A program made the translations under genes and the position numbers. Below are positions 1 through 64,000 of a stretch of DNA of 64,000 nt, piece by piece (position 1 is the stretch's first letter; each line of letters starts with the position of its first letter). The notes under the pieces are model-generated. The model ran no database searches. It had not been told where the DNA came from and worked only from the letters and a program-made list of their open reading frames with translations. Location: positions 455,861-519,860 of the forward strand of contig NZ_LMRT01000014.1 of assembly GCF_001426225.1 (NCBI RefSeq), read 5' to 3'. Source of the DNA: Allobosea sp. Leaf344 (GTDB lineage: Bacteria > Pseudomonadota > Alphaproteobacteria > Rhizobiales > Beijerinckiaceae).

Positions 1-393
1 CTTGACGCCGAGCGCCATCAGCACGTCGGCCGCGCCCGATCGCGAGGAGGCCGCGCGGTTGCCGTGTTTGGCGACCGGCACGCCGCAGGCGGCGGTGATG
101 ATCGCGGCGAGGGTGGAGACATTGTAGGAGCCGGAGGAATCGCCGCCGGTGCCGACGATGTCGATCGCCTCGGCCGGCGCGCTCACCCGCAGCATCTTGC
201 CGCGCATGGCGCCGACCGCCCCGGCGATCTCCTCGGTAGTCTCGCCGCGCACCCGCAGCGCCATCAGGAAGGCGGCGGCCTGGGCGTTGGTGACGCCGCC
301 GGAGAGGATGGTGTCGAAGGCATCGCGCGCCTCGTCCCGCGACAGCGAGGCGCCGGTCGCGACCTTGGCGATGAAAGGTTTGAAATCGTCCAT
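1..393 (-). CDS. trpD: Anthranilate phosphoribosyltransferase, N-terminal part (cut by window edge)
   Basis: The first 131 residues are visible and the rest lies beyond the left edge. TrpD joins anthranilate to PRPP in the second step of tryptophan synthesis. The glycine-rich PRPP loop GTGGD is at residues 81-85 and the family motif KHGNRAASS at 109-117; an N-terminal helical region precedes them, as usual. The start is the ATG at 393, opening [10 protein letters not shown]. It lies 47 nt downstream of trpG in the same direction, so trpD is the last visible gene of a ppiD-trpE-trpG-trpD operon. Identity is firm; only the missing C-terminus is unknown. Confidence 0.96.
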
Positions 394-440
394 CAAAAAC
401 TCTGTCGGATCAGGCTGGCTGGGTCAGGCTCGTGTCTCGG

Positions 441-1061
441 TCAGGCGTCTTCACGGGCCCGTATCGCGTCGTGGTCGCGGCCGCGCCATCGCTCGGCGGC
501 GGCGAGGAAATTGCTCAGGATCGTGGCGCCGTGCTCCGAGGCGATGCTCTCCGGGTGGAACTGCACGCCATGCACCGGCAGCGTACGGTGCGACAGCGCC
601 ATGATCTGGCGATCCTCGGTTTCCGCCTCGATCGACAGCGCATCGGGCAGGGTGTCGCGGGCGACGACCAGCGAGTGGTAGCGCGTCGCCTGCAGCGGCC
701 CGTTGACGCCGTGGAACAGGCCGCGCGCCCGGTGCGTGATGGTCGAGACCTTGCCGTGCATCGGCAGCGGCGCCCGCACCACATCGCCGCCGAAGGCCTG
801 GCCGATCGTCTGGAGCCCGAGGCAGACGCCGAAGATCGGCTTCACCGCGGCGCCCTCCCGGACCAGATCCAGGCAGATCCCGGCCTCGTTGGGCGTGCAG
901 GGTCCGGGCGACAGCACCAGCGCCTGATGCGGGCCGTCCAGCGCCTCCGCGACGCTCACCGCATCGTTGCGCACGACGTCGACCCGCGCCCCCAGCCCGC
1001 CGATCAGGTGGACGAGGTTCCAGGTGAAGCTGTCGTAATTGTCGATCAGCAGGACGCGCAT
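441..1061 (-). CDS. trpG: Anthranilate synthase component II (glutamine amidotransferase)
   Basis: This 206-residue class I glutamine amidotransferase supplies ammonia to TrpE. The nucleophile is C80 in GVCLG, and the rest of the triad is H169 and E171 in VQFHPES. The oxyanion-type loop SPGPCTP is at 51-57. The frame is open to 1118, but the upstream 19 residues are not conserved in character and the ATG at 1061 opens the classic MRVLLIDNYDSF, so I chose it. It is downstream of trpE with a 116-nt gap. Family length is about 190-200 residues, so it is complete. PabA-type dual use for folate synthesis is possible, but the trp context favours TrpG. Confidence 0.96.
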   Translation of the reverse strand: MRVLLIDNYDSFTWNLVHLIGGLGARVDVVRNDAVSVAEALDGPHQALVLSPGPCTPNEAGICLDLVREGAAVKPIFGVCLGLQTIGQAFGGDVVRAPLPMHGKVSTITHRARGLFHGVNGPLQATRYHSLVVARDTLPDALSIEAETEDRQIMALSHRTLPVHGVQFHPESIASEHGATILSNFLAAAERWRGRDHDAIRAREDA

Positions 1062-1177
1062 GGGCTCAGCCGTGTTTTCGGGCAAGAGGTCATGCACGGT
1101 CGGGGGCGGGGCGGTCAAGTTGGCAGCCGCTCCGAGGGGCCGGCGAAGGCCGCCCCTTCGCGGCTCCCGCCGCGCGG

Positions 1178-2695
1178 CTACTGCCCGCGCCCGGTCCGCG
1201 CGGCGAAGCGGATCGCCTCCTCGGCCGCCTTGAACAGGGCCTTCGCCTTATTGACGCATTCCTGCTGCTCGGAGGCCGGATCGGAATCATAGACGATGCC
1301 GGCGCCGGCCTGGACATGCATGCGCCCATCTTTGACCACCGCCGTGCGCAAGACGATGCAGGTGTCCATCTCGCCATTCGCGCCGAAATAGCCGATGCAG
1401 CCGCCATAGGCGCCGCGTGCGTCGGGCTCCAGCTCGTCGATGATCTGCATCGCCCGGACTTTTGGCGCGCCCGACACCGTCCCCGCCGGGAAGCCGGCGC
1501 AGAGGGCGGCCAGCGCGTCGTGACGCGGGTCGATCGTGCCCTCGACATTCGAGACGATGTGCATGACCTGGCTGTAGCGCTCGATGAAGAAGGAATCGGT
1601 GACCCTGACCGAGCCGATGCCGGCAACGCGGCCGACATCGTTGCGGCCGAGGTCGAGCAGCATCAGATGCTCGGCCCGCTCCTTGGGATCGGCCAGCAGC
1701 TCGCACGCCAGCGCCTCGTCCTCCGCCGGCGTGGCGCCGCGCCGGCGCGTCCCGGCGATCGGGCGGATGGTCACCGTGTCATCGCGCAGCCGCACCAGAA
1801 TTTCCGGGCTCGAGCAGACGATCTGAAAATCCGCGAAATCGAGATAGCACAGGAAGGGCGCGGGATTGACCCGCCGCAGCGCCCGGTAGAGCGAAAAGGG
1901 CGGCAGGGCGAAGGGCGCCTCGAAGCGCTGCGACAGCACAACCTGGAAGATGTCGCCGGCCCGGATGTAATCCTGCGCGGTGGCGACCATCGCATGGAAG
2001 TCCCGCTCCGAGGTGTTGGAGACGATGGCGGGGGCGGGCAGGGCGGCGATGTCGATCGCGGCCTCGGCCGGCAGCGGCCCCTCCAGCACCCGCGCCACCT
2101 CGTCCAGCCGCTCCAGCGCGCGTTCATGCGCGGCGCGGGCGGGGATGCCGGGCAAGGGCCGGACCGGGGTGACGAGGTGGATCTCGTCCTTGACCGAGTC
2201 GAACACCACCATCAGCGTCGGCCGGACCAGGATCGCGTCGGGCACGCCGGTGCCGCCCTGCTTGGGTTCCGGCAGCCGCTCCATCAGCCGGACCATGTCG
2301 TAGCCGAGATAGCCGAAGACGCCGGCGGCCATCGGCGGCAGCGCATCGGTGCCGGCGGGAATCGCGCTCTCCGCCAGCAGCGCGCGCAGGCTCTCGAAGG
2401 CCGGGCGCGGATCGGGCTGGAACGCTTCGCCCAGCGCGGTGCGGCAGAGCGAGGCCCGGCCGTGATGGCAGCGCCAGATCAGGTCCGGCTCGAGCCCGAT
2501 CATCGAGTAGCGGCCGCGCACGGCGCCGCCTTCCACCGATTCCAGCAGGAAGGCCGGGCCCTTCTTGGCGTGGCGCAGCTTCAGGAAGGCCGCGACCGGC
2601 GTCTCGCAATCCCCCACCAGCACCTGGGTGAGCAATTGCACGGCGCCCGCCCCATAGGCTGCGGAAAACGCGGCGAGATCGGGCGCGGCGTCCAT
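1178..2695 (-). CDS. trpE: Anthranilate synthase component I
   Basis: This 505-residue chorismate-utilising enzyme makes anthranilate with ammonia from TrpG. An N-terminal anthranilate synthase domain fills roughly residues 20-160 and a chorismate-binding domain about 220-490. Visible signatures are LSQRFEAPF, GTRRRGATP and PAGTVSGAPKVRAMQIIDE, all typical of TrpE. The longer open frame reaching to 2965 overlaps ppiD and was rejected; the ATG at 2695 opens MDAAPDLAAF. Only one base separates the ppiD stop (2697-2699) from this start, which suggests translational coupling. No leader peptide or attenuator is visible because trpE is internal to the operon. Confidence 0.96.
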   Translation of the reverse strand: MDAAPDLAAFSAAYGAGAVQLLTQVLVGDCETPVAAFLKLRHAKKGPAFLLESVEGGAVRGRYSMIGLEPDLIWRCHHGRASLCRTALGEAFQPDPRPAFESLRALLAESAIPAGTDALPPMAAGVFGYLGYDMVRLMERLPEPKQGGTGVPDAILVRPTLMVVFDSVKDEIHLVTPVRPLPGIPARAAHERALERLDEVARVLEGPLPAEAAIDIAALPAPAIVSNTSERDFHAMVATAQDYIRAGDIFQVVLSQRFEAPFALPPFSLYRALRRVNPAPFLCYLDFADFQIVCSSPEILVRLRDDTVTIRPIAGTRRRGATPAEDEALACELLADPKERAEHLMLLDLGRNDVGRVAGIGSVRVTDSFFIERYSQVMHIVSNVEGTIDPRHDALAALCAGFPAGTVSGAPKVRAMQIIDELEPDARGAYGGCIGYFGANGEMDTCIVLRTAVVKDGRMHVQAGAGIVYDSDPASEQQECVNKAKALFKAAEEAIRFAARTGRGQ

Positions 2696-2696
2696 C

Positions 2697-4610
2697 TCAG
2701 TTCTGGGCGCCGCCGGTGGCGTTGCGGAAGGCCGTCTCGTTGATGGTGACGCCGAGATCGGTCTGCCGCTTGGCGATGAACTGCGCCAGGATATCCTCGC
2801 TGACGCTGTTGCCCAGCGCCCTGGCGAAATTCTCCGCCTCCTGCGTGGTGCGGACATAAGGGGGCACCGTGGCGGCATCGACCTTGAAGAGGATGCGCTC
2901 GCTGCCCGCACCCGCCGCAGCGCCGGCCTTGCCGACCACCGTGCCGAACACCAGGGTGACGACATTGGCCGGCAGGTCCGGGCGCTGGTCCTGGCGGCCC
3001 AGCCCCTCGGCCTTCTCGACCGTCAGCCCGGCATCGGCCGCGACCGCGTCGAAGGCCTCGCCCTTGTCCAGCCGCGCGACCAGCTCGCGGGTCCGCGCCG
3101 CGAGCCTGGCCGCGACCTCGTCGGCCCGCCATTGCGGCTCGATCAGCGCCTTCACCTCCTCGAAGCCGCGCTCGCGCGCCGCGTCGATCTTGGTCACGTC
3201 ATACCAGACATAGCCGCTGTCGCGCGGCAGGCGCAGCGCCTCGTTGTCGACGCCGATATCGCTTCGGAAGATCGCCTGGGCGGTGGCGTCGCCGCCGGGC
3301 AGCGCCGGCTCGCTGCCGCCGTCGGGCTTGCGCAGCGTCGAATCGATCGGGCCGACGGTCCGCAGCGGCAGGTTGAACTCGCGCGCGATATCGGCCAGCG
3401 GCTTGGCCGAGGCGCGCTGATCCTCGATGCGGTCATGGATCTCGGCGATTCGGCTCGCGGCGCGGCTGGTCGCCAGCTCCGCGCGGATCTCTGCCGCGAC
3501 CTCCTCATAGGGGCGCACCCGCTCCGGGGTGATCGCGGTCACCCGCAGCAGCGCCGCACCGAAGGCCCCCGCGACGGGCGCGCTGACGACGCCCTCCTGC
3601 AGCGCGAAAGCCGCGTCGCGCACCGCCGGATCGAAGACCTGCGGCCGGGTGAAGGTGCCGAGCGTGAGATCGTTCGGCGCGATGTTGCGCGCCGTGGCCA
3701 CCGCCTCGAAGCTTTCGCCGCCCTCGATGCGCGCGCGGGCCGCCTGGGCTTCCTCGACGCTCGGGAAGACGATCTGCTGGATGGTGCGCGTCTCCGGCGA
3801 GCCGAAGCGCTGCGCCTTGACCTGCTCGTAGCGGGCGCGGGCCTCCTCCTCGGTGACGGCGGCGGGGTCGGCGAGCGTCTCGGCCGACAGCGCGAGCAGA
3901 TTGGCAATGCGGTATTCCGGCGCGCGGAAGCTCGTCTTGCGCTCGTCGAAATAGGTCTTGAGCTGCGCCTCGGTCGGCGCGGCGATCTCGCCGGCGGCGC
4001 CGGCCGGCAGGCGCGCGAAGGTGATGGCGCGCTTCTCGTTGCGCAGGCGGTGGCCGATCTGCTGCAGGGCCAGAGGCGCGCTCACCGCGCCGACCACCAT
4101 CTCGGCGATCTTCTGGCGCAGCACGGTGTTGCGCTGCTCGCGCACATAGCTCTGCTCGGTGAAGCCGTTCGAGCGCAGCAGCTCGTTGAAGCGCGCCGCC
4201 GAGAACTGGCCGTTGGAGTCGCGGAAGGTCGGGTCGTCGAAGATCAGGTTGCGGATCGTCTCGTCGGAGACCGCCAGGCGCATCTCGCGGGCGGTCTGGT
4301 CGAGCACGGCCTCGGTGACGAGGCGCGACAGGACCTGGCGGTCGAGGCCGATCAGCTGCGCCATGTCGGGAGTGATCGCGCGCCGCTGCTGGCGCGACAG
4401 CTGCTGGACCTCGTTCTGATAGGCGGTGCGCAGCTGCTCGATGCCGATCTCGGTCTTGCCGACCCGCGCCACCGAATTGCGGCCATAGCCCTGGAAGATG
4501 TCGCCGATGCCCCAGATCGCGAAGGAGAAGATCAGGAAGCCGAACAGCACGAAGATGAGGAGCTTGCCGAGAAAGCTCTGACCCGCCTTGCGGATGCCTG
4601 TCATCATCAT
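2697..4610 (-). CDS. ppiD: PpiD-type periplasmic folding chaperone / peptidyl-prolyl isomerase
   Basis: This 637-residue protein has one N-terminal membrane anchor (residues about 15-37, LLIFVLFGFLIFSFAIWGI), then a SurA-N-like chaperone domain (about 40-190), a parvulin-like rotamase domain (about 240-370) and a long C-terminal segment. That is the PpiD/SurA_N_3 architecture: an inner-membrane protein facing the periplasm that helps newly exported proteins fold. Three in-frame ATGs occur at 4610, 4607 and 4604; a GGGAAG ribosome site lies upstream of 4610. It heads the operon with trpEGD, a linkage common in Hyphomicrobiales although the functions are unrelated. Confidence 0.92.
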   Translation of the reverse strand: MMMTGIRKAGQSFLGKLLIFVLFGFLIFSFAIWGIGDIFQGYGRNSVARVGKTEIGIEQLRTAYQNEVQQLSRQQRRAITPDMAQLIGLDRQVLSRLVTEAVLDQTAREMRLAVSDETIRNLIFDDPTFRDSNGQFSAARFNELLRSNGFTEQSYVREQRNTVLRQKIAEMVVGAVSAPLALQQIGHRLRNEKRAITFARLPAGAAGEIAAPTEAQLKTYFDERKTSFRAPEYRIANLLALSAETLADPAAVTEEEARARYEQVKAQRFGSPETRTIQQIVFPSVEEAQAARARIEGGESFEAVATARNIAPNDLTLGTFTRPQVFDPAVRDAAFALQEGVVSAPVAGAFGAALLRVTAITPERVRPYEEVAAEIRAELATSRAASRIAEIHDRIEDQRASAKPLADIAREFNLPLRTVGPIDSTLRKPDGGSEPALPGGDATAQAIFRSDIGVDNEALRLPRDSGYVWYDVTKIDAARERGFEEVKALIEPQWRADEVAARLAARTRELVARLDKGEAFDAVAADAGLTVEKAEGLGRQDQRPDLPANVVTLVFGTVVGKAGAAAGAGSERILFKVDAATVPPYVRTTQEAENFARALGNSVSEDILAQFIAKRQTDLGVTINETAFRNATGGAQN

Positions 4611-4674
4611 CGTCTGGTTCTTCCCTGCTTGTCAGGCACGCGCCGGTTTCGCCGCCGCGGCTTGGTCGGGGGTG

Positions 4675-4703
4675 CTTATAGGAACCGGCGGCGCAAGCCG
4701 CAA
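4675..4703 (-). promoter_or_regulatory. Candidate promoter for ppiD-trpEGD
   Basis: On the minus strand a TTGCGG box (4703-4698) is followed after 17 nt by TATAAG (4680-4675), which matches the sigma-70 minus-10 consensus at five of six positions. It lies 65 nt upstream of the ppiD start in the divergent spacer with tpiA. The minus-35 match is only partial. Confidence 0.4.
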
Positions 4704-4808
4704 TCTCCGCGATCGGTGGGCTCGGCCGGCCGATCGGCGGTCCGGCCGCGAATTGCGATGCCCCGCCAGCATTGCTAAAGCGCCTCATCGGATTTTTGGA
4801 GTGTGGCG

Positions 4809-5570
4809 ATGGCGCGCAGCATCAGGCCCCTTGTGGCCGGCAATTGGAAGATGAACGGGCTGAAGAGCGAGTTGGCCATCGCCGGCGCCGTCGCGACAGG
4901 CTGCGACGCCGCGCTGCGGCAGGCGGTCGATCTCGCCATCTGCCCGCCGGCCACGCTGCTCGCCGCCCTCTCGGACAGCCTCGCCGGTACCGGCATCGCC
5001 ACCGGCGGCCAGGATTGCAGCCGTGAGGCGAGCGGCGCCTTCACCGGCGAGATCGCGGCGGCGATGCTGGCCGATGCCGGGGCGCGCTACGTCATCGTCG
5101 GCCATTCCGAGCGCCGGACGCTGCATGGCGAGGACGACGCCACCGTCAGGGCCAAGGCCGAGGCCGCGGTCGCGGCGCAGCTGGTGCCGATCATCTGCGT
5201 CGGCGAGACGAGGGCCGAGCGCGAGGCGGGCAGGGCCGTGGCGGTGGTCTGCGGCCAGCTGGCCGGCTCCGTGCCTGCGGCCTCGGGCGCCGCCAGCCTC
5301 GTCGTCGCCTATGAGCCGGTCTGGGCGATCGGCACCGGCCTGACGCCGACGGCCGGCGACGTCGCCGAGATGCACGTCGCCATCCGCGCGGAGCTCGGCC
5401 GGCTGCTCGGGCAGGAGGCGGCTTCCGGGGTCAGGCTGCTCTATGGCGGCTCGGTCAAGCCCGGCAACGCCGCCGAGCTGATGAGCGTTCGCGATGTCGA
5501 TGGCGCGCTGGTCGGCGGCGCGAGCCTCGTCGCCGCGGATTTCCTGGCGATCGCCCGCGCCTGCGCCTGA
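4809..5570 (+). CDS. tpiA: Triosephosphate isomerase
   Basis: This 253-residue TIM barrel interconverts dihydroxyacetone phosphate and glyceraldehyde 3-phosphate in glycolysis and gluconeogenesis. Catalytic residues are visible: K14 in AGNWKMNG, H99 in IVGHSERR and E169 in [11 protein letters not shown]. The C-terminal phosphate-binding [11 protein letters not shown] and the LVGGASL loop are also present. A GTG six bases upstream (4803) is in frame, but the ATG at 4809 gives the usual short N-terminus. It is divergent from ppiD and 162 nt upstream of secG in the same direction, the common tpiA-secG-pyrG alphaproteobacterial order. Confidence 0.97.
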
Positions 5571-5732
5571 TCGCCCCCGACAAAACGGAAATCGCGGGTG
5601 GTGCTGGCGCCGAGCGCGTGGTATGTGCCGCCCGCATTGGCAGGCCGCGCCGCGGCGAGGCCAGCTCCATCAGGGCGGGCGCGACGAGGATTCCCTTGGC
5701 TTTCGCCTGCCCGATACCCATTTGCTGAGTCC

Positions 5733-6137
5733 ATGCAGAACGTTCTCATCGTCATTCACCTGATCATCGTGGTCGCGCTCGTCGGCGTGGTGCTGCTGCA
5801 GCGCTCAGAAGGCGGCGGCCTGGGCATGGGCTCGGGCGGAGGTGGAGCCGGTGGCTTCATGACCGGCCGCGGCCAGGCCAATGCGCTGACGCGGACGACG
5901 GCGATCCTGGCCGGCGCCTTCTTCCTGACCTCGATCGTGCTGGCGGTGATGGCGACGCAGGGTCGCGTCCAGCGCTCGATCATCGATGGGGCGCCCGGCA
6001 CCAGCGCGCCGGCGGCGCCCGGCGGCCCGAGCGCGCCCAATGCCGGCGGCGTGCTCGACCAGCTGCGCCAGATGCAGGGGCCGAGCGGCGCGCAACCGCC
6101 GACGCCTCCGGCGCCGGCACCGGCGCCGCAGCAGTGA
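5733..6137 (+). CDS. secG: Protein-export membrane protein SecG
   Basis: This 134-residue subunit of the SecYEG translocon has two transmembrane helices (about 4-22 and 55-75). Between them lies the family-typical LLQRSEGGGLG followed by a Gly-rich loop. The C-terminal tail (about 80-134) is rich in Pro, Ala and Gly and ends in a PAP-type stretch, which is usual in alphaproteobacterial SecG. The frame is open upstream to 5598, but the ATG at 5733 gives the conserved hydrophobic N-terminus. It is followed by a strong intrinsic terminator. Confidence 0.95.
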   Translation: MQNVLIVIHLIIVVALVGVVLLQRSEGGGLGMGSGGGGAGGFMTGRGQANALTRTTAILAGAFFLTSIVLAVMATQGRVQRSIIDGAPGTSAPAAPGGPSAPNAGGVLDQLRQMQGPSGAQPPTPPAPAPAPQQ

Positions 6138-6146
6138 AGACAGGGC

Positions 6147-6175
6147 AGGGGCCGGGCGACCGGCCCTTCTCTTTT
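6147..6175 (+). terminator. Intrinsic terminator after secG
   Basis: A GC stem GGGCCGG (6149-6155) pairs with CCGGCCC (6160-6166) around a GCGA loop, extended by G-U and A-U pairs, and is followed by the T-rich run TTCTCTTTT. It begins 9 nt after the secG stop and separates tpiA-secG from pyrG. Confidence 0.75.
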
Positions 6176-6279
6176 GTGTGGGGCCGCGACGGCTCCGACG
6201 CGGTTGTGGACAAGCGTCCGGGGCGTAGCCGCCCTGCGCTGCCGCCCTTCGCGAATCGAATCCCTGGCGTTAAAGGTGA

Positions 6280-7914
<1,635 letters not shown>

Positions 7915-7978
7915 GCCCATCCGGGCTTATCGGGCGATCGCCCCGTCAGGGCCGGCGCACCCTGAAGCCGGCGGGCCG

Positions 7979-8398
7979 CTATGGCTCGTCCCCGGGCGAT
8001 GCCGGCGGCGGGCGCAGGCGCAGGGTCTTGCCGCCGACCAGGTCGAGAATCTGCGAGGTCAGCGCGTCGCGCTGGCGCGCTCGCGCGGGAAGCGGCGCGG
8101 GTTCCTCCGCCAGATGCAGCATCAGCGCCGTGAGCAGGCTCTTCACCGGCTCGGTCAGCCCCGCCTGCGGCGGGCAGATGGAGATGCTGCCCGCGATGCT
8201 GAGGCTCGTTTCACTGTCCTGATGCAGGAGGACCGGGTCCCGCGACAGCGTCACCATCTGCGGCTTGCTTCCGGCGATGCGGGATCTGGCGGCGAGGCTG
8301 GCGCTGTGCTCGTCCGCGAAACCCTCGGCGAGGACGGTGACGCGGGCGCTGAGCGGAATGGCATGATGATCGGCAGTCACGGCGGCAGGCTTTCTCAT
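7979..8398 (-). CDS. Unrecognised 139-residue protein
   Basis: I do not recognise this family. The frame is open from 8467, but the ATG at 8398 (MRKPAAVTAD) is the better start. Codon use is right for a real gene in this genome, with nearly all third positions G or C. The predicted protein is soluble with no signal peptide or membrane helix. It has a beta-rich middle (residues about 15-75) and a helical stretch TEPVKSLLTALMLHLAEE, ending in a Pro-rich tail. It is convergent with pyrG and divergent from the glyoxalase-like gene at 8527, so it is a lone transcription unit. Confidence 0.6.
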   Translation of the reverse strand: MRKPAAVTADHHAIPLSARVTVLAEGFADEHSASLAARSRIAGSKPQMVTLSRDPVLLHQDSETSLSIAGSISICPPQAGLTEPVKSLLTALMLHLAEEPAPLPARARQRDALTSQILDLVGGKTLRLRPPPASPGDEP

Positions 8399-8526
8399 GG
8401 GTCTCGCTGCGGCTACGCGGCAAACCCCCATCCGGATGCAGCGCGGGACGGCGCCGCGAAACGCCATGACCGGGCTTGAAGCTGCTGCTAGTCTTCCGGC
8501 CCGACTCTCCAGGCTGCGAGGCTTCG

Positions 8527-9417
8527 ATGACCCTCTCCGACACCGCCACGGTCCCGGCTCCGCGCGGGCTCGACCATCTCGTCGTCGCCGTGCGGGATCT
8601 CGATGCGGCCGGCGCCTTCTATGAGCGGCTCGGCTTCCGGGTCGGCGCGCGCAACCGCCATCCCTGGGGCACCGAGAACCGGATCGTCCAGTTCCCCGGC
8701 TCCTTTCTCGAGCTGATCACCGTCGCGGATGAAGCGGCCATCCCGCCCGCCGCCGCCGGCCGTTTCTCCTTCGGCGCCTTCGTGCGCGAGGCGTTGGAGC
8801 GCGGCGAAGGCACCGCCATGCTGGTGCTGGAAAGCCTGGATGCGCAGGCCGACAGGCAGGCCTTCAAGGCCGCCGGGATCGGCGAATTCGAGCCCTTTTT
8901 CTTCGAGCGCCAGGCCAGGCGCCCGGATGGCGAGGAGGTTCGCGTCGCCTTCTCGCTCGCCTTCGCCGACAATCCCGCCGCGCCGGAATGCGGCTTCTTC
9001 GTCTGCCAGCAGCACGAGCCGCAGAATTTCTGGAATCCGGCCTTCCAATCCCACCCCAACGGCGCAATGGCGCTCAGCGCCGTGGTGATGGTCGCCGACG
9101 AGCCGGCTGCGCATCGCCCCTTCCTCGATGCCTTCACCGGCGGGGCGGAGGTGCTGGAGGGCAATGCGGATCTCGTCTGGACCCTGCCGCGCGGGCGCAT
9201 CGACGTGCTGGATCCCGATGCCGCGGCCGCGATCTATCATGTCGAGCCAGAGCCGACCCCCACGCATTTTCTCGGCTTCTGCGTCGCCGTCCCCGCGCTC
9301 GACCCGGTGGCGGAGCGGCTCGAGGCGCAGCGCATCCCCTTCGTGATGGGCGAGGACCGGCTGGTGGTGCGCCCGGATGCGGCCATGGGCTGCGCCATCG
9401 CCTTCGAACGCGCCTGA
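8527..9417 (+). CDS. Glyoxalase-like (VOC superfamily) protein
   Basis: This 296-residue protein begins with a glyoxalase-like domain: GLDHLVVAVRDLDAAGAFYERLGF carries the first metal-site histidine (shown here as the family opening), followed by GTENRIVQFPGSFLEL with a family-typical acidic ligand. A second, degenerate VOC half follows at about residues 180-290. This matches the Glyoxalase_3/PF13468-type layout, whose substrates are mostly unknown. The ATG at 8527 was preferred to an upstream in-frame start at 8476. DUF350 follows after 39 nt and is probably cotranscribed. No specific reaction can be assigned. Confidence 0.8.
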   Translation: MTLSDTATVPAPRGLDHLVVAVRDLDAAGAFYERLGFRVGARNRHPWGTENRIVQFPGSFLELITVADEAAIPPAAAGRFSFGAFVREALERGEGTAMLVLESLDAQADRQAFKAAGIGEFEPFFFERQARRPDGEEVRVAFSLAFADNPAAPECGFFVCQQHEPQNFWNPAFQSHPNGAMALSAVVMVADEPAAHRPFLDAFTGGAEVLEGNADLVWTLPRGRIDVLDPDAAAAIYHVEPEPTPTHFLGFCVAVPALDPVAERLEAQRIPFVMGEDRLVVRPDAAMGCAIAFERA

Positions 9418-9456
9418 CGCGCCCGCCCCCGTTTCGAGACGACAGGAACACCCCTC

Positions 9457-9861
9457 ATGATGGCGCAGGCGCTGGTCAAGCTCCCGGATTTCGTGCTGTT
9501 CTTCTCCGGCTCGCTGGTGCTGGTCGGGCTCTATCTGCTCGTCTACACCCTGGCGACCTCGCATAACGAGTTCGGGCTGATCCGGCAGAACAATGTCGCG
9601 GCGGCGCTGTCGCTCGGCCTCAGCCTGACCGGCTTCGCCCTGCCGCTGTCGAGCGCGGTCGTCCATTCCACCAGCATCGTCGATCTCGCCATCTGGGGCG
9701 TGGTGGCGATCGTGGTGCAACTGATCGTCTATATGCTGGTGCGGCTCGTCCTGCCCAACCTGTCCTCGCGCATCGCCGGGGGCGAGCTCGCCTCCGCGCT
9801 GTTTCTGGGCGCGGCTTCGCTGGCGGCAGGCGTCATCAACGCGGCGGCGATGAGCTTCTGA
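9457..9861 (+). CDS. DUF350 family inner-membrane protein
   Basis: This 134-residue protein has four predicted transmembrane helices (about 12-32, 47-68, 75-97 and 110-131). Short loops contain the family-typical TLATSHNEFGLIRQNNVAAAL stretch, here quoted only in part. DUF350 (YjfL-like) proteins are small bacterial membrane proteins of unknown role, often near phage-shock or ATP-grasp genes. Here the partner is the glyoxalase-like gene 39 nt upstream. It is convergent with opgH (33 nt between stops). Family call is confident, function is not. Confidence 0.82.
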   Translation: MMAQALVKLPDFVLFFSGSLVLVGLYLLVYTLATSHNEFGLIRQNNVAAALSLGLSLTGFALPLSSAVVHSTSIVDLAIWGVVAIVVQLIVYMLVRLVLPNLSSRIAGGELASALFLGAASLAAGVINAAAMSF

Positions 9862-9894
9862 AGCGGGCAGGCCCCGCGCCGCGCAGCCGGGCGG

Positions 9895-12069
9895 TCAGGC
9901 CGCCGAACGCTCGGCCGGGAGATGCGCCAGCAGCCCGACCAAAGCGCGGTCGTGCAGCACGACCATGCGCTCCTTCGGCTTGAGCCAGGCCACCGCGTCC
10001 TCGATCGTCTCGGCATCGACCAGCTTGGCCTGGGCGACGGCGCGTTCCGGCTCGATCTCGCCGCGGCGCCGCGGCTGCGCCTGCGGCAGCATCTCTTCAT
10101 GCGCCAGCCGCAGCACCGGATCGGCGTGCAGGGCCTGCAGCCCGTCGGCATCGTCGAAGCCGGCCTGCGCGAATTCCGCCTGCAGCGCGTTGGCGCGGGT
10201 GGCGACGGCCGGCGGCTCGCCTTCCTCAGGCGTCAGCAGCAGCTTGCGCCGCTTCAGCCAGAGGCCGATGGCGAGTTGGCCCGACGCCCATGACAGCGGG
10301 ATCGCCAGCACCAGGCCGACGATCGTCGGCGACATCCAGGCGAAGAGCGAGGTCGCTATCATGAAGGCGGAAATGCCGGTCACCACGCCCATCGCCGTGT
10401 GGATGCGGTGGCGCCGAATGATGTCCTTCAGCGGGATCGAGCCATCGTCGCGTCGCTGCGGGTTCCAGCCCGTATCGCGCCCGAGCAGGATCTGGAAGAC
10501 CGAGCCGGACTGGATCAGCATCATGATCGGCGCGAAGAAGGCGGAGAACAGGATTTCCAGCAAGGCCGACAGGATCAGCCTGAAGGCGCCGCCGCCGGCC
10601 CTGCGCAGCTTCGCATTGACCAGCGTGAGGATCAGCCCGAAGCCTTTCGGCGCGAGCAGGATCGCCATGGTCAGCGCGAACAGGTTCAGCGCGCGCTCGG
10701 GGTCGAAGCGCGGCCAGATCGGGAACAGCGTGAATTCCTGCGTGAAATATTCCGGCCTGGCGTAATTCACCTGCAGCACGATCAGGATGCCGACCACCAG
10801 CTGCATCAGCCAGAAGGGCGAGGCGAGATAGCCCATGATGCCGGTGGCGAAATGCTGCCGCGTCGGCAGCACGAAACCCTTCGCGCCGATGATCCGCGAA
10901 TGCTGCAGATTGCCCTGGCACCAGCGCCGGTCGCGCACCGAGATGTCGATCAGCGAGGGCGGGCTCTCCTCATAGGAGCCCGTCAGGTCCGGCAGCATGT
11001 AGACCGACCAGCCGGCGCGGCGGATCAGCGCCGCCTCGACGAAATCATGGCTCAGCACATGGCCGCCGAAGGGCGGCTTGCCCTTGAGATCGGGCAGGCC
11101 GCAATGCTCGGCGAAGGCCCTGGTCCGGATGATCGCGTTATGGCCCCAGTAATTGCCGTCGCGGCCCGACCACATGGCGAGGCCCGTGGCGATGACCGGG
11201 CCGTAGACCCGCGCCGCGAATTGCTGCAGCCGGGCGAAGAAGGTGTTGCGGTTGATGATCAGCGGCAGGGACTGGATGATGCCGGCATCGGGATCGGCCT
11301 CCATCGCCGCGGCGAGCCGCACGATGCAGGTCCCGGTCATCAGGCTGTCGGCGTCGAGCACCAGCATCTGCTCGTAATGCCCGCCCCAGCGCGTCACGAA
11401 ATCGGCGATGTTGCCGGCCTTGCGGTGGTGGTTCTTCGGCCTGTGCCGGTAATAGACACGGCTGTCGGGGCCGAGCCTCTGGCGCAAAGCGAGGAAGGCC
11501 CGCTCTTCCGCGATCCAGACATCGGGATTGGTCGTGTCCGAGACGATGAAATAGTCGAAATGCGCGCCGAGCCCGGTCGCTTCCACCGATTCCCGGATCG
11601 CCGCCAGCGCCGCGAAGGTTCGCGCGGTGGATTCATTGTAGATCGGCATGACCACGACGGTGCGATGCCGCAGGCTCTCGATCCGTTCCGCCGGCGGCCG
11701 GCTGAACAACAGGCCGAAGAAGCCGAGCAGCGCGCTGGTGAAGGCGAGCGCGATCCACGAGAAGTTCAGCGTGAACAGCACGAGCAGCGCATATTGCAGC
11801 GAGGTCGTGCCGCTGACCGAGACGACGTTGTACATCTCCCAGGCGCCATAGGCGGTCAGGGCCATGCCGCCGCCGAAGACGAAGAGTCGTTTCAGCCAGG
11901 GCGTCGCCCAGCTCTCGGGCCGCGCGGGCTTGCGCCGCTGCGCCGGGTCCCAGCTCCGGAAGGACTGCACCGGCATGATCAGCGGGCTTTCCGGCGGCGT
12001 CGCGGGTTCGGTGCGCAGGCGCTCCGTCGGTCTCGTCTCCTGCAGCACGTCCGGGCTCACCACGTCCAT
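9895..12069 (-). CDS. opgH: Glucan biosynthesis glucosyltransferase H
   Basis: This 724-residue inner-membrane family 2 glycosyltransferase makes the beta-1,2-glucan backbone of osmoregulated periplasmic glucans. N-terminal helices (about 64-85 and 92-122) precede the cytosolic catalytic domain, which shows VVMPIYNES, the DAD metal site at 239-241 in LVLDADSL and the RRWCQGNLQH processivity motif. Several further helices follow (about 415-610). The start codon lies inside opgG: the ATG at 12069 overlaps the opgG end at 12057 by 13 nt, so translation is probably coupled. Length is within the family range, which is shorter than the E. coli protein. Confidence 0.95.
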   Translation of the reverse strand: MDVVSPDVLQETRPTERLRTEPATPPESPLIMPVQSFRSWDPAQRRKPARPESWATPWLKRLFVFGGGMALTAYGAWEMYNVVSVSGTTSLQYALLVLFTLNFSWIALAFTSALLGFFGLLFSRPPAERIESLRHRTVVVMPIYNESTARTFAALAAIRESVEATGLGAHFDYFIVSDTTNPDVWIAEERAFLALRQRLGPDSRVYYRHRPKNHHRKAGNIADFVTRWGGHYEQMLVLDADSLMTGTCIVRLAAAMEADPDAGIIQSLPLIINRNTFFARLQQFAARVYGPVIATGLAMWSGRDGNYWGHNAIIRTRAFAEHCGLPDLKGKPPFGGHVLSHDFVEAALIRRAGWSVYMLPDLTGSYEESPPSLIDISVRDRRWCQGNLQHSRIIGAKGFVLPTRQHFATGIMGYLASPFWLMQLVVGILIVLQVNYARPEYFTQEFTLFPIWPRFDPERALNLFALTMAILLAPKGFGLILTLVNAKLRRAGGGAFRLILSALLEILFSAFFAPIMMLIQSGSVFQILLGRDTGWNPQRRDDGSIPLKDIIRRHRIHTAMGVVTGISAFMIATSLFAWMSPTIVGLVLAIPLSWASGQLAIGLWLKRRKLLLTPEEGEPPAVATRANALQAEFAQAGFDDADGLQALHADPVLRLAHEEMLPQAQPRRRGEIEPERAVAQAKLVDAETIEDAVAWLKPKERMVVLHDRALVGLLAHLPAERSAA

Positions 12070-13619
12070 CGGTCCAGCCAGGTTTCCGAGACGGGCTGCC
12101 CACCCGCCTGCAGCACGAGCCTGAGCTCGCTGAGCGAGTCCGCCCCGGGCTCGACCTCGAAGCCGACGCGCATCAGCTTGCGCTCCGGATAGGGCCAGAG
12201 CCTGACATTATGGATCGTGCCCTGGCTGGTCGAGACGGCGGCCCTTATCGCCGCGACCTGAGCCGCATCGGCCAGGCGCTCGCCGCTGAAGTCGATCAGG
12301 AAGCGCCGGCGCCGCGGCTGCGTGCCGCGCCCCTGGCGCGTCCTGACCGCGGTCGCCAGAGCGGGCTTCTCCGGCGGCTGCCAGCACCAGGCCTGCCGAT
12401 AGGCGAGCGAGGTCTCGCTGCCGGCGGCGAGCGCCTGGCGCGGCCGCCAATAGGCGATGATGTTGTCGTTGAGCTCGGAATCGCTGGGAATCTCGATGAG
12501 CTGCACCGATCCGGCGCCCCAATCGCCGAGCGGCTCCGTCCAGACGCTGGGCCGGAGCTCGAAACGCTGGTCGTCATCCTGGAAGGCCAAGGCCTCGCGC
12601 TCGCGCTGGACGAGGCCGAAGCCGCGCGGGTTCTCGTCCATGAAGGAGGAGACCTGCAGGGTCGCCGGATTGTTGACCGGGCGGTAGATCCATTCGCCGC
12701 CGCCGGTCAGCATCTGCACGCCGGAGACCTCGTGCACCGCGGGGCGCAGATCGTCGAAGCCGCGCCGGCTCTGCGGCCCCGAGAGGAAGGTGCCCATGGT
12801 GCAGCCGAAGCCGATATGGTCCAGCACCTGCCGGGCGAAGAGCGTCATCTCGACATCGATCAGCGTGATGTCGCCCGGGCGCAGCGTCATCCGGACGGCG
12901 CCCGTCAGGCTCTCGGAATCGAGCAGCGCATGGATCACCAGCGCGCCGGAGGCGGCACTGGGGCGCTCGATCCAGAAGGCGCGGAAGAACGGGATCTCCT
13001 CGCCGCGCGTCTCGCCCGGGCGCAGGATCAGGGCACGCGCCATGGCGCCGAGATTCTGCCCGCGCGCCAGCGAACGGAAGAAGGTGGCGCCTTGGAAGAC
13101 CGCGACCTCGAAGGGCCGCTCCAGCCCGGCCGCGATCCGCATCCCGGAGAATTGCAGGTCGAGATTGGGCGGCGGCGGGGCGACGCGGCCGTAATCGAAT
13201 TTGGCGCGGTCGAAGGCGACGCGCCGGACGATGCCGTCCTCGACCGTGAACAGCCCGACCGGGCGCGAGAAGACATAGCCGCGATGCAGCGGCTCGACCG
13301 TGAATCCGCGATTCTCACCGGCCCAGAGCAGGCTACCCGGCACCGCGCGTATCCCAGCATATTGGTCATAGGGGAGGTTGGCGTAGCCATCCGGCAGATC
13401 GGTCGCCACCACCGGCACCAGCGGCCGGCGCGCCAGGTTGCGCGCGGTCTCGACGACCAGCCCCGCATCGAAGGGCTGCCCCTCGGCGACCACGGATTGC
13501 ACGATCGCCGCCCAGTTGCTTTGGGCCAGAGCCGGCGCCGCCGGCAGGAGCGCCGCGGCGGCGATCCCGGACGCCGCGCCTTCGATGAACTGACGACGAG
13601 TGACGGATGAAGACATCAT
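12057..13619 (-). CDS. opgG: Periplasmic glucan biosynthesis protein, OpgG/OpgD family
   Basis: This protein of about 520 residues acts in the periplasm on the glucan made by OpgH. Its N-terminus carries a twin-arginine signal: TRRQFIEGAASG followed by an Ala/Leu-rich core and an AxA-type site before QSNWAAIV. The beta-sandwich MdoG domain follows over most of the length, including YDQYAGIR, and a C-terminal Ig-like region ends in SETWLDRW. ATGs occur at 13619 and 13616; a TTG at 13625 is less likely. Tat export is typical of the OpgD paralogue in enterobacteria, so opgD is a possible name, but the opgGH operon layout favours opgG. Confidence 0.92.
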   Translation of the reverse strand: MMSSSVTRRQFIEGAASGIAAAALLPAAPALAQSNWAAIVQSVVAEGQPFDAGLVVETARNLARRPLVPVVATDLPDGYANLPYDQYAGIRAVPGSLLWAGENRGFTVEPLHRGYVFSRPVGLFTVEDGIVRRVAFDRAKFDYGRVAPPPPNLDLQFSGMRIAAGLERPFEVAVFQGATFFRSLARGQNLGAMARALILRPGETRGEEIPFFRAFWIERPSAASGALVIHALLDSESLTGAVRMTLRPGDITLIDVEMTLFARQVLDHIGFGCTMGTFLSGPQSRRGFDDLRPAVHEVSGVQMLTGGGEWIYRPVNNPATLQVSSFMDENPRGFGLVQREREALAFQDDDQRFELRPSVWTEPLGDWGAGSVQLIEIPSDSELNDNIIAYWRPRQALAAGSETSLAYRQAWCWQPPEKPALATAVRTRQGRGTQPRRRRFLIDFSGERLADAAQVAAIRAAVSTSQGTIHNVRLWPYPERKLMRVGFEVEPGADSLSELRLVLQAGGQPVSETWLDRWTW

Positions 13620-13921
13620 TTCCAACGCATTCGGGCGACGCCCGCGCCCATTCGCGCTTCTAGAGCATTTTCCGGGCCGCTGAAAAGCGCCGACGCGTTA
13701 AAAATCAAGAAGATCGCAAGTATCGTCAAATCTCGGTTCCCGCTGTTGCGGTCGATGGAGGGGGCGGGAGGCGGCTGTGCTTCTGCCGTGCGGGACCGAC
13801 TTTGGCATTTCCTGGCGAGATCGGTTATCCACGCGGCCGCATCGCCGCCGTGCGCCTGCCTCCGTTTCCGGCGGCAGAGCGAGCGGGACGATCGGACAAG
13901 CCTGCACAGGACCCGATAATC
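13620..13921. promoter_or_regulatory. Divergent spacer between opgGH and glmU
   Basis: This 302-nt gap has no credible gene. It should hold promoters for both directions. On the minus strand TTGACG (13729-13724) is followed after 17 nt by GATTTT (13706-13701), a weak candidate for opgGH. The stretch 13660-13735 is more AT-rich than its surroundings and includes TCTAGAGCATTTTC, a sequence type often met in alphaproteobacterial spacers. No clear glmU promoter is visible. Confidence 0.35.
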
Positions 13922-15307
13922 ATGACCGAAATAAAGCCCGCCCGCTCCTGCCTCGCGATCATCCTTGCGGCCGGTGAGGGGACGCGGATGAAATCGGCGC
14001 AGCCCAAGGTGCTGCATCGGGTCGGCGGCCGCTCCATGCTGGCGCATGTCCTGGCCGCGGTCGGAGCGGCGGGGGCCGATGCGGTGGCGGTGGTGATCGG
14101 GCCCGATCGGCCGGACGTGGCGGCCGAGGTCGCGGCCGTGCTGCCGGGCGCCGATGTGGTGGTGCAGCGCGAGCGCCGCGGCACCGCCCATGCGGTGCTG
14201 GCGGCGCGCGAGGTCATCGCGCGGGGCTATGACGACGTGCTGGTCGCCTTCGCCGACGTGCCGATGGTGCGCACCGAGACCTTCGCCGGGCTGCGGCAGG
14301 GGCTGGCGCAGGGCGCCGGCATCGTGGCGCTCGGCTTCGAGGCGCGGGATCCGACCGGCTATGGCCGCTTCGTCCTGCGCGACGGCGCGCTGGAGGCCAT
14401 CGTCGAGCACAAGGATGCGAGCGCGGAGCAGCGCGCCATAACCCTCTGCAATGCCGGGCTGATGGCGCTGGACGGGCGCCATGCGCTGGCGATCCTCGAT
14501 TCGATCGGCGACAGCAACGCCCAGAGCGAATTCTATCTGCCGGACGCCGTCGCGGTCGCCCGCGGGCGCGGCCTGAAGGCGGTGGCGCAGCTGGCGCCGG
14601 AGTCCGAGGTCGAAGGCGTCAACGACCGTATCCAGCTGGCGGCGGCCGAGGCCAAGTTCCAGGCCCGCCGGCGGCTCGAGATCATGGCCGGCGGGGCCAC
14701 GCTGCTCGCGCCCGACACGGTCTTCTTCAGTCACGACACGCGGATCGGGCGCGACGTGCTGATCGAGCCGCATGTCGTGTTCGGCCGCGGCGTCACGGTG
14801 GCCGACGGCGCGGTGATCCACGCCTTCTCGCATCTCGAAGGAGCCGAGGTCGGCGCCGGCGCCAGCGTCGGGCCCTATGGCCGGCTGCGCCCGGGCACCA
14901 GGCTCGCCCGCAACGCCAAGGTCGGCAATTTCGTGGAGATCAAGGCCGCCGAGATCGGCGAGGGCGCCAAGGTCAACCACCTCACCTATATCGGCGACGC
15001 CAGCATCGGCGCCAAGGCCAATATCGGCGCCGGCACCATCACCTGCAATTATGACGGCTTCTCCAAATATCGCACGGTGATCGGGGAGGGCGCCTTCGTC
15101 GGCTCGAATTCCGCGCTGGTCGCTCCGCTCACCATCGGCGCGGGCGCCTATGTCGGCTCCGGCTCGGTCGTGACGCAGGACGTGCCGGACAACGCGCTGG
15201 CGGTGGCGCGCGGGCGGCAGATCCTGCGCGAAGGCTGGGCGACGCGCTTCCGCGAGGCGGCCCAGGCCCGCAAGGCCGGACGGTCGGACGGTAAGTCCGG
15301 CAGCTGA
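13922..15307 (+). CDS. glmU: Bifunctional GlcNAc-1-P uridyltransferase / GlcN-1-P acetyltransferase
   Basis: This 461-residue enzyme catalyses the last two steps to UDP-GlcNAc, for peptidoglycan and lipopolysaccharide. The N-terminal pyrophosphorylase domain (1-230) begins [14 protein letters not shown] with the nucleotide loop. The C-terminal left-handed beta-helix (about 255-440) shows many hexapeptide turns, for example [20 protein letters not shown] (partial) and [13 protein letters not shown]. The frame is open to 13802, but the ATG at 13922 gives the family N-terminus. glmS follows 114 nt downstream, joining the first and last dedicated steps of the pathway. Confidence 0.97.
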
Positions 15308-15421
15308 ATCCGGCCCGATCCGGGCAAAGCGGCGTTCATAGTCGTTCATTCATAGTGATTGGCCATTTCCGACCATGGCGCTTATGCGGTCATCCGTCGG
15401 CAATGACGAAAGAGGTTTGGC

Positions 15422-17248
15422 ATGTGCGGCATCGTCGGGATCCTGGGCAAGGAAGCAGTGGCCACGCAGGTCGTGGAAGCGCTGCGGCGGCTCGAATATC
15501 GCGGCTATGATTCGGCGGGCGTCGCCACGCTGGAGAAGGGTCGGCTGACCCGCCGCAGGGCCGAAGGCAAGCTCAGGAACCTCGAGATCCGCCTGTCGAA
15601 CGAGCCGCTGGAAGGGCTGGTCGGCATCGGCCATACGCGCTGGGCGACCCATGGCAAGCCCAACGAGACCAATGCCCATCCCCACGCCACCGAGAAGCTG
15701 GCGGTGGTCCATAACGGCATCATCGAGAATTTCCGCGAGCTGCGCGGCGAGCTGCAGGCCCAGGGCTACGTCTTCGCCACCGAGACCGACACCGAGATCG
15801 TCGCCCATCTCGTCACCCGCGAGCTCGACCTCGGCAGCTCCCCGGTCGAGGCGGTGGCCAAGGCCCTGCCGCGGCTGCGCGGCGCCTTCGCGCTCGCCTT
15901 CCTGTTCCAGGGCGAGGAGGATCTGCTGATCGGCGCCCGCAAGGGCTCCCCGCTCGCCGTCGGCATCGGCGATGGCGAGATGTATCTCGGTTCCGACGCG
16001 CTGGCGCTCGCCCCCTTCACCAACCTCATCGCCTATCTCGAAGAGGGCGATTGGGTGGTGCTGAACCGCAAGGGCGCGACCTTCTACGACAAGAGCAACG
16101 CCGTGGTGGAGCGTCGCGCCCAGCGTGTCGCCGCCGGCGCGCTGCTGGTCGAGAAGGGCAATCACCGCCATTTCATGGTCAAGGAGATCTACGAGCAGCC
16201 GGAGGTGGTCGGCCATACGCTGACGCAATATCTCGACATGGTGGCCGGCACGGTGCGGCTGCCCTTCGGCGAGACGATCGACTGGGCCGGGCTGTCGCGC
16301 CTCTCGATCTCGGCCTGCGGCACGGCCTATTATGCCGGGCTCGTCGCCAAATACTGGTTCGAGAAACTGGCGCGGCTCCCGGTCGAGATCGATGTCGCCT
16401 CCGAATTCCGCTATCGCGAGGCGCCGCTGCCGAAGGACGGGCTCGCCCTCTTCGTCTCGCAATCCGGCGAGACCGCCGATACGCTGGCCTGCCTGCGCTA
16501 CGCCAAGCAGGAGGCCCAGACGATCCTCTCGGTCGTCAACGTGCCGACCTCGACCATCGCCCGGGAAAGCGACGCCGTCGCCCCGACGCTGGCCGGTCCC
16601 GAGATCGGCGTCGCTTCGACCAAGGCCTTCACCTGCCAGCTGACGACGCTGGCCTGCCTGGCGCTCGCCGCCGCGCGCGGCCGCGGCACGCTCTCGGCCG
16701 AGGAGGAGGCCCGCCTCGTCCAGAGCCTGATCGCGCTGCCCGGGCTGATGGCCAAGGCGCTTGAGCTGGAGCCGCAGATCGAGCTGCTGGCGCGCGAGCT
16801 CTCGAAGGCGCGCGACGTGCTCTATCTCGGCCGCGGCACCAGCTTCCCGCTGGCGCTGGAAGGCGCGCTGAAGCTGAAGGAAATCAGCTATATCCACGCG
16901 GAAGGTTATCCGGCGGGCGAGCTCAAGCACGGGCCGATCGCCCTGATCGACGAGGCGATGCCGGTGATCGTCATCGCGCCGCATGACGCGCTGTTCGAGA
17001 AGACGGCGTCGAACATGCAGGAGGTGGCGGCGCGCGGCGGGCGCATCATCCTGATCACCGACGAGAAGGGCGCCGCCGAATGCGGCATCGAGCCCGAGGC
17101 GCTGATCGTGATGCCGGATATGGACCCGGTCTTCGCGGCGATCGTCTATGCGCTGCCGATCCAGATGATCGCCTATCAGACCGCCGTCTTCATGGGCAAG
17201 GACGTCGACCAGCCGCGCAACCTCGCCAAATCCGTCACGGTGGAGTGA
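15422..17248 (+). CDS. glmS: Glutamine--fructose-6-phosphate aminotransferase (isomerizing)
   Basis: This 608-residue enzyme makes glucosamine 6-phosphate, the entry point to amino-sugar synthesis. After Met removal the N-terminal nucleophile is C2 in MCGIVGILG. The class II glutaminase domain occupies about 1-220 (TRWATHGKPNETNAHPH visible), and two SIS sugar-isomerase domains follow: SACGTAYYAGL and SQSGETADTL in the first, LGRGTSFPLALEGALKLKE in the second. The end PRNLAKSVTVE is canonical. Upstream there is no sign of a glmS ribozyme core in the 114-nt spacer, as expected outside Firmicutes. Confidence 0.98.
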   Translation: MCGIVGILGKEAVATQVVEALRRLEYRGYDSAGVATLEKGRLTRRRAEGKLRNLEIRLSNEPLEGLVGIGHTRWATHGKPNETNAHPHATEKLAVVHNGIIENFRELRGELQAQGYVFATETDTEIVAHLVTRELDLGSSPVEAVAKALPRLRGAFALAFLFQGEEDLLIGARKGSPLAVGIGDGEMYLGSDALALAPFTNLIAYLEEGDWVVLNRKGATFYDKSNAVVERRAQRVAAGALLVEKGNHRHFMVKEIYEQPEVVGHTLTQYLDMVAGTVRLPFGETIDWAGLSRLSISACGTAYYAGLVAKYWFEKLARLPVEIDVASEFRYREAPLPKDGLALFVSQSGETADTLACLRYAKQEAQTILSVVNVPTSTIARESDAVAPTLAGPEIGVASTKAFTCQLTTLACLALAAARGRGTLSAEEEARLVQSLIALPGLMAKALELEPQIELLARELSKARDVLYLGRGTSFPLALEGALKLKEISYIHAEGYPAGELKHGPIALIDEAMPVIVIAPHDALFEKTASNMQEVAARGGRIILITDEKGAAECGIEPEALIVMPDMDPVFAAIVYALPIQMIAYQTAVFMGKDVDQPRNLAKSVTVE

Positions 17249-17252
17249 GGGG

Positions 17253-17624
17253 TCAGCCCGGCCCTTCCGGCCGGCTGGCGACATAGGCGCCGGCGGAGAG
17301 CAGCCCGGCGCCGGTCACCCAGAGCGCGATCGGCGGCGCATCGGTCACCGCCAGCAGCGCAAAGCTCGCGAGCATCGAGCCGCAGGCCACCAGCTTGGTG
17401 CGGCGGCTGATCGCGCCTGTATCGCGCCAGCGCCGCACATGCGGTCCGAGCCTGGGGTGGTCGAGCAGCCAGGTCTCGAAGCGCGGCGAGGATTGCGAGA
17501 AGCACCAGGCCGCCAGGATCAGGAACACCGTCCCGGGCATCAGCGGCATCACGACGCCGATCGCGCCCAGCGTCGTGAAGACAAGTCCGGCGGTCATGAG
17601 GAGAGGGCGGCGCCAGCGTCGCAT
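17253..17624 (-). CDS. DUF454 (YbaN-like) inner-membrane protein
   Basis: This 123-residue protein matches DUF454: an N-terminal helix with GLVFTTLGAIGVVMPLMPGT, then FLILAAWCFSQSSPRFETWL, and HPRLGPHVRRWRDTGAISRR in the middle loop. Two further hydrophobic segments (about 75-92 and 97-115) follow. The family is widespread and its role unknown. It is convergent with glmS (4 nt between stops) and divergent from the DUF502 gene. Confidence 0.85.
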   Translation of the reverse strand: MRRWRRPLLMTAGLVFTTLGAIGVVMPLMPGTVFLILAAWCFSQSSPRFETWLLDHPRLGPHVRRWRDTGAISRRTKLVACGSMLASFALLAVTDAPPIALWVTGAGLLSAGAYVASRPEGPG

Positions 17625-17781
17625 CGGGCGCTCCGGTAGCCGCGAGCGGGGATCGCGGCGGCACGATCTTGCGGCAGGGCTGGAATGAGTCGATGCCGAG
17701 CATATTTTGGTTCATATTGCGCTGCAATGCGGGCCTGTCGGTCCGGCGCCCCGCCGGCCGGGCCAGGCCACTGGATGAACC

Positions 17782-18522
17782 ATGACGTCAGTTCCGCCCG
17801 ATCCGCGCCTCGTCATCGAACCCGATCTGCTGAAGCCCTCGCCCGGCACCCGGATTCGCCGCTATTTCCTGACCGGGCTGGTACTCGCCGCGCCGCTGGC
17901 GATCACCGGCTCCGTCACCTGGTGGTTCGTCAATCTGATCGACGGCATGGTCAAGCCGCTGATCCCCAGCGCCTATCTGCCTGATTCCTACCTGCCTTTC
18001 CCGATCCCGGGACTCGGCATCATCATCGGCCTGATCGGCCTGACCCTGCTCGGCTTCTTCGCGGCGAATCTGGTCGGCCGCACGCTGATCGATGCCGGCG
18101 AGGCGATCCTCCACCGCATGCCTGTGGTCCGCAGCCTGTACAAGGCGGTGAAACAGGTCTTCGAGACGATCTTCTCGCAATCCGGCACCTCGTTCCGGAA
18201 GGTCGGGATGGTGCAGTTCCCGCAGCCCGGCATGTGGTCGATCGTCTTCATCGCGCAGGAGGCCGCGCCCGAGATCGCCGGGGTGCTGCCGGGCGGCGCC
18301 GAACAGATCGGCGTCTTCCTGCCCTGCACGCCGAACCCGACCACCGGCTTCTTCTTCTACCTGCCGCGCAGCGAGATCATCGAGCTCGCCATCTCGGTCG
18401 AGGACGGCGCCAAGCTGATCATGTCGGCGGGGTTGATCCAGCCGGGCCAGATGGCGGCCAAAGTGGCCGCCCCGGCGCGCGGCGAGAGCGCGGCGGCGGT
18501 CGAGCGCCAGCCCTCCGCCTGA
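17782..18522 (+). CDS. DUF502 family membrane protein
   Basis: This 246-residue protein has two membrane helices (about 28-52 and 70-92) flanking a loop with IPGLGIIIGLIGLTLLGFF. A conserved cytosolic or periplasmic part follows: GEAILHRMPVVRSLYKAVKQ, FPQPGMWSIVFI and FLPCTPNPTTGFFFYLPRSE, all characteristic of DUF502. The C-terminal tail is Ala-rich. The family is common next to recG in alphaproteobacteria, and here it is convergent with recG (43 nt between stops). Function unknown. Confidence 0.86.
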   Translation: MTSVPPDPRLVIEPDLLKPSPGTRIRRYFLTGLVLAAPLAITGSVTWWFVNLIDGMVKPLIPSAYLPDSYLPFPIPGLGIIIGLIGLTLLGFFAANLVGRTLIDAGEAILHRMPVVRSLYKAVKQVFETIFSQSGTSFRKVGMVQFPQPGMWSIVFIAQEAAPEIAGVLPGGAEQIGVFLPCTPNPTTGFFFYLPRSEIIELAISVEDGAKLIMSAGLIQPGQMAAKVAAPARGESAAAVERQPSA

Positions 18523-18565
18523 GTCGTAACCCCTCCCGCAGGACCGGCGAGCATGGCGTTCCGCG

Positions 18566-20680
18566 TCAGCCGGCGCGCAGGAGCCGGACGGCGACGTCGC
18601 GCTCGAACAGATAGAGCAGGGTCCGCACCGCCTGGCCGCGCGGGCTGTCGAGCTGCGGGTCGCGCTCGATCAGCAGCCGCGCATCGTCGCGCGCCGCGGC
18701 GAGCAGGTCGCCATCGGTCTCCGGCCGCGCGATCCGCCAGTCCGGCGAGCCGGACTGCCTGGTGCCGAGCACCTCGCCCTCGCCGCGCAGGCGCAGATCC
18801 TCTTCCGCGATCCGGAACCCGTCCTCCGTCTCGCGCATGATGCCGAGCCGCGCTTCCGCCACCGGGCCGAGCGGGCCCTTGTAGAGCAGCAGGCAGGTCG
18901 AGGCGGCGGAGCCGCGCCCGATCCGCCCGCGCAGCTGGTGCAGCTGGGCGAGGCCGAAGCGCTCGGCATGTTCGATGACCATGACGCTGGCATTGGGCAC
19001 GTCGACGCCGACTTCGATCACCGTGGTCGCGACCAGGATGCGGCTGCGGCCGGCGACGAAATCGGCCATCGCCTGGTCCTTGTCGCGGCCGGGCATCTGG
19101 CCGTGGAGCAGGCCGACCTTGTCGCCGAACAGCTGCTGCAGCGCCTCGGAGCGTTCCTGCGCCGCGGCGACGTCGAGCGTGTCGGATTCCTGCACCAGCG
19201 GGCAGACCCAATAGATCTGGGCGCCGGCGGCGACCGCGCGCCCGACCCCGGCGACCACCTCCTCATAGCGGTCGAGCGAGATCACCTTGGTGGCGATCGG
19301 CTTGCGTCCGGCCGGCTTTTCCGAAAGCACCGAGACGTCCATGTCGCCGAACCAGGTCAGGGCCAGCGTGCGCGGGATCGGCGTCGCCGTCATCACCAGG
19401 ATATCGACCGCCTCGCCCTTGGATCCGAGCAGCAGCCGCTGATGCACGCCGAAACGGTGCTGTTCGTCGACGATGGCCAGAGCGAGATCGCGGAAGGCGA
19501 CGCCCTCCTGGAACAGCGCATGGGTGCCGACGGCGATGTCGATGCGGCCATCGGCCAGCCCCTCCAGCACCTGCCGGCGGCCCGGCCCCTTCTCGCGCCC
19601 CGTGAGCAACGCGAGTTGCAGCCCGGCTTTTGCTGCGAGCGGCGCCAGCCGTTCGGCATGCTGGCGCGCCAGGATCTCCGTCGGCGCCATCAGCACGGAT
19701 TGCCGCCCGGCCTCGGCGGCCGCCGCCATGGCCATCAGCGCCACCACCGTCTTGCCGGAACCGACATCGCCCTGCAGCAGGCGCAGCATGCGCTCCGGCT
19801 TCTCCATATCGTCATGGATGTCGGCGATGGCCTGGCGCTGGCCGTCGGTGAGGGTGAAGGGTAGGGCGCTCTCCAGGGCGCGGCGAATCTGCCCGTCCCC
19901 GGAGGTGGCGCGGCCGGCCGCCTTCTTCTGCTGGCGGCGCACCAGAGCGAGCGCGATCTGGCTCGCCAGCAATTCGTCATAGGCGACACGCCGGCGCATC
20001 ACCGTGTCGCCCTCGACCGCCTTGGCATCGGCCGGCTGGTGCAGCGCCTGCATCGCCTCCCGGAAGGGCGGGAAACCGCTCCGCGCCAGGAAGGCCTCGT
20101 CCTGCCATTCCGCGAGATCGGGGCAGCGCTCGGCGGCGGCGGCGACGATCCGCCCCATCACCCGCGGCCCGATGCCTTCCGTCAGCCCGTAGACCGGCTC
20201 GAAACTCGGCATCGTCGCGGCCAGCTTGGGCTCGAGCAGACGCTCGGGATGGACCATCTGGCGCATCCCCTCCCAGAGTTCCAGCTTGCCGGAAATGATG
20301 CGGTAGGCCCCGATCGGCAGGGTCTGGAGCAGATGCCGGACATCGGCGTGGAAGAAGACGAGCGTCACGTCGCCGCTCTCGTCCTCGACCACGATCCGGT
20401 AGGGCGCCTTGCCCTTGCCGGGCGGCGGCGGCCTGTGCTCGGCGATGCGCGCGGCGAAGGTCGCGACATCGCCGATCGGCGCTTCCGCGATGCTGGGGCT
20501 AGGCCGCCTGTCGATGGCCCCGCTGGGCAGATGGAACAGCAGATCGATGACCCGCGCGCCGCGCAGCTCGTCGCCCAGGAACTTGTCCAGCAGCTTTCCG
20601 AGCTTCGGCCCGACGCCCGACAGGGTCGTCACCGGGGCGAATAGCGGGTCGAGCGTCGTCGGGCGCAAGTGGGCTCTCAA
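18566..20680 (-). CDS. recG: ATP-dependent DNA helicase RecG
   Basis: This helicase of about 700 residues reverses stalled replication forks and branch-migrates junctions. The N-terminal wedge domain (GVGPKLGKLLDKFL, OB fold to about 170) precedes helicase motifs: Walker A GDVGSGKT at 304-311, DEQH in IVDEQHRFGVHQR, TATPIPRTL, and the C-terminal RGRIGRG. No ATG fits. TTG at 20680 (MRAHLRPTTL) and TTG at 20668 (giving MRPTTLDPLF, more like relatives) are both possible; I report the longer form. It is divergent from sdhE. Confidence 0.93.
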   Translation of the reverse strand: MRAHLRPTTLDPLFAPVTTLSGVGPKLGKLLDKFLGDELRGARVIDLLFHLPSGAIDRRPSPSIAEAPIGDVATFAARIAEHRPPPPGKGKAPYRIVVEDESGDVTLVFFHADVRHLLQTLPIGAYRIISGKLELWEGMRQMVHPERLLEPKLAATMPSFEPVYGLTEGIGPRVMGRIVAAAAERCPDLAEWQDEAFLARSGFPPFREAMQALHQPADAKAVEGDTVMRRRVAYDELLASQIALALVRRQQKKAAGRATSGDGQIRRALESALPFTLTDGQRQAIADIHDDMEKPERMLRLLQGDVGSGKTVVALMAMAAAAEAGRQSVLMAPTEILARQHAERLAPLAAKAGLQLALLTGREKGPGRRQVLEGLADGRIDIAVGTHALFQEGVAFRDLALAIVDEQHRFGVHQRLLLGSKGEAVDILVMTATPIPRTLALTWFGDMDVSVLSEKPAGRKPIATKVISLDRYEEVVAGVGRAVAAGAQIYWVCPLVQESDTLDVAAAQERSEALQQLFGDKVGLLHGQMPGRDKDQAMADFVAGRSRILVATTVIEVGVDVPNASVMVIEHAERFGLAQLHQLRGRIGRGSAASTCLLLYKGPLGPVAEARLGIMRETEDGFRIAEEDLRLRGEGEVLGTRQSGSPDWRIARPETDGDLLAAARDDARLLIERDPQLDSPRGQAVRTLLYLFERDVAVRLLRAG

Positions 20681-20719
20681 GCCTTTGTCAGGAGTGCGAA
20701 AATTTGCGGCGGCCCGGCG

Positions 20720-20748
20720 CTGACTTCGGCGGGTACCGACGCTATATA
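20720..20748 (+). promoter_or_regulatory. Candidate promoter for sdhE
   Basis: CTGACT (20720-20725) and TATATA (20743-20748) are separated by 17 nt in the recG-sdhE divergent spacer, 65 nt upstream of the sdhE ATG. The minus-10 match is good, the minus-35 moderate. Confidence 0.4.
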
Positions 20749-20812
20749 GCCCGCAACGGCAGGCTCCGCGACGGGGCCGGCCCTCTCGTCATGGCCCTGT
20801 CCCGAGGTTTTC

Positions 20813-21109
20813 ATGTCAGGCTCGACCCGCACCAGTGCCGATCTCGACCCACGCCGGCGCAAGATCCTGTTCCGCTCCTGGCATCGCGGCATGCGCGAGA
20901 ACGACCTGATCATGGGCCGTTTCGCCGATGCCGAGATCGGCACGATGAGCGAGGAGGAACTCGACGAGTTCGAGCGCCTGATCGAGGTGCTCGATCGCGA
21001 TCTGCTGAGCTGGATCACCGGCGAGGCTCAGGTGCCGGACAATTACGACAGCGCGATCTTTCGGCGGCTGAAGGCGTTCCACCATCACGGCAAGCCGATC
21101 CACGTCTAG
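20813..21109 (+). CDS. sdhE: FAD assembly factor SdhE (succinate dehydrogenase flavinylation)
   Basis: This 98-residue protein helps attach FAD covalently to the SdhA subunit of succinate dehydrogenase. The diagnostic RGxxE motif is RGMRE at residues 25-29, within FRSWHRGMREND. Acidic helices containing EEELDEFERLIEVLDRDLL follow, also typical, then the FRRLKAF end. It lies between recG and mfd, the usual alphaproteobacterial neighbourhood, and in the direction of mfd (148 nt gap). Confidence 0.93.
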   Translation: MSGSTRTSADLDPRRRKILFRSWHRGMRENDLIMGRFADAEIGTMSEEELDEFERLIEVLDRDLLSWITGEAQVPDNYDSAIFRRLKAFHHHGKPIHV

Positions 21110-21257
21110 GGCCGTCGCCCTGCCATCACCCCAGCCCTCATCCGCGGGCAGCGCCGCAGGCGCGCCGCGCGGGTGATCCATCCATGCGAGCCTCCCCCGC
21201 GAGCCGCCGGCGCGGCGTCCGGGCAGGGGGCTCGAGCAGCAATGTCTGACCCGTCCG

Positions 21258-24200
21258 ATGAGCATTCCGCCTCCCGCCCAGCTCGCCAAGCCGCAGCTCG
21301 ACCGCGTTCTCGATGCGCTGAACCGCGGCGACAAGCCCGTCCTGGCCAGCGTACCCGACGGTTTCGACGCGCTCGTTCTGGCCGATCTGACCCGCGCCCG
21401 GGCCAGAAAGGCCGACGGCGCGGCGATGCTCGTCTTCGTCGCGCGCGATCCGCAGCGGCTGCAGGTGCTGGAGAACGCACTGCAATTCGTCGCGCCCGAC
21501 CTCGAGATCGTCTCCTTCCCCGGCTGGGACTGCCAGCCCTATGATCGTGTCTCGCCGGCTCCGAGCCTCGTCGCGCATCGCATGACGACGCTGTCGCGGC
21601 TCGCCAAGACCAAATCCGGCGACCGGCCCCGTCTGCTGCTGACGACGGTCGATGCGGCGCTGCAGCGCGTGCCGGCCTTCTCGAAGGTCGCCTCGGAGAG
21701 CTTTTCGGCCGCGCCCGGCAATATGGTCGATACCGAGCAGCTCGCCCGCTGGCTCGACATGAACGGCTATCTCCGCACGTCGACGGTGCGCGAGACCGGC
21801 GAGTTCGCGGTGCGCGGCGGCATCGTCGACCTGTTCCCGCCCGGCATGCCGGCCCCGATCCGGCTGGATTTCTTCGGCGACACGCTGGAATCGATCCGCA
21901 CCTTCGATCCCGAGACGCAGCGCACCACCGGCCAGATGCGGGGGCTCGACCTCGTGCCGATGTCGGAAGCGCAGATGACGAGCGAAAGCATCAAGCGCTT
22001 TCGCCAGAACTATATCGCCAGCTTCGGCACGCCCGGCCGCGACGACACGCTGTACGAGGCGGTGAGCGAGGGGCGGCGCCCGGCCGGGCTGGAGCATTGG
22101 CTGCCGCTGCTGGCCGAGCGGCTCGACACGCTCTTCACCTATCTGCCGGATGTGCCGCTCGTCCTCGACGCGCAGGTCGAGGATGCGGTCGGCGAGCGGA
22201 TCAGCCTGATCAAGGATTATTACGACGCGCGCAAGGCGGCCTTGGACCAGCCCTCAGCCGGCGGCGCGCCCTATAAGCCGCTGCCTCCCGATGCTCTGTA
22301 TCTCTCGCCGAAGGATTGGCGGGCCGTTCTGGACCAGTCCGGCGTGGCTGCGCTGACGCCGTTCCAGCTGCCCGACAGCGAGGGCAAGCTGATCATCGAT
22401 CTCGGCGCGCGACAGGGCCGCAGCTTCGAGGCCGAGCGCGCCGACAATGCCAGCAGCGTCTTCGACGCCGCGGTCGCGCATGTGAAGGCGCTGCAGGCCG
22501 ATGGCCGCAGGGTCATCCTGGCCTCGTGGTCGGAAGGCTCGCGCGAGCGGCTGGCGCATGTGCTGGCCGATCACGGGCTGAAGACGGTGCAGGCCACAGG
22601 CTCGCTGCGCGCCGCCTTCGATCTCAAGCCCGGCACCACCGCGCTCGCGGTCTGGGGCTTCGAGAGCGGCTTCGAGGCCGGCAAGCTCGCGGTGATCGGC
22701 GAGCAGGACATTCTGGGCGACCGGCTGGTGCGGCCGCGCAGGAAGACGCGGCGGCCGCAGGATTTCATCGCGGAACTCTCCTCGCTGTCGCCGGGCGATC
22801 TCGTCGTCCATGTCGATCACGGCATCGGCCGGTTCATCGGGCTGCAGTCGATCACGGCCGCCGGGGCGCCGCATGATTGTCTCGAGATCCATTACGCCGG
22901 CGACGCGAAGCTCTTCCTGCCCGTCGAGAACATCGAGCTGCTGTCGCGCTACGGCTCCGAGGATACCGAGGTCGCGCTGGACCGGCTCGGCGGCGGCGGC
23001 TGGCAGGCCCGCAAGGCCAAGCTGAAGCAGCGCATCCGCGAGATGGCGAGCAAGCTCATCGCCATCGCGGCCCAGCGGACCATGCGGGAGGCGCCGCGCC
23101 TGATCCCGCAGGAGGGGCTCTATGACGAGTTCTGCGCGCGTTTCCCGTTCGAGGAAACCGAGGACCAGCAGAACACCATCGACGCCGTGCTCGACGACAT
23201 GGCGGCGGGCCGCCCGATGGACCGGCTGGTCTGCGGCGATGTCGGCTTCGGCAAGACCGAGGTCGCGCTGCGCGCCGCCTTCGCCTGTGCGCTCAACGGC
23301 AAGCAGGTCGCCGTGGTGGTACCCACCACGCTGCTCGCCCGCCAGCACTACCGGAATTTCGCGGACCGCTTCAAAGGCCTGCCGGTGCAGGTCGGCCAGG
23401 CCTCGCGCTTCGTGCCGGCCGCCGAGCTGAAGGCGGTCAAGCAGGGCATCAGGGACGGCACGATGGACATCGTGGTCGGCACCCATGCGCTGCTCGGCAA
23501 GGGCGTGGAGTTCAAGGATCTCGGCCTCGTCATCGTCGATGAGGAGCAGCATTTCGGCGTCAGCCACAAGGAGCGGCTGAAGGAGTTCCGGGCCGAGGTG
23601 CATATGCTGACCCTGTCCGCCACGCCGATCCCGCGTACGCTGCAGCTCGCCATGACCGGCGTGCGCGAGCTCTCGATCATCGCGACGCCGCCCGTCGACC
23701 GGCTGGCCGTGCGCACCTTCGTGACGCCGTTCGATCCGCTGATCGTGCGCGAGGCCTTGCTGCGCGAGCGCTATCGCGGCGGGCGCAGCTTCTATGTCGT
23801 GCCGCGGATCGAGGATCTCGCCGAGGTCAAGGATTTCCTCGACAAGCAGGTGCCGGAGGCCAAGGTCGGCATCGCCCATGGCCAGATGGCCGCCGGCCAG
23901 CTCGAGGATGTGATGACCGCCTTCTATGACGGTCAGTACGACGTGCTGCTCTCGACGACGATCGTCGAATCCGGGCTCGACATTCCGACCGCCAATACGC
24001 TGATCGTGCACCGCGCCGACATGTTCGGACTGGCACAGCTTTACCAGCTGCGCGGCCGCGTCGGCCGCTCCAAGGTACGGGCCTATGCGCTCTTCACCAT
24101 GCCGGCGAACCGCAAGCTGACCGAACAGGCCGAGCGCCGCCTGAAGGTGCTGCAGTCGCTGGATACGCTGGGTGCCGGCTTCCAGCTCGCCAGCCATGAT

Positions 24201-24806
24201 CTCGACATCCGCGGCGCTGGCAACCTGCTCGGCGACGAGCAGTCCGGCCATATCAAGGAGGTAGGCTACGAGCTCTACCAGCAGATGCTGGAGGAGGCGG
24301 TGGCCCAGCTCAAGGCGGGCGTCGACATCGTCGCGGAGAGCCAATGGTCGCCGACCATCCAGATCGGCGCGCCGGTGATGATCCCGGAGCATTACATCGC
24401 CGATCTCACGCTGCGGCTGACGCTCTACAAGCGGCTCTCGACGCTGGCGGAGGATAGCGACATCCAGTCCTTCGGGGCCGAGCTCGTCGACCGTTTCGGC
24501 CCCTTGCCGGAGGAGGTGCAGCAGCTCCTGGAGATCGTGACGATCAAGGCGCTCTGCCGGCGCGCCAATGTCGAGAAGGTCGAGGCCGGGCCGAAGGGCA
24601 TCATCATCTCCTTCCGCGACAATGAATTCGCCAATCCCGAAGGCCTCGTCGGTTACGTCGCCAAGCAGGGCACGCTGGCCAAGGTGCGGCCGGACATGCG
24701 CGTCGTCTTCATCGACGATTTCGAGACGGCCGAGGACAGGCTGAAGGGCACGCGGAGGCTGTTGACCGACCTCGCCCGCATCGCCGAGCGCAAGAAGGCG
24801 GGGTAG
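21258..24806 (+). CDS. mfd: Transcription-repair coupling factor
   Basis: This 1182-residue translocase removes RNA polymerase stalled at DNA damage and recruits UvrA. Domains in order: an N-terminal UvrB-homology region (about 1-350), the RNA-polymerase interaction domain at about 505-580 with GDLVVHVDHGIGRFIGL, the superfamily 2 helicase core with Walker A GDVGFGKT near residue 660 and DEEQ in VIVDEEQHFGVSHKE near 761, the TATPIPRTLQLAMTG motif, and the TRCF C-terminal domain. The length is normal. The ATG at 21258 follows a purine-poor leader, so expression may depend on readthrough from sdhE. Confidence 0.97.
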   Translation: MSIPPPAQLAKPQLDRVLDALNRGDKPVLASVPDGFDALVLADLTRARARKADGAAMLVFVARDPQRLQVLENALQFVAPDLEIVSFPGWDCQPYDRVSPAPSLVAHRMTTLSRLAKTKSGDRPRLLLTTVDAALQRVPAFSKVASESFSAAPGNMVDTEQLARWLDMNGYLRTSTVRETGEFAVRGGIVDLFPPGMPAPIRLDFFGDTLESIRTFDPETQRTTGQMRGLDLVPMSEAQMTSESIKRFRQNYIASFGTPGRDDTLYEAVSEGRRPAGLEHWLPLLAERLDTLFTYLPDVPLVLDAQVEDAVGERISLIKDYYDARKAALDQPSAGGAPYKPLPPDALYLSPKDWRAVLDQSGVAALTPFQLPDSEGKLIIDLGARQGRSFEAERADNASSVFDAAVAHVKALQADGRRVILASWSEGSRERLAHVLADHGLKTVQATGSLRAAFDLKPGTTALAVWGFESGFEAGKLAVIGEQDILGDRLVRPRRKTRRPQDFIAELSSLSPGDLVVHVDHGIGRFIGLQSITAAGAPHDCLEIHYAGDAKLFLPVENIELLSRYGSEDTEVALDRLGGGGWQARKAKLKQRIREMASKLIAIAAQRTMREAPRLIPQEGLYDEFCARFPFEETEDQQNTIDAVLDDMAAGRPMDRLVCGDVGFGKTEVALRAAFACALNGKQVAVVVPTTLLARQHYRNFADRFKGLPVQVGQASRFVPAAELKAVKQGIRDGTMDIVVGTHALLGKGVEFKDLGLVIVDEEQHFGVSHKERLKEFRAEVHMLTLSATPIPRTLQLAMTGVRELSIIATPPVDRLAVRTFVTPFDPLIVREALLRERYRGGRSFYVVPRIEDLAEVKDFLDKQVPEAKVGIAHGQMAAGQLEDVMTAFYDGQYDVLLSTTIVESGLDIPTANTLIVHRADMFGLAQLYQLRGRVGRSKVRAYALFTMPANRKLTEQAERRLKVLQSLDTLGAGFQLASHDLDIRGAGNLLGDEQSGHIKEVGYELYQQMLEEAVAQLKAGVDIVAESQWSPTIQIGAPVMIPEHYIADLTLRLTLYKRLSTLAEDSDIQSFGAELVDRFGPLPEEVQQLLEIVTIKALCRRANVEKVEAGPKGIIISFRDNEFANPEGLVGYVAKQGTLAKVRPDMRVVFIDDFETAEDRLKGTRRLLTDLARIAERKKAG

Positions 24807-24971
24807 CCGGACGGGCGGCCGGGGCACGCGAACGCGGCTGCGCCGCAAAGGTTCCCGGCCGCAGCGCAGTCATCCACAGCTTTCAGCGCCGGATGCTTTT
24901 GCGCTGCAACAGAGATGACATGATGGCGGGGAAGGCAACGGCGAATCACGCGTCCACGAGGCTTCACGCCA

Positions 24972-25181
24972 ATGGTCAAAATCCTGCTGCTGATTTCGTA
25001 TCTGATGACGACGGGCGACGTGCTCTATGATCTGCGCGAGCTGCAGGTCGAAGACCTCACCTCGTGCCGCTCCTATGCGAAATCCCTGGCGAAGCAGGAT
25101 TTGCCGGAGCATGTCCGGGACATGCACGTGCAATGTCTCGGTGCCGATCTGAAGCCGCTGCGCGGCGCCCGCGGGGCCTGA
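24972..25181 (+). CDS. Small unrecognised protein, 69 residues
   Basis: This small protein opens MVKILLLISYLMTTGDVLYD, a short hydrophobic N-terminus that could be a signal peptide or a single membrane segment. A hydrophilic part with two cysteines (C33 in LTSCRSYA and C55 in HVQCLGADL) follows. Codon third positions are mostly G or C. The spacing of the cysteines suggests a disulfide if exported. It is convergent with the M15-type gene (10 nt between stops) and 165 nt after mfd. I cannot name a family. Confidence 0.55.
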   Translation: MVKILLLISYLMTTGDVLYDLRELQVEDLTSCRSYAKSLAKQDLPEHVRDMHVQCLGADLKPLRGARGA

Positions 25182-25191
25182 GGGGCGCCCC

Positions 25192-25848
25192 TCACCAGGG
25201 CCGATGCGGCCCGGTGTCGATATGCAGGATGCCGTTCCAGTAGACCTTGTTGCCGCCGATGCCGGGCAGGGCCCGGGCGAAATCCAGCACGAGGCGTGGC
25301 CTCACACCGGGCACACGGAAATCCACCGCGTCGCAATTCTTGTGGTAGGAGCCGCGCCGCGCCCGCCAGGCGGGCCGCCAGGTCGAGGTCACCTTCACCG
25401 CGCCGAAGCGGGCCGAGACCTTGTCCAGCGCCGTTTTGAGCGCGGCGGGCAGGCAGGCGAGCGAGGTGCCGGGATCGGTCGAGATTCCCGGGCGCTCGGG
25501 CTTCTCGTCGGGATCGAAATCCGGCTCGGCCCCGGCCTTCTGCCCCGGCGCCAGCTGCCGCCATTCCGGGCCGTGATCCTCCTCCGGCTCGGCGACGGCG
25601 GGCGAGTCCGGCCCGGGCTGCGGCTGGCCGCCGGACGAGGCGGGCGGCACCACGGGGGCAGGGGGCGGGATGATGATCGCCGGCATCGGCGATGTCGCCA
25701 GGAGCTCCAGGTCGAAGGGCCGGGGTGGCGGCAGGGGCGCGAGCTGCGTCGTGCCCACCTGCGCGAAGGCCGAGCCGACGGGCAGGGCCGAGCCGACCGG
25801 GAAGGCGCCGGCCAGGGCCAGCACGCGAAGCAGGGAGACAGGCCTCAC
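25192..25848 (-). CDS. Secreted M15-type (D-Ala-D-Ala carboxypeptidase-like) protein
   Basis: This 218-residue protein has an N-terminal signal peptide (residues 1-30, ending SAFAQ), a Pro-rich linker (about 37-125) and a C-terminal domain with the zinc triad of peptidase M15 proteins: H169 and D176 in SYHKNCDAVDF and H209 in GILHIDTGPHRPW. Such proteins act on peptidoglycan cross-links, or have lost activity and bind walls; here all three metal ligands are present. The ATG at 25848 was used. It follows the HdeB-like gene by 3 nt in the same direction, so the two are probably cotranscribed. Confidence 0.82.
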   Translation of the reverse strand: MRPVSLLRVLALAGAFPVGSALPVGSAFAQVGTTQLAPLPPPRPFDLELLATSPMPAIIIPPPAPVVPPASSGGQPQPGPDSPAVAEPEEDHGPEWRQLAPGQKAGAEPDFDPDEKPERPGISTDPGTSLACLPAALKTALDKVSARFGAVKVTSTWRPAWRARRGSYHKNCDAVDFRVPGVRPRLVLDFARALPGIGGNKVYWNGILHIDTGPHRPW

Positions 25849-25851
25849 GCC

Positions 25852-26169
25852 TCAGGGTGCCGGCGTGGCCGGCATGAAGACGGCGCGCGATTCCGCGCTG
25901 ATCAGCGGCGCCTGCGGTGTCTTGGCGCAAAGCTCGCTCAAAGCGGCCGGCGCGGCCGCGACCCGGCCGAGATCGATCTCGGGCCGCTGCGCGCCGCCCG
26001 CGAAATAGCCGGCGAGCCAGAGCGAGAGCTGGCTGCGATCGGTCTCGCTCATCCCGGAGAAATCCGCACAGGTCGCGGCCAGCAGGTTGAGCTGCTGGGC
26101 GCCGGCCGGCATGGCCGATATGCAAGCCGCGATCGCCGGGACCAGGATGAATCGTGACAGCGGCGCCAT
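25852..26169 (-). CDS. HdeA/HdeB-family periplasmic protein
   Basis: This 105-residue protein has a signal peptide (residues about 1-25, ending GAQQ) and a short helical mature domain with two cysteines, C34 in ATCADFSGMS and C81 in LSELCAKTP. That is the layout of HdeA/HdeB acid-stress chaperones, where the pair forms a disulfide; LWLAGYFAGG in the middle is also family-like. It is the first gene of a two-gene unit with the M15-type protein. A role under acid or envelope stress is inference from the family. Confidence 0.72.
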   Translation of the reverse strand: MAPLSRFILVPAIAACISAMPAGAQQLNLLAATCADFSGMSETDRSQLSLWLAGYFAGGAQRPEIDLGRVAAAPAALSELCAKTPQAPLISAESRAVFMPATPAP

Positions 26170-26372
26170 GCGTTTCTCCGGAGCCGGGGCGCCGAAGGGG
26201 CGCGCCTCGAATCGGCCGCAGTGTGTCCCGGCTCGCCCGGCGCGGCCAGCGAAATGCGCGGGAAACCGCTAAAGGCCCCGGCCGTTGCGGAGCGATGCGG
26301 GGCAGGGCGCGGATTTCCCGCTCATCTGCGCCTGAATCAACCCCGTTACCCGATTGTGCGGCGCGGCGAACT

Positions 26373-26400
26373 CTTGCTTCATTCCAATGCAAGGGATAAT
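26373..26400 (+). promoter_or_regulatory. Candidate promoter of the nuo operon
   Basis: CTTGCT (26373-26378) and GATAAT (26395-26400) are separated by 16 nt, 50 nt upstream of the nuoA start. The spacer holds an inverted repeat, CTTGC (26373-26377) and GCAAG (26389-26393), which could be an operator over the promoter. The minus-10 match is five of six. Confidence 0.5.
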
Positions 26401-26449
26401 CGACTGACCAGCGCGCCGACGCCCGGCCGCGGGAAGAGGGGAAGACCTC

Positions 26450-26830
26450 ATGCAGACCCTCCAGGTGCCGTCCCTGCTCAATGATTACCTGCCGCTCGCC
26501 ATCTTCATCGGCGTATCGGGATTCATTGGCCTCGCCTTGCTGGTCGCGCCCTTCCTGATCGCCTATTCCCGGCCGGATGCGGAAAAGCTCTCCGCCTATG
26601 AATGCGGCTTCAACGCCTTCGACGATGCGCGCATGAAGTTCGACGTGCGCTTCTATCTCGTCGCCATCCTGTTCATCATCTTCGACCTGGAAGTCGCCTT
26701 CCTCTTCCCCTGGGCGGTCGCCTTCGGCACCCTGGGCTGGTACGGTTTCTGGTCGATGATGATCTTTCTCGGCGTTCTGACCGTCGGTTTCGTTTATGAA
26801 TGGCGCAAGGGCGCGCTGGAGTGGGACTAA
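26450..26830 (+). CDS. nuoA: NADH-quinone oxidoreductase subunit A
   Basis: This 126-residue subunit of the membrane arm of complex I has three transmembrane helices (about 14-36, 68-88 and 96-116). The family motif [21 protein letters not shown] (residues about 46-65, quoted in part) forms the quinone-site loop. It is the first gene of the nuo operon, and the ATG at 26450 follows GGGAAGAGGGGAAGACC, a strong ribosome site. nuoB begins 62 nt after the stop. Confidence 0.97.
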
Positions 26831-26892
26831 TCGTCCCATCCCGACGCGGGTCTTGAATTCCTATCTCACGGGAATTGGTTCACAAGGGTTCG

Positions 26893-27480
26893 ATGATGGC
26901 AGTTACAGCGATCGACCGCGGCAATCCGCTCGTCGCACCTGCGCCGAAAGGCCTGCTGGGTCCCGACGGGCAGCCGCTCGGCGCGCGTGATCCGTTCTTC
27001 CTGGAGATGAACAACGAGCTGGCGGACAAGGGTTTTCTCGTCACCGCCACCGACGACCTGATCAACTGGGCCCGGACCGGCTCGCTGATGTGGATGACCT
27101 TCGGCCTGGCCTGCTGCGCGGTCGAGATGATGCAGCTGTCGATGCCGCGGTACGATGTCGAGCGTTTCGGCTTCGCGCCCCGCGCCAGCCCGCGCCAATC
27201 CGATGTGATGATCGTGGCGGGCACGCTGACCAACAAGATGGCTCCGGCCCTGCGCAAGGTCTATGACCAGATGCCGGAGCCGCGCTACGTCATCTCGATG
27301 GGCTCCTGCGCCAATGGCGGAGGCTATTATCATTACAGCTATTCGGTCGTGAGGGGCTGCGACCGCATCGTGCCGATCGACATCTATGTGCCGGGCTGCC
27401 CGCCCACGGCGGAAGCGCTGCTCTATGGCGTCCTGCTGCTGCAGAAGAAGATCCGGCGGACCGGGACGATCGAGCGATAG
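26893..27480 (+). CDS. nuoB: NADH-quinone oxidoreductase subunit B
   Basis: This 195-residue subunit holds the N2 iron-sulfur cluster, the last electron carrier before quinone. Cluster ligands are C74 and C75 in GLACCAVE, C139 in [10 protein letters not shown] and C169 in VPGCPPT. The frame is open from a TTG at 26875, but AAGGG just before the ATG at 26893 supports that start. The N-terminal extension before residue 50 is variable, as in relatives. A 145-nt spacer with a hairpin separates it from nuoC. Confidence 0.97.
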
Positions 27481-27531
27481 GACCCTCGCCCGGGGGTGAG
27501 CATCGCCCGGGGCGGGCGAAGCTGGGAGCCT

Positions 27532-27551
27532 GGAGCCCGCGAACGGGTTCC
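27532..27551 (+). repeat. Hairpin in the nuoB-nuoC spacer
   Basis: GGAGCCCG (27532-27539) pairs with CGGGTTCC (27544-27551), with one G-U pair, around a CGAA tetraloop. Just upstream TCGCCCG (27486-27492) and CGGGCGA (27513-27519) form a second stem. No T-run follows, so processing or stability rather than termination is likely. Confidence 0.45.
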
Positions 27552-27625
27552 GCGCGAAGGCTCCGACTATGGTCGGATTGAGGGCTGGCTCGCGCCGAAG
27601 CCTAGTAGGACGTGGTGGATTAGCG

Positions 27626-28228
27626 ATGAGCGACGTGCTCGTGACCCTCGGCGAAGAGATCAAGGCGGCGCTGCCGGGCGCCGTCACGGACGCCGTCGTC
27701 GCCTATGGCGAATTGACGATCCTGGCCGAGGCGGCTGCGATCCCGGGCGTCCTGGAGACGCTGAGGGACGATCCGCGCTTCCGCTTCGTCAACTTCACCG
27801 ACATCGCCGGCGCCGATTACCCCGGCCGTGAGAAGCGTTTCGACGTCGTCTACCATCTGCTGTCGCCGCGCCATAACCGCCGTATCCGGGTGAAGGTCCA
27901 GACCGACGAGGCGACACCGGTCCCCTCGGTGATCGACGTCTTCCCGGCGGCGAACTGGTACGAGCGCGAGGCCTATGATTTCTACGGCATCCTCTTCTCG
28001 AACCACCCGGATCTGCGCCGCATCCTCACCGATTACGGCTTCGAGGGCTATCCGCTGCGCAAGGACTTCCCGCTGACCGGCTATGTCGAAGTCCGCTATG
28101 ACGACGAGCAGAAGCGCGTCGTCTACGAGCCGGTCAGGCTCAATCAGGAATTCCGGAATTTTGATTTCTTGAGCCCTTGGGAAGGCACGGATTATGTCCT
28201 TCCGGGCGATGAAAAAGCGAAGGTCTGA
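27626..28228 (+). CDS. nuoC: NADH-quinone oxidoreductase subunit C
   Basis: This 200-residue subunit belongs to the hydrophilic connecting arm of complex I. The 30-kDa-subunit signature [19 protein letters not shown] is visible at about residue 110, with [20 protein letters not shown] after it. The ATG at 27626 was chosen over an upstream in-frame start at 27569. nuoC and nuoD are separate here, not fused as in enterobacteria. Its stop (28226-28228) directly abuts the inverted repeat of the inserted cassette. Confidence 0.96.
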
Positions 28229-28257
28229 GGCAGTGGGCAGTCGTCAGTCGGCAGTCG
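28229..28257 (+). repeat. Left inverted-repeat arm of the nuoC-nuoD cassette
   Basis: The arm consists of near-identical heptamers CAGTGGG, CAGTCGT, CAGTCGG, CAGTCGG. Its reverse complement is found at 28639-28667 with two mismatches. In RNA the two arms would make a stem of about 29 bp enclosing the cassette gene. Confidence 0.85.
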
Positions 28258-28278
28258 GGACGCGACCGGGGTTGGGCG

Positions 28279-28638
28279 ATGAGCATCCGATCGTACCGGG
28301 ATCTGCGCGTCTGGCAGGAGGCGATGGCCTTGGCCGAATTGGTCTACCGGGTTACGAAGCTGTTTCCGCGGGACGAGATGTTCGGACTGACCTCGCAGAT
28401 GCGCAGAGCCTGCGTCTCGATCCCAGCCAATATCGCCGAGGGCTATGGTCGCGAGAGTGCGGGAGCCTATCAGCAGTTTCTGCGCATCGCGCAGGGTTCG
28501 GTCAAGGAGCTCGAGACTCACGCGCTGATCGCATGTCGGGTCGGTATGGTCGGCGAGGAGGAAACGGCCGGTCTGCTGTCCAAGACGGAGGCTGTCGGCA
28601 AGATGCTGCGCGCGCTCATTCGCTCTCTGGACGTCTAG
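28279..28638 (+). CDS. Four-helix-bundle protein, 23S rRNA intervening-sequence (S23) family
   Basis: This 119-residue helical protein matches the family encoded within 23S rRNA intervening sequences and related to the Avd accessory protein of diversity-generating retroelements. Signatures are YRDLRVWQEAM, FGLTSQMRRACVSIPANIAE (within residues 36-56) and GSVKELETHALIA. Basic residues on the bundle suggest nucleic-acid binding. The ATG at 28279 has only a poor ribosome site. It has no known part in complex I, and its place inside the nuo operon together with the flanking inverted repeat suggests an inserted unit. Function unproven for the whole family. Confidence 0.88.
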   Translation: MSIRSYRDLRVWQEAMALAELVYRVTKLFPRDEMFGLTSQMRRACVSIPANIAEGYGRESAGAYQQFLRIAQGSVKELETHALIACRVGMVGEEETAGLLSKTEAVGKMLRALIRSLDV

Positions 28639-28667
28639 CGACTGCCGACTGCCGACTGCCCATTGCC
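28639..28667 (-). repeat. Right inverted-repeat arm of the nuoC-nuoD cassette
   Basis: Heptamers CGACTGC, CGACTGC, CGACTGC, CCATTGC follow the cassette gene stop without a gap. The nuoD ribosome-site region (AGAGG at 28668-28672) begins directly after the arm, so folding of the stem could influence nuoD translation. Confidence 0.85.
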
Positions 28668-28683
28668 AGAGGCAAAGCCTGAC

Positions 28684-29874
28684 ATGACCGAACACAACAT
28701 CCGCAATTTCAGCATCAATTTCGGGCCCCAGCACCCGGCTGCGCATGGCGTGCTGCGCCTGGTGCTCGAACTCGACGGCGAGATCGTCGAGCGGGTCGAT
28801 CCGCATATCGGCCTGCTGCATCGCGGCACCGAGAAGCTGATCGAGGCGAAGACCTATCTGCAGGCGCTGCCCTATTTCGACCGGCTCGACTATGTCGCGC
28901 CGATGAACCAGGAGCATGCCTGGTGCCTCGCGGTCGAGAAGCTGATGGGCGTGAGCGTCCCGCGCCGCGGCCAGCTGATCCGCGTGCTCTATTCCGAGAT
29001 CGGCCGCATCCTCTCCCATCTCCTCAACGTCACCACCCAGGCGATGGATGTCGGCGCGCTGACGCCGCCGCTCTGGGGGTTCGAGGAGCGCGAAAAGCTG
29101 ATGGTGTTCTATGAGCGCGCCTCCGGCTCGCGCATGCACGCCGCCTATTTCCGGCCCGGCGGCGTCCATCAGGATCTGCCGACCTCGCTGATCCACGACA
29201 TCGCGGAATGGTGCGAGCCCTTCCTGAAGGTCTGCGACGATCTCGAGGGGCTGCTGACCGACAACCGCATCTTCAAGCAGCGTAATGTCGATATCGGCGT
29301 GGTCGATCTCGATACCTGCTGGAAATGGGGGTTTTCGGGGGTGATGGTGCGCGGCTCCGGCGCACCCTGGGATCTGCGCAAATCGCAGCCCTATGAATGC
29401 TATGAGGAGATGGATTTCGACATCCCGATCGGCAAGAACGGCGATTGCTACGACCGCTACTGCATCCGCATGGAAGAGATGCGGCAATCGGTGCGCATCA
29501 TGCAGCAATGCTGCGCCAAGCTGCTGGGGCCGGATGGCGGCGGGCCGATCTCGGCGCTGGACGGCAAGATGGTGCCGCCCAAACGCGGCGAGATGAAGCG
29601 CTCGATGGAAGCGCTGATCCACCATTTCAAGCTCTATACCGAGGGCTTCAAGGTCCCGGAGGGCGAGGTCTACGCCGCGGTCGAGGCGCCCAAGGGCGAA
29701 TTCGGCGTCTATCTCGTCTCGGACGGCACCAACAAGCCCTATCGCGTCAAGCTCAAGGCCCCGGGCTTCGCCCATCTCCAGGCGATGGACTTCATGTGCC
29801 GCAAGCACATGCTGGCAGACGTCTCCGCCATCCTCGGCTCGCTCGACATCGTTTTCGGGGAGGTCGACCGGTGA
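28684..29874 (+). CDS. nuoD: NADH-quinone oxidoreductase subunit D
   Basis: This 396-residue 49-kDa-type subunit forms the quinone-binding cavity with NuoB. It opens with [20 protein letters not shown], the quinone-site loop, and shows [13 protein letters not shown] and the C-terminal [13 protein letters not shown] at 28663 lies inside the cassette repeat and was rejected in favour of the ATG at 28684. The 810-base stretch after it is uninterrupted. Downstream lies a second heptamer palindrome before nuoE. Confidence 0.97.
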
Positions 29875-29887
29875 CGCTGTCGCGCGC

Positions 29888-30010
29888 GTGGCGAGTGGCG
29901 AATGGCGAATGGGCTGTGATAGCCCTGCCGCGGCTCGCCGTGTCGCTGCCAAGGCCGTGCACGCCGCTCACCCCCGTTCGCCATTCGCCACTCGCCACTC
30001 GCCATTCGCC
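29888..30010 (+). repeat. Heptamer-array palindrome between nuoD and nuoE
   Basis: The left arm (29888-29911) is built of GCGAGTG and GCGAATG heptamers, and its reverse complement stands at 29975-29998 with one mismatch in 24. The right array continues to 30010 with further CACTCGC/CATTCGC units, five in all. The 63-nt loop (29912-29974) has no gene and contains a small GGCT/AGCC hairpin. It fills nearly the whole nuoD-nuoE spacer. The design equals that of the cassette repeat but with another heptamer sequence. Confidence 0.8.
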
Positions 30011-30022
30011 TCAGGTATCCTG

Positions 30023-31009
30023 ATGTCCGTCCGTCGTCTCGCCCCCGATCACGTCCAGCCCGCCTCCTTCGCCTTCGACGCGGCGAACGAGAATTGGGCC
30101 GACCAGCAGATCGCGAAATACCCGCCGGGACGCCAGGCCTCGGCCGTGATCCCGCTGCTGTGGAAGGCGCAGGAGCAGCATCATGGCTGGGTCCCGCGCG
30201 CCGCGATCGAGGCGGTGGCGCGCAAGCTCGACATGGCCCCGATGCGGGTCATGGAGATCGCGACCTTCTACACCATGTTCAACCTGCAGCCGGTGGGCGA
30301 GCATTTCGTCCAGCTCTGCGGCACCACGCCCTGCGCCTTGCGCGGCGCCGAGGCGCTGAAGAAGGTCTGCGAGGATGTGATCGGCCCGCAATCCACGGTC
30401 AGTGCCGACGGAAAACTCTCATGGCTCGAGGTGGAATGCCTGGGCGCCTGCTGCAATGCGCCGATGGCACAGATCAATTTCGACTATTACGAGGATCTGA
30501 CGCCGGAGAATTTCAGGACCCTGCTGGATGATCTGCGCCAGGGCCGCCCGGTGAAGACCGGCTCGCAGATCGGGCGCTCCGGCTCCGAACCCGAAGGCGG
30601 CGGCGAGACGCTGAAGGATCCGGCGCTCTATGACGGCACGGTGATCGGTGCGGGCGACTGGCAGAAGCGCGTGACCGAGCAGCGCCAGGCCGCGGCGGAA
30701 GCCGCTGCCGCCAAGGCCGCGGCCGAGGCGGAGGCCAAGAAGGCCGAGGCCGGCGCGGCCGCCCCCAAGGCGGACGCTCCCAAGACGGACTCGCCCAAGA
30801 CCGACGCTCATAAGACCGACGCCACCCCCGCCGCCGCGACCAAGCCTGCGACGGAGACGGCTGCGGCCGGCCGCCCGAAGCCGTCGGAGCCCGGACAGCC
30901 GAGCAGCGCGGCGCAGGATACTCCATCCGCCGAAGGCAGGCCCGATCAGGGCAAGCCCGATGCAACCAGCTCCGACGCCGCCCGCGGTGGCGACAAGCCG
31001 GTCAAGTGA
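30023..31009 (+). CDS. nuoE: NADH-quinone oxidoreductase subunit E with long C-terminal tail
   Basis: This 328-residue subunit carries the 2Fe-2S cluster N1a; ligands are C99 and C104 in QLCGTTPCALRG and C139 and C143 in VECLGACC. The conserved part ends near residue 215. The remaining 110 or so residues are low complexity, rich in Ala, Lys, Pro, Thr and Asp, with repeats such as APKTDSPKTDAHKTDA. Similar tails occur in other alphaproteobacteria, but this is long. The ATG at 30023 was chosen over the upstream frame, which lies in the palindrome. nuoF follows after 12 nt. Confidence 0.95.
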   Translation: MSVRRLAPDHVQPASFAFDAANENWADQQIAKYPPGRQASAVIPLLWKAQEQHHGWVPRAAIEAVARKLDMAPMRVMEIATFYTMFNLQPVGEHFVQLCGTTPCALRGAEALKKVCEDVIGPQSTVSADGKLSWLEVECLGACCNAPMAQINFDYYEDLTPENFRTLLDDLRQGRPVKTGSQIGRSGSEPEGGGETLKDPALYDGTVIGAGDWQKRVTEQRQAAAEAAAAKAAAEAEAKKAEAGAAAPKADAPKTDSPKTDAHKTDATPAAATKPATETAAAGRPKPSEPGQPSSAAQDTPSAEGRPDQGKPDATSSDAARGGDKPVK

Positions 31010-31021
31010 GGCAGGACTGAC

Positions 31022-32326
31022 ATGCTCGCAGATCGCGATCGTATCTTCACGAATCTCTACGGCCGGCACGATCTGTCGCTGAAGGGCGCCATGGCGCGCG
31101 GCGCCTGGGACGGCACCAAATTCCTGCTCGAGCAGGGCCGCGACTGGATCATCGACGAGATGAAGAAGTCGGGGCTGCGCGGCCGTGGCGGCGCCGGCTT
31201 TCCGACCGGGCTGAAATGGTCCTTCATGCCCAAGGTCAGCGATGGCCGGCCGAGCTACCTCGTCGTCAATGCCGATGAATCGGAGCCGGGCACCTGCAAG
31301 GATCGCGAGATCATGCGCAACGATCCGCATACGCTGATCGAGGGCTGCCTGATCGCCTCCTTCGCGATGGGCGCCAACGCCGCCTATATCTACATCCGCG
31401 GCGAATATATCCGCGAGCGCGAGGCGCTGCAGCGCGCCGTCGACGAGGCCTATGACGCCAATCTGATCGGCCAGAACAACAAGCACGGCTATCCCTTCGA
31501 GCTCTATGTCCATCACGGCGCCGGCGCCTATATCTGCGGCGAGGAGACGGCCCTGCTCGAAAGCCTGGAAGGCAAGAAGGGCATGCCGCGGCTGAAGCCG
31601 CCTTTCCCCGCCAATGTCGGGCTCTATGGCTGCCCGACCACGGTCAACAACGTCGAATCGATCGCGGTCGCGCCGACCATCCTGCGCCGCGGCGCGAGCT
31701 GGTTCTCCTCGCTCGGCAACCCGAACAATGTCGGCACGAAGCTGTTCTGCGTCTCCGGCCATGTGAACAAGCCGTGCAATGTCGAAGAGGTGATGGGCAT
31801 CCCCTTCCGCGAGCTGATCGACCGCCATTGCGGCGGCGTGCGCGGCGGCTGGGACAATCTCATGGCGGTGATCCCCGGCGGCTCCTCGGTGCGCATGGTC
31901 CCGGCCGAGCAGATCATCGACACGCCGATGGATTTCGACTCGCTGTCGAAGCTGAAATCCGGCCTCGGCACCGCGGCCGTGATCGTCATGGACAAATCCA
32001 CCGACATCGTCCGCGCCATCGCCCGCATCAGCTATTTCTACAAGCATGAGAGCTGCGGCCAGTGCACCCCCTGCCGCGAGGGCACGGGCTGGATGTGGCG
32101 GGTGATGACCCGCATGGCCGAGGGCAGGGCGCAGAAGCGCGAGATCGACATGCTGCTCGACGTCACCAAGCAGATCGAGGGCCACACCATCTGCGCGCTG
32201 GGCGACGCCGCCGCCTGGCCGATCCAGGGGCTGATCGCGCATTTCCGTCACGAGATCGAAAAGCGCATCGACGAGTATTCCGCCAACCCGCACTCCGAGC
32301 CGGTGCGTCTGATGGCGGCGGAGTGA
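31022..32326 (+). CDS. nuoF: NADH-quinone oxidoreductase subunit F
   Basis: This 434-residue subunit binds NADH and FMN and holds cluster N3. The flavin/NADH loop is [13 protein letters not shown] (about residues 52-64), with [18 protein letters not shown] after it. The 4Fe-4S ligands are in [13 protein letters not shown] near residue 345, with a fourth Cys in HTICALGD. Length is normal. It overlaps nothing and is 4 nt upstream of nuoG. Confidence 0.97.
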
Positions 32327-32330
32327 CAGC

Positions 32331-34394
32331 ATGACCAAACTTCTCATCGACGGCATCGAGGTCGACGTCCCCGCCGACTACACCGTGCTCCAGGCCTGCG
32401 AGGCCGCGGGCGCCGAGGTGCCGCGCTTCTGCTTCCACGAGCGGCTCTCCATCGCCGGCAATTGCCGGATGTGCCTGGTCGAGGTGAAGGGCGGCCCGCC
32501 CAAGCCGCAGGCCTCCTGCGCCATCGGCGTGCGCGATCTGCGCCCCGGCCCGAACGGCGAGCCGCCGGTGGTGCTGACCAAGTCGCCCATGGTCAAGAAG
32601 GCGCGCGAGGGGGTGATGGAGTTCCTCCTGATCAACCACCCGCTGGATTGCCCGATCTGCGACCAGGGCGGCGAGTGCGACCTGCAGGACCAGGCAATGG
32701 CCTATGGCGTCGACACCTCGCGCTATTCCGAGAACAAGCGCGCGGTCGAGGACAAATATATCGGCCCGCTGGTGAAGACCTCGATGACGCGCTGCATCCA
32801 GTGCACGCGCTGCGTCCGCTTCACTACGGAGGTCGCGGGCGGGCAGGATCTCGGCGCCATCGGCCGCGGCGAGGATATGGAGATCACCACCTATCTCGAA
32901 CAGGCGATGACCTCCGAGCTGCAGGGCAATGTCGTCGATCTCTGCCCGGTTGGCGCGCTGACCTCGAAGCCCTATCAGAACAAGGCGCGGCCCTGGGAGC
33001 TCTCCAAGACGCAGTCGATCGACGTGATGGACGCCGTCGGCTCGGCCATCCGCGTCGATGCGCGCGGCCGCGAGGTGATGCGCATCCTGCCGCGCGTCAA
33101 CGAGGCGGTGAACGAGGAGTGGATCTCGGACAAGACCCGCCATGTCGTCGATGGGCTGCGCACCCAGCGGCTCGACCGGCCCTATATCCGCGAGAATGGC
33201 AGCCTGCGCCCGGCGAGCTGGGCCGAGGCCTTCGCGACGATCGCCGCCAAGGTCCAGGCCGCACGCCCCGAGCGCATCGGCGCCATCGCCGGCGACCTCG
33301 CCTCGGTGGAGGAAATCTACGCGCTGCAGCAGCTGATGGCGGCGCTCGGCAGCGCCAACACCGATTGCCGGCAGGATGGCAGCAGGCTGCATCCGCGGCA
33401 TGGCCGCGCCTCCTATCTCCTCAACGCCGGCATCGCCGGCATCGAGGAGGCGGATTCGCTGCTGATCATCGGCGCCAATCCGCGCAAGGAAGCGCCGATC
33501 CTCAATGCCCGCATCCGCAAGCGCTGGCTGCGCGGCGGCTTCAAGGTGCAGCTCGTCGGCGAGCAGGCCGACCTGACCTATGCCTATGATTATCTCGGTG
33601 CCGGGCCGGATTCCCTGGCCGAGCTGGTCAAGGGCGCCAAGGGCGACATCGCCCGGCCGCTGGTGCTGGTCGGGCAGGGGGCGCTGGCCCGCGCCGATGG
33701 CGAGGCCATCCTCTCACTGGCGGCCAAGGCGGCCGATGCGCTCGGCGCCGGCACCGCCGGCTGGAACGCCTTCGGCGTGCTGCACACCGCCGCGGCGCGC
33801 GTCGGTGCGCTCGATCTCGGCTTCGTGCCGGGCGAGAGCGGGCTCGACGTGGCGGGGATGATCGCGCCCGGCGCGCTCGATCTGCTGTTCCTGCTCGGGG
33901 CCGACGAGATCGAGGTGCCGGCCGGCGCCTTCGTGGTCTATCAGGGCACGCATGGCGACCGCGGCGCGCATCGCGCCGACGTCATCCTGCCGGGCGCGGC
34001 CTATACCGAGAAATCCGCGACCTTCGTCAATACCGAGGGCAGGGTGCAGATGACCGAGCGCGCCACCTTCGCGCCCGGCGATGCGCGCGAGGATTGGGCG
34101 ATCCTGCGGGCGCTCTCGGCGGCGCTGGGCAAGACCCTGCCCTTCGACACGCTGGCCGGGCTGCGCAAGGCGCTCTATGCGGCGCATCCGCATTTCGCGG
34201 CGCTCGACACGGTGCAGCCGGCCGATGCCGCCGGCCTGTCGGGGCTCGCCTCGCTCGGCGGCACGACCGACAGGGCGGGCTTCGTCTCGCCGATCGCCGA
34301 TTTCTACCAGACGAACCCGATCGCGCGGGCATCCGCGGTGATGGCCGAATGTTCGGCGCTGGCCTCGGGCCGGCTGCGGCAGGCGGCGGAGTAA
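32331..34394 (+). CDS. nuoG: NADH-quinone oxidoreductase subunit G
   Basis: This 687-residue subunit has an N-terminal ferredoxin-like domain with a 2Fe-2S site ([10 protein letters not shown] and [10 protein letters not shown]), a His/Cys 4Fe-4S segment ([18 protein letters not shown]) and a pair of further Cys motifs in [13 protein letters not shown] molybdopterin-oxidoreductase-like domain without cofactor follows (about 220-600). This is the standard alphaproteobacterial and mitochondrial length. The C-terminal [11 protein letters not shown] is canonical. Confidence 0.96.
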
Positions 34395-34398
34395 GGCC

Positions 34399-35418
34399 AT
34401 GAACTGGGATATCGTCCTCTCCCTCCTGATCATGCTGGGCAAGAGCTTCCTGCTCATCGCCTGCCTGCTGGTCTTCATCGCCTATATCCTGCTCGCCGAC
34501 CGCAAGATCTGGGCGGCGGTGCAGCTGCGGCGCGGGCCGAACGTGGTCGGCCCCTTCGGCCTGTTCCAGAGCTTCGCGGACCTGCTGAAATTCGCCTTCA
34601 AGGAGCCGATCATCCCCTCCGGCGCGAATAAGGGCGTGTTCCTGCTGGCGCCACTGGTCACCTGCCTGCTGTCGCTCTCGGCCTGGGCGGTCATCCCGGT
34701 GGCGGAAGGCTGGGCGATCGCCGACATCAATGTCGGCATCCTCTACATCCTCGCCATCTCCTCGCTCGGCATCTATGGCGTGATCATGGCCGGCTGGGCG
34801 TCGAACTCGAAATACCCCTTCATGGGCGCGCTGCGCTCGGCGGCGCAGATGGTGTCCTACGAGGTCTCGATCGGCTTCGTGATCATCACCGTTCTGCTCT
34901 GCGTCGGTTCGCTGAACCTGTCGGCGATCGTCGAGGCGCAGAACACCAGGGCCGGGCTGTTCGGCTGGTACTGGCTGCCGCTCTTCCCGATGTTCGTGAT
35001 CTTCTTCATCTCGGCCCTGGCCGAGACCAACCGCCCGCCCTTCGACCTGCCCGAGGCGGAGTCGGAGCTGGTGGCCGGCTACATGGTGGAATATTCCTCC
35101 ACCCCCTATCTGCTGTTCATGCTCGGCGAATACGTGGCGATCATGACCATGTGCGCGCTGACCACGATCCTGTTCCTCGGCGGCTGGCTGCCGCCGGTGC
35201 CGGTCGCGCCCTTCACCTGGCTTCCCGGCGTGTTCTGGTTCGCCTTCAAGATGTGCGCGGTCTTCTTCATGTTCGCCATGGTGAAGGCTTTCGTGCCGCG
35301 CTACCGCTACGACCAGCTGATGCGCCTGGGCTGGAAGGTCTTCCTGCCGCTCTCGCTGGTCTCGGTGGTGGTGGTCGCCTTCGTGCTGCAGCTCACGGGC
35401 TGGGGGCCGGTGCGCTGA
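34399..35418 (+). CDS. nuoH: NADH-quinone oxidoreductase subunit H
   Basis: This 339-residue membrane subunit, eight predicted helices, joins the quinone cavity to the proton-pumping arm. Signatures: [20 protein letters not shown] near residue 33, and [20 protein letters not shown] near 210. The ATG at 34399 is 4 nt after nuoG. The stop overlaps the start of a small membrane-protein gene by one base (TGATG), implying translational coupling. Confidence 0.97.
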
Positions 35419-35648
35419 TGGCGGGCCTGGTCGGAGCCCTGATCGGCTTCGCGCTCGGCCTGCTGGAATATCGCGTGATCTCCGGCGCCGTCGTCGCGGC
35501 GCTGCGCCGGACGGATCGTTCGCAGAGCGATGAGGAGCGGGCCGATTATGCCCGCCGCATCCGCATCCTGCAGGCGGTCCTGCTGCTGATGACGGTCGGC
35601 GCCATGCCGGTCGTCGGGTTTTTTGTCGGCCGGGCCCTGTTCGGCTGA
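35418..35648 (+). CDS. Small membrane protein between nuoH and nuoI
   Basis: This 76-residue protein starts at the ATG overlapping the nuoH stop. It has two hydrophobic helices (about 3-26 and 50-73) joined by a charged stretch [19 protein letters not shown] do not recognise a family and it is not one of the 14 core subunits. Codon use fits the genome, and tight coupling with nuoH on one side and 28 nt to nuoI on the other argue that it is made with complex I. It might be an accessory or assembly protein of the membrane arm; that is inference. Confidence 0.7.
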
Positions 35649-35676
35649 GACGGATGAAGAAGAGGATTGCCCTGCG

Positions 35677-36165
35677 ATGACACTCGCGCAAGCCGCCAAG
35701 AGCCTGCTCCTCAAGGAGTTCGTCTCGGCCTTCGCCCTGTCGATGCGCTATTTCTTCAAGCCGAAGGCGACGATCAACTATCCCTTCGAGAAGAATCCGC
35801 AGAGCCCGCGCTTCCGCGGCGAGCACGCCTTGCGCCGCTATCCCAATGGCGAGGAGCGGTGCATCGCCTGCAAGCTCTGCGAGGCCATCTGCCCGGCGCA
35901 GGCCATCACCATCGAGGCCGGGCCGCGCCGCAATGACGGCACGCGCCGCACCACGCGCTACGACATCGACATGACGAAATGCATCTATTGCGGCTTCTGC
36001 CAGGAGGCCTGCCCGGTCGATGCGATCGTCGAGGGGCCGAATTTCGAATTCGCCACCGAGACCCGCGAGGAGCTGTTCTTCGACAAGGAGCGGCTGCTCG
36101 AGAACGGGGCGCGGTGGGAGCGCGAGATCGCGCGCAACATCGCGATGGACGCGCCGTATCGCTGA
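35677..36165 (+). CDS. nuoI: NADH-quinone oxidoreductase subunit I
   Basis: This 162-residue ferredoxin-type subunit carries clusters N6a and N6b. Two CxxCxxCxxxCP motifs are visible: [12 protein letters not shown] and [12 protein letters not shown], at about residues 61-72 and 100-111. The N-terminal amphipathic helix and [10 protein letters not shown]-like segment (here [10 protein letters not shown]) are typical. The ATG at 35677 was preferred to an upstream in-frame start. A third heptamer palindrome follows the stop. Confidence 0.97.
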
Positions 36166-36171
36166 GGCGGC

Positions 36172-36225
36172 GCGTTGCGACAAGCGAATGGCGGGTGAAA
36201 CCTCTGCATTCGCCACTCGCAACGC
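36172..36225 (+). repeat. Heptamer palindrome between nuoI and nuoJ
   Basis: The left arm 36172-36190 pairs with 36207-36225; 16 of 19 positions match around a 16-nt loop. Units are the same as in the nuoD-nuoE palindrome (GCGAATG, CATTCGC, CACTCGC), and another CACTCGC unit follows at about 36228-36234. It begins 7 nt after the nuoI stop. The spacer to nuoJ is 157 nt, the longest in the second half of the operon. Confidence 0.65.
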
Positions 36226-36322
36226 GCCACTCGCCCGCTTATAGACGCACCCAACGGCGCCCGGCCGAGAGTCGGACGCGTTTCAACGAGGGCCACCCGC
36301 GAGGGTGGAAGGGCTGACCGAG

Positions 36323-36946
36323 ATGAACGCCGCAGCGGCTTTCTTCTATCTATTTTCGAGCATCACCATCGCCTCGGCGGTGATGGTGGTCGCATCGCGC
36401 AATCCGGTTCATTCGGTGCTGTTCCTGATCCTCGCCTTCGTCAATGCGGCGGGGCTGTTCCTGCTGCTCGGCGCCGAATTCCTGGCGATGCTGCTGATCG
36501 TCGTCTATGTCGGCGCAGTCGCCGTGCTCTTCCTCTTCGTGGTGATGATGCTCGACGTCGATTTCGCCGAGTTTCGCCAGGGCTTTCTGCAATATCTGCC
36601 GATCGGCGCGCTGGTCGGGCTGATCTTCGCGGTCGAGCTGCTGGTCGTTGTCGGCGCCTGGGTGATCGACCCGCAGATCGTGCGGGCCCCCGTCGCGCCG
36701 ATTTCCGGCACGCTCAGCAACACGGCCGCGCTCGGGCAGGTGCTCTACACGCAATATGTCTATTACTTCCAGGCGGCCGGGCTGGTGCTGCTCGTCGCCA
36801 TGATCGGCGCGATCGTGCTGACCCTGCGCGAGCGTCCCGGCGTCAAGCGCCAGGACATCAACCAGCAGAACGCCCGCACCAAGGACACCGCGATGGAGGT
36901 CCGCAAGGTCGCCTCGCATGCCGGCATTCCGGAGGAGACGGTCTGA
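36323..36946 (+). CDS. nuoJ: NADH-quinone oxidoreductase subunit J
   Basis: This 207-residue membrane subunit has five predicted helices. Conserved features are [20 protein letters not shown] near residue 27 and [20 protein letters not shown] near 58, which forms the pi-bulge helix of the family. The GTG at 36305 is in frame, but the ATG at 36323 fits relatives better. The stop overlaps the nuoK start by one base. Confidence 0.96.
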
Positions 36947-37251
36947 TGATCGGATTGGGCCATTATCTCGCGGTCGCCGCGATCCTGTTCACGCTCGGCG
37001 TGCTCGGCATCTTCATCAACCGCAAGAACGTCATCGTCATCCTGATGTCGGTCGAGCTGATCCTGCTCTCGGTCAACCTCAACTTCGTGGCCTTTTCCAG
37101 CTTCCTGAACGACATCGTCGGCCAGGTCTTCGCGCTGCTGGTCCTGACGGTCGCCGCGGCGGAAGCCGCGATCGGCCTCGCCATTCTCGTCGTCTACTTC
37201 CGCAACCGCGGCACGATCGCGGTGGAAGACATCAACATGATGAAAGGCTGA
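36946..37251 (+). CDS. nuoK: NADH-quinone oxidoreductase subunit K
   Basis: This 101-residue, three-helix subunit has the conserved membrane glutamates in [14 protein letters not shown] and [13 protein letters not shown], which take part in proton transfer. It ends with VEDINMMKG, as expected. The start overlaps the nuoJ stop (TGATG). nuoL follows 25 nt downstream. Confidence 0.97.
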
Positions 37252-37276
37252 GCGTCACGACGCCCGGATCCGGCCC

Positions 37277-39388
37277 ATGTATCACGCGATCGTCTTCCTC
37301 CCCTTGATCGGCTTCCTGATCGCCGGCCTGTTCGGCCGGCTGATCGGCGCGCGCGGATCGGAAATCGTCACCACCTCGCTCCTCGTGGTCTCCGCGGTCC
37401 TCTCCTGGATCGCCTTCTTCAATGTCGGCTTCGGCGCCGGAACGACGCGCGTCCAGGTCGCCACTTGGATGGCCTCCGGCGATCTCAGGGTCGATTGGGC
37501 CTTCCGCATCGACACGCTGACGGTGGTGATGCTGGTCGTGGTCAACACGGTCTCGTCGCTCGTGCATCTCTACTCCATCGGCTACATGCACGAGGATCCG
37601 CATCGGCCGCGCTTCTTCGCCTATCTCTCGCTGTTCACCTTCGCGATGCTGATGCTGGTGACCTCGGACAATCTGGTCCAGATGTTCTTCGGCTGGGAGG
37701 GCGTCGGTCTCGCCTCCTATCTGCTGATCGGCTTCTGGTATCAGAAGCCCTCGGCCAACGCGGCGGCGATGAAGGCCTTCATCGTCAACCGGGTCGGCGA
37801 TTTCGGCTTCGCGCTCGGCATCTTCCTCGTCTTCGTGCTGTTCGGCTCGGTCGGCTTCGACGGGATCTTCCCGCGGGTCGGCGATCTCGCGACGCAGAGC
37901 TTCCGCTTCCTCGGTTATGAGTGGAACGCGATGACGCTGGCGGCGCTGCTGCTGTTCATGGGCGCCATGGGCAAATCGGCGCAATTCCTGCTGCACACCT
38001 GGCTGCCGGATGCGATGGAGGGGCCGACGCCGGTCTCGGCGCTGATCCATGCCGCGACCATGGTCACGGCCGGCGTCTTCATGGTGGCGCGCCTGTCGCC
38101 GATTTTCGAATTCGCGCCGAACGCGCTGACCGTCGTCATCATCATCGGCGCGACCACGGCCTTCTTCGCCGCGACGGTCGGGCTGGTTCAGAACGACATC
38201 AAGCGCGTGATCGCCTATTCCACCTGTTCGCAGCTCGGCTACATGTTCGTTGCGCTCGGCGTCGGGGCCTATTCCGCCGGCATCTTCCACCTCTTCACCC
38301 ACGCCTTCTTCAAGGCGCTGCTGTTTTTGGGCGCTGGCTCCGTCATTCACGCCATGCATCATGAGCAGGACATGCGGAATATGGGCGGGCTGCGCCGGCA
38401 CATCCCGCTGACCGCGGCGGCGATGACCATCGGCACGCTGGCCCTGACCGGATTCCCGCTTTTCGCCGGCTATTTCTCCAAGGATGCGATCATCGAGAGC
38501 GCCTATGCCTCGGTCGCGCATAAGGGCTTCGCGGGGACCTATGCCTTCGTGCTGCTGGTGGTCGCGGCCTGCATGACCTCCTTCTATTCCTGGCGGCTGT
38601 ATTTCATGACCTTCGAGGGCAAGCCGCGCTGGGCCGGCCATTCTCATGGCCATGATGATCACGGCCATGCCGACCACGCGCACCAGACCCATGCGGCCCA
38701 TGCCCATGCAGCCCATGCCCATGCCCATGCGGATTCGGCGGTCACCGGCCATCCCGATCGCGATCCCCCGGCGCATGAGGACGGGCCCGGCGCCCATGAG
38801 CATGACCATGGTCACCACGAGCTGAAGCCGCATGAGAGCCCGCTGGTCATGCTGGTACCGCTCGCCGTGCTCTCGCTCGGCGCCGTGGCGGCCGGCTTCG
38901 CCTTCAAGGAGGCCTTCATCGGCCATAATTACGAGAGCTTCTGGAAGGCGGCGCTGTTCACCGGCAAGGACAACCACATCCTGCACGAGATGCACGAGGT
39001 GCCGGGCTGGGTGATCGCCTCGCCCTTCATCGCCATGCTGATCGGCTTCGCGCTGGCGGTGTATTTCTATGTGCTGCGGCCCGACATGCCAGTGCGCCTC
39101 GCCGCCGCCAACCCGGCTCTCTACAAATTCCTCTTGAACAAATGGTATTTCGACGAGCTCTACGACGTGCTCTTCGTGCGTCCGTCGATGTGGCTCGGCC
39201 GCTTCTTCTGGAAGAAGGGCGACGGCATGGTCATCGACGGGCTGGGGCCGGATGGCGTCTCGGCGCGCGTCGTCGACGTCACCAACCGGGTGGTCCGGCT
39301 GCAGACCGGCTATCTCTATCACTATGCCTTCGCCATGCTCGTCGGGGTCGCGGCCCTGGTGACGTGGTACCTCCTGGCCCGCGGGTGA
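37277..39388 (+). CDS. nuoL: NADH-quinone oxidoreductase subunit L with His-rich loop
   Basis: This 703-residue antiporter-like subunit is the distal proton pump of complex I. It shows [40 protein letters not shown] and the lysine/histidine helices typical of NuoL, plus the long lateral C-terminal helix. Unusual is a loop at residues about 455-519 with about 21 histidines mixed with Ala, Asp and Gly (for example [13 protein letters not shown]), likely facing one side of the membrane and able to bind metal ions. The loop lies between antiporter-like helices and the lateral-helix region. nuoM starts 2 nt after its stop. Confidence 0.96.
38697..38729 (+). repeat. CCCATG hexamer repeats in nuoL
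   Basis: Five CCCATG units (38697, 38703, 38712, 38718 and 38724) encode Ala-His pairs of the NuoL loop. Such a run can expand or shrink by slippage in steps of two residues, which could make the loop variable between strains. Confidence 0.7.
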
Positions 39389-39389
39389 G

Positions 39390-40904
39390 ATGATGTTCGG
39401 CTTCGGTATCCTCACAGGCCTGCTCGTCCTGCCGCTGGTCGGCGCGGCCTTCATCCTCGCCCAGCGCGGCGACCAGGCATCCGTCGATTCCAATGCCCGC
39501 TACGCCGCGCTGGCGACGACCATCGCGACCTTCGTGCTCGCTCTGGTCGCCTGGAGCCGGTTCGACGCGGCCAATCCCGGCTTTCAGATGGTCGAGACCC
39601 ATGGCTGGGTCTCCGACGCGATCAAGTTCAAGCTCGGCGTCGACGGGTTCTCCTTCCCCTTCATCGTGCTGACCGCCTTCCTGATGCCGTTCTGCATCCT
39701 GGCGTCCTGGCAGTCGGTCACGAAGCGGGTCAGGGAGTACATGGTCGCCTTCCTGATCCTGGAGACGCTGATGATCGGCGTCTTCGCGGCGCTCGACCTC
39801 GTGCTGTTCTACCTGTTCTTCGAGGCGGGCCTGATCCCGATGTTCCTGATCATCGGGATCTGGGGCGGCAAGCGGCGCGTCTACGCCTCCTATAAATTCT
39901 TCCTCTACACGCTGCTCGGCTCGGTGCTGATGCTACTGGCGCTGATGGCGATGTACTGGAACGCCGGCACCACCGACATTCCGACGCTGCTCGCCCATAA
40001 ATTCCCGTCGGGCATGCAGACCTGGCTGTGGCTCGCCTTCTTCGCCTCCTTCGCGGTGAAGATGCCGATGTGGCCCGTCCACACCTGGCTGCCGGACGCG
40101 CATGTCGAGGCGCCGACCGCCGGCTCGGTCGTGCTGGCGGCGATCCTCCTGAAGATGGGCGGCTACGGCTTCATCCGTTTCTCCATCCCGATGTTCCCGG
40201 AAGCCTCGCAATATTTCGCGCCCTTCGTCTTCGCGCTCTCCGTCGTCGCCATCGTCTACACCTCGCTGGTGGCGCTGATGCAGGAGGACATCAAGAAGCT
40301 CATCGCCTATTCCTCCGTGGCGCATATGGGCTTCGTCACGATGGGCCTGTTCACCTTGACGCCGCAGGGCATCCAGGGCGCCATGTTCCAGATGGTCAGC
40401 CACGGGCTGGTCTCCGGCGCGCTCTTCCTCTGCGTCGGCGTGGTCTATGACCGCATGCATACGCGCGAGATCGCGGCCTATGGCGGCCTCGTCAACCGCA
40501 TGCCGGTCTATGCCGTGATCTTCATGGTCTTCACCATGGCCAATGTCGGGCTGCCCGGCACGGCCGGCTTCGTCGGCGAGTTCCTGACGCTGATGGGCGC
40601 CTTCAAGGCCAATCCCTGGGTCGCCTTCATCGCCACCTCGGGCGTGATCCTCTCGGCCGCCTATGCGCTGTGGCTCTACCGCCGGGTGATGTTCGGCGAG
40701 CTCGTCAAGCCGGAGCTCAAGGGCATCGCCGATCTCGACCGCCGCGAAATGGCGATCCTGATCCCGCTCGTCCTGCTGACGGTCTGGTACGGCATTCGCC
40801 CCGGCACCATCCTCGACGCCTTCGCCGCACCGACGGAAGCGCTCATCCGGAATTATCAGGCTGCCCTCACCGCCGCGAAAACGGCGATGATGGCGGTCAA
40901 TTAA
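39390..40904 (+). CDS. nuoM: NADH-quinone oxidoreductase subunit M
   Basis: This 504-residue antiporter-like pump has about 14 helices. Typical motifs are [38 protein letters not shown] and [11 protein letters not shown]; the glutamate in FEAG and lysine in the proton path are present. It starts 2 nt after nuoL and is 12 nt upstream of nuoN. Confidence 0.97.
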
Positions 40905-40916
40905 GGTCGCTCCCCC

Positions 40917-42344
40917 ATGACCGTACCCGCTCTCGGCCCGGCTCTGCCGGAAATCATCCTCGCGCTCGGCGCCATCGCGATGGTGCTGGTCGGCGCCATC
41001 CGCGGCGAGCGGGCGACGCGCCTGCTCGAAGGCGCGGCGCTGGTCCTGTTCGCGGTCGCGCTGGTGGTGATCCTCTCGGCCGATGGCCGGCTGTTGACCT
41101 TCAACAACGGCTTCGTGGCCGATGGTTTCGGCCGCTTCATGAAGGCGTTGACGCTGGTCGGCGCCGCTGCCGCCATCATCCTGTCCTCGGACACGCTGCG
41201 GCGCGACGGCTCGATGCGCTTCGAATTCCCGATCCTCGTCGTGCTCGCCACCATCGGCATGATGATGATGATCTCGGCCAACGACCTGATCAGCCTCTAT
41301 GTCGGGCTCGAGCTGCAGTCGCTGGCGCTCTATGTCGTCGCCGCCTTCGACCGCGACAATGCCAGGTCGACCGAGGCCGGGCTGAAATATTTCGTCCTCG
41401 GCGCGCTCTCCTCCGGCATGCTGCTCTACGGCTCCTCCTTGGTCTATGGCTTCACCGGCACCGTCAATTATGCCGGCATCGCCGCCGCGGTCGCCGGCGG
41501 CAAGGTCGGGCTCGGGCTGATCTTCGGCATCGTCTTCATCTCGGCCGGCATCGCCTTCAAGATCTCCGCCGTGCCGTTCCATATGTGGACGCCGGACGTC
41601 TATGAGGGTGCGCCGACGCCGGTCGCCGCCTTCTTCGCCGCCGCGCCGAAAATGGCCGCGATGGCGATGATGACCCGCATCTTCATCTCCGCCTTTCCCG
41701 GCGCGCTGCATGAATGGCAGCAGATCGTGATCTTCATCTCGATCGCCTCCATGGCGCTCGGCGCCTTCGCGGCGATCGGGCAGACCAACATCAAGCGGCT
41801 GCTCGCCTATTCCTCGATCGCCAATATGGGCTATGCGCTGGTCGGCCTGGCCGCCGGCACCGCCTCCGGCGTCCAGGGCGTGATGGTCTATATGGCGATC
41901 TATCTCGCCACCACGCTCGGCGCCTTCGCCTGCGTGCTGATGATGCGGCGCGACGGCAAGGCGGTGGAGGAGATCGGCGAATTGGCCGGGCTCTCGCGCA
42001 CCAATCCCTGGATGGCCTTCGCGCTGTCGATGATGATGTTTTCGCTGGCCGGCATTCCGCCGCTCGCCGGGTTCTGGGCGAAGTTCTACGTCTTTCTCGC
42101 CGCCATCGACGCCAAGCTCTACACGCTCGCGGTCGTCGGCGTGGTGACCAGCGTGATCGGCGCCTATTACTATCTGCGCCTGGTCAAGATCATCTATTTC
42201 GACGAGGCGAAGCCGGCCTTCGAGCGTGGCGATGTCGGCACGCGCGCCGTGCTGCTGGTCTCGGCGATCTTCGTGCTGGTGCTGTCGCTGGTCCCGGCTC
42301 CGCTGTTCGACTCCGCCGCCGCGGCGGCGAAATCCCTGTTCTGA
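40917..42344 (+). CDS. nuoN: NADH-quinone oxidoreductase subunit N
   Basis: This 475-residue antiporter-like subunit completes the membrane arm. Visible motifs: [38 protein letters not shown] and [14 protein letters not shown]. It is the last nuo gene. birA starts 28 nt later in the same direction, so the transcript probably continues into birA. Confidence 0.97.
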
Positions 42345-42372
42345 TCCGGGCGGGAACCCGGTCTCGCGCGGC

Positions 42373-43131
42373 ATGCTGGCCGAATCCGTCCGCGCCGCCG
42401 GCTACCGCCTGATCGTCCGCGACGCCGTCGGCTCGACAATGGACGAGGCGCGCCGCGCCCTCGAACAAGGGGATCCCGGTAAGCTCTGGATCGTGGCGCG
42501 CAGCCAGGAGGCGGGGCGGGGCCGCCATGGACGGCAATGGGGCTCGCCGCCGGGCAATCTCTATTCCAGCCTGCTGCTGGTCGCGCCCTGCGAGCCGCCG
42601 CAGGCGCCTCAGCTCTCCTTCGTCGCGAGCCTGGCGCTGCATGACGCCGCGGCCAGGCTGACCGGGCTGGCGCCGCCCAGGCTGGCGCTGAAATGGCCGA
42701 ACGACCTGCTGATCGACCGGGCGAAATGCTCGGGGCTGCTGCTCGAGGGCGAGAGCCGGGCAGGGGTGTTCAGCGTCATCATCGGGCTCGGCATCAACAT
42801 CGCCTCCTGCGCCCAGGGCACGCCCTATCCCGCGAGCTACCTCCAGGCGCATGCCCCCGGCGTCACCGTCGAGGCGGCGCTGGATGCGCTGAGCGCGGCG
42901 ATGCTGAAGCGGCTGAGCGATTGGCGCGGCCCGGGCGGCTTCGCGCAACTGCGGGAGGAATGGCTGGCGCGGGCCGCCTTCCTGGGCGAGACGATCACCA
43001 TCCGCCCGCCGGAGGGCGCCGTCAGCGGGGTCTTCGTCGGGCTCGACGCGAACGGCAGGCTGCTGCTGCGGACCACGGGCGGAACCCGCAGCTTCGATGC
43101 CGGCGATCTGTTCTTCACCCCCGTCGGCTGA
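42373..43131 (+). CDS. birA: Biotin--acetyl-CoA-carboxylase ligase (no DNA-binding domain)
   Basis: This 252-residue enzyme attaches biotin to carrier proteins. The ligase core shows the biotinyl-AMP loop GRGRHGRQWGSP and KWPNDLLID; the C-terminal SH3-like part ends in GDLFFTPVG. The N-terminal helix-turn-helix of bifunctional BirA is missing, so it is not a repressor, which is the usual state in alphaproteobacteria. The ATG at 42373 was chosen because upstream frame overlaps nuoN. The nuoN-birA-rnj order is conserved in Hyphomicrobiales. Confidence 0.93.
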   Translation: MLAESVRAAGYRLIVRDAVGSTMDEARRALEQGDPGKLWIVARSQEAGRGRHGRQWGSPPGNLYSSLLLVAPCEPPQAPQLSFVASLALHDAAARLTGLAPPRLALKWPNDLLIDRAKCSGLLLEGESRAGVFSVIIGLGINIASCAQGTPYPASYLQAHAPGVTVEAALDALSAAMLKRLSDWRGPGGFAQLREEWLARAAFLGETITIRPPEGAVSGVFVGLDANGRLLLRTTGGTRSFDAGDLFFTPVG

Positions 43132-43251
43132 AGCGGTGCGCGGCCGCTGCGGCCGGCACCGCCGCTCTGGAGCGCGGGCGGCTGGCGTGATAGGGCTCCG
43201 GCTCAAAACCCGCGCAACGATGCGCCCCTCCCGAAACTGACAGGATCAGCA

Positions 43252-44922
43252 GTGCCTCGTTCCCAGGACCAACTCGTTTTCGTTCCGCTCGGCGGCCTCG
43301 GCGAGATCGGCATGAATGCCGCCCTCTACGGCTATGGCCCGGAGGGGCGGCGGAAATGGATCCTGGTCGATTGCGGCCTGTCCTTCGCCGGCGCCGATGT
43401 GCCCGGCGTCGACATCGTCCTGCCCGACCTCCGCTACATCATCGAGGAGCGCGCCAATCTCCTCGGCATCGTCATCACCCACGCCCATGAGGATCATATC
43501 GGCGCGCTCGCCGCGCTGTGGCCCTCGCTGCGCGCCCCCGTCTATTGCACGCGCTTCGCCGCCGGCCTGCTCGGCACCCGCCGGCTCTCGGAGCCCGGCG
43601 CGCCGAAAGTCCCGATGAACATCGTGCCCCAGGGCGGGCGGGTGCAGCTCGGCCCCTTCGACATCGAATTCGTGCCGGTCGCCCATTCCATCCCCGAGTC
43701 GAACGCGCTGGCGATCCGCACGCCGGCCGGCCTCGTCGTTCATAGCGGTGACTGGAAGATCGACCCGACGCCGGGCGTCGGCATTCCGACCGACGAGAAG
43801 CGTCTGCGCGAACTGGGCGAGGAGGGCGTGCTCGCCCTGATCTGCGATTCAACCAACGTCATGCGCGACGGCACCAGCCCGAGCGAGAGCGATGTCGCGG
43901 CGAAGCTGAGCGAGCTCGTTCATTCCGCCCCCGGCCGCGTCGCCGTCACCACCTTCGCCTCCAATGTCGCCCGGCTGCGCGCGGTGGCAGAGGCGGCGAT
44001 GGCCAATCAGCGCGAGGTCGTGGTGGTCGGCCGCGCCATGGACCGCGTCATCGACGTGGCGCGCGAATGCGGCTATCTCGACGGCATTCCCGCTTTCCGC
44101 TCGGCCGACACCTATGGCTATCTGCCGCGCGACAAGGTGGTGGCCCTGCTCACCGGCAGCCAGGGCGAGCCGCGCGCCGCGCTTTCGCGCATCGCCTCCG
44201 ACGATCACCCCGAGATCGCGCTCTCTCCCGGCGACCGGGTAATCTTCTCCTCGCGCACCATCCCGGGCAACGAGAAGGCGGTGGGCAACATCCTCAACGC
44301 GCTGGCCCGCGACAATATCGAGATCATCACCGACCGCACGCATCTCGTGCATGTCTCGGGCCATCCCCGCCGCGAGGAGATGGCGCGGCTCTATGGCTGG
44401 CTCAAGCCGCAGATCGCGATCCCGGCCCATGGCGAGGATCTGCATCTGAGCGAGCATGAGAAATTCGCGCGCGGCCTCGGCGTGAAGCAGGTGATCAGGC
44501 CCGGCAATGGCGATATCGTGCAGATCGCCGCCGAGGGCGCGCGCAAGATCGACGAAGCGCCCCATGGCCGGCTCTACCAGGACGGCAATCTGCTGGTGAA
44601 CGCGCTGGACAAGACGATCCAGGAGCGCCGCAAGCTCTCCTTCGCCGGGATGATCTCGGTCGCCGTGGCGATCGACGAGAAGGGTGGGCTCGCCGGCGAT
44701 CCGGAGATCGCCGTGCTCGGCCTCCCGCCGCGCACCCGCGACGGCTCGGATTTCGACGAATATGTCGCGGAAGCGGTCAGCGAGCTCCTCGACAATGTCC
44801 CCAAGGCCCGCCGGCGCGACCCCGAGGCGCTGCGCAACGCGCTCGAGCGCGGGTTGCGCAGCGCCGTGAACGAGGAGTGGGGCAAGAAGCCGCTGGTGCA
44901 TGCGCTGGTGATTGAGGTTTAG
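43252..44922 (+). CDS. rnj: Ribonuclease J
   Basis: This 556-residue metallo-beta-lactamase/beta-CASP ribonuclease processes and degrades RNA with endo- and 5'-exonuclease activity. The zinc motif is HAHEDH at residues 77-82; GDWKIDPTP and CDSTN are the next metal motifs, and the beta-CASP part includes TGSQGEPRAALSRIA. The C-terminal domain follows. The start is GTG at 43252 after CAGGATCAGCA; no nearby ATG gives the conserved LVFVPLGGLGEIGMN opening. Being next to nuo, it may share the transcript. Confidence 0.95.
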   Translation: MPRSQDQLVFVPLGGLGEIGMNAALYGYGPEGRRKWILVDCGLSFAGADVPGVDIVLPDLRYIIEERANLLGIVITHAHEDHIGALAALWPSLRAPVYCTRFAAGLLGTRRLSEPGAPKVPMNIVPQGGRVQLGPFDIEFVPVAHSIPESNALAIRTPAGLVVHSGDWKIDPTPGVGIPTDEKRLRELGEEGVLALICDSTNVMRDGTSPSESDVAAKLSELVHSAPGRVAVTTFASNVARLRAVAEAAMANQREVVVVGRAMDRVIDVARECGYLDGIPAFRSADTYGYLPRDKVVALLTGSQGEPRAALSRIASDDHPEIALSPGDRVIFSSRTIPGNEKAVGNILNALARDNIEIITDRTHLVHVSGHPRREEMARLYGWLKPQIAIPAHGEDLHLSEHEKFARGLGVKQVIRPGNGDIVQIAAEGARKIDEAPHGRLYQDGNLLVNALDKTIQERRKLSFAGMISVAVAIDEKGGLAGDPEIAVLGLPPRTRDGSDFDEYVAEAVSELLDNVPKARRRDPEALRNALERGLRSAVNEEWGKKPLVHALVIEV

Positions 44923-45009
44923 TAGAGGGATCGGCAGTCTGCGCGGTCGGCCCCTCTGCCGGCCGCTTCAGCGCGGCTGCCGAGCCCGATTGCCCGCCCA
45001 GGAGTTTCC

Positions 45010-45414
45010 ATGATCGGTCGCCTCAACCATGTCGCCATCGCGGTCAGGGACCTCGCCGCCTCCACGGCGCTCTACCGGGACACGCTCGGCGCGCGGGTCT
45101 CCCAGCCCCTGCCACAGCCCGAGCATGGCGTCACCGTGGTCTTCGTCGAGCTGCCCAACACCAAGGTCGAGCTGCTGGAGCCGCTCGGCGCGGAGTCGCC
45201 GATCGCGAAATTCCTGGAGCGCAACGCGGATGGCGGCATCCATCATATCTGCTACGAGGTCGACGACATCCTGGCGGCGCGCGACCGGTTGAAGGCCCAG
45301 GGGGCGCGGGTGCTAGGCTCGGGCGAGCCGCGCATCGGCGCGCATGGCAAGCCCGTGCTGTTCCTGCACCCCAAGGATTTCTGCGGCACGCTGGTCGAGC
45401 TTGAGCAGGCATGA
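45010..45414 (+). CDS. mce: Methylmalonyl-CoA epimerase
   Basis: This 134-residue vicinal-oxygen-chelate enzyme interconverts the methylmalonyl-CoA epimers in propionyl-CoA use. It shows the first ligand H7 in LNHVAIAVRDL, HHICYEVDD in the second half and the terminal metal ligand E in GTLVELEQA. It sits 87 nt after rnj and its stop overlaps the start of the RidA-family gene (ATGA). The rnj-mce link is conserved in related genomes. Confidence 0.93.
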   Translation: MIGRLNHVAIAVRDLAASTALYRDTLGARVSQPLPQPEHGVTVVFVELPNTKVELLEPLGAESPIAKFLERNADGGIHHICYEVDDILAARDRLKAQGARVLGSGEPRIGAHGKPVLFLHPKDFCGTLVELEQA

Positions 45415-45803
45415 GCGAGATCGACTTCTTCGGCCGTCCCGAGGCCGGTTCGCCGCGTCCCTTCAGCGCCGCGACCCGTGCCGGCGGGCTGATCTTCGTC
45501 TCCGGCCATTCCGCGCCGCATGACCCGGCGCGCGGCGTGTTTCGCGGCGACAGCCCGGCCGAGGAGGTCCGCAACGCGCTCGCCCATATCGAGAAGATCC
45601 TGCAGGAGGCGGGCAGCGGCCTCGATCGCATCGTGCAGGCGACCATGCTGATCACCGATCCCGCCGATTACGCCGCCTGCAACGCTGAATATGTGAAGCA
45701 CTTTCCCAATGGCCTGCCGGCGAGGCACACGGCCCGCTTCGGCGTGCCGACCGAGGCCCGCGTCGCCTTCTCCTGCATCGCGCTCGCGGGAGAGGATCGA
45801 TGA
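45411..45803 (+). CDS. RidA/YjgF family protein
   Basis: This 130-residue protein has the fold and motifs of the RidA family: GLIFVSGHSAPHDP, AEEVRNALAHIEKILQEAGS and the catalytic-type arginine region ARHTARFGVP. RidA proteins destroy reactive enamine/imine intermediates; subfamilies vary in substrate. Translation is coupled to mce (4-nt overlap) and to the DUF1467 gene downstream (4-nt overlap). It stands where relatives usually have mce directly next to DUF1467, so it may be an insertion. Confidence 0.85.
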   Translation: MSEIDFFGRPEAGSPRPFSAATRAGGLIFVSGHSAPHDPARGVFRGDSPAEEVRNALAHIEKILQEAGSGLDRIVQATMLITDPADYAACNAEYVKHFPNGLPARHTARFGVPTEARVAFSCIALAGEDR

Positions 45804-46030
45804 CGGTCGTCGGCGGGCTGGCCCTGTACTTCGTCATCTGGTGGACGGTCCTGTTCGTGGTGCTGCCCTTCGGCGTGCGCAGCCAGGCCGAGGAGGGGCT
45901 GGTGATCGACGGCACCGAGCCGGGCGCCCCCGTCCTGCCGGGGCTGCTGCGCAAGGCGGCCATCACCTCCGTGATCGCGGCGCTGGTCTTCCTCCTGGTC
46001 TGGTACGTCTGGGCGACGTTCGACCTCTGA
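45800..46030 (+). CDS. DUF1467 family inner-membrane protein
   Basis: This 76-residue protein has two membrane helices (about 4-25 and 52-72) joined by the conserved PFGVRSQAEEG segment, diagnostic for DUF1467. It ends the birA-rnj-mce cluster. In related bacteria it is followed by proS; here it is followed by a gene-poor AT-rich region and an autotransporter. Confidence 0.88.
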   Translation: MTVVGGLALYFVIWWTVLFVVLPFGVRSQAEEGLVIDGTEPGAPVLPGLLRKAAITSVIAALVFLLVWYVWATFDL

Positions 46031-46561
46031 AGCCTTTGGGCCGGGCCGCCCCGAGCTCTGTGTTTTGGATCGCGGCGGAGCCGTCCGCCTCTCGCCATCC
46101 GCGCCTTGCCGGCCGTCGCTTGCTGGCGGATCGGGCTCACCGAATTCGTCCGGACCCTCGCCGCCGCATCCGCCCGGCCGGCCGCTCGCCGTCCCAAGCG
46201 TGACAGAGCGCGGCCGGTTCGCCCGCGGCCAGCGTCTTCATCCCAAGCTCCCGCTGCTTGCAGCTCGCAAGCGCTGAGCCGGCTCAAGGCGTCGGCAAAG
46301 GCTCGGACAACGCTCACCCACCAGCAGAACCGCAAACGCAGCGCCGGCTGACCGACGGGGGACATTACTGAAGTAAGTTCATCATTATATTAGTTTAAAA
46401 TCTATAAAAACTAGATAATACGCGACAATGACGCAACGAAAACAAGTTGCATCGCGTCGTCATATGTCCTAGGCCCTGAATATGGCGGTTATCTGACCGA
46501 ATAGAGATCGGATTCGGATAATATCAACACGATTTACGCCAGTAATTCAGGAATTTCGCTC
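46031..46561. promoter_or_regulatory. Gene-free region upstream of the autotransporter
   Basis: This 531-nt gap has no supported gene. Up to about 46355 it is ordinary GC-rich sequence, with out-of-frame open stretches only. From about 46365 to 46560 it turns strongly AT-rich (for example TTATATTAGTTTAAAATC near 46385), unlike the rest of the window. It holds a hairpin GCAAC/GTTGC (46433-46437 and 46446-46450) and several TATAAT-like words, so the autotransporter promoter and a regulator site probably lie here. Confidence 0.5.
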
Positions 46562-49500
46562 ATGAATACATCATTTGCGCGCGGGGTAACACTCATTGCT
46601 TTGCTGACGCAAATTATCGTCATGGGCGATCCCGCTTTTGCCGATCCGCCCGGCTCGAGCGATCCCGCGGACTGGAAGACGCCGGAATTCCTGAAGGATT
46701 GGGGCCTGGCCGCGATGCGCGCCGAATATGCCTATGCGCGCGGCATCACCGGCAAGGGCGTGCTGATCGGCAGCGTCGACTCCGGCGCCCTCACATACCA
46801 TCCCGACCTGCGCGACAATGTCCGGCCGGTGACGACGAGCGGTATCTATGCCGCCGATGGCTGGAAATACTCTCCGACGAACGGGACCTATGAGGGCGGA
46901 ACGGCGTTTTCCGTGCCCGGCAGCTATATCCGTGGCGTCAACGACGATCACGGCACGCATGTCGCCGGCATCATGGTCGCCGACCGCAACGGCAGCGGCA
47001 TGCATGGCGTCGCCTTCGGCGCGACGCTGCTTCAGAGCAACACCAACGGCACCGACGCCTATCGCTACGGCGTCAATGCCGACTACAACTACTTCAAGGC
47101 GGCCTATGGCAATCTGGCGGCGAGAGGTGTCCGGGCCATCAATTCGAGCTGGGGCAACCCGCCGGTCGGCGACAATTACGACAGTCTCGCGGGGCTCACC
47201 GACGCCTTCCTGCCGCTGACACGGACGAAGACGTGGCTCGACGCGGCGATGGAGACCCGCAAGAGCGGCGCCGTCATGGTCTTCGCCGGCGGCAATGCGG
47301 GTGCCGACAACCCCTCGACCCGCGCCTTCGTTCCCTATTTCCGTCCCGATCTCGAAGGCGGCTGGCTGGCCGTCGCGGCCCATAAGCAGAATGGCCAGAT
47401 GACGGAGTTCAACCAATGCGGCATGGCCAAATGGTGGTGCATCACGGCGCCCGGCCACAACATCAATTCGACGGCGGCCAGCGTCGACTACAAGAATCTC
47501 AGCGGCACCTCGATGGCGGCGCCGCATGCGACCGGAGCTCTGGCGCTGGTGATGGAGCGCTTCCCCTATATGACGGGCGAGCAGGCGCTCTACACCATGC
47601 TCACCTCCGCCGATAAATTCGGCACCGGCGCGCAGATCCAGGTCCCTGACCGCACGGCGGGCTGGGGGACCATCAATCTGCGGCGGGCGATGGACGGGCC
47701 CGGCCAGTTCTTCGGCCATTTCACGCCGCATATCGGCGCCGGCGGGGTCGATGTCTACGCCAACAATATTTCCGACGTCGCCATCCGCAGCCGCGAGGCC
47801 GACGACAAGGCCGAGCAGAAGAATCTGGCGGCCCGCTCCAACAGCGCCCGCGCCGCGCTGGTCGACAGCGCTCTCGCCGCCCGGGCTTCGGCCATGGCCA
47901 CGCGCGGGCTCGACCCTCTGACGGGCGAGACCTATGTCGGCAGCCTCGAAAAGCGCGGCGACGGCACCCTGGTCCTGGCCGGCCGCAACAGCTACAGCGG
48001 CAGCACCTGGGTGCGCGGCGGGCAGCTCGTCCTGAAGGGGTCCATCACCTCCGACACCACGGTCGACGGGTCCGGCATCGGTCTGTCCTTCGTCAACCCG
48101 ACGACGCGCTACCAGGATGTCGGGACGCAAGGCGGATCCTTCGTGGTCGAGACCGGCGCGACCGCGGCCGCCGTCACGGTGCGCAAGGGCGGTTCGGCGA
48201 CGATCGGGGGCCGGGCCGGCAAAGTCACGGCCGAGACCGGCGGCTCCGTCGTCGTCGACGGCCGTGTCGGCGATGTCACCGCCAGTGGCGGCAGCGCCGT
48301 GATCAACGGCCAGTCGGGCGACGTGATCGCCAGTGCGGGCGGCGCGGTCGAGATCGGCGGGCGCTCGGGCGACGTCACCGCCAGCGGCGGCAGCGCGATC
48401 ATCAACGGCCGGTCGGACACGGTGACCGCGACGGCCGGAGGTTCGGTGCTGATCGGCGGGCGAGCCGGCAACGTCACCGCCACCGGTGGCAGCGCGGTGA
48501 TCAACGGTCAGGCCGGTGACGTGAGCGCCAGCGCGGGCGGCTCGGTGCTGGTCGGCGGGCAGGTCGGAAACGTCGCCGCCGGTGGCGGCGGCACCGCCAC
48601 GATCACCGGACGCGCCGGGGCCGTGACCGCGAGCGCGGGCGGCAAGGCGACCATCGACGGGCGGGCCGGCGACGTCGCGGCCAATGGCGGCAGCGCCATC
48701 ATCAACGGTGTCGCCGGCAACGTCACCGCGAGCGCGGGCGGCTCGGCGCTGATCGGTGGGCAGGTCGGGGCCGTCGCCGCCGATTCCGGCGCCATGGCGG
48801 TCATCAACGGCCGGGCCGGGGACGTGACGATCGGCGCCGCCGGCCTGCTCTCGGGGTCCGGCACGCTGGGCTCGCTCGCCGCTCTGTCCGGCTCGGTGAT
48901 CGCGCCGGGCAATTCGATCGGCACCTTGACCGTCGGCGGGCCCGTCGGCTTCGCCGCGGGCGCGACCTATCGCGTCGAGATCGCGCGCGACGGCCGCGGC
49001 GACCGCATCGCTACCGCCGGCGCGGCGAGCCTCAGCGGCGGCCTCGTCACCGTGTCGATCGAGAACAGCCCGGCGCTGCTCAACCTGCACCAGGCCTGGT
49101 CCGTGCTCGGCCGGCGCTACACCATCCTCTCAGCCGAGGGCGGGGTCCGCGGCAGGTTCGACGGCGCGACGCCTGGCTTCGTCTTCCTCAATCCCATCCT
49201 CGACTATACCGGCCAGAGCGTCGGGCTGACCATGGAGCGCAGCGAGACCAGCTTCATCTCGGTCGGGCAGAGCGGCAATCAGCGCCGTGCCGGCAGCGCG
49301 GTCGAGTCGCTCGGGCCGGGCAACCCCGTCTTCGAAGCGGTGCTGACGCTGCCCGACGCGGCCTCGGCCCGCACCGCTTTCCGCGCGCTCGCAGACGAGA
49401 CCTCGGCCACGGTCACGAGCAGCCAGGCGGCGACGGCGGTCTTCATCCGCGAGACATTGTCCGGCCGCAGCCGCTGGTCGAGCAGCTCAGGCGGGTCCGG

Positions 49501-50464
49501 CATTCCCGCCGGCGCGGGATCGGTCGGCGGCGCCTATGCCGCGCTCGATTCGGGCGATGCGCCGCAGCCGGTCGCGATGCCGCTGCCGCAGCCCAGCCGC
49601 TACGGGCTCTGGGGCCAGGGCTTCGGCACCTATGGCCGGACGGGGGCGACGGCGGAGGTCGCTGCCGGCACGCATCATGTCGCCGGCTTCGTCGTCGGTG
49701 CCGACGGTCTGCTCGACAATGGGCTGAAGCTCGGCGCCGCAGCCGGCCTGGCCGAGACCAAGCTGCGCAGCGCCCATAACGGGCCGACGGCCGATATTTC
49801 GAGCCCCTTCGCCTCGCTCTATGGCGGCTATGAGATCGGTCCCGTCGCGCTGCAATTCGGCGGCGTCTACAGCGACAACCGCACGACGGCAAAGCGCAGC
49901 GTCGCCTTCCCCGGCTTCTTCAACAGCCTGACGAGCAAGGGCCGCAGCGCCAGCTTCGTCGGCTTCGGCGAGTTCGGCTATAAGGTCGCCATCGACCAGC
50001 GCCTGGCGCTGCCGGGCGCGTCCGGGACCGAGCTGACGCTCGCCTATGTCCAGCCCTATCTCGGCCTCGGCTACACCCAGATCCGCAGCGACCGCTATAC
50101 CGAGCGGGGTGGACCGGCCGCGCTGACGAGCTATGCCAACACCACCGATCTCGGCGACGTCACCCTCGGGGTCAAGGCCGAGGCGCGGCTCGATCTCGGG
50201 CTGGGGCAGCCGATGGCGCTGCGTGGGCTCGTCGGCTACCGCCGCAATTACGGCGACCTCACCCCGGCCTCGCTGCTCGCCTTCAGCGGCGGCACGCCGT
50301 TCAGGAGCAGCGGCGCGCCGCTCGACCGGCAGGCGCTGGTGACGGAGGCGGGAATCGATCTGAAGCTCGGCCGCAACGTCACCATGGCCGTCACCTATGC
50401 CGGGCAATTCGGCAAGAACAGCTTCGAGCATACCGGCAAGGGCAGCCTGACCTATCGCTGGTGA
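46562..50464 (+). CDS. Subtilisin-type autotransporter serine protease
   Basis: This 1300-residue secreted protein has a signal peptide (residues 1-28, cleavage after AFA), an S8 protease domain (about 45-375), a repeat-rich passenger (about 460-980) and a C-terminal beta-barrel translocator (about 1010-1300, ending in aromatic LTYRW). The triad is D73 in VDSG, H130 in DDHGTHVAG and S317 in SGTSMAAPHA; N245 in FAGGNAG is the oxyanion residue. A passenger-transport repeat (GDGTLVLAGRNSYSGST) is near 465, and 13 Gly-rich repeats span 543-759. The protein is exported by Sec and displayed or released at the surface. Its position breaks a conserved cluster. Confidence 0.92.
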   Translation: MNTSFARGVTLIALLTQIIVMGDPAFADPPGSSDPADWKTPEFLKDWGLAAMRAEYAYARGITGKGVLIGSVDSGALTYHPDLRDNVRPVTTSGIYAADGWKYSPTNGTYEGGTAFSVPGSYIRGVNDDHGTHVAGIMVADRNGSGMHGVAFGATLLQSNTNGTDAYRYGVNADYNYFKAAYGNLAARGVRAINSSWGNPPVGDNYDSLAGLTDAFLPLTRTKTWLDAAMETRKSGAVMVFAGGNAGADNPSTRAFVPYFRPDLEGGWLAVAAHKQNGQMTEFNQCGMAKWWCITAPGHNINSTAASVDYKNLSGTSMAAPHATGALALVMERFPYMTGEQALYTMLTSADKFGTGAQIQVPDRTAGWGTINLRRAMDGPGQFFGHFTPHIGAGGVDVYANNISDVAIRSREADDKAEQKNLAARSNSARAALVDSALAARASAMATRGLDPLTGETYVGSLEKRGDGTLVLAGRNSYSGSTWVRGGQLVLKGSITSDTTVDGSGIGLSFVNPTTRYQDVGTQGGSFVVETGATAAAVTVRKGGSATIGGRAGKVTAETGGSVVVDGRVGDVTASGGSAVINGQSGDVIASAGGAVEIGGRSGDVTASGGSAIINGRSDTVTATAGGSVLIGGRAGNVTATGGSAVINGQAGDVSASAGGSVLVGGQVGNVAAGGGGTATITGRAGAVTASAGGKATIDGRAGDVAANGGSAIINGVAGNVTASAGGSALIGGQVGAVAADSGAMAVINGRAGDVTIGAAGLLSGSGTLGSLAALSGSVIAPGNSIGTLTVGGPVGFAAGATYRVEIARDGRGDRIATAGAASLSGGLVTVSIENSPALLNLHQAWSVLGRRYTILSAEGGVRGRFDGATPGFVFLNPILDYTGQSVGLTMERSETSFISVGQSGNQRRAGSAVESLGPGNPVFEAVLTLPDAASARTAFRALADETSATVTSSQAATAVFIRETLSGRSRWSSSSGGSGIPAGAGSVGGAYAALDSGDAPQPVAMPLPQPSRYGLWGQGFGTYGRTGATAEVAAGTHHVAGFVVGADGLLDNGLKLGAAAGLAETKLRSAHNGPTADISSPFASLYGGYEIGPVALQFGGVYSDNRTTAKRSVAFPGFFNSLTSKGRSASFVGFGEFGYKVAIDQRLALPGASGTELTLAYVQPYLGLGYTQIRSDRYTERGGPAALTSYANTTDLGDVTLGVKAEARLDLGLGQPMALRGLVGYRRNYGDLTPASLLAFSGGTPFRSSGAPLDRQALVTEAGIDLKLGRNVTMAVTYAGQFGKNSFEHTGKGSLTYRW
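48188..48838 (+). repeat. Thirteen 16-18-residue repeats in the autotransporter passenger
   Basis: The stretch encodes 13 units such as GGSAVINGQAGDVSASA and GGSVLIGGRAGNVTAT. Most alternate between 16 and 17 residues, so the higher-order period is about 33 residues (99 nt). Even and odd units differ consistently: one type has INGQ/R, the other IGGR/Q. The pattern suggests tandem duplication of a two-unit block and a beta-helix stalk. Confidence 0.85.
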
Positions 50465-50465
50465 G

Positions 50466-50483
50466 CCGCCCGCGGCCGGGCGG
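50466..50483. terminator. GC hairpin between convergent genes
   Basis: CCGCCCG (50466-50472) and CGGGCGG (50477-50483) form a perfect 7-bp stem around CGGC, 2 nt after the autotransporter stop and 15 nt before the atzF stop on the other strand. There is no T-run, so termination is only likely, possibly in both directions. Confidence 0.4.
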
Positions 50484-50498
50484 GACGCCTCGCCGGGG

Positions 50499-52292
50499 TC
50501 AGAGCGAGGCGAGAAAAGCCCGCCAGCCGCCATGGGCCGTCACATCCCGCGCATTCTCGGTCGCGATGGCCTCGCAGAGGAACCCCTTGACCCGCGTGCC
50601 GTCGGCCAGCGCCAGCGTCCCGATCCCGAGCGGGGCGGGAATGGAGGCGACGAAGCGCCCGAAGCCGGATGGCGGCAGCGCCCAGACCTCCACCGCGATC
50701 GGCGCGCCGCCCGCCGGCGCCACCCGCACCAGCCCCGGCCGCTGCGGCGGCCCGCCCGGCAGAGCGAAGAGCCGGTAATCGCCGGTCGTCGTCGTGGCGC
50801 GCAGGAAACTGCCGCCCAGCGCCGTCAGCTCATGGTTCAGCGGCATGCCCGAGAGATGCGCGCCGACCACCGCGATCTCGATGCTGTCGGGCCCCGCCCG
50901 CGGCAGGCCGGGCTCCGGCGCAGGCATTGGCCCACCCGTCGCGCCGAGCGTCAGACCGGATGCGGCATGCAGGGCGCGGCCGATGCCGGCGAGCAGCGCG
51001 TCCTGGCCGGCCGGGGCGATCAGCGTCACCCCTGCCGCGGTTCCGTCCGCGGCGAGGCTGGCCGGGACGGCGAGCGCGCAGAGATCGAGCAGATTGACGA
51101 AATTGGTATAGCGGCCGAACAGCGCGTTCTTGCCGATCGGATCGGCCGCCATCTCGGCGAGCGTCACCGGCCGTGGCGCGGTCGGTACCATCATCAGGTC
51201 GAGGCCGGCGAAGACGGCGCGCGCCGCGAGCGCCAGCTCCGCCAGCCGATAGCGCGCGGCGAAGGTCTCCGCCGCGCTCTGGAGCGGGCGTCCGGCAATC
51301 ACCTCGCGGATCACCGGCAGGATCGCGTCCGGCTCCCGCTCCAGCAGCGCCTGGATGGTGAGGTAGCGCTCCGCCACCCAGGGGCCGTCATAGAGCAGGC
51401 GCGCGGCTTCCCAAAACGGGGTCATGTCGAGCGGGACGAGGGTGGCGCCGAGCGCCTGGGCGCGCGCCGATGCGGCCTCGAAACTCGCCGCGGCCGACGC
51501 ATCCCCGGCGAAATCGCGATCGGCCGGCCGCGGCACGCCGATGCGCAGATGCGGCGAGGGCAGGCCGGGCTGGCTGATGGCGACGGGTTTCGAAAAAGCG
51601 TCTGACGGATCGGCCCCGGCGATCACCTCCAGCACCGCCCAGGCATCGTCCACCGTGGTGGCGAAGATCGAGATGCAATCCAGCGTCCGGCAGGCGGGGA
51701 CGACGCCTCGCGTCGGGACGAGGCCGAGTGTGGGCTTGAGCCCGACCAGATTCTGCAGCCCGGCCGGGACCCTGCCGGAGCCGGCGGTGTCGGTGCCCAG
51801 CGCCACGGGCACGATGCCCGCCGCCACCGCGCTGGCCGAGCCCGAGCTCGAGCCGCCGGGGACGAGATCGGGCCTGAGCGCATTCCGCGGCACGCCATAG
51901 GGCGAGCGCGTGCCGTTCAGCCCGGTGGCGAACTGGTCGAGATTGGTCTTGCCGATGATCAGCGCCCCCTCCGCGCGCAGCCGCGCCACCGCCGTCGCAT
52001 CGGCCGCGGGCCGATAGGCGAAGCCGGGGCAGGCCGCCGTGGTGGGCAGCCCCGCCACGTCGATATTGTCCTTCACGGCGATCGGGATGCCCCAGAGCCT
52101 GCGGCCGCGCGGCCCCTCTTCCTCCAGCCGCGCCGCCTCCGCCAGAACCTCCGCCTCGGGGCGCAGGCTGATGAAGATGGCCGGGTCGCCATGCGCGCGA
52201 TGGCTCGCATAACAGGCGGCGACGCTCTGCGTCGGCGTGGCGGAGCCGTCGAGATGGCTGCGGAGCAGGCTGGTCAGGGTCGGCACGGGCAT
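50499..52292 (-). CDS. atzF: Allophanate hydrolase
   Basis: This 597-residue amidase-signature enzyme hydrolyses allophanate to ammonia and carbon dioxide. The N-terminal amidase domain has the Ser-cisSer-Lys triad at K74 (IPIAVKDNIDVAG), S148 (PGGSSSGSAS) and S172 (GTDTAGSGRV). The C-terminal domain (about 440-597) is the AtzF-type GGCT-like fold, with MPLNHELTALGG. No urea-carboxylase domain is attached. The frame is open upstream, but the ATG at 52292 (MPVPTLTSLL) is the right start. It is divergent from the biuret-hydrolase-like gene, with 160 nt between. Confidence 0.92.
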   Translation of the reverse strand: MPVPTLTSLLRSHLDGSATPTQSVAACYASHRAHGDPAIFISLRPEAEVLAEAARLEEEGPRGRRLWGIPIAVKDNIDVAGLPTTAACPGFAYRPAADATAVARLRAEGALIIGKTNLDQFATGLNGTRSPYGVPRNALRPDLVPGGSSSGSASAVAAGIVPVALGTDTAGSGRVPAGLQNLVGLKPTLGLVPTRGVVPACRTLDCISIFATTVDDAWAVLEVIAGADPSDAFSKPVAISQPGLPSPHLRIGVPRPADRDFAGDASAAASFEAASARAQALGATLVPLDMTPFWEAARLLYDGPWVAERYLTIQALLEREPDAILPVIREVIAGRPLQSAAETFAARYRLAELALAARAVFAGLDLMMVPTAPRPVTLAEMAADPIGKNALFGRYTNFVNLLDLCALAVPASLAADGTAAGVTLIAPAGQDALLAGIGRALHAASGLTLGATGGPMPAPEPGLPRAGPDSIEIAVVGAHLSGMPLNHELTALGGSFLRATTTTGDYRLFALPGGPPQRPGLVRVAPAGGAPIAVEVWALPPSGFGRFVASIPAPLGIGTLALADGTRVKGFLCEAIATENARDVTAHGGWRAFLASL

Positions 52293-52452
52293 TCGCTTTC
52301 GCAGGAGCACAATCGCTAGGCAGATAGCGCCGGCATGCATGCAAGGACTGTGCAAGCGGGCGGGAGGGCGGCGGCGCAGAAGCCTCCCCGTCACGCCGCA
52401 GCAGGCATGGCGCTTGCTAGTCCAGGCGGAGAGCCCGCGGAGACCGCATGTC

Positions 52453-53178
52453 ATGCAATGCCAGGTGCCGGCCCAGCCCGAGCCGCTCGCGGTCGATTTT
52501 CGGCGGAGCGCGCTGCTGATCATCGATATGCAGCGGGATTTTCTCGAGCCGCACGGCTTCGGCGCGGCGCTCGGCAACGACGTCTCCCTGCTGGGCCGGG
52601 CCGTGGCGCCCTGCAAGGCGATGCTGGAGGGCGCGCGGGCCGCCGGCATCCTCGTCCTGCATACGCGCGAAGGGCATCGCCCCGATCTCTCGGACGCGCC
52701 GAAGACGAAGATCGAGCGCGGTGCGCCGGAGCGCCGCATCGGGGTGGCCGGGCCGATGGGCCGCATCCTGGTCCGGGGCGAGGCGGGGCACGGCATCATA
52801 GCGGACCTGCAGCCGCTCCCCTCCGAGCCGGTGATCGACAAGCCGGGCAAGGGCGCCTTCTACCAGACCGATCTCGAGCTGCTGCTGCGCAACCGCGGCA
52901 TCGATACCCTGCTGATCGCGGGGGTGACGACCGAGGTCTGCGTCCACAGCACCGTGCGCGAGGCCAATGATCGCGGCTTCCGCTGCCTCGTGCTCGGCGA
53001 TGCCTGCGCCTCCTATCATCCGGAATTCCACGAGGTCGGGCTGCGGATGATCGCGGCGCAGGGCGCGATTTTCGGCTGGGTGACCACGACGGAGGCGGTT
53101 CTCGCGGCGCTGTCTGACAGCCAAGCCGCGCGGCCGGCCGCGCCGGTCGAGACGGTGGCGGAGGTCGAAAGCGCATGA
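52453..53178 (+). CDS. biuH: Cysteine hydrolase, probable biuret amidohydrolase
   Basis: This 241-residue isochorismatase-like enzyme has the Asp-Lys-Cys triad: D25 in LLIIDMQRDF, K130 in VIDKPGKGAF and C163 in GVTTEVCVHST, with the cis-peptide loop VTTE. Such enzymes include biuret hydrolase, ureidoacrylate hydrolase and N-carbamoylsarcosine amidase. Proximity to allophanate hydrolase and AtzG/AtzE genes favours biuret, whose product is allophanate. The ATG at 52453 gives the normal length. The stop overlaps the AtzG-like gene by 4 nt. The exact substrate is inferred. Confidence 0.75.
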   Translation: MQCQVPAQPEPLAVDFRRSALLIIDMQRDFLEPHGFGAALGNDVSLLGRAVAPCKAMLEGARAAGILVLHTREGHRPDLSDAPKTKIERGAPERRIGVAGPMGRILVRGEAGHGIIADLQPLPSEPVIDKPGKGAFYQTDLELLLRNRGIDTLLIAGVTTEVCVHSTVREANDRGFRCLVLGDACASYHPEFHEVGLRMIAAQGAIFGWVTTTEAVLAALSDSQAARPAAPVETVAEVESA

Positions 53179-53390
53179 GCGACGAGCCATTCGACGCGGC
53201 GCTGCATCTGGACGCCATGGCGGCGACGATGGGGCTCGCCATCAGCGCCGACCAGCGACCCGGCGTGCTGCAATTCCTGCAGGTGGCGCAGGCCATGGCC
53301 GCTCTGGTCGCGGCAGCGCCGCTGGACCCGGATGCCTTCGATCTGGCGCCGGTGTTCCGGCCGGGACCGGCGGAGAGCGACGATGCTTGA
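53175..53390 (+). CDS. atzG: AtzG-like (DUF4089) small amidase subunit
   Basis: This 71-residue acidic helical protein resembles AtzG, the small partner of the 1-carboxybiuret hydrolase AtzE, itself like GatC of amidotransferases. Visible is ISADQRPGVLQFLQVAQAMA, the helical core, and the tail DAFDLAPVFRPGP, typical of DUF4089. It overlaps the upstream gene by 4 nt and the downstream amidase by 8 nt, which fits a 1:1 subunit complex. Confidence 0.82.
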   Translation: MSDEPFDAALHLDAMAATMGLAISADQRPGVLQFLQVAQAMAALVAAAPLDPDAFDLAPVFRPGPAESDDA

Positions 53391-54780
53391 TCCCTTCACT
53401 GCGGCGCATCGCATCGCCAGCGCGGTCCGCCATGGCAGGGTCAGCGCGCAGGCGGTGACGCAGGCCTGGCTCGATCGCGTCGCCATAGTGAACCCGCGGC
53501 TCAACGCCTTCACCGACGTCACCGCCGACCGGGCGCTGGCGCAGGCGCGGGCGGTCGATCGCGCCCGCCTGGCCGGTGCCGCGCTGGGGCCGCTGGCCGG
53601 GGTGCCCTTCGCCGTCAAGAACCTCTTCGACGTCGCGGGGCTGCCGACGCGGGCGGGCTCAAAAATCAACCGCGAGCGGCCCCTGGCGACGCGCGACGCC
53701 GTGCTGGTGGAGAGGCTCGAAGCGGCGGGCGCCGTGCTCATAGGCAGCCTCAACATGGGCGAATATGCCTATGATTTCACCGGCGAAAATCACCATGACG
53801 GTGCCTGCCGCAATCCGCATGATCTGTCCTGCATGGCGGGCGGGTCCAGTTCCGGCTCCGGCGCCGCCACGGCGGCCGGGCTGGCGCCGCTGTCGCTCGG
53901 CTCGGACACGAACGGCTCGATCCGCGTGCCCGCCTCGCTCTGCGGGGTCTTCGGGCTCAAGCCGACCTATGGGAGGCTGCCGCGCACCCGGAGCTTCCCC
54001 TTCTGCGACTCGCTCGACCATCTCGGCCCCTTCGCGCGTGACGTCACCGATCTCGCTCTGGCCTATGATGTGATGCAGGGCCCCGACCGGCACGACCCCG
54101 CCTGCGCGCAGCGCCGGGTCGAGCCGGTCCTGCCAGAGCTGCAGAAGGGGCTGGCCGGGCTGCGGATCGCGACGGCCGGCGGCTATTTCGAGACGAATGA
54201 TCTGCCGGAGGCCGATGCCGCCGTCGGAGCGGTCGCCGCGGCTTTGGGCGCGCGCGGCCATGTCGTCCTGGAGGGCGCCGCGATCGCCCGCGCGGCGGCC
54301 TTCCTGATCACCAATGGCGAGAGCGCCGCCTTCCATCTCGGCAGGCTGCGCAGCCGTGCCGACGAGTTCGATCCGGAGACCCGAGACCGCTTCCTGGCCG
54401 GCGCGATGCTGCCGGCGGCCTGGGTGATGCAGGCCCAGGCCGCCCGGCGCTGGTTCCATGACGAGACGATGCGGCTCTTCCGGTCGGTCGACCTGATCAT
54501 CGCCCCCGCAACGCCGTGCACGGCGCCTGAGATCGGGCGGAAGACGCTGCGTCTGCGCGGCGCCGACGTGCCGCTGCGGCCCAATCTCGGGCTGTTCACC
54601 CAGCCGATCTCCTGCATCGGCCTGCCCGTCGCCTGCGTGCCGGTCTTCACCGGCACGATGCCGATCGGCGTGCAGCTGATCGCGCCGCCCTGGCGGGAGG
54701 ATATCTGCCTGCGCGCCGCCGCCTTCCTGGCGACGCAGGGTATATGCGTGGCGCAGCCGCCGGCCGCTCTCCAAAGCTGA
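53383..54780 (+). CDS. atzE: AtzE-type amidase (1-carboxybiuret hydrolase-like)
   Basis: This 465-residue amidase-signature enzyme has K79 in VPFAVKNLFDVAG, S155 in AGGSSSGSG and S179 in GSDTNGSIRV as the catalytic residues. AtzE deaminates 1-carboxybiuret with its AtzG partner, giving a product AtzF can use. The ATG at 53383 was chosen; the frame upstream is out of register with AtzG. No cyanuric acid hydrolase gene (atzD) is seen in the window, so the natural substrate is unclear. It could also act on related ureides. Confidence 0.82.
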   Translation: MLDPFTAAHRIASAVRHGRVSAQAVTQAWLDRVAIVNPRLNAFTDVTADRALAQARAVDRARLAGAALGPLAGVPFAVKNLFDVAGLPTRAGSKINRERPLATRDAVLVERLEAAGAVLIGSLNMGEYAYDFTGENHHDGACRNPHDLSCMAGGSSSGSGAATAAGLAPLSLGSDTNGSIRVPASLCGVFGLKPTYGRLPRTRSFPFCDSLDHLGPFARDVTDLALAYDVMQGPDRHDPACAQRRVEPVLPELQKGLAGLRIATAGGYFETNDLPEADAAVGAVAAALGARGHVVLEGAAIARAAAFLITNGESAAFHLGRLRSRADEFDPETRDRFLAGAMLPAAWVMQAQAARRWFHDETMRLFRSVDLIIAPATPCTAPEIGRKTLRLRGADVPLRPNLGLFTQPISCIGLPVACVPVFTGTMPIGVQLIAPPWREDICLRAAAFLATQGICVAQPPAALQS

Positions 54781-54804
54781 GGGCGAAGCGAGCCGCGCCG
54801 CGCC

Positions 54805-56022
54805 TCAATGCGCCCCGGCGTGGTCCTGGCGGCGCTCCGGCACCGGCGTGTGCTGGGCGAGATGGGCGATTGCGGCCGCGACGCCGCCTTCGCCATGCGG
54901 CACCTCCAGCGCCTGCAGCGCCATCTCGACCGCGCTCAGGCTGCCGAGCACCATCGGCACGTTGGTATGGCCCATATGGGCGATGCGAAACGCCTTGCCG
55001 GCGAGCTCGCCGATGCCGGAGCCCAGCGTCACCCCGCAGGCCGAGCGCGTGTAATCGGCGATCGCTTCGGGCTCGTGGCCCTGCACGAGGATCGGCGTCA
55101 CCGAACAGGCCCGCTGCGCGGGTTCGGGAATATTGCAGGAGAGGACCTGCCCCTCGGCCCATTTCGCTACGGCGGCATGGGTGGCGCCGGCCAGCAGCCT
55201 ATGCCGCTGCCAGACCGCCTCCAGCCCCTCTTCCAGGATCATGTCGAGCGCGGCGCGCAGCCCGAACATCAGATGCTCCGGCGGGGTGCCGCAATGGCGC
55301 ATGTAGTGCTGCGGCCCGCTGCGCGCGGTCCAGTCCCAGTACAGCGTCCGCATCGTCGCGGTCCGGTGGGCCTGCCAGGCCTTCTCGTTGGCGGCGACGA
55401 AGGCGAGCCCGGGCGAGGTCATCATGCCCTTCTGCGAGGCCGACATGGCGACGTCGACCCCCCAGCCATCCATCTCGAAGGGCATGCAGCCGAGCGAGGC
55501 GACGCCGTCGATCATGTAGAGGGCGGGGTGTCCCGCGGCATCGATCGCCGCGCGTACCGCCTTGACGTCGTTGACCACGCCGGAGGCGGTGTCGATCTGC
55601 ACCATGAGCACGGCCTTGATCTCGTGGCGCGTGTCGCGCCGCAGCCGCTCCTCCACCGCCGCGGGATCGACGCTGGCGCGCCAGGAGCCCTCCAGCATCT
55701 CGACCTCGGCGCCCATGAAGCCGGCCATCTCGCCCCAGCCGAGGGCGAAGCGGCCGCTGGCGAGCACCAGCACCTTGTCGCCGCGCGACAGCACGTTCGA
55801 GACCGCCGCCTCCCAGCCGCCATGGCCGTTGGCCGCGTAGAGAAAGGTCCTGCCGGAGGTGCGGAAGATGCCCGCGAGATCGCTCAGGATGCTATCGGTC
55901 AGCGAGACGATCGTCCGCGTGTTGAGATCTTCCGCCGGGCGCATCATCGCCTGCAGCACGCGATCGGGAATATTGGTCGGGCCCGGAGTGGCCAGCAACG
56001 CCCGGCCGTTCGCGACGCTCAT
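54805..56022 (-). CDS. Class V aminotransferase (alanine/serine-glyoxylate type)
   Basis: This 405-residue PLP enzyme starts with LATPGPTNIPDRVLQAM, the glyoxylate-aminotransferase opening. The PLP Schiff-base lysine is K198 in ASQKGMMTSPG and D172 (YMIDGVASLG) holds the pyridine nitrogen. The C-terminal part includes RIAHMGHTN. Possible substrates are alanine, serine or (S)-ureidoglycine with glyoxylate; the last is tempting beside ureide-type nitrogen genes but not shown. It is convergent with atzE (24 nt between stops). ATG at 56022. Confidence 0.85.
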   Translation of the reverse strand: MSVANGRALLATPGPTNIPDRVLQAMMRPAEDLNTRTIVSLTDSILSDLAGIFRTSGRTFLYAANGHGGWEAAVSNVLSRGDKVLVLASGRFALGWGEMAGFMGAEVEMLEGSWRASVDPAAVEERLRRDTRHEIKAVLMVQIDTASGVVNDVKAVRAAIDAAGHPALYMIDGVASLGCMPFEMDGWGVDVAMSASQKGMMTSPGLAFVAANEKAWQAHRTATMRTLYWDWTARSGPQHYMRHCGTPPEHLMFGLRAALDMILEEGLEAVWQRHRLLAGATHAAVAKWAEGQVLSCNIPEPAQRACSVTPILVQGHEPEAIADYTRSACGVTLGSGIGELAGKAFRIAHMGHTNVPMVLGSLSAVEMALQALEVPHGEGGVAAAIAHLAQHTPVPERRQDHAGAH

Positions 56023-56186
56023 AGATAGCTCCTGTCGCGCCCGCCGCCGGTGAGGGAGAAGGGCCGCGCCTCGTTCGTGTGGAAACAGATCGCCTCGGGC
56101 GACGGGCCATACCTAGCTGCGAAACCGGATTCTGTCTCACGACAAGGGCTTCGGCACCTCATTCGTTTCGCTCATGAGACGGCGCG

Positions 56187-56891
56187 TCAGGAGGTGCAGA
56201 TCGCCTCGCCGCATTCGTCCAGCGCGCTGACGATCCGGTCGAGCGTCTTCGGCCCGGGATAGCCGAGCAGCCCCGCGCCGCCGGCGACGAAGGAGGGCGT
56301 CGCCGCGAGGCCGAGATTGGCGGCGAGATCGCGCTGGGCGGAGACCATCTTGCCGATGCCGTCGCTGTCGGCGAGAGCCTCGACCTCCCCGCGGCTCGCG
56401 CCGAGCTCCTCCGCCAGCGCCAGCGCCTGCAGCCCGTCGCGCCGGCCGGGCCTGGCGAAGAGCCGGCGGTGCAGCTCATAGGCCGGCTGCGGCCCTTTCA
56501 GGCTGAGCAAAGCCGCCTCGACCCGCGCGGCCTGGACCGAGCCCGGCGAGAGGATGGCGTTGTTGACGAGCCCGACCCGAAGCTCCGGCCGCGCCGAAAC
56601 CAGCGTATGCAGATCCGTGGCCGCCACGCGGCAATAGGGGCAGTTATAGTCGTAGAATTCGTAGAGCGTGACGGCCCTGCTGCTCGCGCCGATCCAGATC
56701 ACGCCCGGCAGCGCCTCGATCTCGCTGGTCAGCTCCACCGGCAGGCGGGTATTGGCCATCGGTTTGCCGTCGTCCCCGGCAATGTCGAACCAGCCATCGC
56801 TCTGGGCCCTGGCGACGCCAGGCAGCTGCGACAGGGCGACGAGCGCGAAAGCGGCGCCGCGGATCAGAGTGCGGCGGGTCGTGACGATCAT
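56187..56891 (-). CDS. DsbA-family thiol-disulfide protein with Tat signal
   Basis: This 234-residue periplasmic protein has a twin-arginine signal (TTRRTLIRGAAF, then a hydrophobic core ending VARAQ) and a DsbA/DsbG-like thioredoxin fold with the active site C84-P-Y-C87 in YNCPYCR, and the cis-Pro region ATPSFVAGG. The inserted helical domain is about 110-170. The frame is open to 56954, but the ATG at 56891 gives the signal. It probably oxidises or isomerises disulfides in exported proteins. It is divergent from the ABC operon. Confidence 0.85.
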   Translation of the reverse strand: MIVTTRRTLIRGAAFALVALSQLPGVARAQSDGWFDIAGDDGKPMANTRLPVELTSEIEALPGVIWIGASSRAVTLYEFYDYNCPYCRVAATDLHTLVSARPELRVGLVNNAILSPGSVQAARVEAALLSLKGPQPAYELHRRLFARPGRRDGLQALALAEELGASRGEVEALADSDGIGKMVSAQRDLAANLGLAATPSFVAGGAGLLGYPGPKTLDRIVSALDECGEAICTS

Positions 56892-57036
56892 GAGGCTCTT
56901 CCGGCGTGACGGCGCGGCCCGTGCCAGCGCAGCCGGGTTCAACAATCCGATCATGTCTTTTTTGCAATGTGCGGGCGGGGTGTCCGACGTGCGGATTCGC
57001 CCAACCGGCTCTGTCCTGCATTGGCTGCATAGGCAG

Positions 57037-57065
57037 TTGACACTGCTGCAGAGGTCAGTGCAGCA
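57037..57065 (+). promoter_or_regulatory. TTGACA box with overlapping palindrome upstream of the ABC operon
   Basis: TTGACA (57037-57042) is a perfect minus-35 box. Directly after it TGCTGCA (57044-57050) and TGCAGCA (57059-57065) form a perfect 7-bp inverted repeat with an 8-nt spacer, where a repressor could block RNA polymerase. No clear minus-10 stands at the right distance; an AT-rich CTATAAAAATAG is farther down at 57087-57098. Confidence 0.45.
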
Positions 57066-57118
57066 TCGGCGCGGGAAATTAGAAAACTATAAAAATAGCA
57101 ACGGGATGAGGCGCGTAT

Positions 57119-57875
57119 ATGGTCGGTGGCGACGTCATTTTGTCGACCTCGGGTCTGACCAAGGAGTTCGGTGGCTTCACTGCCGTCAACGGGGTTGATC
57201 TGCAAGTCAAGCGCGGCACTATTCACGCATTGATCGGCCCCAACGGAGCCGGCAAAACGACTTGCTTCAATCTGCTGACGAAGTTCCTGGCGCCGACGAG
57301 CGGCGCGATTATCTACAACGGACGCGACATCACCCGCGAAAAGCCCGCCGAGATCGCCAGGCTCGGGCTGGTCAGGTCGTTCCAGATCTCGGCCGTCTTC
57401 CCGCAGCTCTCGGTGCTGACCAATGTCCGCATCGCGCTGCAGCGCAAGCGCGGCGATTCCTTCGATTTCTGGCGCTCCGAAGAGGTTCTGCGGCCGCTCG
57501 ACGAGGAGGCGATGCGCCTGCTCGAGGCCGTCGGCCTGTCCTCCTTCGCGGCTCTGCCGGCGGTGGAATTGTCCTATGGACGCAAGCGCGCGCTCGAAAT
57601 CGCCACGACCCTCGCCCTCGACCCGGAGATGATGCTGCTCGACGAGCCGATGGCCGGCATGGGGCGCGAGGATGTCGAGCGGATCGAGGCGCTGATCCGG
57701 AAGGTGGCGGCGAACCGCACCATCCTGATGGTCGAGCATAACCTCTCGGTGGTGGCCTCGCTCTCGGACCGGATCACGGTGCTGGCGCGCGGCCAGGTCC
57801 TGGCGGAGGGCGACTACGCCGCCGTCTCGACCAATCCGCTCGTGGTCGAAGCCTATATCGGGTCCGGAGGCGGCC

Positions 57876-57886
<11 letters not shown>
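57119..57886 (+). CDS. livG: ABC transporter ATPase, LivG type
   Basis: This 255-residue ATPase belongs to the branched-chain-amino-acid (HAAT) family of importers. Walker A GPNGAGKT is at 40-47, the signature is the variant LSYGRKRALEIA (canonical LSYGxQR), Walker B is MLLDEPMAGM, and the family tail AEGDYAAVSTNPLVVEAYIG is present. The ATG at 57119 is the first of the operon livG-livF-SBP-livH-livM. It overlaps livF by 11 nt. The substrate is unknown. Confidence 0.92.
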
Positions 57887-58637
<751 letters not shown>

Positions 58638-58698
58638 ACCGCGGCCCCCCAATAAGAACCACGTCGAAATCGACGATCATCTCACGGGAGAGAACACC

Positions 58699-59904
58699 AT
58701 GACCTTCAAGACGCTTCTCGCAACGACCGCCTTCGCGGCCCTGCTCGCCTCGCCCGCCGTGGCGCAGCAGCTTTCGATCAAGATCGGCGTGATGAACGAC
58801 CGCTCCGGCCTCTATGCCGATCTCACCGGCGAGGGCTCCGCCGTGGCGGCCAGGCTCGCCGTCGAGGATTTCAAGGCCGCCGAAAAGGGGCTGAAGGTCG
58901 AGGTCGTCTCGGCCGACCACCAGAACAAGCCCGATGTCGGCTCCAACATCGCCCGGCAATGGTATGATCAGGACGGTGTCGACGTCATCGCCGACGTGCC
59001 GACCTCCTCGGTCGCGCTGGCGATCAACCAGATCACCAAGGACAAGAACAAGGTGTTCCTGAATTCGGGAGCCGCCACCTCCGATCTCACCGGCAAGGCC
59101 TGCTCCCCCAACACCGTCCACTGGACCTACGACACCTATGCCCTCGCCAACGGCACCGGCGGCGCGATGGTCAAGGCCGGCGGCGACAGCTGGTACTTCC
59201 TGACGGCGGATTACGCCTTCGGCCATGCGCTGGAGCGCGACACCTCCGCGGTAGTGGTGAAGAATGGCGGCAAGGTGCTGGGCGCGGTGCGCACCCCCTT
59301 CCCGGGCACGGATTTCTCGTCCTTCCTGCTGCAGGCGCAAGCGTCCAAGGCCAAGGTCATCGGCCTCGCCAATGCCGGCGGCGACACCATCAACTCGATC
59401 AAGCAGGCCGGCGAGTTCGGCATCACCCAGGGCGGGCAGAAGCTCGCGGGGCTGCTGGTCTTCGTCACCGACGTGCATGCGCTCGGCCTGCAGACGGCGC
59501 AGGGTCTGGTGCTGACGGAATCCTTCTACTGGGATCGCGACGAGGGCACCCGCGCCTGGTCGCAGCGTTTCGCCAAGGCGCATAACGGCAACATGCCCTC
59601 CATGGTGCAGGCCGGCGTCTATGGCGCCGTGCTGCACTACCTCAAGGCGGTGGCCGAGCTGAAGTCGAAGGATCCGGCCGCGGTCATGGCCAAGATGAAG
59701 GAGCTGCCGACCGACGATCCGCTGTTCGGCAAGGGCACGATCCGCGCCGACGGGCGCAAGATGCACCCGATGTATCTCTACGAGGTCAAGAAGCCGGCGG
59801 AATCCAAGGCGAAATGGGATTACTACAAGCAGGTCGCCGTGCTGCCGGCGGAGCAGGCCTTCCGCCCGCTCTCGGAAAGCGAATGCCCGCTGGTCAAGAA
59901 ATAG
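58699..59904 (+). CDS. ABC transporter substrate-binding protein (Liv/HAAT family)
   Basis: This 401-residue periplasmic protein has a signal peptide (MTFKTLLATTAFAALLASPA, cleaved after VAQ, about residue 21). The type I binding fold follows: IGVMNDRSGLYADLTGEGS, a family opening, then two lobes. The C-terminal CPLVKK is typical of a subgroup whose ligands are not simply leucine; aromatic acids or amides are possible. The ATG at 58699 follows GGGAGAG. It is followed by a strong hairpin. Confidence 0.88.
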   Translation: MTFKTLLATTAFAALLASPAVAQQLSIKIGVMNDRSGLYADLTGEGSAVAARLAVEDFKAAEKGLKVEVVSADHQNKPDVGSNIARQWYDQDGVDVIADVPTSSVALAINQITKDKNKVFLNSGAATSDLTGKACSPNTVHWTYDTYALANGTGGAMVKAGGDSWYFLTADYAFGHALERDTSAVVVKNGGKVLGAVRTPFPGTDFSSFLLQAQASKAKVIGLANAGGDTINSIKQAGEFGITQGGQKLAGLLVFVTDVHALGLQTAQGLVLTESFYWDRDEGTRAWSQRFAKAHNGNMPSMVQAGVYGAVLHYLKAVAELKSKDPAAVMAKMKELPTDDPLFGKGTIRADGRKMHPMYLYEVKKPAESKAKWDYYKQVAVLPAEQAFRPLSESECPLVKK

Positions 59905-59915
59905 CATCTGGCATG

Positions 59916-59941
59916 GCGCCCTCCGCTGCTGCGGGGGGCGC
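59916..59941 (+). other. Intercistronic stem-loop after the binding-protein gene
   Basis: GCGCCCTCCGC (59916-59926) pairs with GCGGGGGGCGC (59931-59941) around TGCT, 11 pairs with one G-U. There is no T-run. Hairpins in this position often protect the 5' part of the mRNA and raise binding-protein output over the permeases. Confidence 0.6.
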
Positions 59942-59973
59942 GTCCGGCACCCTAGGTTCAGGCTGAGAGACGC

Positions 59974-60861
59974 ATGTTCGAGCTGCTTGGAATTCCGCCG
60001 CAAGCCCTGTTCGGGCAGGTTCTGCTCGGGCTGATCAACGGCTCGTTCTACGCTATCCTCAGCCTCGGCCTGGCCGTGATCTTCGGCCTGCTCAACATCA
60101 TCAACTTCACCCATGGCGCCCAGTATATGATGGGCGCCTTCGTGGCCTGGATGTGCCTGAACTATCTCGGCATCAATTACTGGGCGGCGCTGCTGCTGGC
60201 GCCGATCATCGTCGGCGCCACCGGCATCGCCATCGAGCGGCTGCTGATCAAGCGCATCGCCCATGTCGACCATCTCTACGGCCTGCTGCTGACCTTCGGC
60301 CTGGCGCTGATCATCCAGGGCCTGTTCCGCAACGGCTACGGCTCGTCGGGGCTCGCCTATCAGATCCCGCCCGAGCTGCGCGGCGGCCAGAATCTCGGCT
60401 TCATGTTCCTGCCGAATTACCGCGCCTGGGTGGTGGTGGCCTCGCTCGCCGTCTGCCTCGCGACCTGGTTCCTGATCGAGAAGACGCGCCTCGGCGCCTA
60501 TCTCAGGGCCGCCACCGAGAACCCGACCCTGACCCAGGCCTTCGGCATCAACGTCCCGCTGATGGTGACGCTGACCTATGGCTTCGGGGTCGCGCTCGCC
60601 GCCTTCGCCGGCGTGCTGGCGGCGCCGATCTATTCGGTCAATCCGAACATGGGCGCCGATCTGATCATCGTCGTCTTCGCCGTCGTCGTGATCGGCGGCA
60701 TGGGCTCGATCCTGGGCTCGATCATCACCGGCTTCGGGCTGGGCCTGATCGAGGGGCTGACCAAGGTGTTCTACCCCGAGGCCTCGGCCACGGTGATCTT
60801 CATCATCATGGTGCTGGTCCTGCTGGTGAAGCCGCAGGGCCTGTTCGGGCGGGCGACCTGA
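59974..60861 (+). CDS. livH: ABC transporter permease, LivH type
   Basis: This 295-residue inner-membrane permease has eight or so hydrophobic helices. The opening LGLINGSFYAILSLGLAVIF and NIINFTHGAQYMMGAF are LivH signatures, and GGMGSILGSIITGFGLGLIE is the EAA-like loop that meets the ATPase. The ATG at 59974 is 69 nt after the binding-protein stop. livM starts after an 84-nt gap. Confidence 0.93.
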   Translation: MFELLGIPPQALFGQVLLGLINGSFYAILSLGLAVIFGLLNIINFTHGAQYMMGAFVAWMCLNYLGINYWAALLLAPIIVGATGIAIERLLIKRIAHVDHLYGLLLTFGLALIIQGLFRNGYGSSGLAYQIPPELRGGQNLGFMFLPNYRAWVVVASLAVCLATWFLIEKTRLGAYLRAATENPTLTQAFGINVPLMVTLTYGFGVALAAFAGVLAAPIYSVNPNMGADLIIVVFAVVVIGGMGSILGSIITGFGLGLIEGLTKVFYPEASATVIFIIMVLVLLVKPQGLFGRAT

Positions 60862-60945
60862 TGGTCGCTTCGCCGTCTTCGCGGGTGCCGTGCCGCCTGC
60901 CCCTATCGCTTCGCGACCCCGCGCCGCCGGGTGGAGGAACTGACC

Positions 60946-61935
60946 ATGGCCGATCTGTCCGTCGAGGCGCCCGCCGGAGGGCTAGCGCTGGAAGAGACCA
61001 ACCGCAGCACCGAGCGCCTGCACAAGGCGATCATGATCGGCATCGCGCTCAGCCTGCTGGTCGCGCCCTTCGTGCTCTATCCCGTCTTCGTCATGAAGGT
61101 CCTGTGCTTCGCGCTGTTCGCGCTCGCCTTCAACCTGCTGCTCGGCTATGGCGGGCTGCTCTCCTTCGGCCACGCCGCCTATTTCGGTATGGCGAGCTAT
61201 GTCTCGGCCTATGCCGCCAAGATCTGGGGGCTCGATCCGGCGCTGGCGATCGTCGCGGGGACGCTGGTCGCCGCCCTGCTCGGCCTGGTCTTCGGCGCGC
61301 TGGCGATCCGCCGCCAGGGCATCTATTTCGCGATGATCACGCTGGCACTGTCGCAGATGGTGTTCTTCTTCTCGCTGCAGACGCCGCAATTCACCGGCGG
61401 CGAGGACGGCATCCAGGCCGTGCCGCGCGGCAAGCTGCTCGGCCTGATCGATCTCGCCGATGATCGCACTTTGTATTTCGTCGTCGCCGCGATTTTCATG
61501 GGCGGGCTGCTGCTGATCTACCGCATCATCCATTCGCCCTTCGGCCAGGTCTGCAAGGCGATCCGCGACAACGAGCCCCGCGCCATCTCGCTCGGCTATC
61601 GCGCCAACCAGTACAAGCTCGCGGTCTTCGTCCTGTCGGCCGGGCTGGCCGGGCTGGCTGGGGCGACGAAGGCGATCGTCTTCCAGCTGGCCTCGCTGAC
61701 CGATGTGCACTGGTCGATGTCGGGCGAGGTGGTGCTGATGACGCTGGTCGGCGGCCTCGGAACCGTCTTCGGTCCGATCGTCGGCGCGCTGGTCATCGTC
61801 TCGATGCAGAACTACCTCGCCGGCCTCGGCTCCTGGGTGCTCGTGGTCCAGGGCGTGATCTTCGTCGTCTGCGTGCTGCTCTTCCGGGAAGGCATCGTCG
61901 GGGTCATCGCCAAGCGCATCGGCAAGGGGCTCTGA
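60946..61935 (+). CDS. livM: ABC transporter permease, LivM type
   Basis: This 329-residue second permease shows NLLLGYGGLLSFGHAAYFGM, FGALAIRRQGIYFAMITLAL and SMSGEVVLMTLVGGLGTVFG, all LivM signatures. A GTG at 60931 is in frame, but GGAGG at 60933-60937 is well placed for the ATG at 60946. It is the last gene of the importer operon. Together with livH it forms the channel. Confidence 0.93.
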   Translation: MADLSVEAPAGGLALEETNRSTERLHKAIMIGIALSLLVAPFVLYPVFVMKVLCFALFALAFNLLLGYGGLLSFGHAAYFGMASYVSAYAAKIWGLDPALAIVAGTLVAALLGLVFGALAIRRQGIYFAMITLALSQMVFFFSLQTPQFTGGEDGIQAVPRGKLLGLIDLADDRTLYFVVAAIFMGGLLLIYRIIHSPFGQVCKAIRDNEPRAISLGYRANQYKLAVFVLSAGLAGLAGATKAIVFQLASLTDVHWSMSGEVVLMTLVGGLGTVFGPIVGALVIVSMQNYLAGLGSWVLVVQGVIFVVCVLLFREGIVGVIAKRIGKGL

Positions 61936-62078
61936 GCGAAATTCTGAACCGGCGATTCCGCTGCTCGGGTTGATCAGGCTCAATGTGGAAGCCGCGCCTG
62001 CGGCCCATGCTGTCGATGTGCTGGATTCGCAAAATCCGCGCATGAGGCGATCTCCGCCTCGAAGCCGGGGATGGCGCG

Positions 62079-62489
62079 ATGGCGATGCTGCGGGACGGAC
62101 GAGACGAGCGCGGAGCTCCTGGCGGCTTCGGAACCGGAGCGGCGGCGCTGCTGCTCCTATGTCTCGCCGCTTCCCCGGCCGCCGCGATGCCGGCCGATGC
62201 GCAGAGGCCGGAGAACCGCGCCAGCGCCAAGATCGGCGAGGGCGTCGCCAAACAATATTGCAGTGGCTGCCACGCGATCGGCAGGACCGGCCGCAGCCCC
62301 AACCGGCGGGCGCCGCGCTTCCCGCTGATCGCCGAGCGCTATCCAGACGGCAATCCGGCGCCGGTGCTGATCGACGGCACGGTGGTCCGCCATCCCGGCA
62401 TGCCGGAATTCCGTCTTCTGGAGCATGAGACCGACGGTCTCGTCGCCTATATCCGCCGGATTTCGCGCCGCTGGCAGCCGGCCCGGTGA
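62079..62489 (+). CDS. Small c-type cytochrome
   Basis: This 136-residue protein has a hydrophobic signal segment (about 18-37) and one haem site, C61-S-G-C64-H65 in YCSGCHAIG. M108 in HPGMPEF is the likely second haem ligand. ATGs at 62079 and 62085 are both possible. It lies 143 nt after livM and 60 nt before another cytochrome. It probably carries electrons in the periplasm; the partner enzyme is not in the window. Confidence 0.8.
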   Translation: MAMLRDGRDERGAPGGFGTGAAALLLLCLAASPAAAMPADAQRPENRASAKIGEGVAKQYCSGCHAIGRTGRSPNRRAPRFPLIAERYPDGNPAPVLIDGTVVRHPGMPEFRLLEHETDGLVAYIRRISRRWQPAR

Positions 62490-62549
62490 CGGCGAGGTGA
62501 AGCGCGCCAGCGCGGCTGTCCGCACCGGCGCCGAAGGGGAGTGAAGGCC

Positions 62550-62876
62550 ATGAGGCTCGAACGCATGCACCTCGTCGTGATGGGCTTCGCGCTGGCCTCA
62601 GCTCTGCCCGCAGCCGCGCAGACCGCCGGCGATGCCCGGCAGGGTCGGGAGGTCGCCGCCACGCTCTGCGCGCAGTGCCATCGCCTGGATGCGGCCGCCC
62701 GCGACCAGCGCCGCTCGCCTCCCGATTTCGCCGCCATCGCCGACATGGCCTCGACCACGGCGACGGCGCTGCGCGTCTTCCTGCAGACGCCCCATGGCGA
62801 CATGCCGCGCTACCAGCTCAGCCCGGTGGAGATGGACGACGTCATCGCCTTCATCCTGAGCCTGCGCCGCCCTTGA
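62550..62876 (+). CDS. Small c-type cytochrome
   Basis: This 108-residue protein has a signal peptide (residues 1-24, ending AAAQ) and haem site C40-A-Q-C43-H44 in LCAQCHRLD, with M85 in HGDMPRYQ as probable second ligand. A GTG at 62541 is in frame; GAAGGGGAG upstream fits the ATG at 62550 better. Same direction as the previous cytochrome, so probably one transcript. The two are only distantly alike. Confidence 0.82.
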   Translation: MRLERMHLVVMGFALASALPAAAQTAGDARQGREVAATLCAQCHRLDAAARDQRRSPPDFAAIADMASTTATALRVFLQTPHGDMPRYQLSPVEMDDVIAFILSLRRP

Positions 62877-63125
62877 CTCCCGAGGCGGTTTTCCCGCATC
62901 TGAATATGACGTTACGGGAGATGCACGCTTTCGGCTGACTCCGACACCGCGTCGCCGGTCCGTGGCTGGGAGCCTCGCTATCTCGGCGGTCGAGCGCGGA
63001 GTCATGTCGATGCGGCATGCACCCTATCCAGCCATGAGGTTTGCGCCGCGGCCGTCGGGGACTAACGTCCCGGCCGGCGGGGGCCACTCAGAGGCGGGAC
63101 GATCCGCCGAATTAGGGGAGCGCCG

Positions 63126-64000
63126 ATGACGAGCCGCCGCCTTTTCCTTTCCGGCCTGGTCGCAGCACCGGCCTTGCTGCGGGCGGCTCCGGCCGCTGCG
63201 GCGCCGCGGCGGGTGACGGTGGCCTCGCTGCTCGGCGAGGACAAGCCGGAGACGATGGTCTGGCGCCATATCGCCGAGATTCTAGAGCGCACCGCCCCGG
63301 GTCGCTTCGACCTGCGCATCGTGGCCAACGCGGCGCTGGGAGGCGAGAAGGAGGTGGCCGAGGGCATGCGGCTCGGTTCGGTTCAGGCCTCCCTGTCCAC
63401 CACCTCCTCCCTGTCGAGCTGGGTACCGGCCGGCCAGATCCTCGATCTGCCCTTCCTGTTCAGGGATGCCGCGCATCTGCGCCGGGTTCTCGACGGGCCG
63501 CTGGGAGAGGAGCTGCGGGGCCTCTACGCGGCGCAGGGCTTCGTCGTCCTGGGCTTCATCAACTACGGCGCGCGGCATCTGCTCACCCGGGAGCCCGTCA
63601 CCACGCCGGACGGCATCAGGGGCAAGCGCATCCGCGTCATCCAGAGCCCGCTGCATACCGAGCTCTGGTCCGGCTTCGGGGCGTTCCCGACGCCGATCCC
63701 CATCCCCGAAACCTATAACGCCCTGAAATCCGGGGTGGTCGACGCGATGGACCTGACCAAATCCGCCTATGTCGGCTTCAGGCTGCACGAGGTCGTGCCC
63801 TGCCTGACCGAGACCGGGCATATCTGGGCCTCGGGCGTCGTCGCCGTCGCCGGGAGCTTCTGGCAGAGCCTTCCGCAGGAGGACCGCGCCGCCTTCGCCG
63901 CGGCGGCGCAGGAGGGGGCACGGCATTTCGACGGGCTGATCCTGCGTGACGAGACCGTCTCGATGGCGCGCGCCAAAGCCGAGGGCGGCCAGGTGTTCCG
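63126..64000 (+). CDS. TRAP transporter substrate-binding protein, DctP type (cut by window end)
   Basis: The first 291 or so residues are visible. A twin-arginine-type signal (SRRLFLSGLVAAPALL) is followed by the DctP fold. Features include LPFLFRDAAHLRRVLDGPLG and GIRGKRIRVIQSP, where the family arginine that binds a carboxylate ligand resides, and ETYNALKSGVVDAMDLTKSA. The permease genes should lie beyond the right edge. Ligands are typically C4-dicarboxylates or other organic acids; the specific one is unknown. ATG at 63126. Confidence 0.92.
   Translation, partial: MTSRRLFLSGLVAAPALLRAAPAAAAPRRVTVASLLGEDKPETMVWRHIAEILERTAPGRFDLRIVANAALGGEKEVAEGMRLGSVQASLSTTSSLSSWVPAGQILDLPFLFRDAAHLRRVLDGPLGEELRGLYAAQGFVVLGFINYGARHLLTREPVTTPDGIRGKRIRVIQSPLHTELWSGFGAFPTPIPIPETYNALKSGVVDAMDLTKSAYVGFRLHEVVPCLTETGHIWASGVVAVAGSFWQSLPQEDRAAFAAAAQEGARHFDGLILRDETVSMARAKAEGGQVF

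Follow-up and report, generated by a model that had tools for sequence, protein, structure and literature searches.

Structure of the unit between nuoC and nuoD

What is a gene of the 23S rRNA-intervening-sequence type doing within the nuo operon of strain Leaf344, and is the unit that holds it an isolated insertion or one member of a wider class? All coordinates refer to the window, the whole stretch of 64,000 nt that was analyzed, and all features described lie on the + strand. The unit comprised 439 bp between nuoC (27626 to 28228, with its stop codon ending at 28228) and nuoD (28684 to 29874), the start of which lay 16 nt past the right arm. The arms (28229 to 28257 and 28639 to 28667) were 29 nt each, 381 nt apart, and complementary at 27/29 positions (93%), the right arm being the inverted copy. 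The first base of the left arm adjoined the nuoC TGA, and the first base of the right arm adjoined the TAG of the cassette gene. Both arms were composed of tandem 7-mers, GGCAGTN in the inward direction, with a period of 7 according to Tandem Repeats Finder. The inverted repeat scored 23 (+1/-2 per base), compared with at most 13 when this stretch was dinucleotide-shuffled 1,000 times. The open reading frame at 28279 to 28638 encoded a 119-residue 23S rRNA-intervening sequence protein / four helix bundle protein, with profile matches to PF05635 (E=3e-37) and NF008911 (E=3.9e-50). It was the only PF05635 gene of the Leaf344 genome, and among the matches listed its nearest named relative was from Bosea sp. 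OK403 (79%), which makes Bosea the probable genus. The cassette architecture is firm, and the sequence-only reading that had described it, including the arm starts directly after the two stop codons and the protein family, was borne out in each of these respects.

The strong RNA stem expected from the arms was likewise recovered in the predicted fold of the cassette (-234.9 kcal/mol, z = -4.16), in which the arms were paired and which none of 100 shuffles equaled. The unit resembled several known systems in part. It shared with rRNA intervening sequences (IVSs) an S23/PF05635 gene and terminal inverted repeats able to form a long stem, and differed from them in lying between nuoC and nuoD instead of in 23S rRNA. 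Like the heptameric intergenic repeats, it has 7-nt units arranged in tandem between genes. The PF05635 gene was the sole gene between the arms, with no transposase inside the cassette, as had been stated before, which separates it from transposons and insertion sequences. Avd, the accessory protein of diversity-generating retroelements, is a four-helix bundle that forms a pentamer. The proposed kinship to Avd stood as a distant profile similarity (bAvd, E=1.1e-5; DivGenRetAVD, E=0.0034), together with the four-helix bundle and the five chains of solved PF05635 relatives; unlike Avd systems, the Leaf344 genome gave no match in a profile search for reverse transcriptase (PF00078).

Heptamer arms around PF05635 genes in many phyla

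PF05635 loci were drawn from three sources: a family sample (matches in 22/199 genomes), a phylum sample (matches in 62/398 genomes, with 21 fragmentary or below-cut-off rows left out), and 80 named contigs from many phyla, the best 80 of 577 listed, each of them retrieved with the motif NIAEG[YH]GR. Arms were defined as an inverted repeat with a score of at least 13 within 220 nt on both sides of the gene. Four loci were left out of the resulting set of 173 with enough flank, namely, L052 (best score, 10) and L056 (none), both below the cut-off, L058 (the second half of L055), and L126 (with too little flank). Arms were found at 141/173 loci, compared with 5 of 664 shifted windows; at a score of 17, the numbers were 106 and 0, respectively. 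When repeated records were removed, 134 of 165 distinct loci were armed. Heptamer arms are thus general to the PF05635 family across many phyla, and the earlier proposal that they mark the ends of the unit held. Among the best 80 of the 577 named contigs, arms were present in Pseudomonadota (45/48 loci), Cyanobacteriota (11/11), Planctomycetota (7/8), Bacteroidota (3/3), Acidobacteriota (2/3), Bacillota (2/2), Chloroflexota (1/1), Thermodesulfobacteriota (1/1), and one unassigned contig (1/1), with Spirochaetota and Chlorobiota at 0/1 each. The 31/165 distinct loci scoring below 13 were concentrated in the groups coded f53 (1/6 armed), f40 (1/4 armed), and f38 (10/17 armed). Genes with an internal stop retained arms (L053 and L134). 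In a further set from a viral collection, arms were found in 20/27, a count that includes several near-duplicates and some contigs that may be host DNA.

Among lags 4 to 12, the repeat period was strongly raised at lag 7 alone (16.4/21 matches versus 9.7), while lag 8 attained 18/21 matches in 13 loci. Of 139 armed loci, repeats included, 121 had 7-nt units, 16 had 8-nt units, and 2 had 5-nt units. On the inward arm strand, G made up 43% and C 11%, with G exceeding C in 137/139. The 46 distinct heptamers shared a weak circular consensus of approximately TAG[GT][GC]A[GA], carrying 5.27 bits compared with 4.2 to 4.6 in 10 shuffled sets. The 8-nt units belonged to a mostly coherent protein group from Mesorhizobium and relatives in the Brucellaceae (L101, L118, L122, L129, L164, L181, L192, and others). 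In the available parts of five papers (PMC4692102, PMC4990558, PMC10053308, PMC11270868, and PMC4679880), from a literature scope without preprints and with few subscription papers, PF05635 genes in general were not linked to heptamer arrays; within the same scope, PF05635 genes at nuoC-nuoD were not reported.

Location at nuoC-nuoD and at stop codons

Of the 178 PF05635 loci, 56 were in nuo operons, 54 of them beside nuoC (49 and 47, respectively, of 168 distinct loci); one of those counted beside nuoC (L044) was on a contig ending before nuoD. The two exceptions were between nuoB and nuoC (L119) and between nuoA and nuoB (L210, from a Hydrogenophilaceae bacterium). Of the 22 genomes with a match in the family sample, 18 had a cassette beside nuoC, and this residence spanned many alphaproteobacterial families. 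Since 54/178 loci adjoined nuoC in many families, cassettes recur or persist at nuoC-nuoD, and the nuoC stop codon is a recurrent landing place. In 42 armed cases the arm started at -22 to +12 nt relative to the nuoC stop, with 41 at -10 to +12. Outside nuo, the outer arm end was no more than 15 nt from a stop codon (that of an open reading frame of at least 120 codons pointing at the arm) in 68/85 armed loci, compared with 72/1132 random positions, a lenient control given that intergenic inserts in compact genomes are often near stop codons.

Within the genus, the cassette was found in 3/61 genomes, in all three at nuoC-nuoD. The 41 junctions read comprised 3 with a cassette, 11 that were empty, and 27 with other inserts. 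The latter were armless in 27/27 cases, with a best score of 9 compared with 17 to 23 for the cassettes. These other inserts, present in 27/41 operons (junction loci, L240 to L279), were small genes, and the single one checked belonged to the GFA family (PF04828). The empty sites that the sequence-only reading had suggested looking for were therefore present, and copies also existed at other sites, so that relatives do not all carry the gene in one place. Its view of the unit as an inserted minimal element stood as far as empty sites and related cassettes elsewhere are concerned; the idea of an isolated insertion gave way to recurrent residence (47/168 distinct loci beside nuoC). The first interpretation is in this sense partly supported and is widened from one insertion to a general cassette class. 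Removal of the unit had been calculated to leave a 16-nt junction; the arithmetic was right, but the empty junctions of the genus consisted of the nuoC stop codon and 12 nt, followed by the nuoD ATG. Empty and filled junctions were too divergent for a target-site duplication or an exact insertion footprint to be read.

Whether the site is chosen through homology of the heptamers to the end of nuoC was also considered; this explanation was rejected, with heptamers of nuo loci matching empty nuoC ends no better than others (a 6/7-base match in 6/13 nuo-locus heptamers versus 19/46 other heptamers).

Exchange of cassettes between lineages

Cassette and flanks disagree, which shows that the cassette at nuoC-nuoD has been exchanged between lineages, whether inserted anew or recombined by way of the nuo flanks. 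For one pair within a single genus (L103 and L111), DNA identity was 92% in nuoC and 94% in nuoD, compared with 54% in the cassettes, which had different 7-mer arms. A second pair (L037 and L044) had 86% identity in the flank versus 60% in the cassette. The reverse was seen for L037 and L049, the cassettes of which were closer (84%) than nuoC (76%) and nuoD (80%). Similarly, the L112 cassette was nearest to L206 (83%, versus 60% to L160), whereas its nuoC was nearest to that of L160 (82% versus 78%). As judged by eye, the order of arm unit variants traveled with the cassette in L112/L206 and L037/L049. For 44 cassettes beside nuoC, a set that excluded L119, L210, 7 repeated records, and 3 rows for which no protein had been extracted, the distances of cassette protein and NuoC were correlated with a Mantel r of 0.44, above 2,000 permutations, and the nearest neighbors by the two proteins coincided in 9/44. 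In the protein tree the nuo cassettes were grouped, requiring 9 changes compared with about 45 in shuffled trees.

Two cyanobacterial loci (L217 and L234) had gene and arm sequence in common, with 83% identity over the gene, in differing surroundings, the L234 flank being partly masked. Nearly all other near-identical cassette pairs had their flanks in common, and moves to new sites are therefore rare. On Calothrix plasmids, both cassette copies were within one shared block, which gave no information on the boundaries of the unit.

Selection on the protein and its relation to the arms

The cassette protein is under purifying selection, with dN/dS of 0.04 to 0.17 in 14 pairs (dS exceeded 1 in three cassette pairs) and values similar to those of nuoC in 5 pairs. 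The solved relatives 2gsc and 2rld each contain five chains, and five chains would suit arms that contain roughly four to five units. The cassette protein probably binds the heptamer arms, as RNA or DNA. Nearest protein neighbors had the same arm class in 77/109 cases versus 20.6 when shuffled, many of these pairs being at orthologous sites; for nearest neighbors at different sites, the agreement was 41/109 versus 20.7, and below 62% protein identity it was 5/24. The 8-mer cassettes mostly grouped by protein, though some of the same genomes held 7-mer cassettes, and descent of the whole cassette also explains this grouping. A code relating protein to 7-mer may exist.

Copies inside 23S rRNA

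Five PF05635 loci from two genomes were embedded in 23S rRNA sequence, three in G072 (L051, L054, and L057) and two in G459 (L147 and L148). All had arms, composed of CAGTGAN and TCAGGGA units, and their proteins formed one clade in the protein tree. L147 and L148 were identical over 3.3 kb and represent two rRNA copies. The IVS of Coxiella burnetii, as described in the accessible part of PMC4990558, is similar to the Leaf344 cassette in protein family, stem-forming terminal inverted repeats, arm heptamers, and length (about 430 nt). It carries tandem GACAGAT heptamers, the number of which varies among strains, and a 28-bp stem, and it is cleaved by RNase III (PMC4990558). In contrast to 23S rRNA IVSs, the Leaf344 cassette separates two protein-coding genes within an operon, and its excision by RNase III would be by analogy. 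As part of the explanation favored below, the 23S rRNA IVSs that contain a PF05635 gene are likely to be the rRNA-resident members of the cassette class.

Explanations for the cassette

The 439-bp unit is best explained, with a probability of roughly 0.6 for the joint reading, as one of a widespread class of exchanged cassettes that would be freed from the transcript by RNase III and would have protein-bound arms. Such a cassette consists of a PF05635 gene between inverted tandem 7-mer, sometimes 8-mer, arms, placed at the stop codon of a neighboring gene. In the nuo transcript the arms would pair as a stem of about 29 bp, at which RNase III may cut; the cassette RNA would then be released and two functional messages would remain, making the insert tolerable. 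A stem removable from the transcript in this way would explain how the same kind of gene can reside inside rRNA or between nuoC and nuoD. The five-chain protein, in turn, may bind the heptamer arms and help the cassette and the arrays to persist or spread with host enzymes. Counting against a cassette element are the near-identical pairs with shared flanks, the unreadable insertion footprint, the 31/165 armless loci, the gene-less hairpins in 10/58 genus genomes that lack the gene, and the poor discrimination of GCGARTR arrays.

An alternative is an old resident: one arrival at nuoC-nuoD in some alphaproteobacterial ancestor, followed by many losses, with the alleles later shuffled between species by ordinary recombination through nuoC and nuoD and without a mobile element in the strict sense. 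The clustering of nuo cassettes in the protein tree (9 changes versus about 45) is compatible with one origin, and both the shared flanks of near copies and the purifying selection on the protein fit such a history. It accords poorly with the disagreement of cassette and flank, which is sharp at the arms in L103/L111, with cassettes at nuoA-nuoB, at nuoB-nuoC, in 23S rRNA, and at other sites, and with the patchy presence (3/61 genomes in the genus and 18/199 in the family sample). A single ancient entry is therefore regarded as unlikely, if still a serious contender.

That cassettes reside repeatedly at a single junction in a core operon, that the protein is under purifying selection, and that the predicted stem is stable could also be read as host regulation, in which stem and protein tune the NuoC:NuoD ratio and the arms serve for regulation instead of being element ends. 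This reading is improbable, considering that the cassette is missing from 58/61 genomes of the genus and that a like architecture occurs in rRNA and at unrelated genes of other phyla. An Avd-like protein might alternatively work with a reverse transcriptase encoded elsewhere, with the cassette RNA, which could be excised as a unit, being copied back into DNA. The weak profile similarity to bAvd and DivGenRetAVD noted above is in keeping with such a retroelement, as is the occurrence of PF05635 among diversity-generating retroelement gene sets in the part of PMC10053308 available. Yet PF00078 was found in 12/44 cassette genomes and not in Leaf344, so a genome need not encode a reverse transcriptase to hold the cassette. 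A vehicle with its own enzyme may exist, and movement by reverse transcription is very improbable.

Arrays and hairpins without a gene

The Leaf344 genome contained at least 9 further sites with facing GGCAGTN arrays and no gene, the loops of which were short and unrelated. Within the genus, GGCAGTN hairpins were found in 13/61 genomes, comprising 3/3 with the PF05635 gene and 10/58 without it; a reversed control pattern gave no matches in the 61 genomes. Because the loops are unlike each other and hairpins are present in 10/58 gene-free genomes, they do not represent plain copies of a single element. In one case (G204 C11:459569 versus G213 C1:3867240), the loop was constant between species and the arms were altered by whole units. 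The nuoI-nuoJ spacer held one conserved loop in 36/41 operons of the genus, the exceptions being a GGCAGTN hairpin in three genomes (G204, G225, and G232) and a GCGAATN hairpin in G213 and Leaf344, where it was worn (36166 to 36239). At nuoD-nuoE, where G204, G225, and G199 have a 1-nt overlap and no spacer, Leaf344 has a gene-less hairpin of another 7-mer, TGGCGAA (29884 to 30010).

Arrays outside the cassette's own arms were compared with the arm unit of the same genome. GGCARTN arrays of three units occurred in 17/17 genomes with that arm unit versus 5/28 others, GGGAWTC arrays in 2/2 versus 1/43, and 8-mer arrays in 5/6 genomes with an 8-mer cassette versus 2/30. GCGARTR arrays (9/10 versus 15/35) discriminated poorly and are widespread in the order. 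For this comparison, G297 was scored as matching through L123 (arm score, 12) and G059 through weak arms (score, 10); G437, with mixed arms, was entered as GCGAAT and classed otherwise in the arm-class comparison; and G368, the second cassette of which ends at a contig end, was counted among the 8-mer genomes. A very long uninterrupted GGGAATC array was seen in G523 (at least C1:326875 to 327487), accounting for most of the 253 pattern matches listed there.

REPIN- and MITE-type elements are short inverted-repeat units that encode no transposase and occur in many gene-less copies per genome. The Leaf344 system resembles these in its inverted-repeat units, gene-less copies, and lack of its own transposase, but differs in that the arms of cassette and hairpins are tandem 7-mers and the loops vary by site. 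Intergenic heptamer repeats have been described as GGGAATC in Xanthomonas, with many convergent inverted pairs, and as GGGGA(T/C)T in Nostoc (PMC4692102), and TAACTGA heptamers are known from Beggiatoaceae, cyanobacteria, and Bacteroidetes (PMC4679880). Like the Leaf344 arms, they are tandem 7-mers in intergenic regions; in contrast to the cassette, they are described in the accessible parts of both papers without a PF05635 gene between the arrays, and those in PMC4692102 as generally not associated with mobile elements.

It is tentatively suggested, with the odds against it, that heptamer arrays and PF05635 proteins belong together in a single mobile system of many phyla, one that lacks a transposase and includes the 23S IVSs and the Xanthomonas, cyanobacterial, and Beggiatoaceae heptamers. 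The five-chain protein would then recognize G-rich 7-mer arms, and gene-bearing cassettes and gene-less hairpins would both spread to gene ends via host enzymes. Two old puzzles, the origin of IVSs and the intergenic heptamer repeats, would thereby be linked to one protein family with solved structures. The heptamer-arm signature allows such cassettes to be listed, and a core respiratory operon holds a recurrent parking place for exchangeable ones. Elsewhere in the window, at 48251 to 48828, a tandem array showed periods of 48, 99, and 201 nt, perhaps within a repetitive protein gene.
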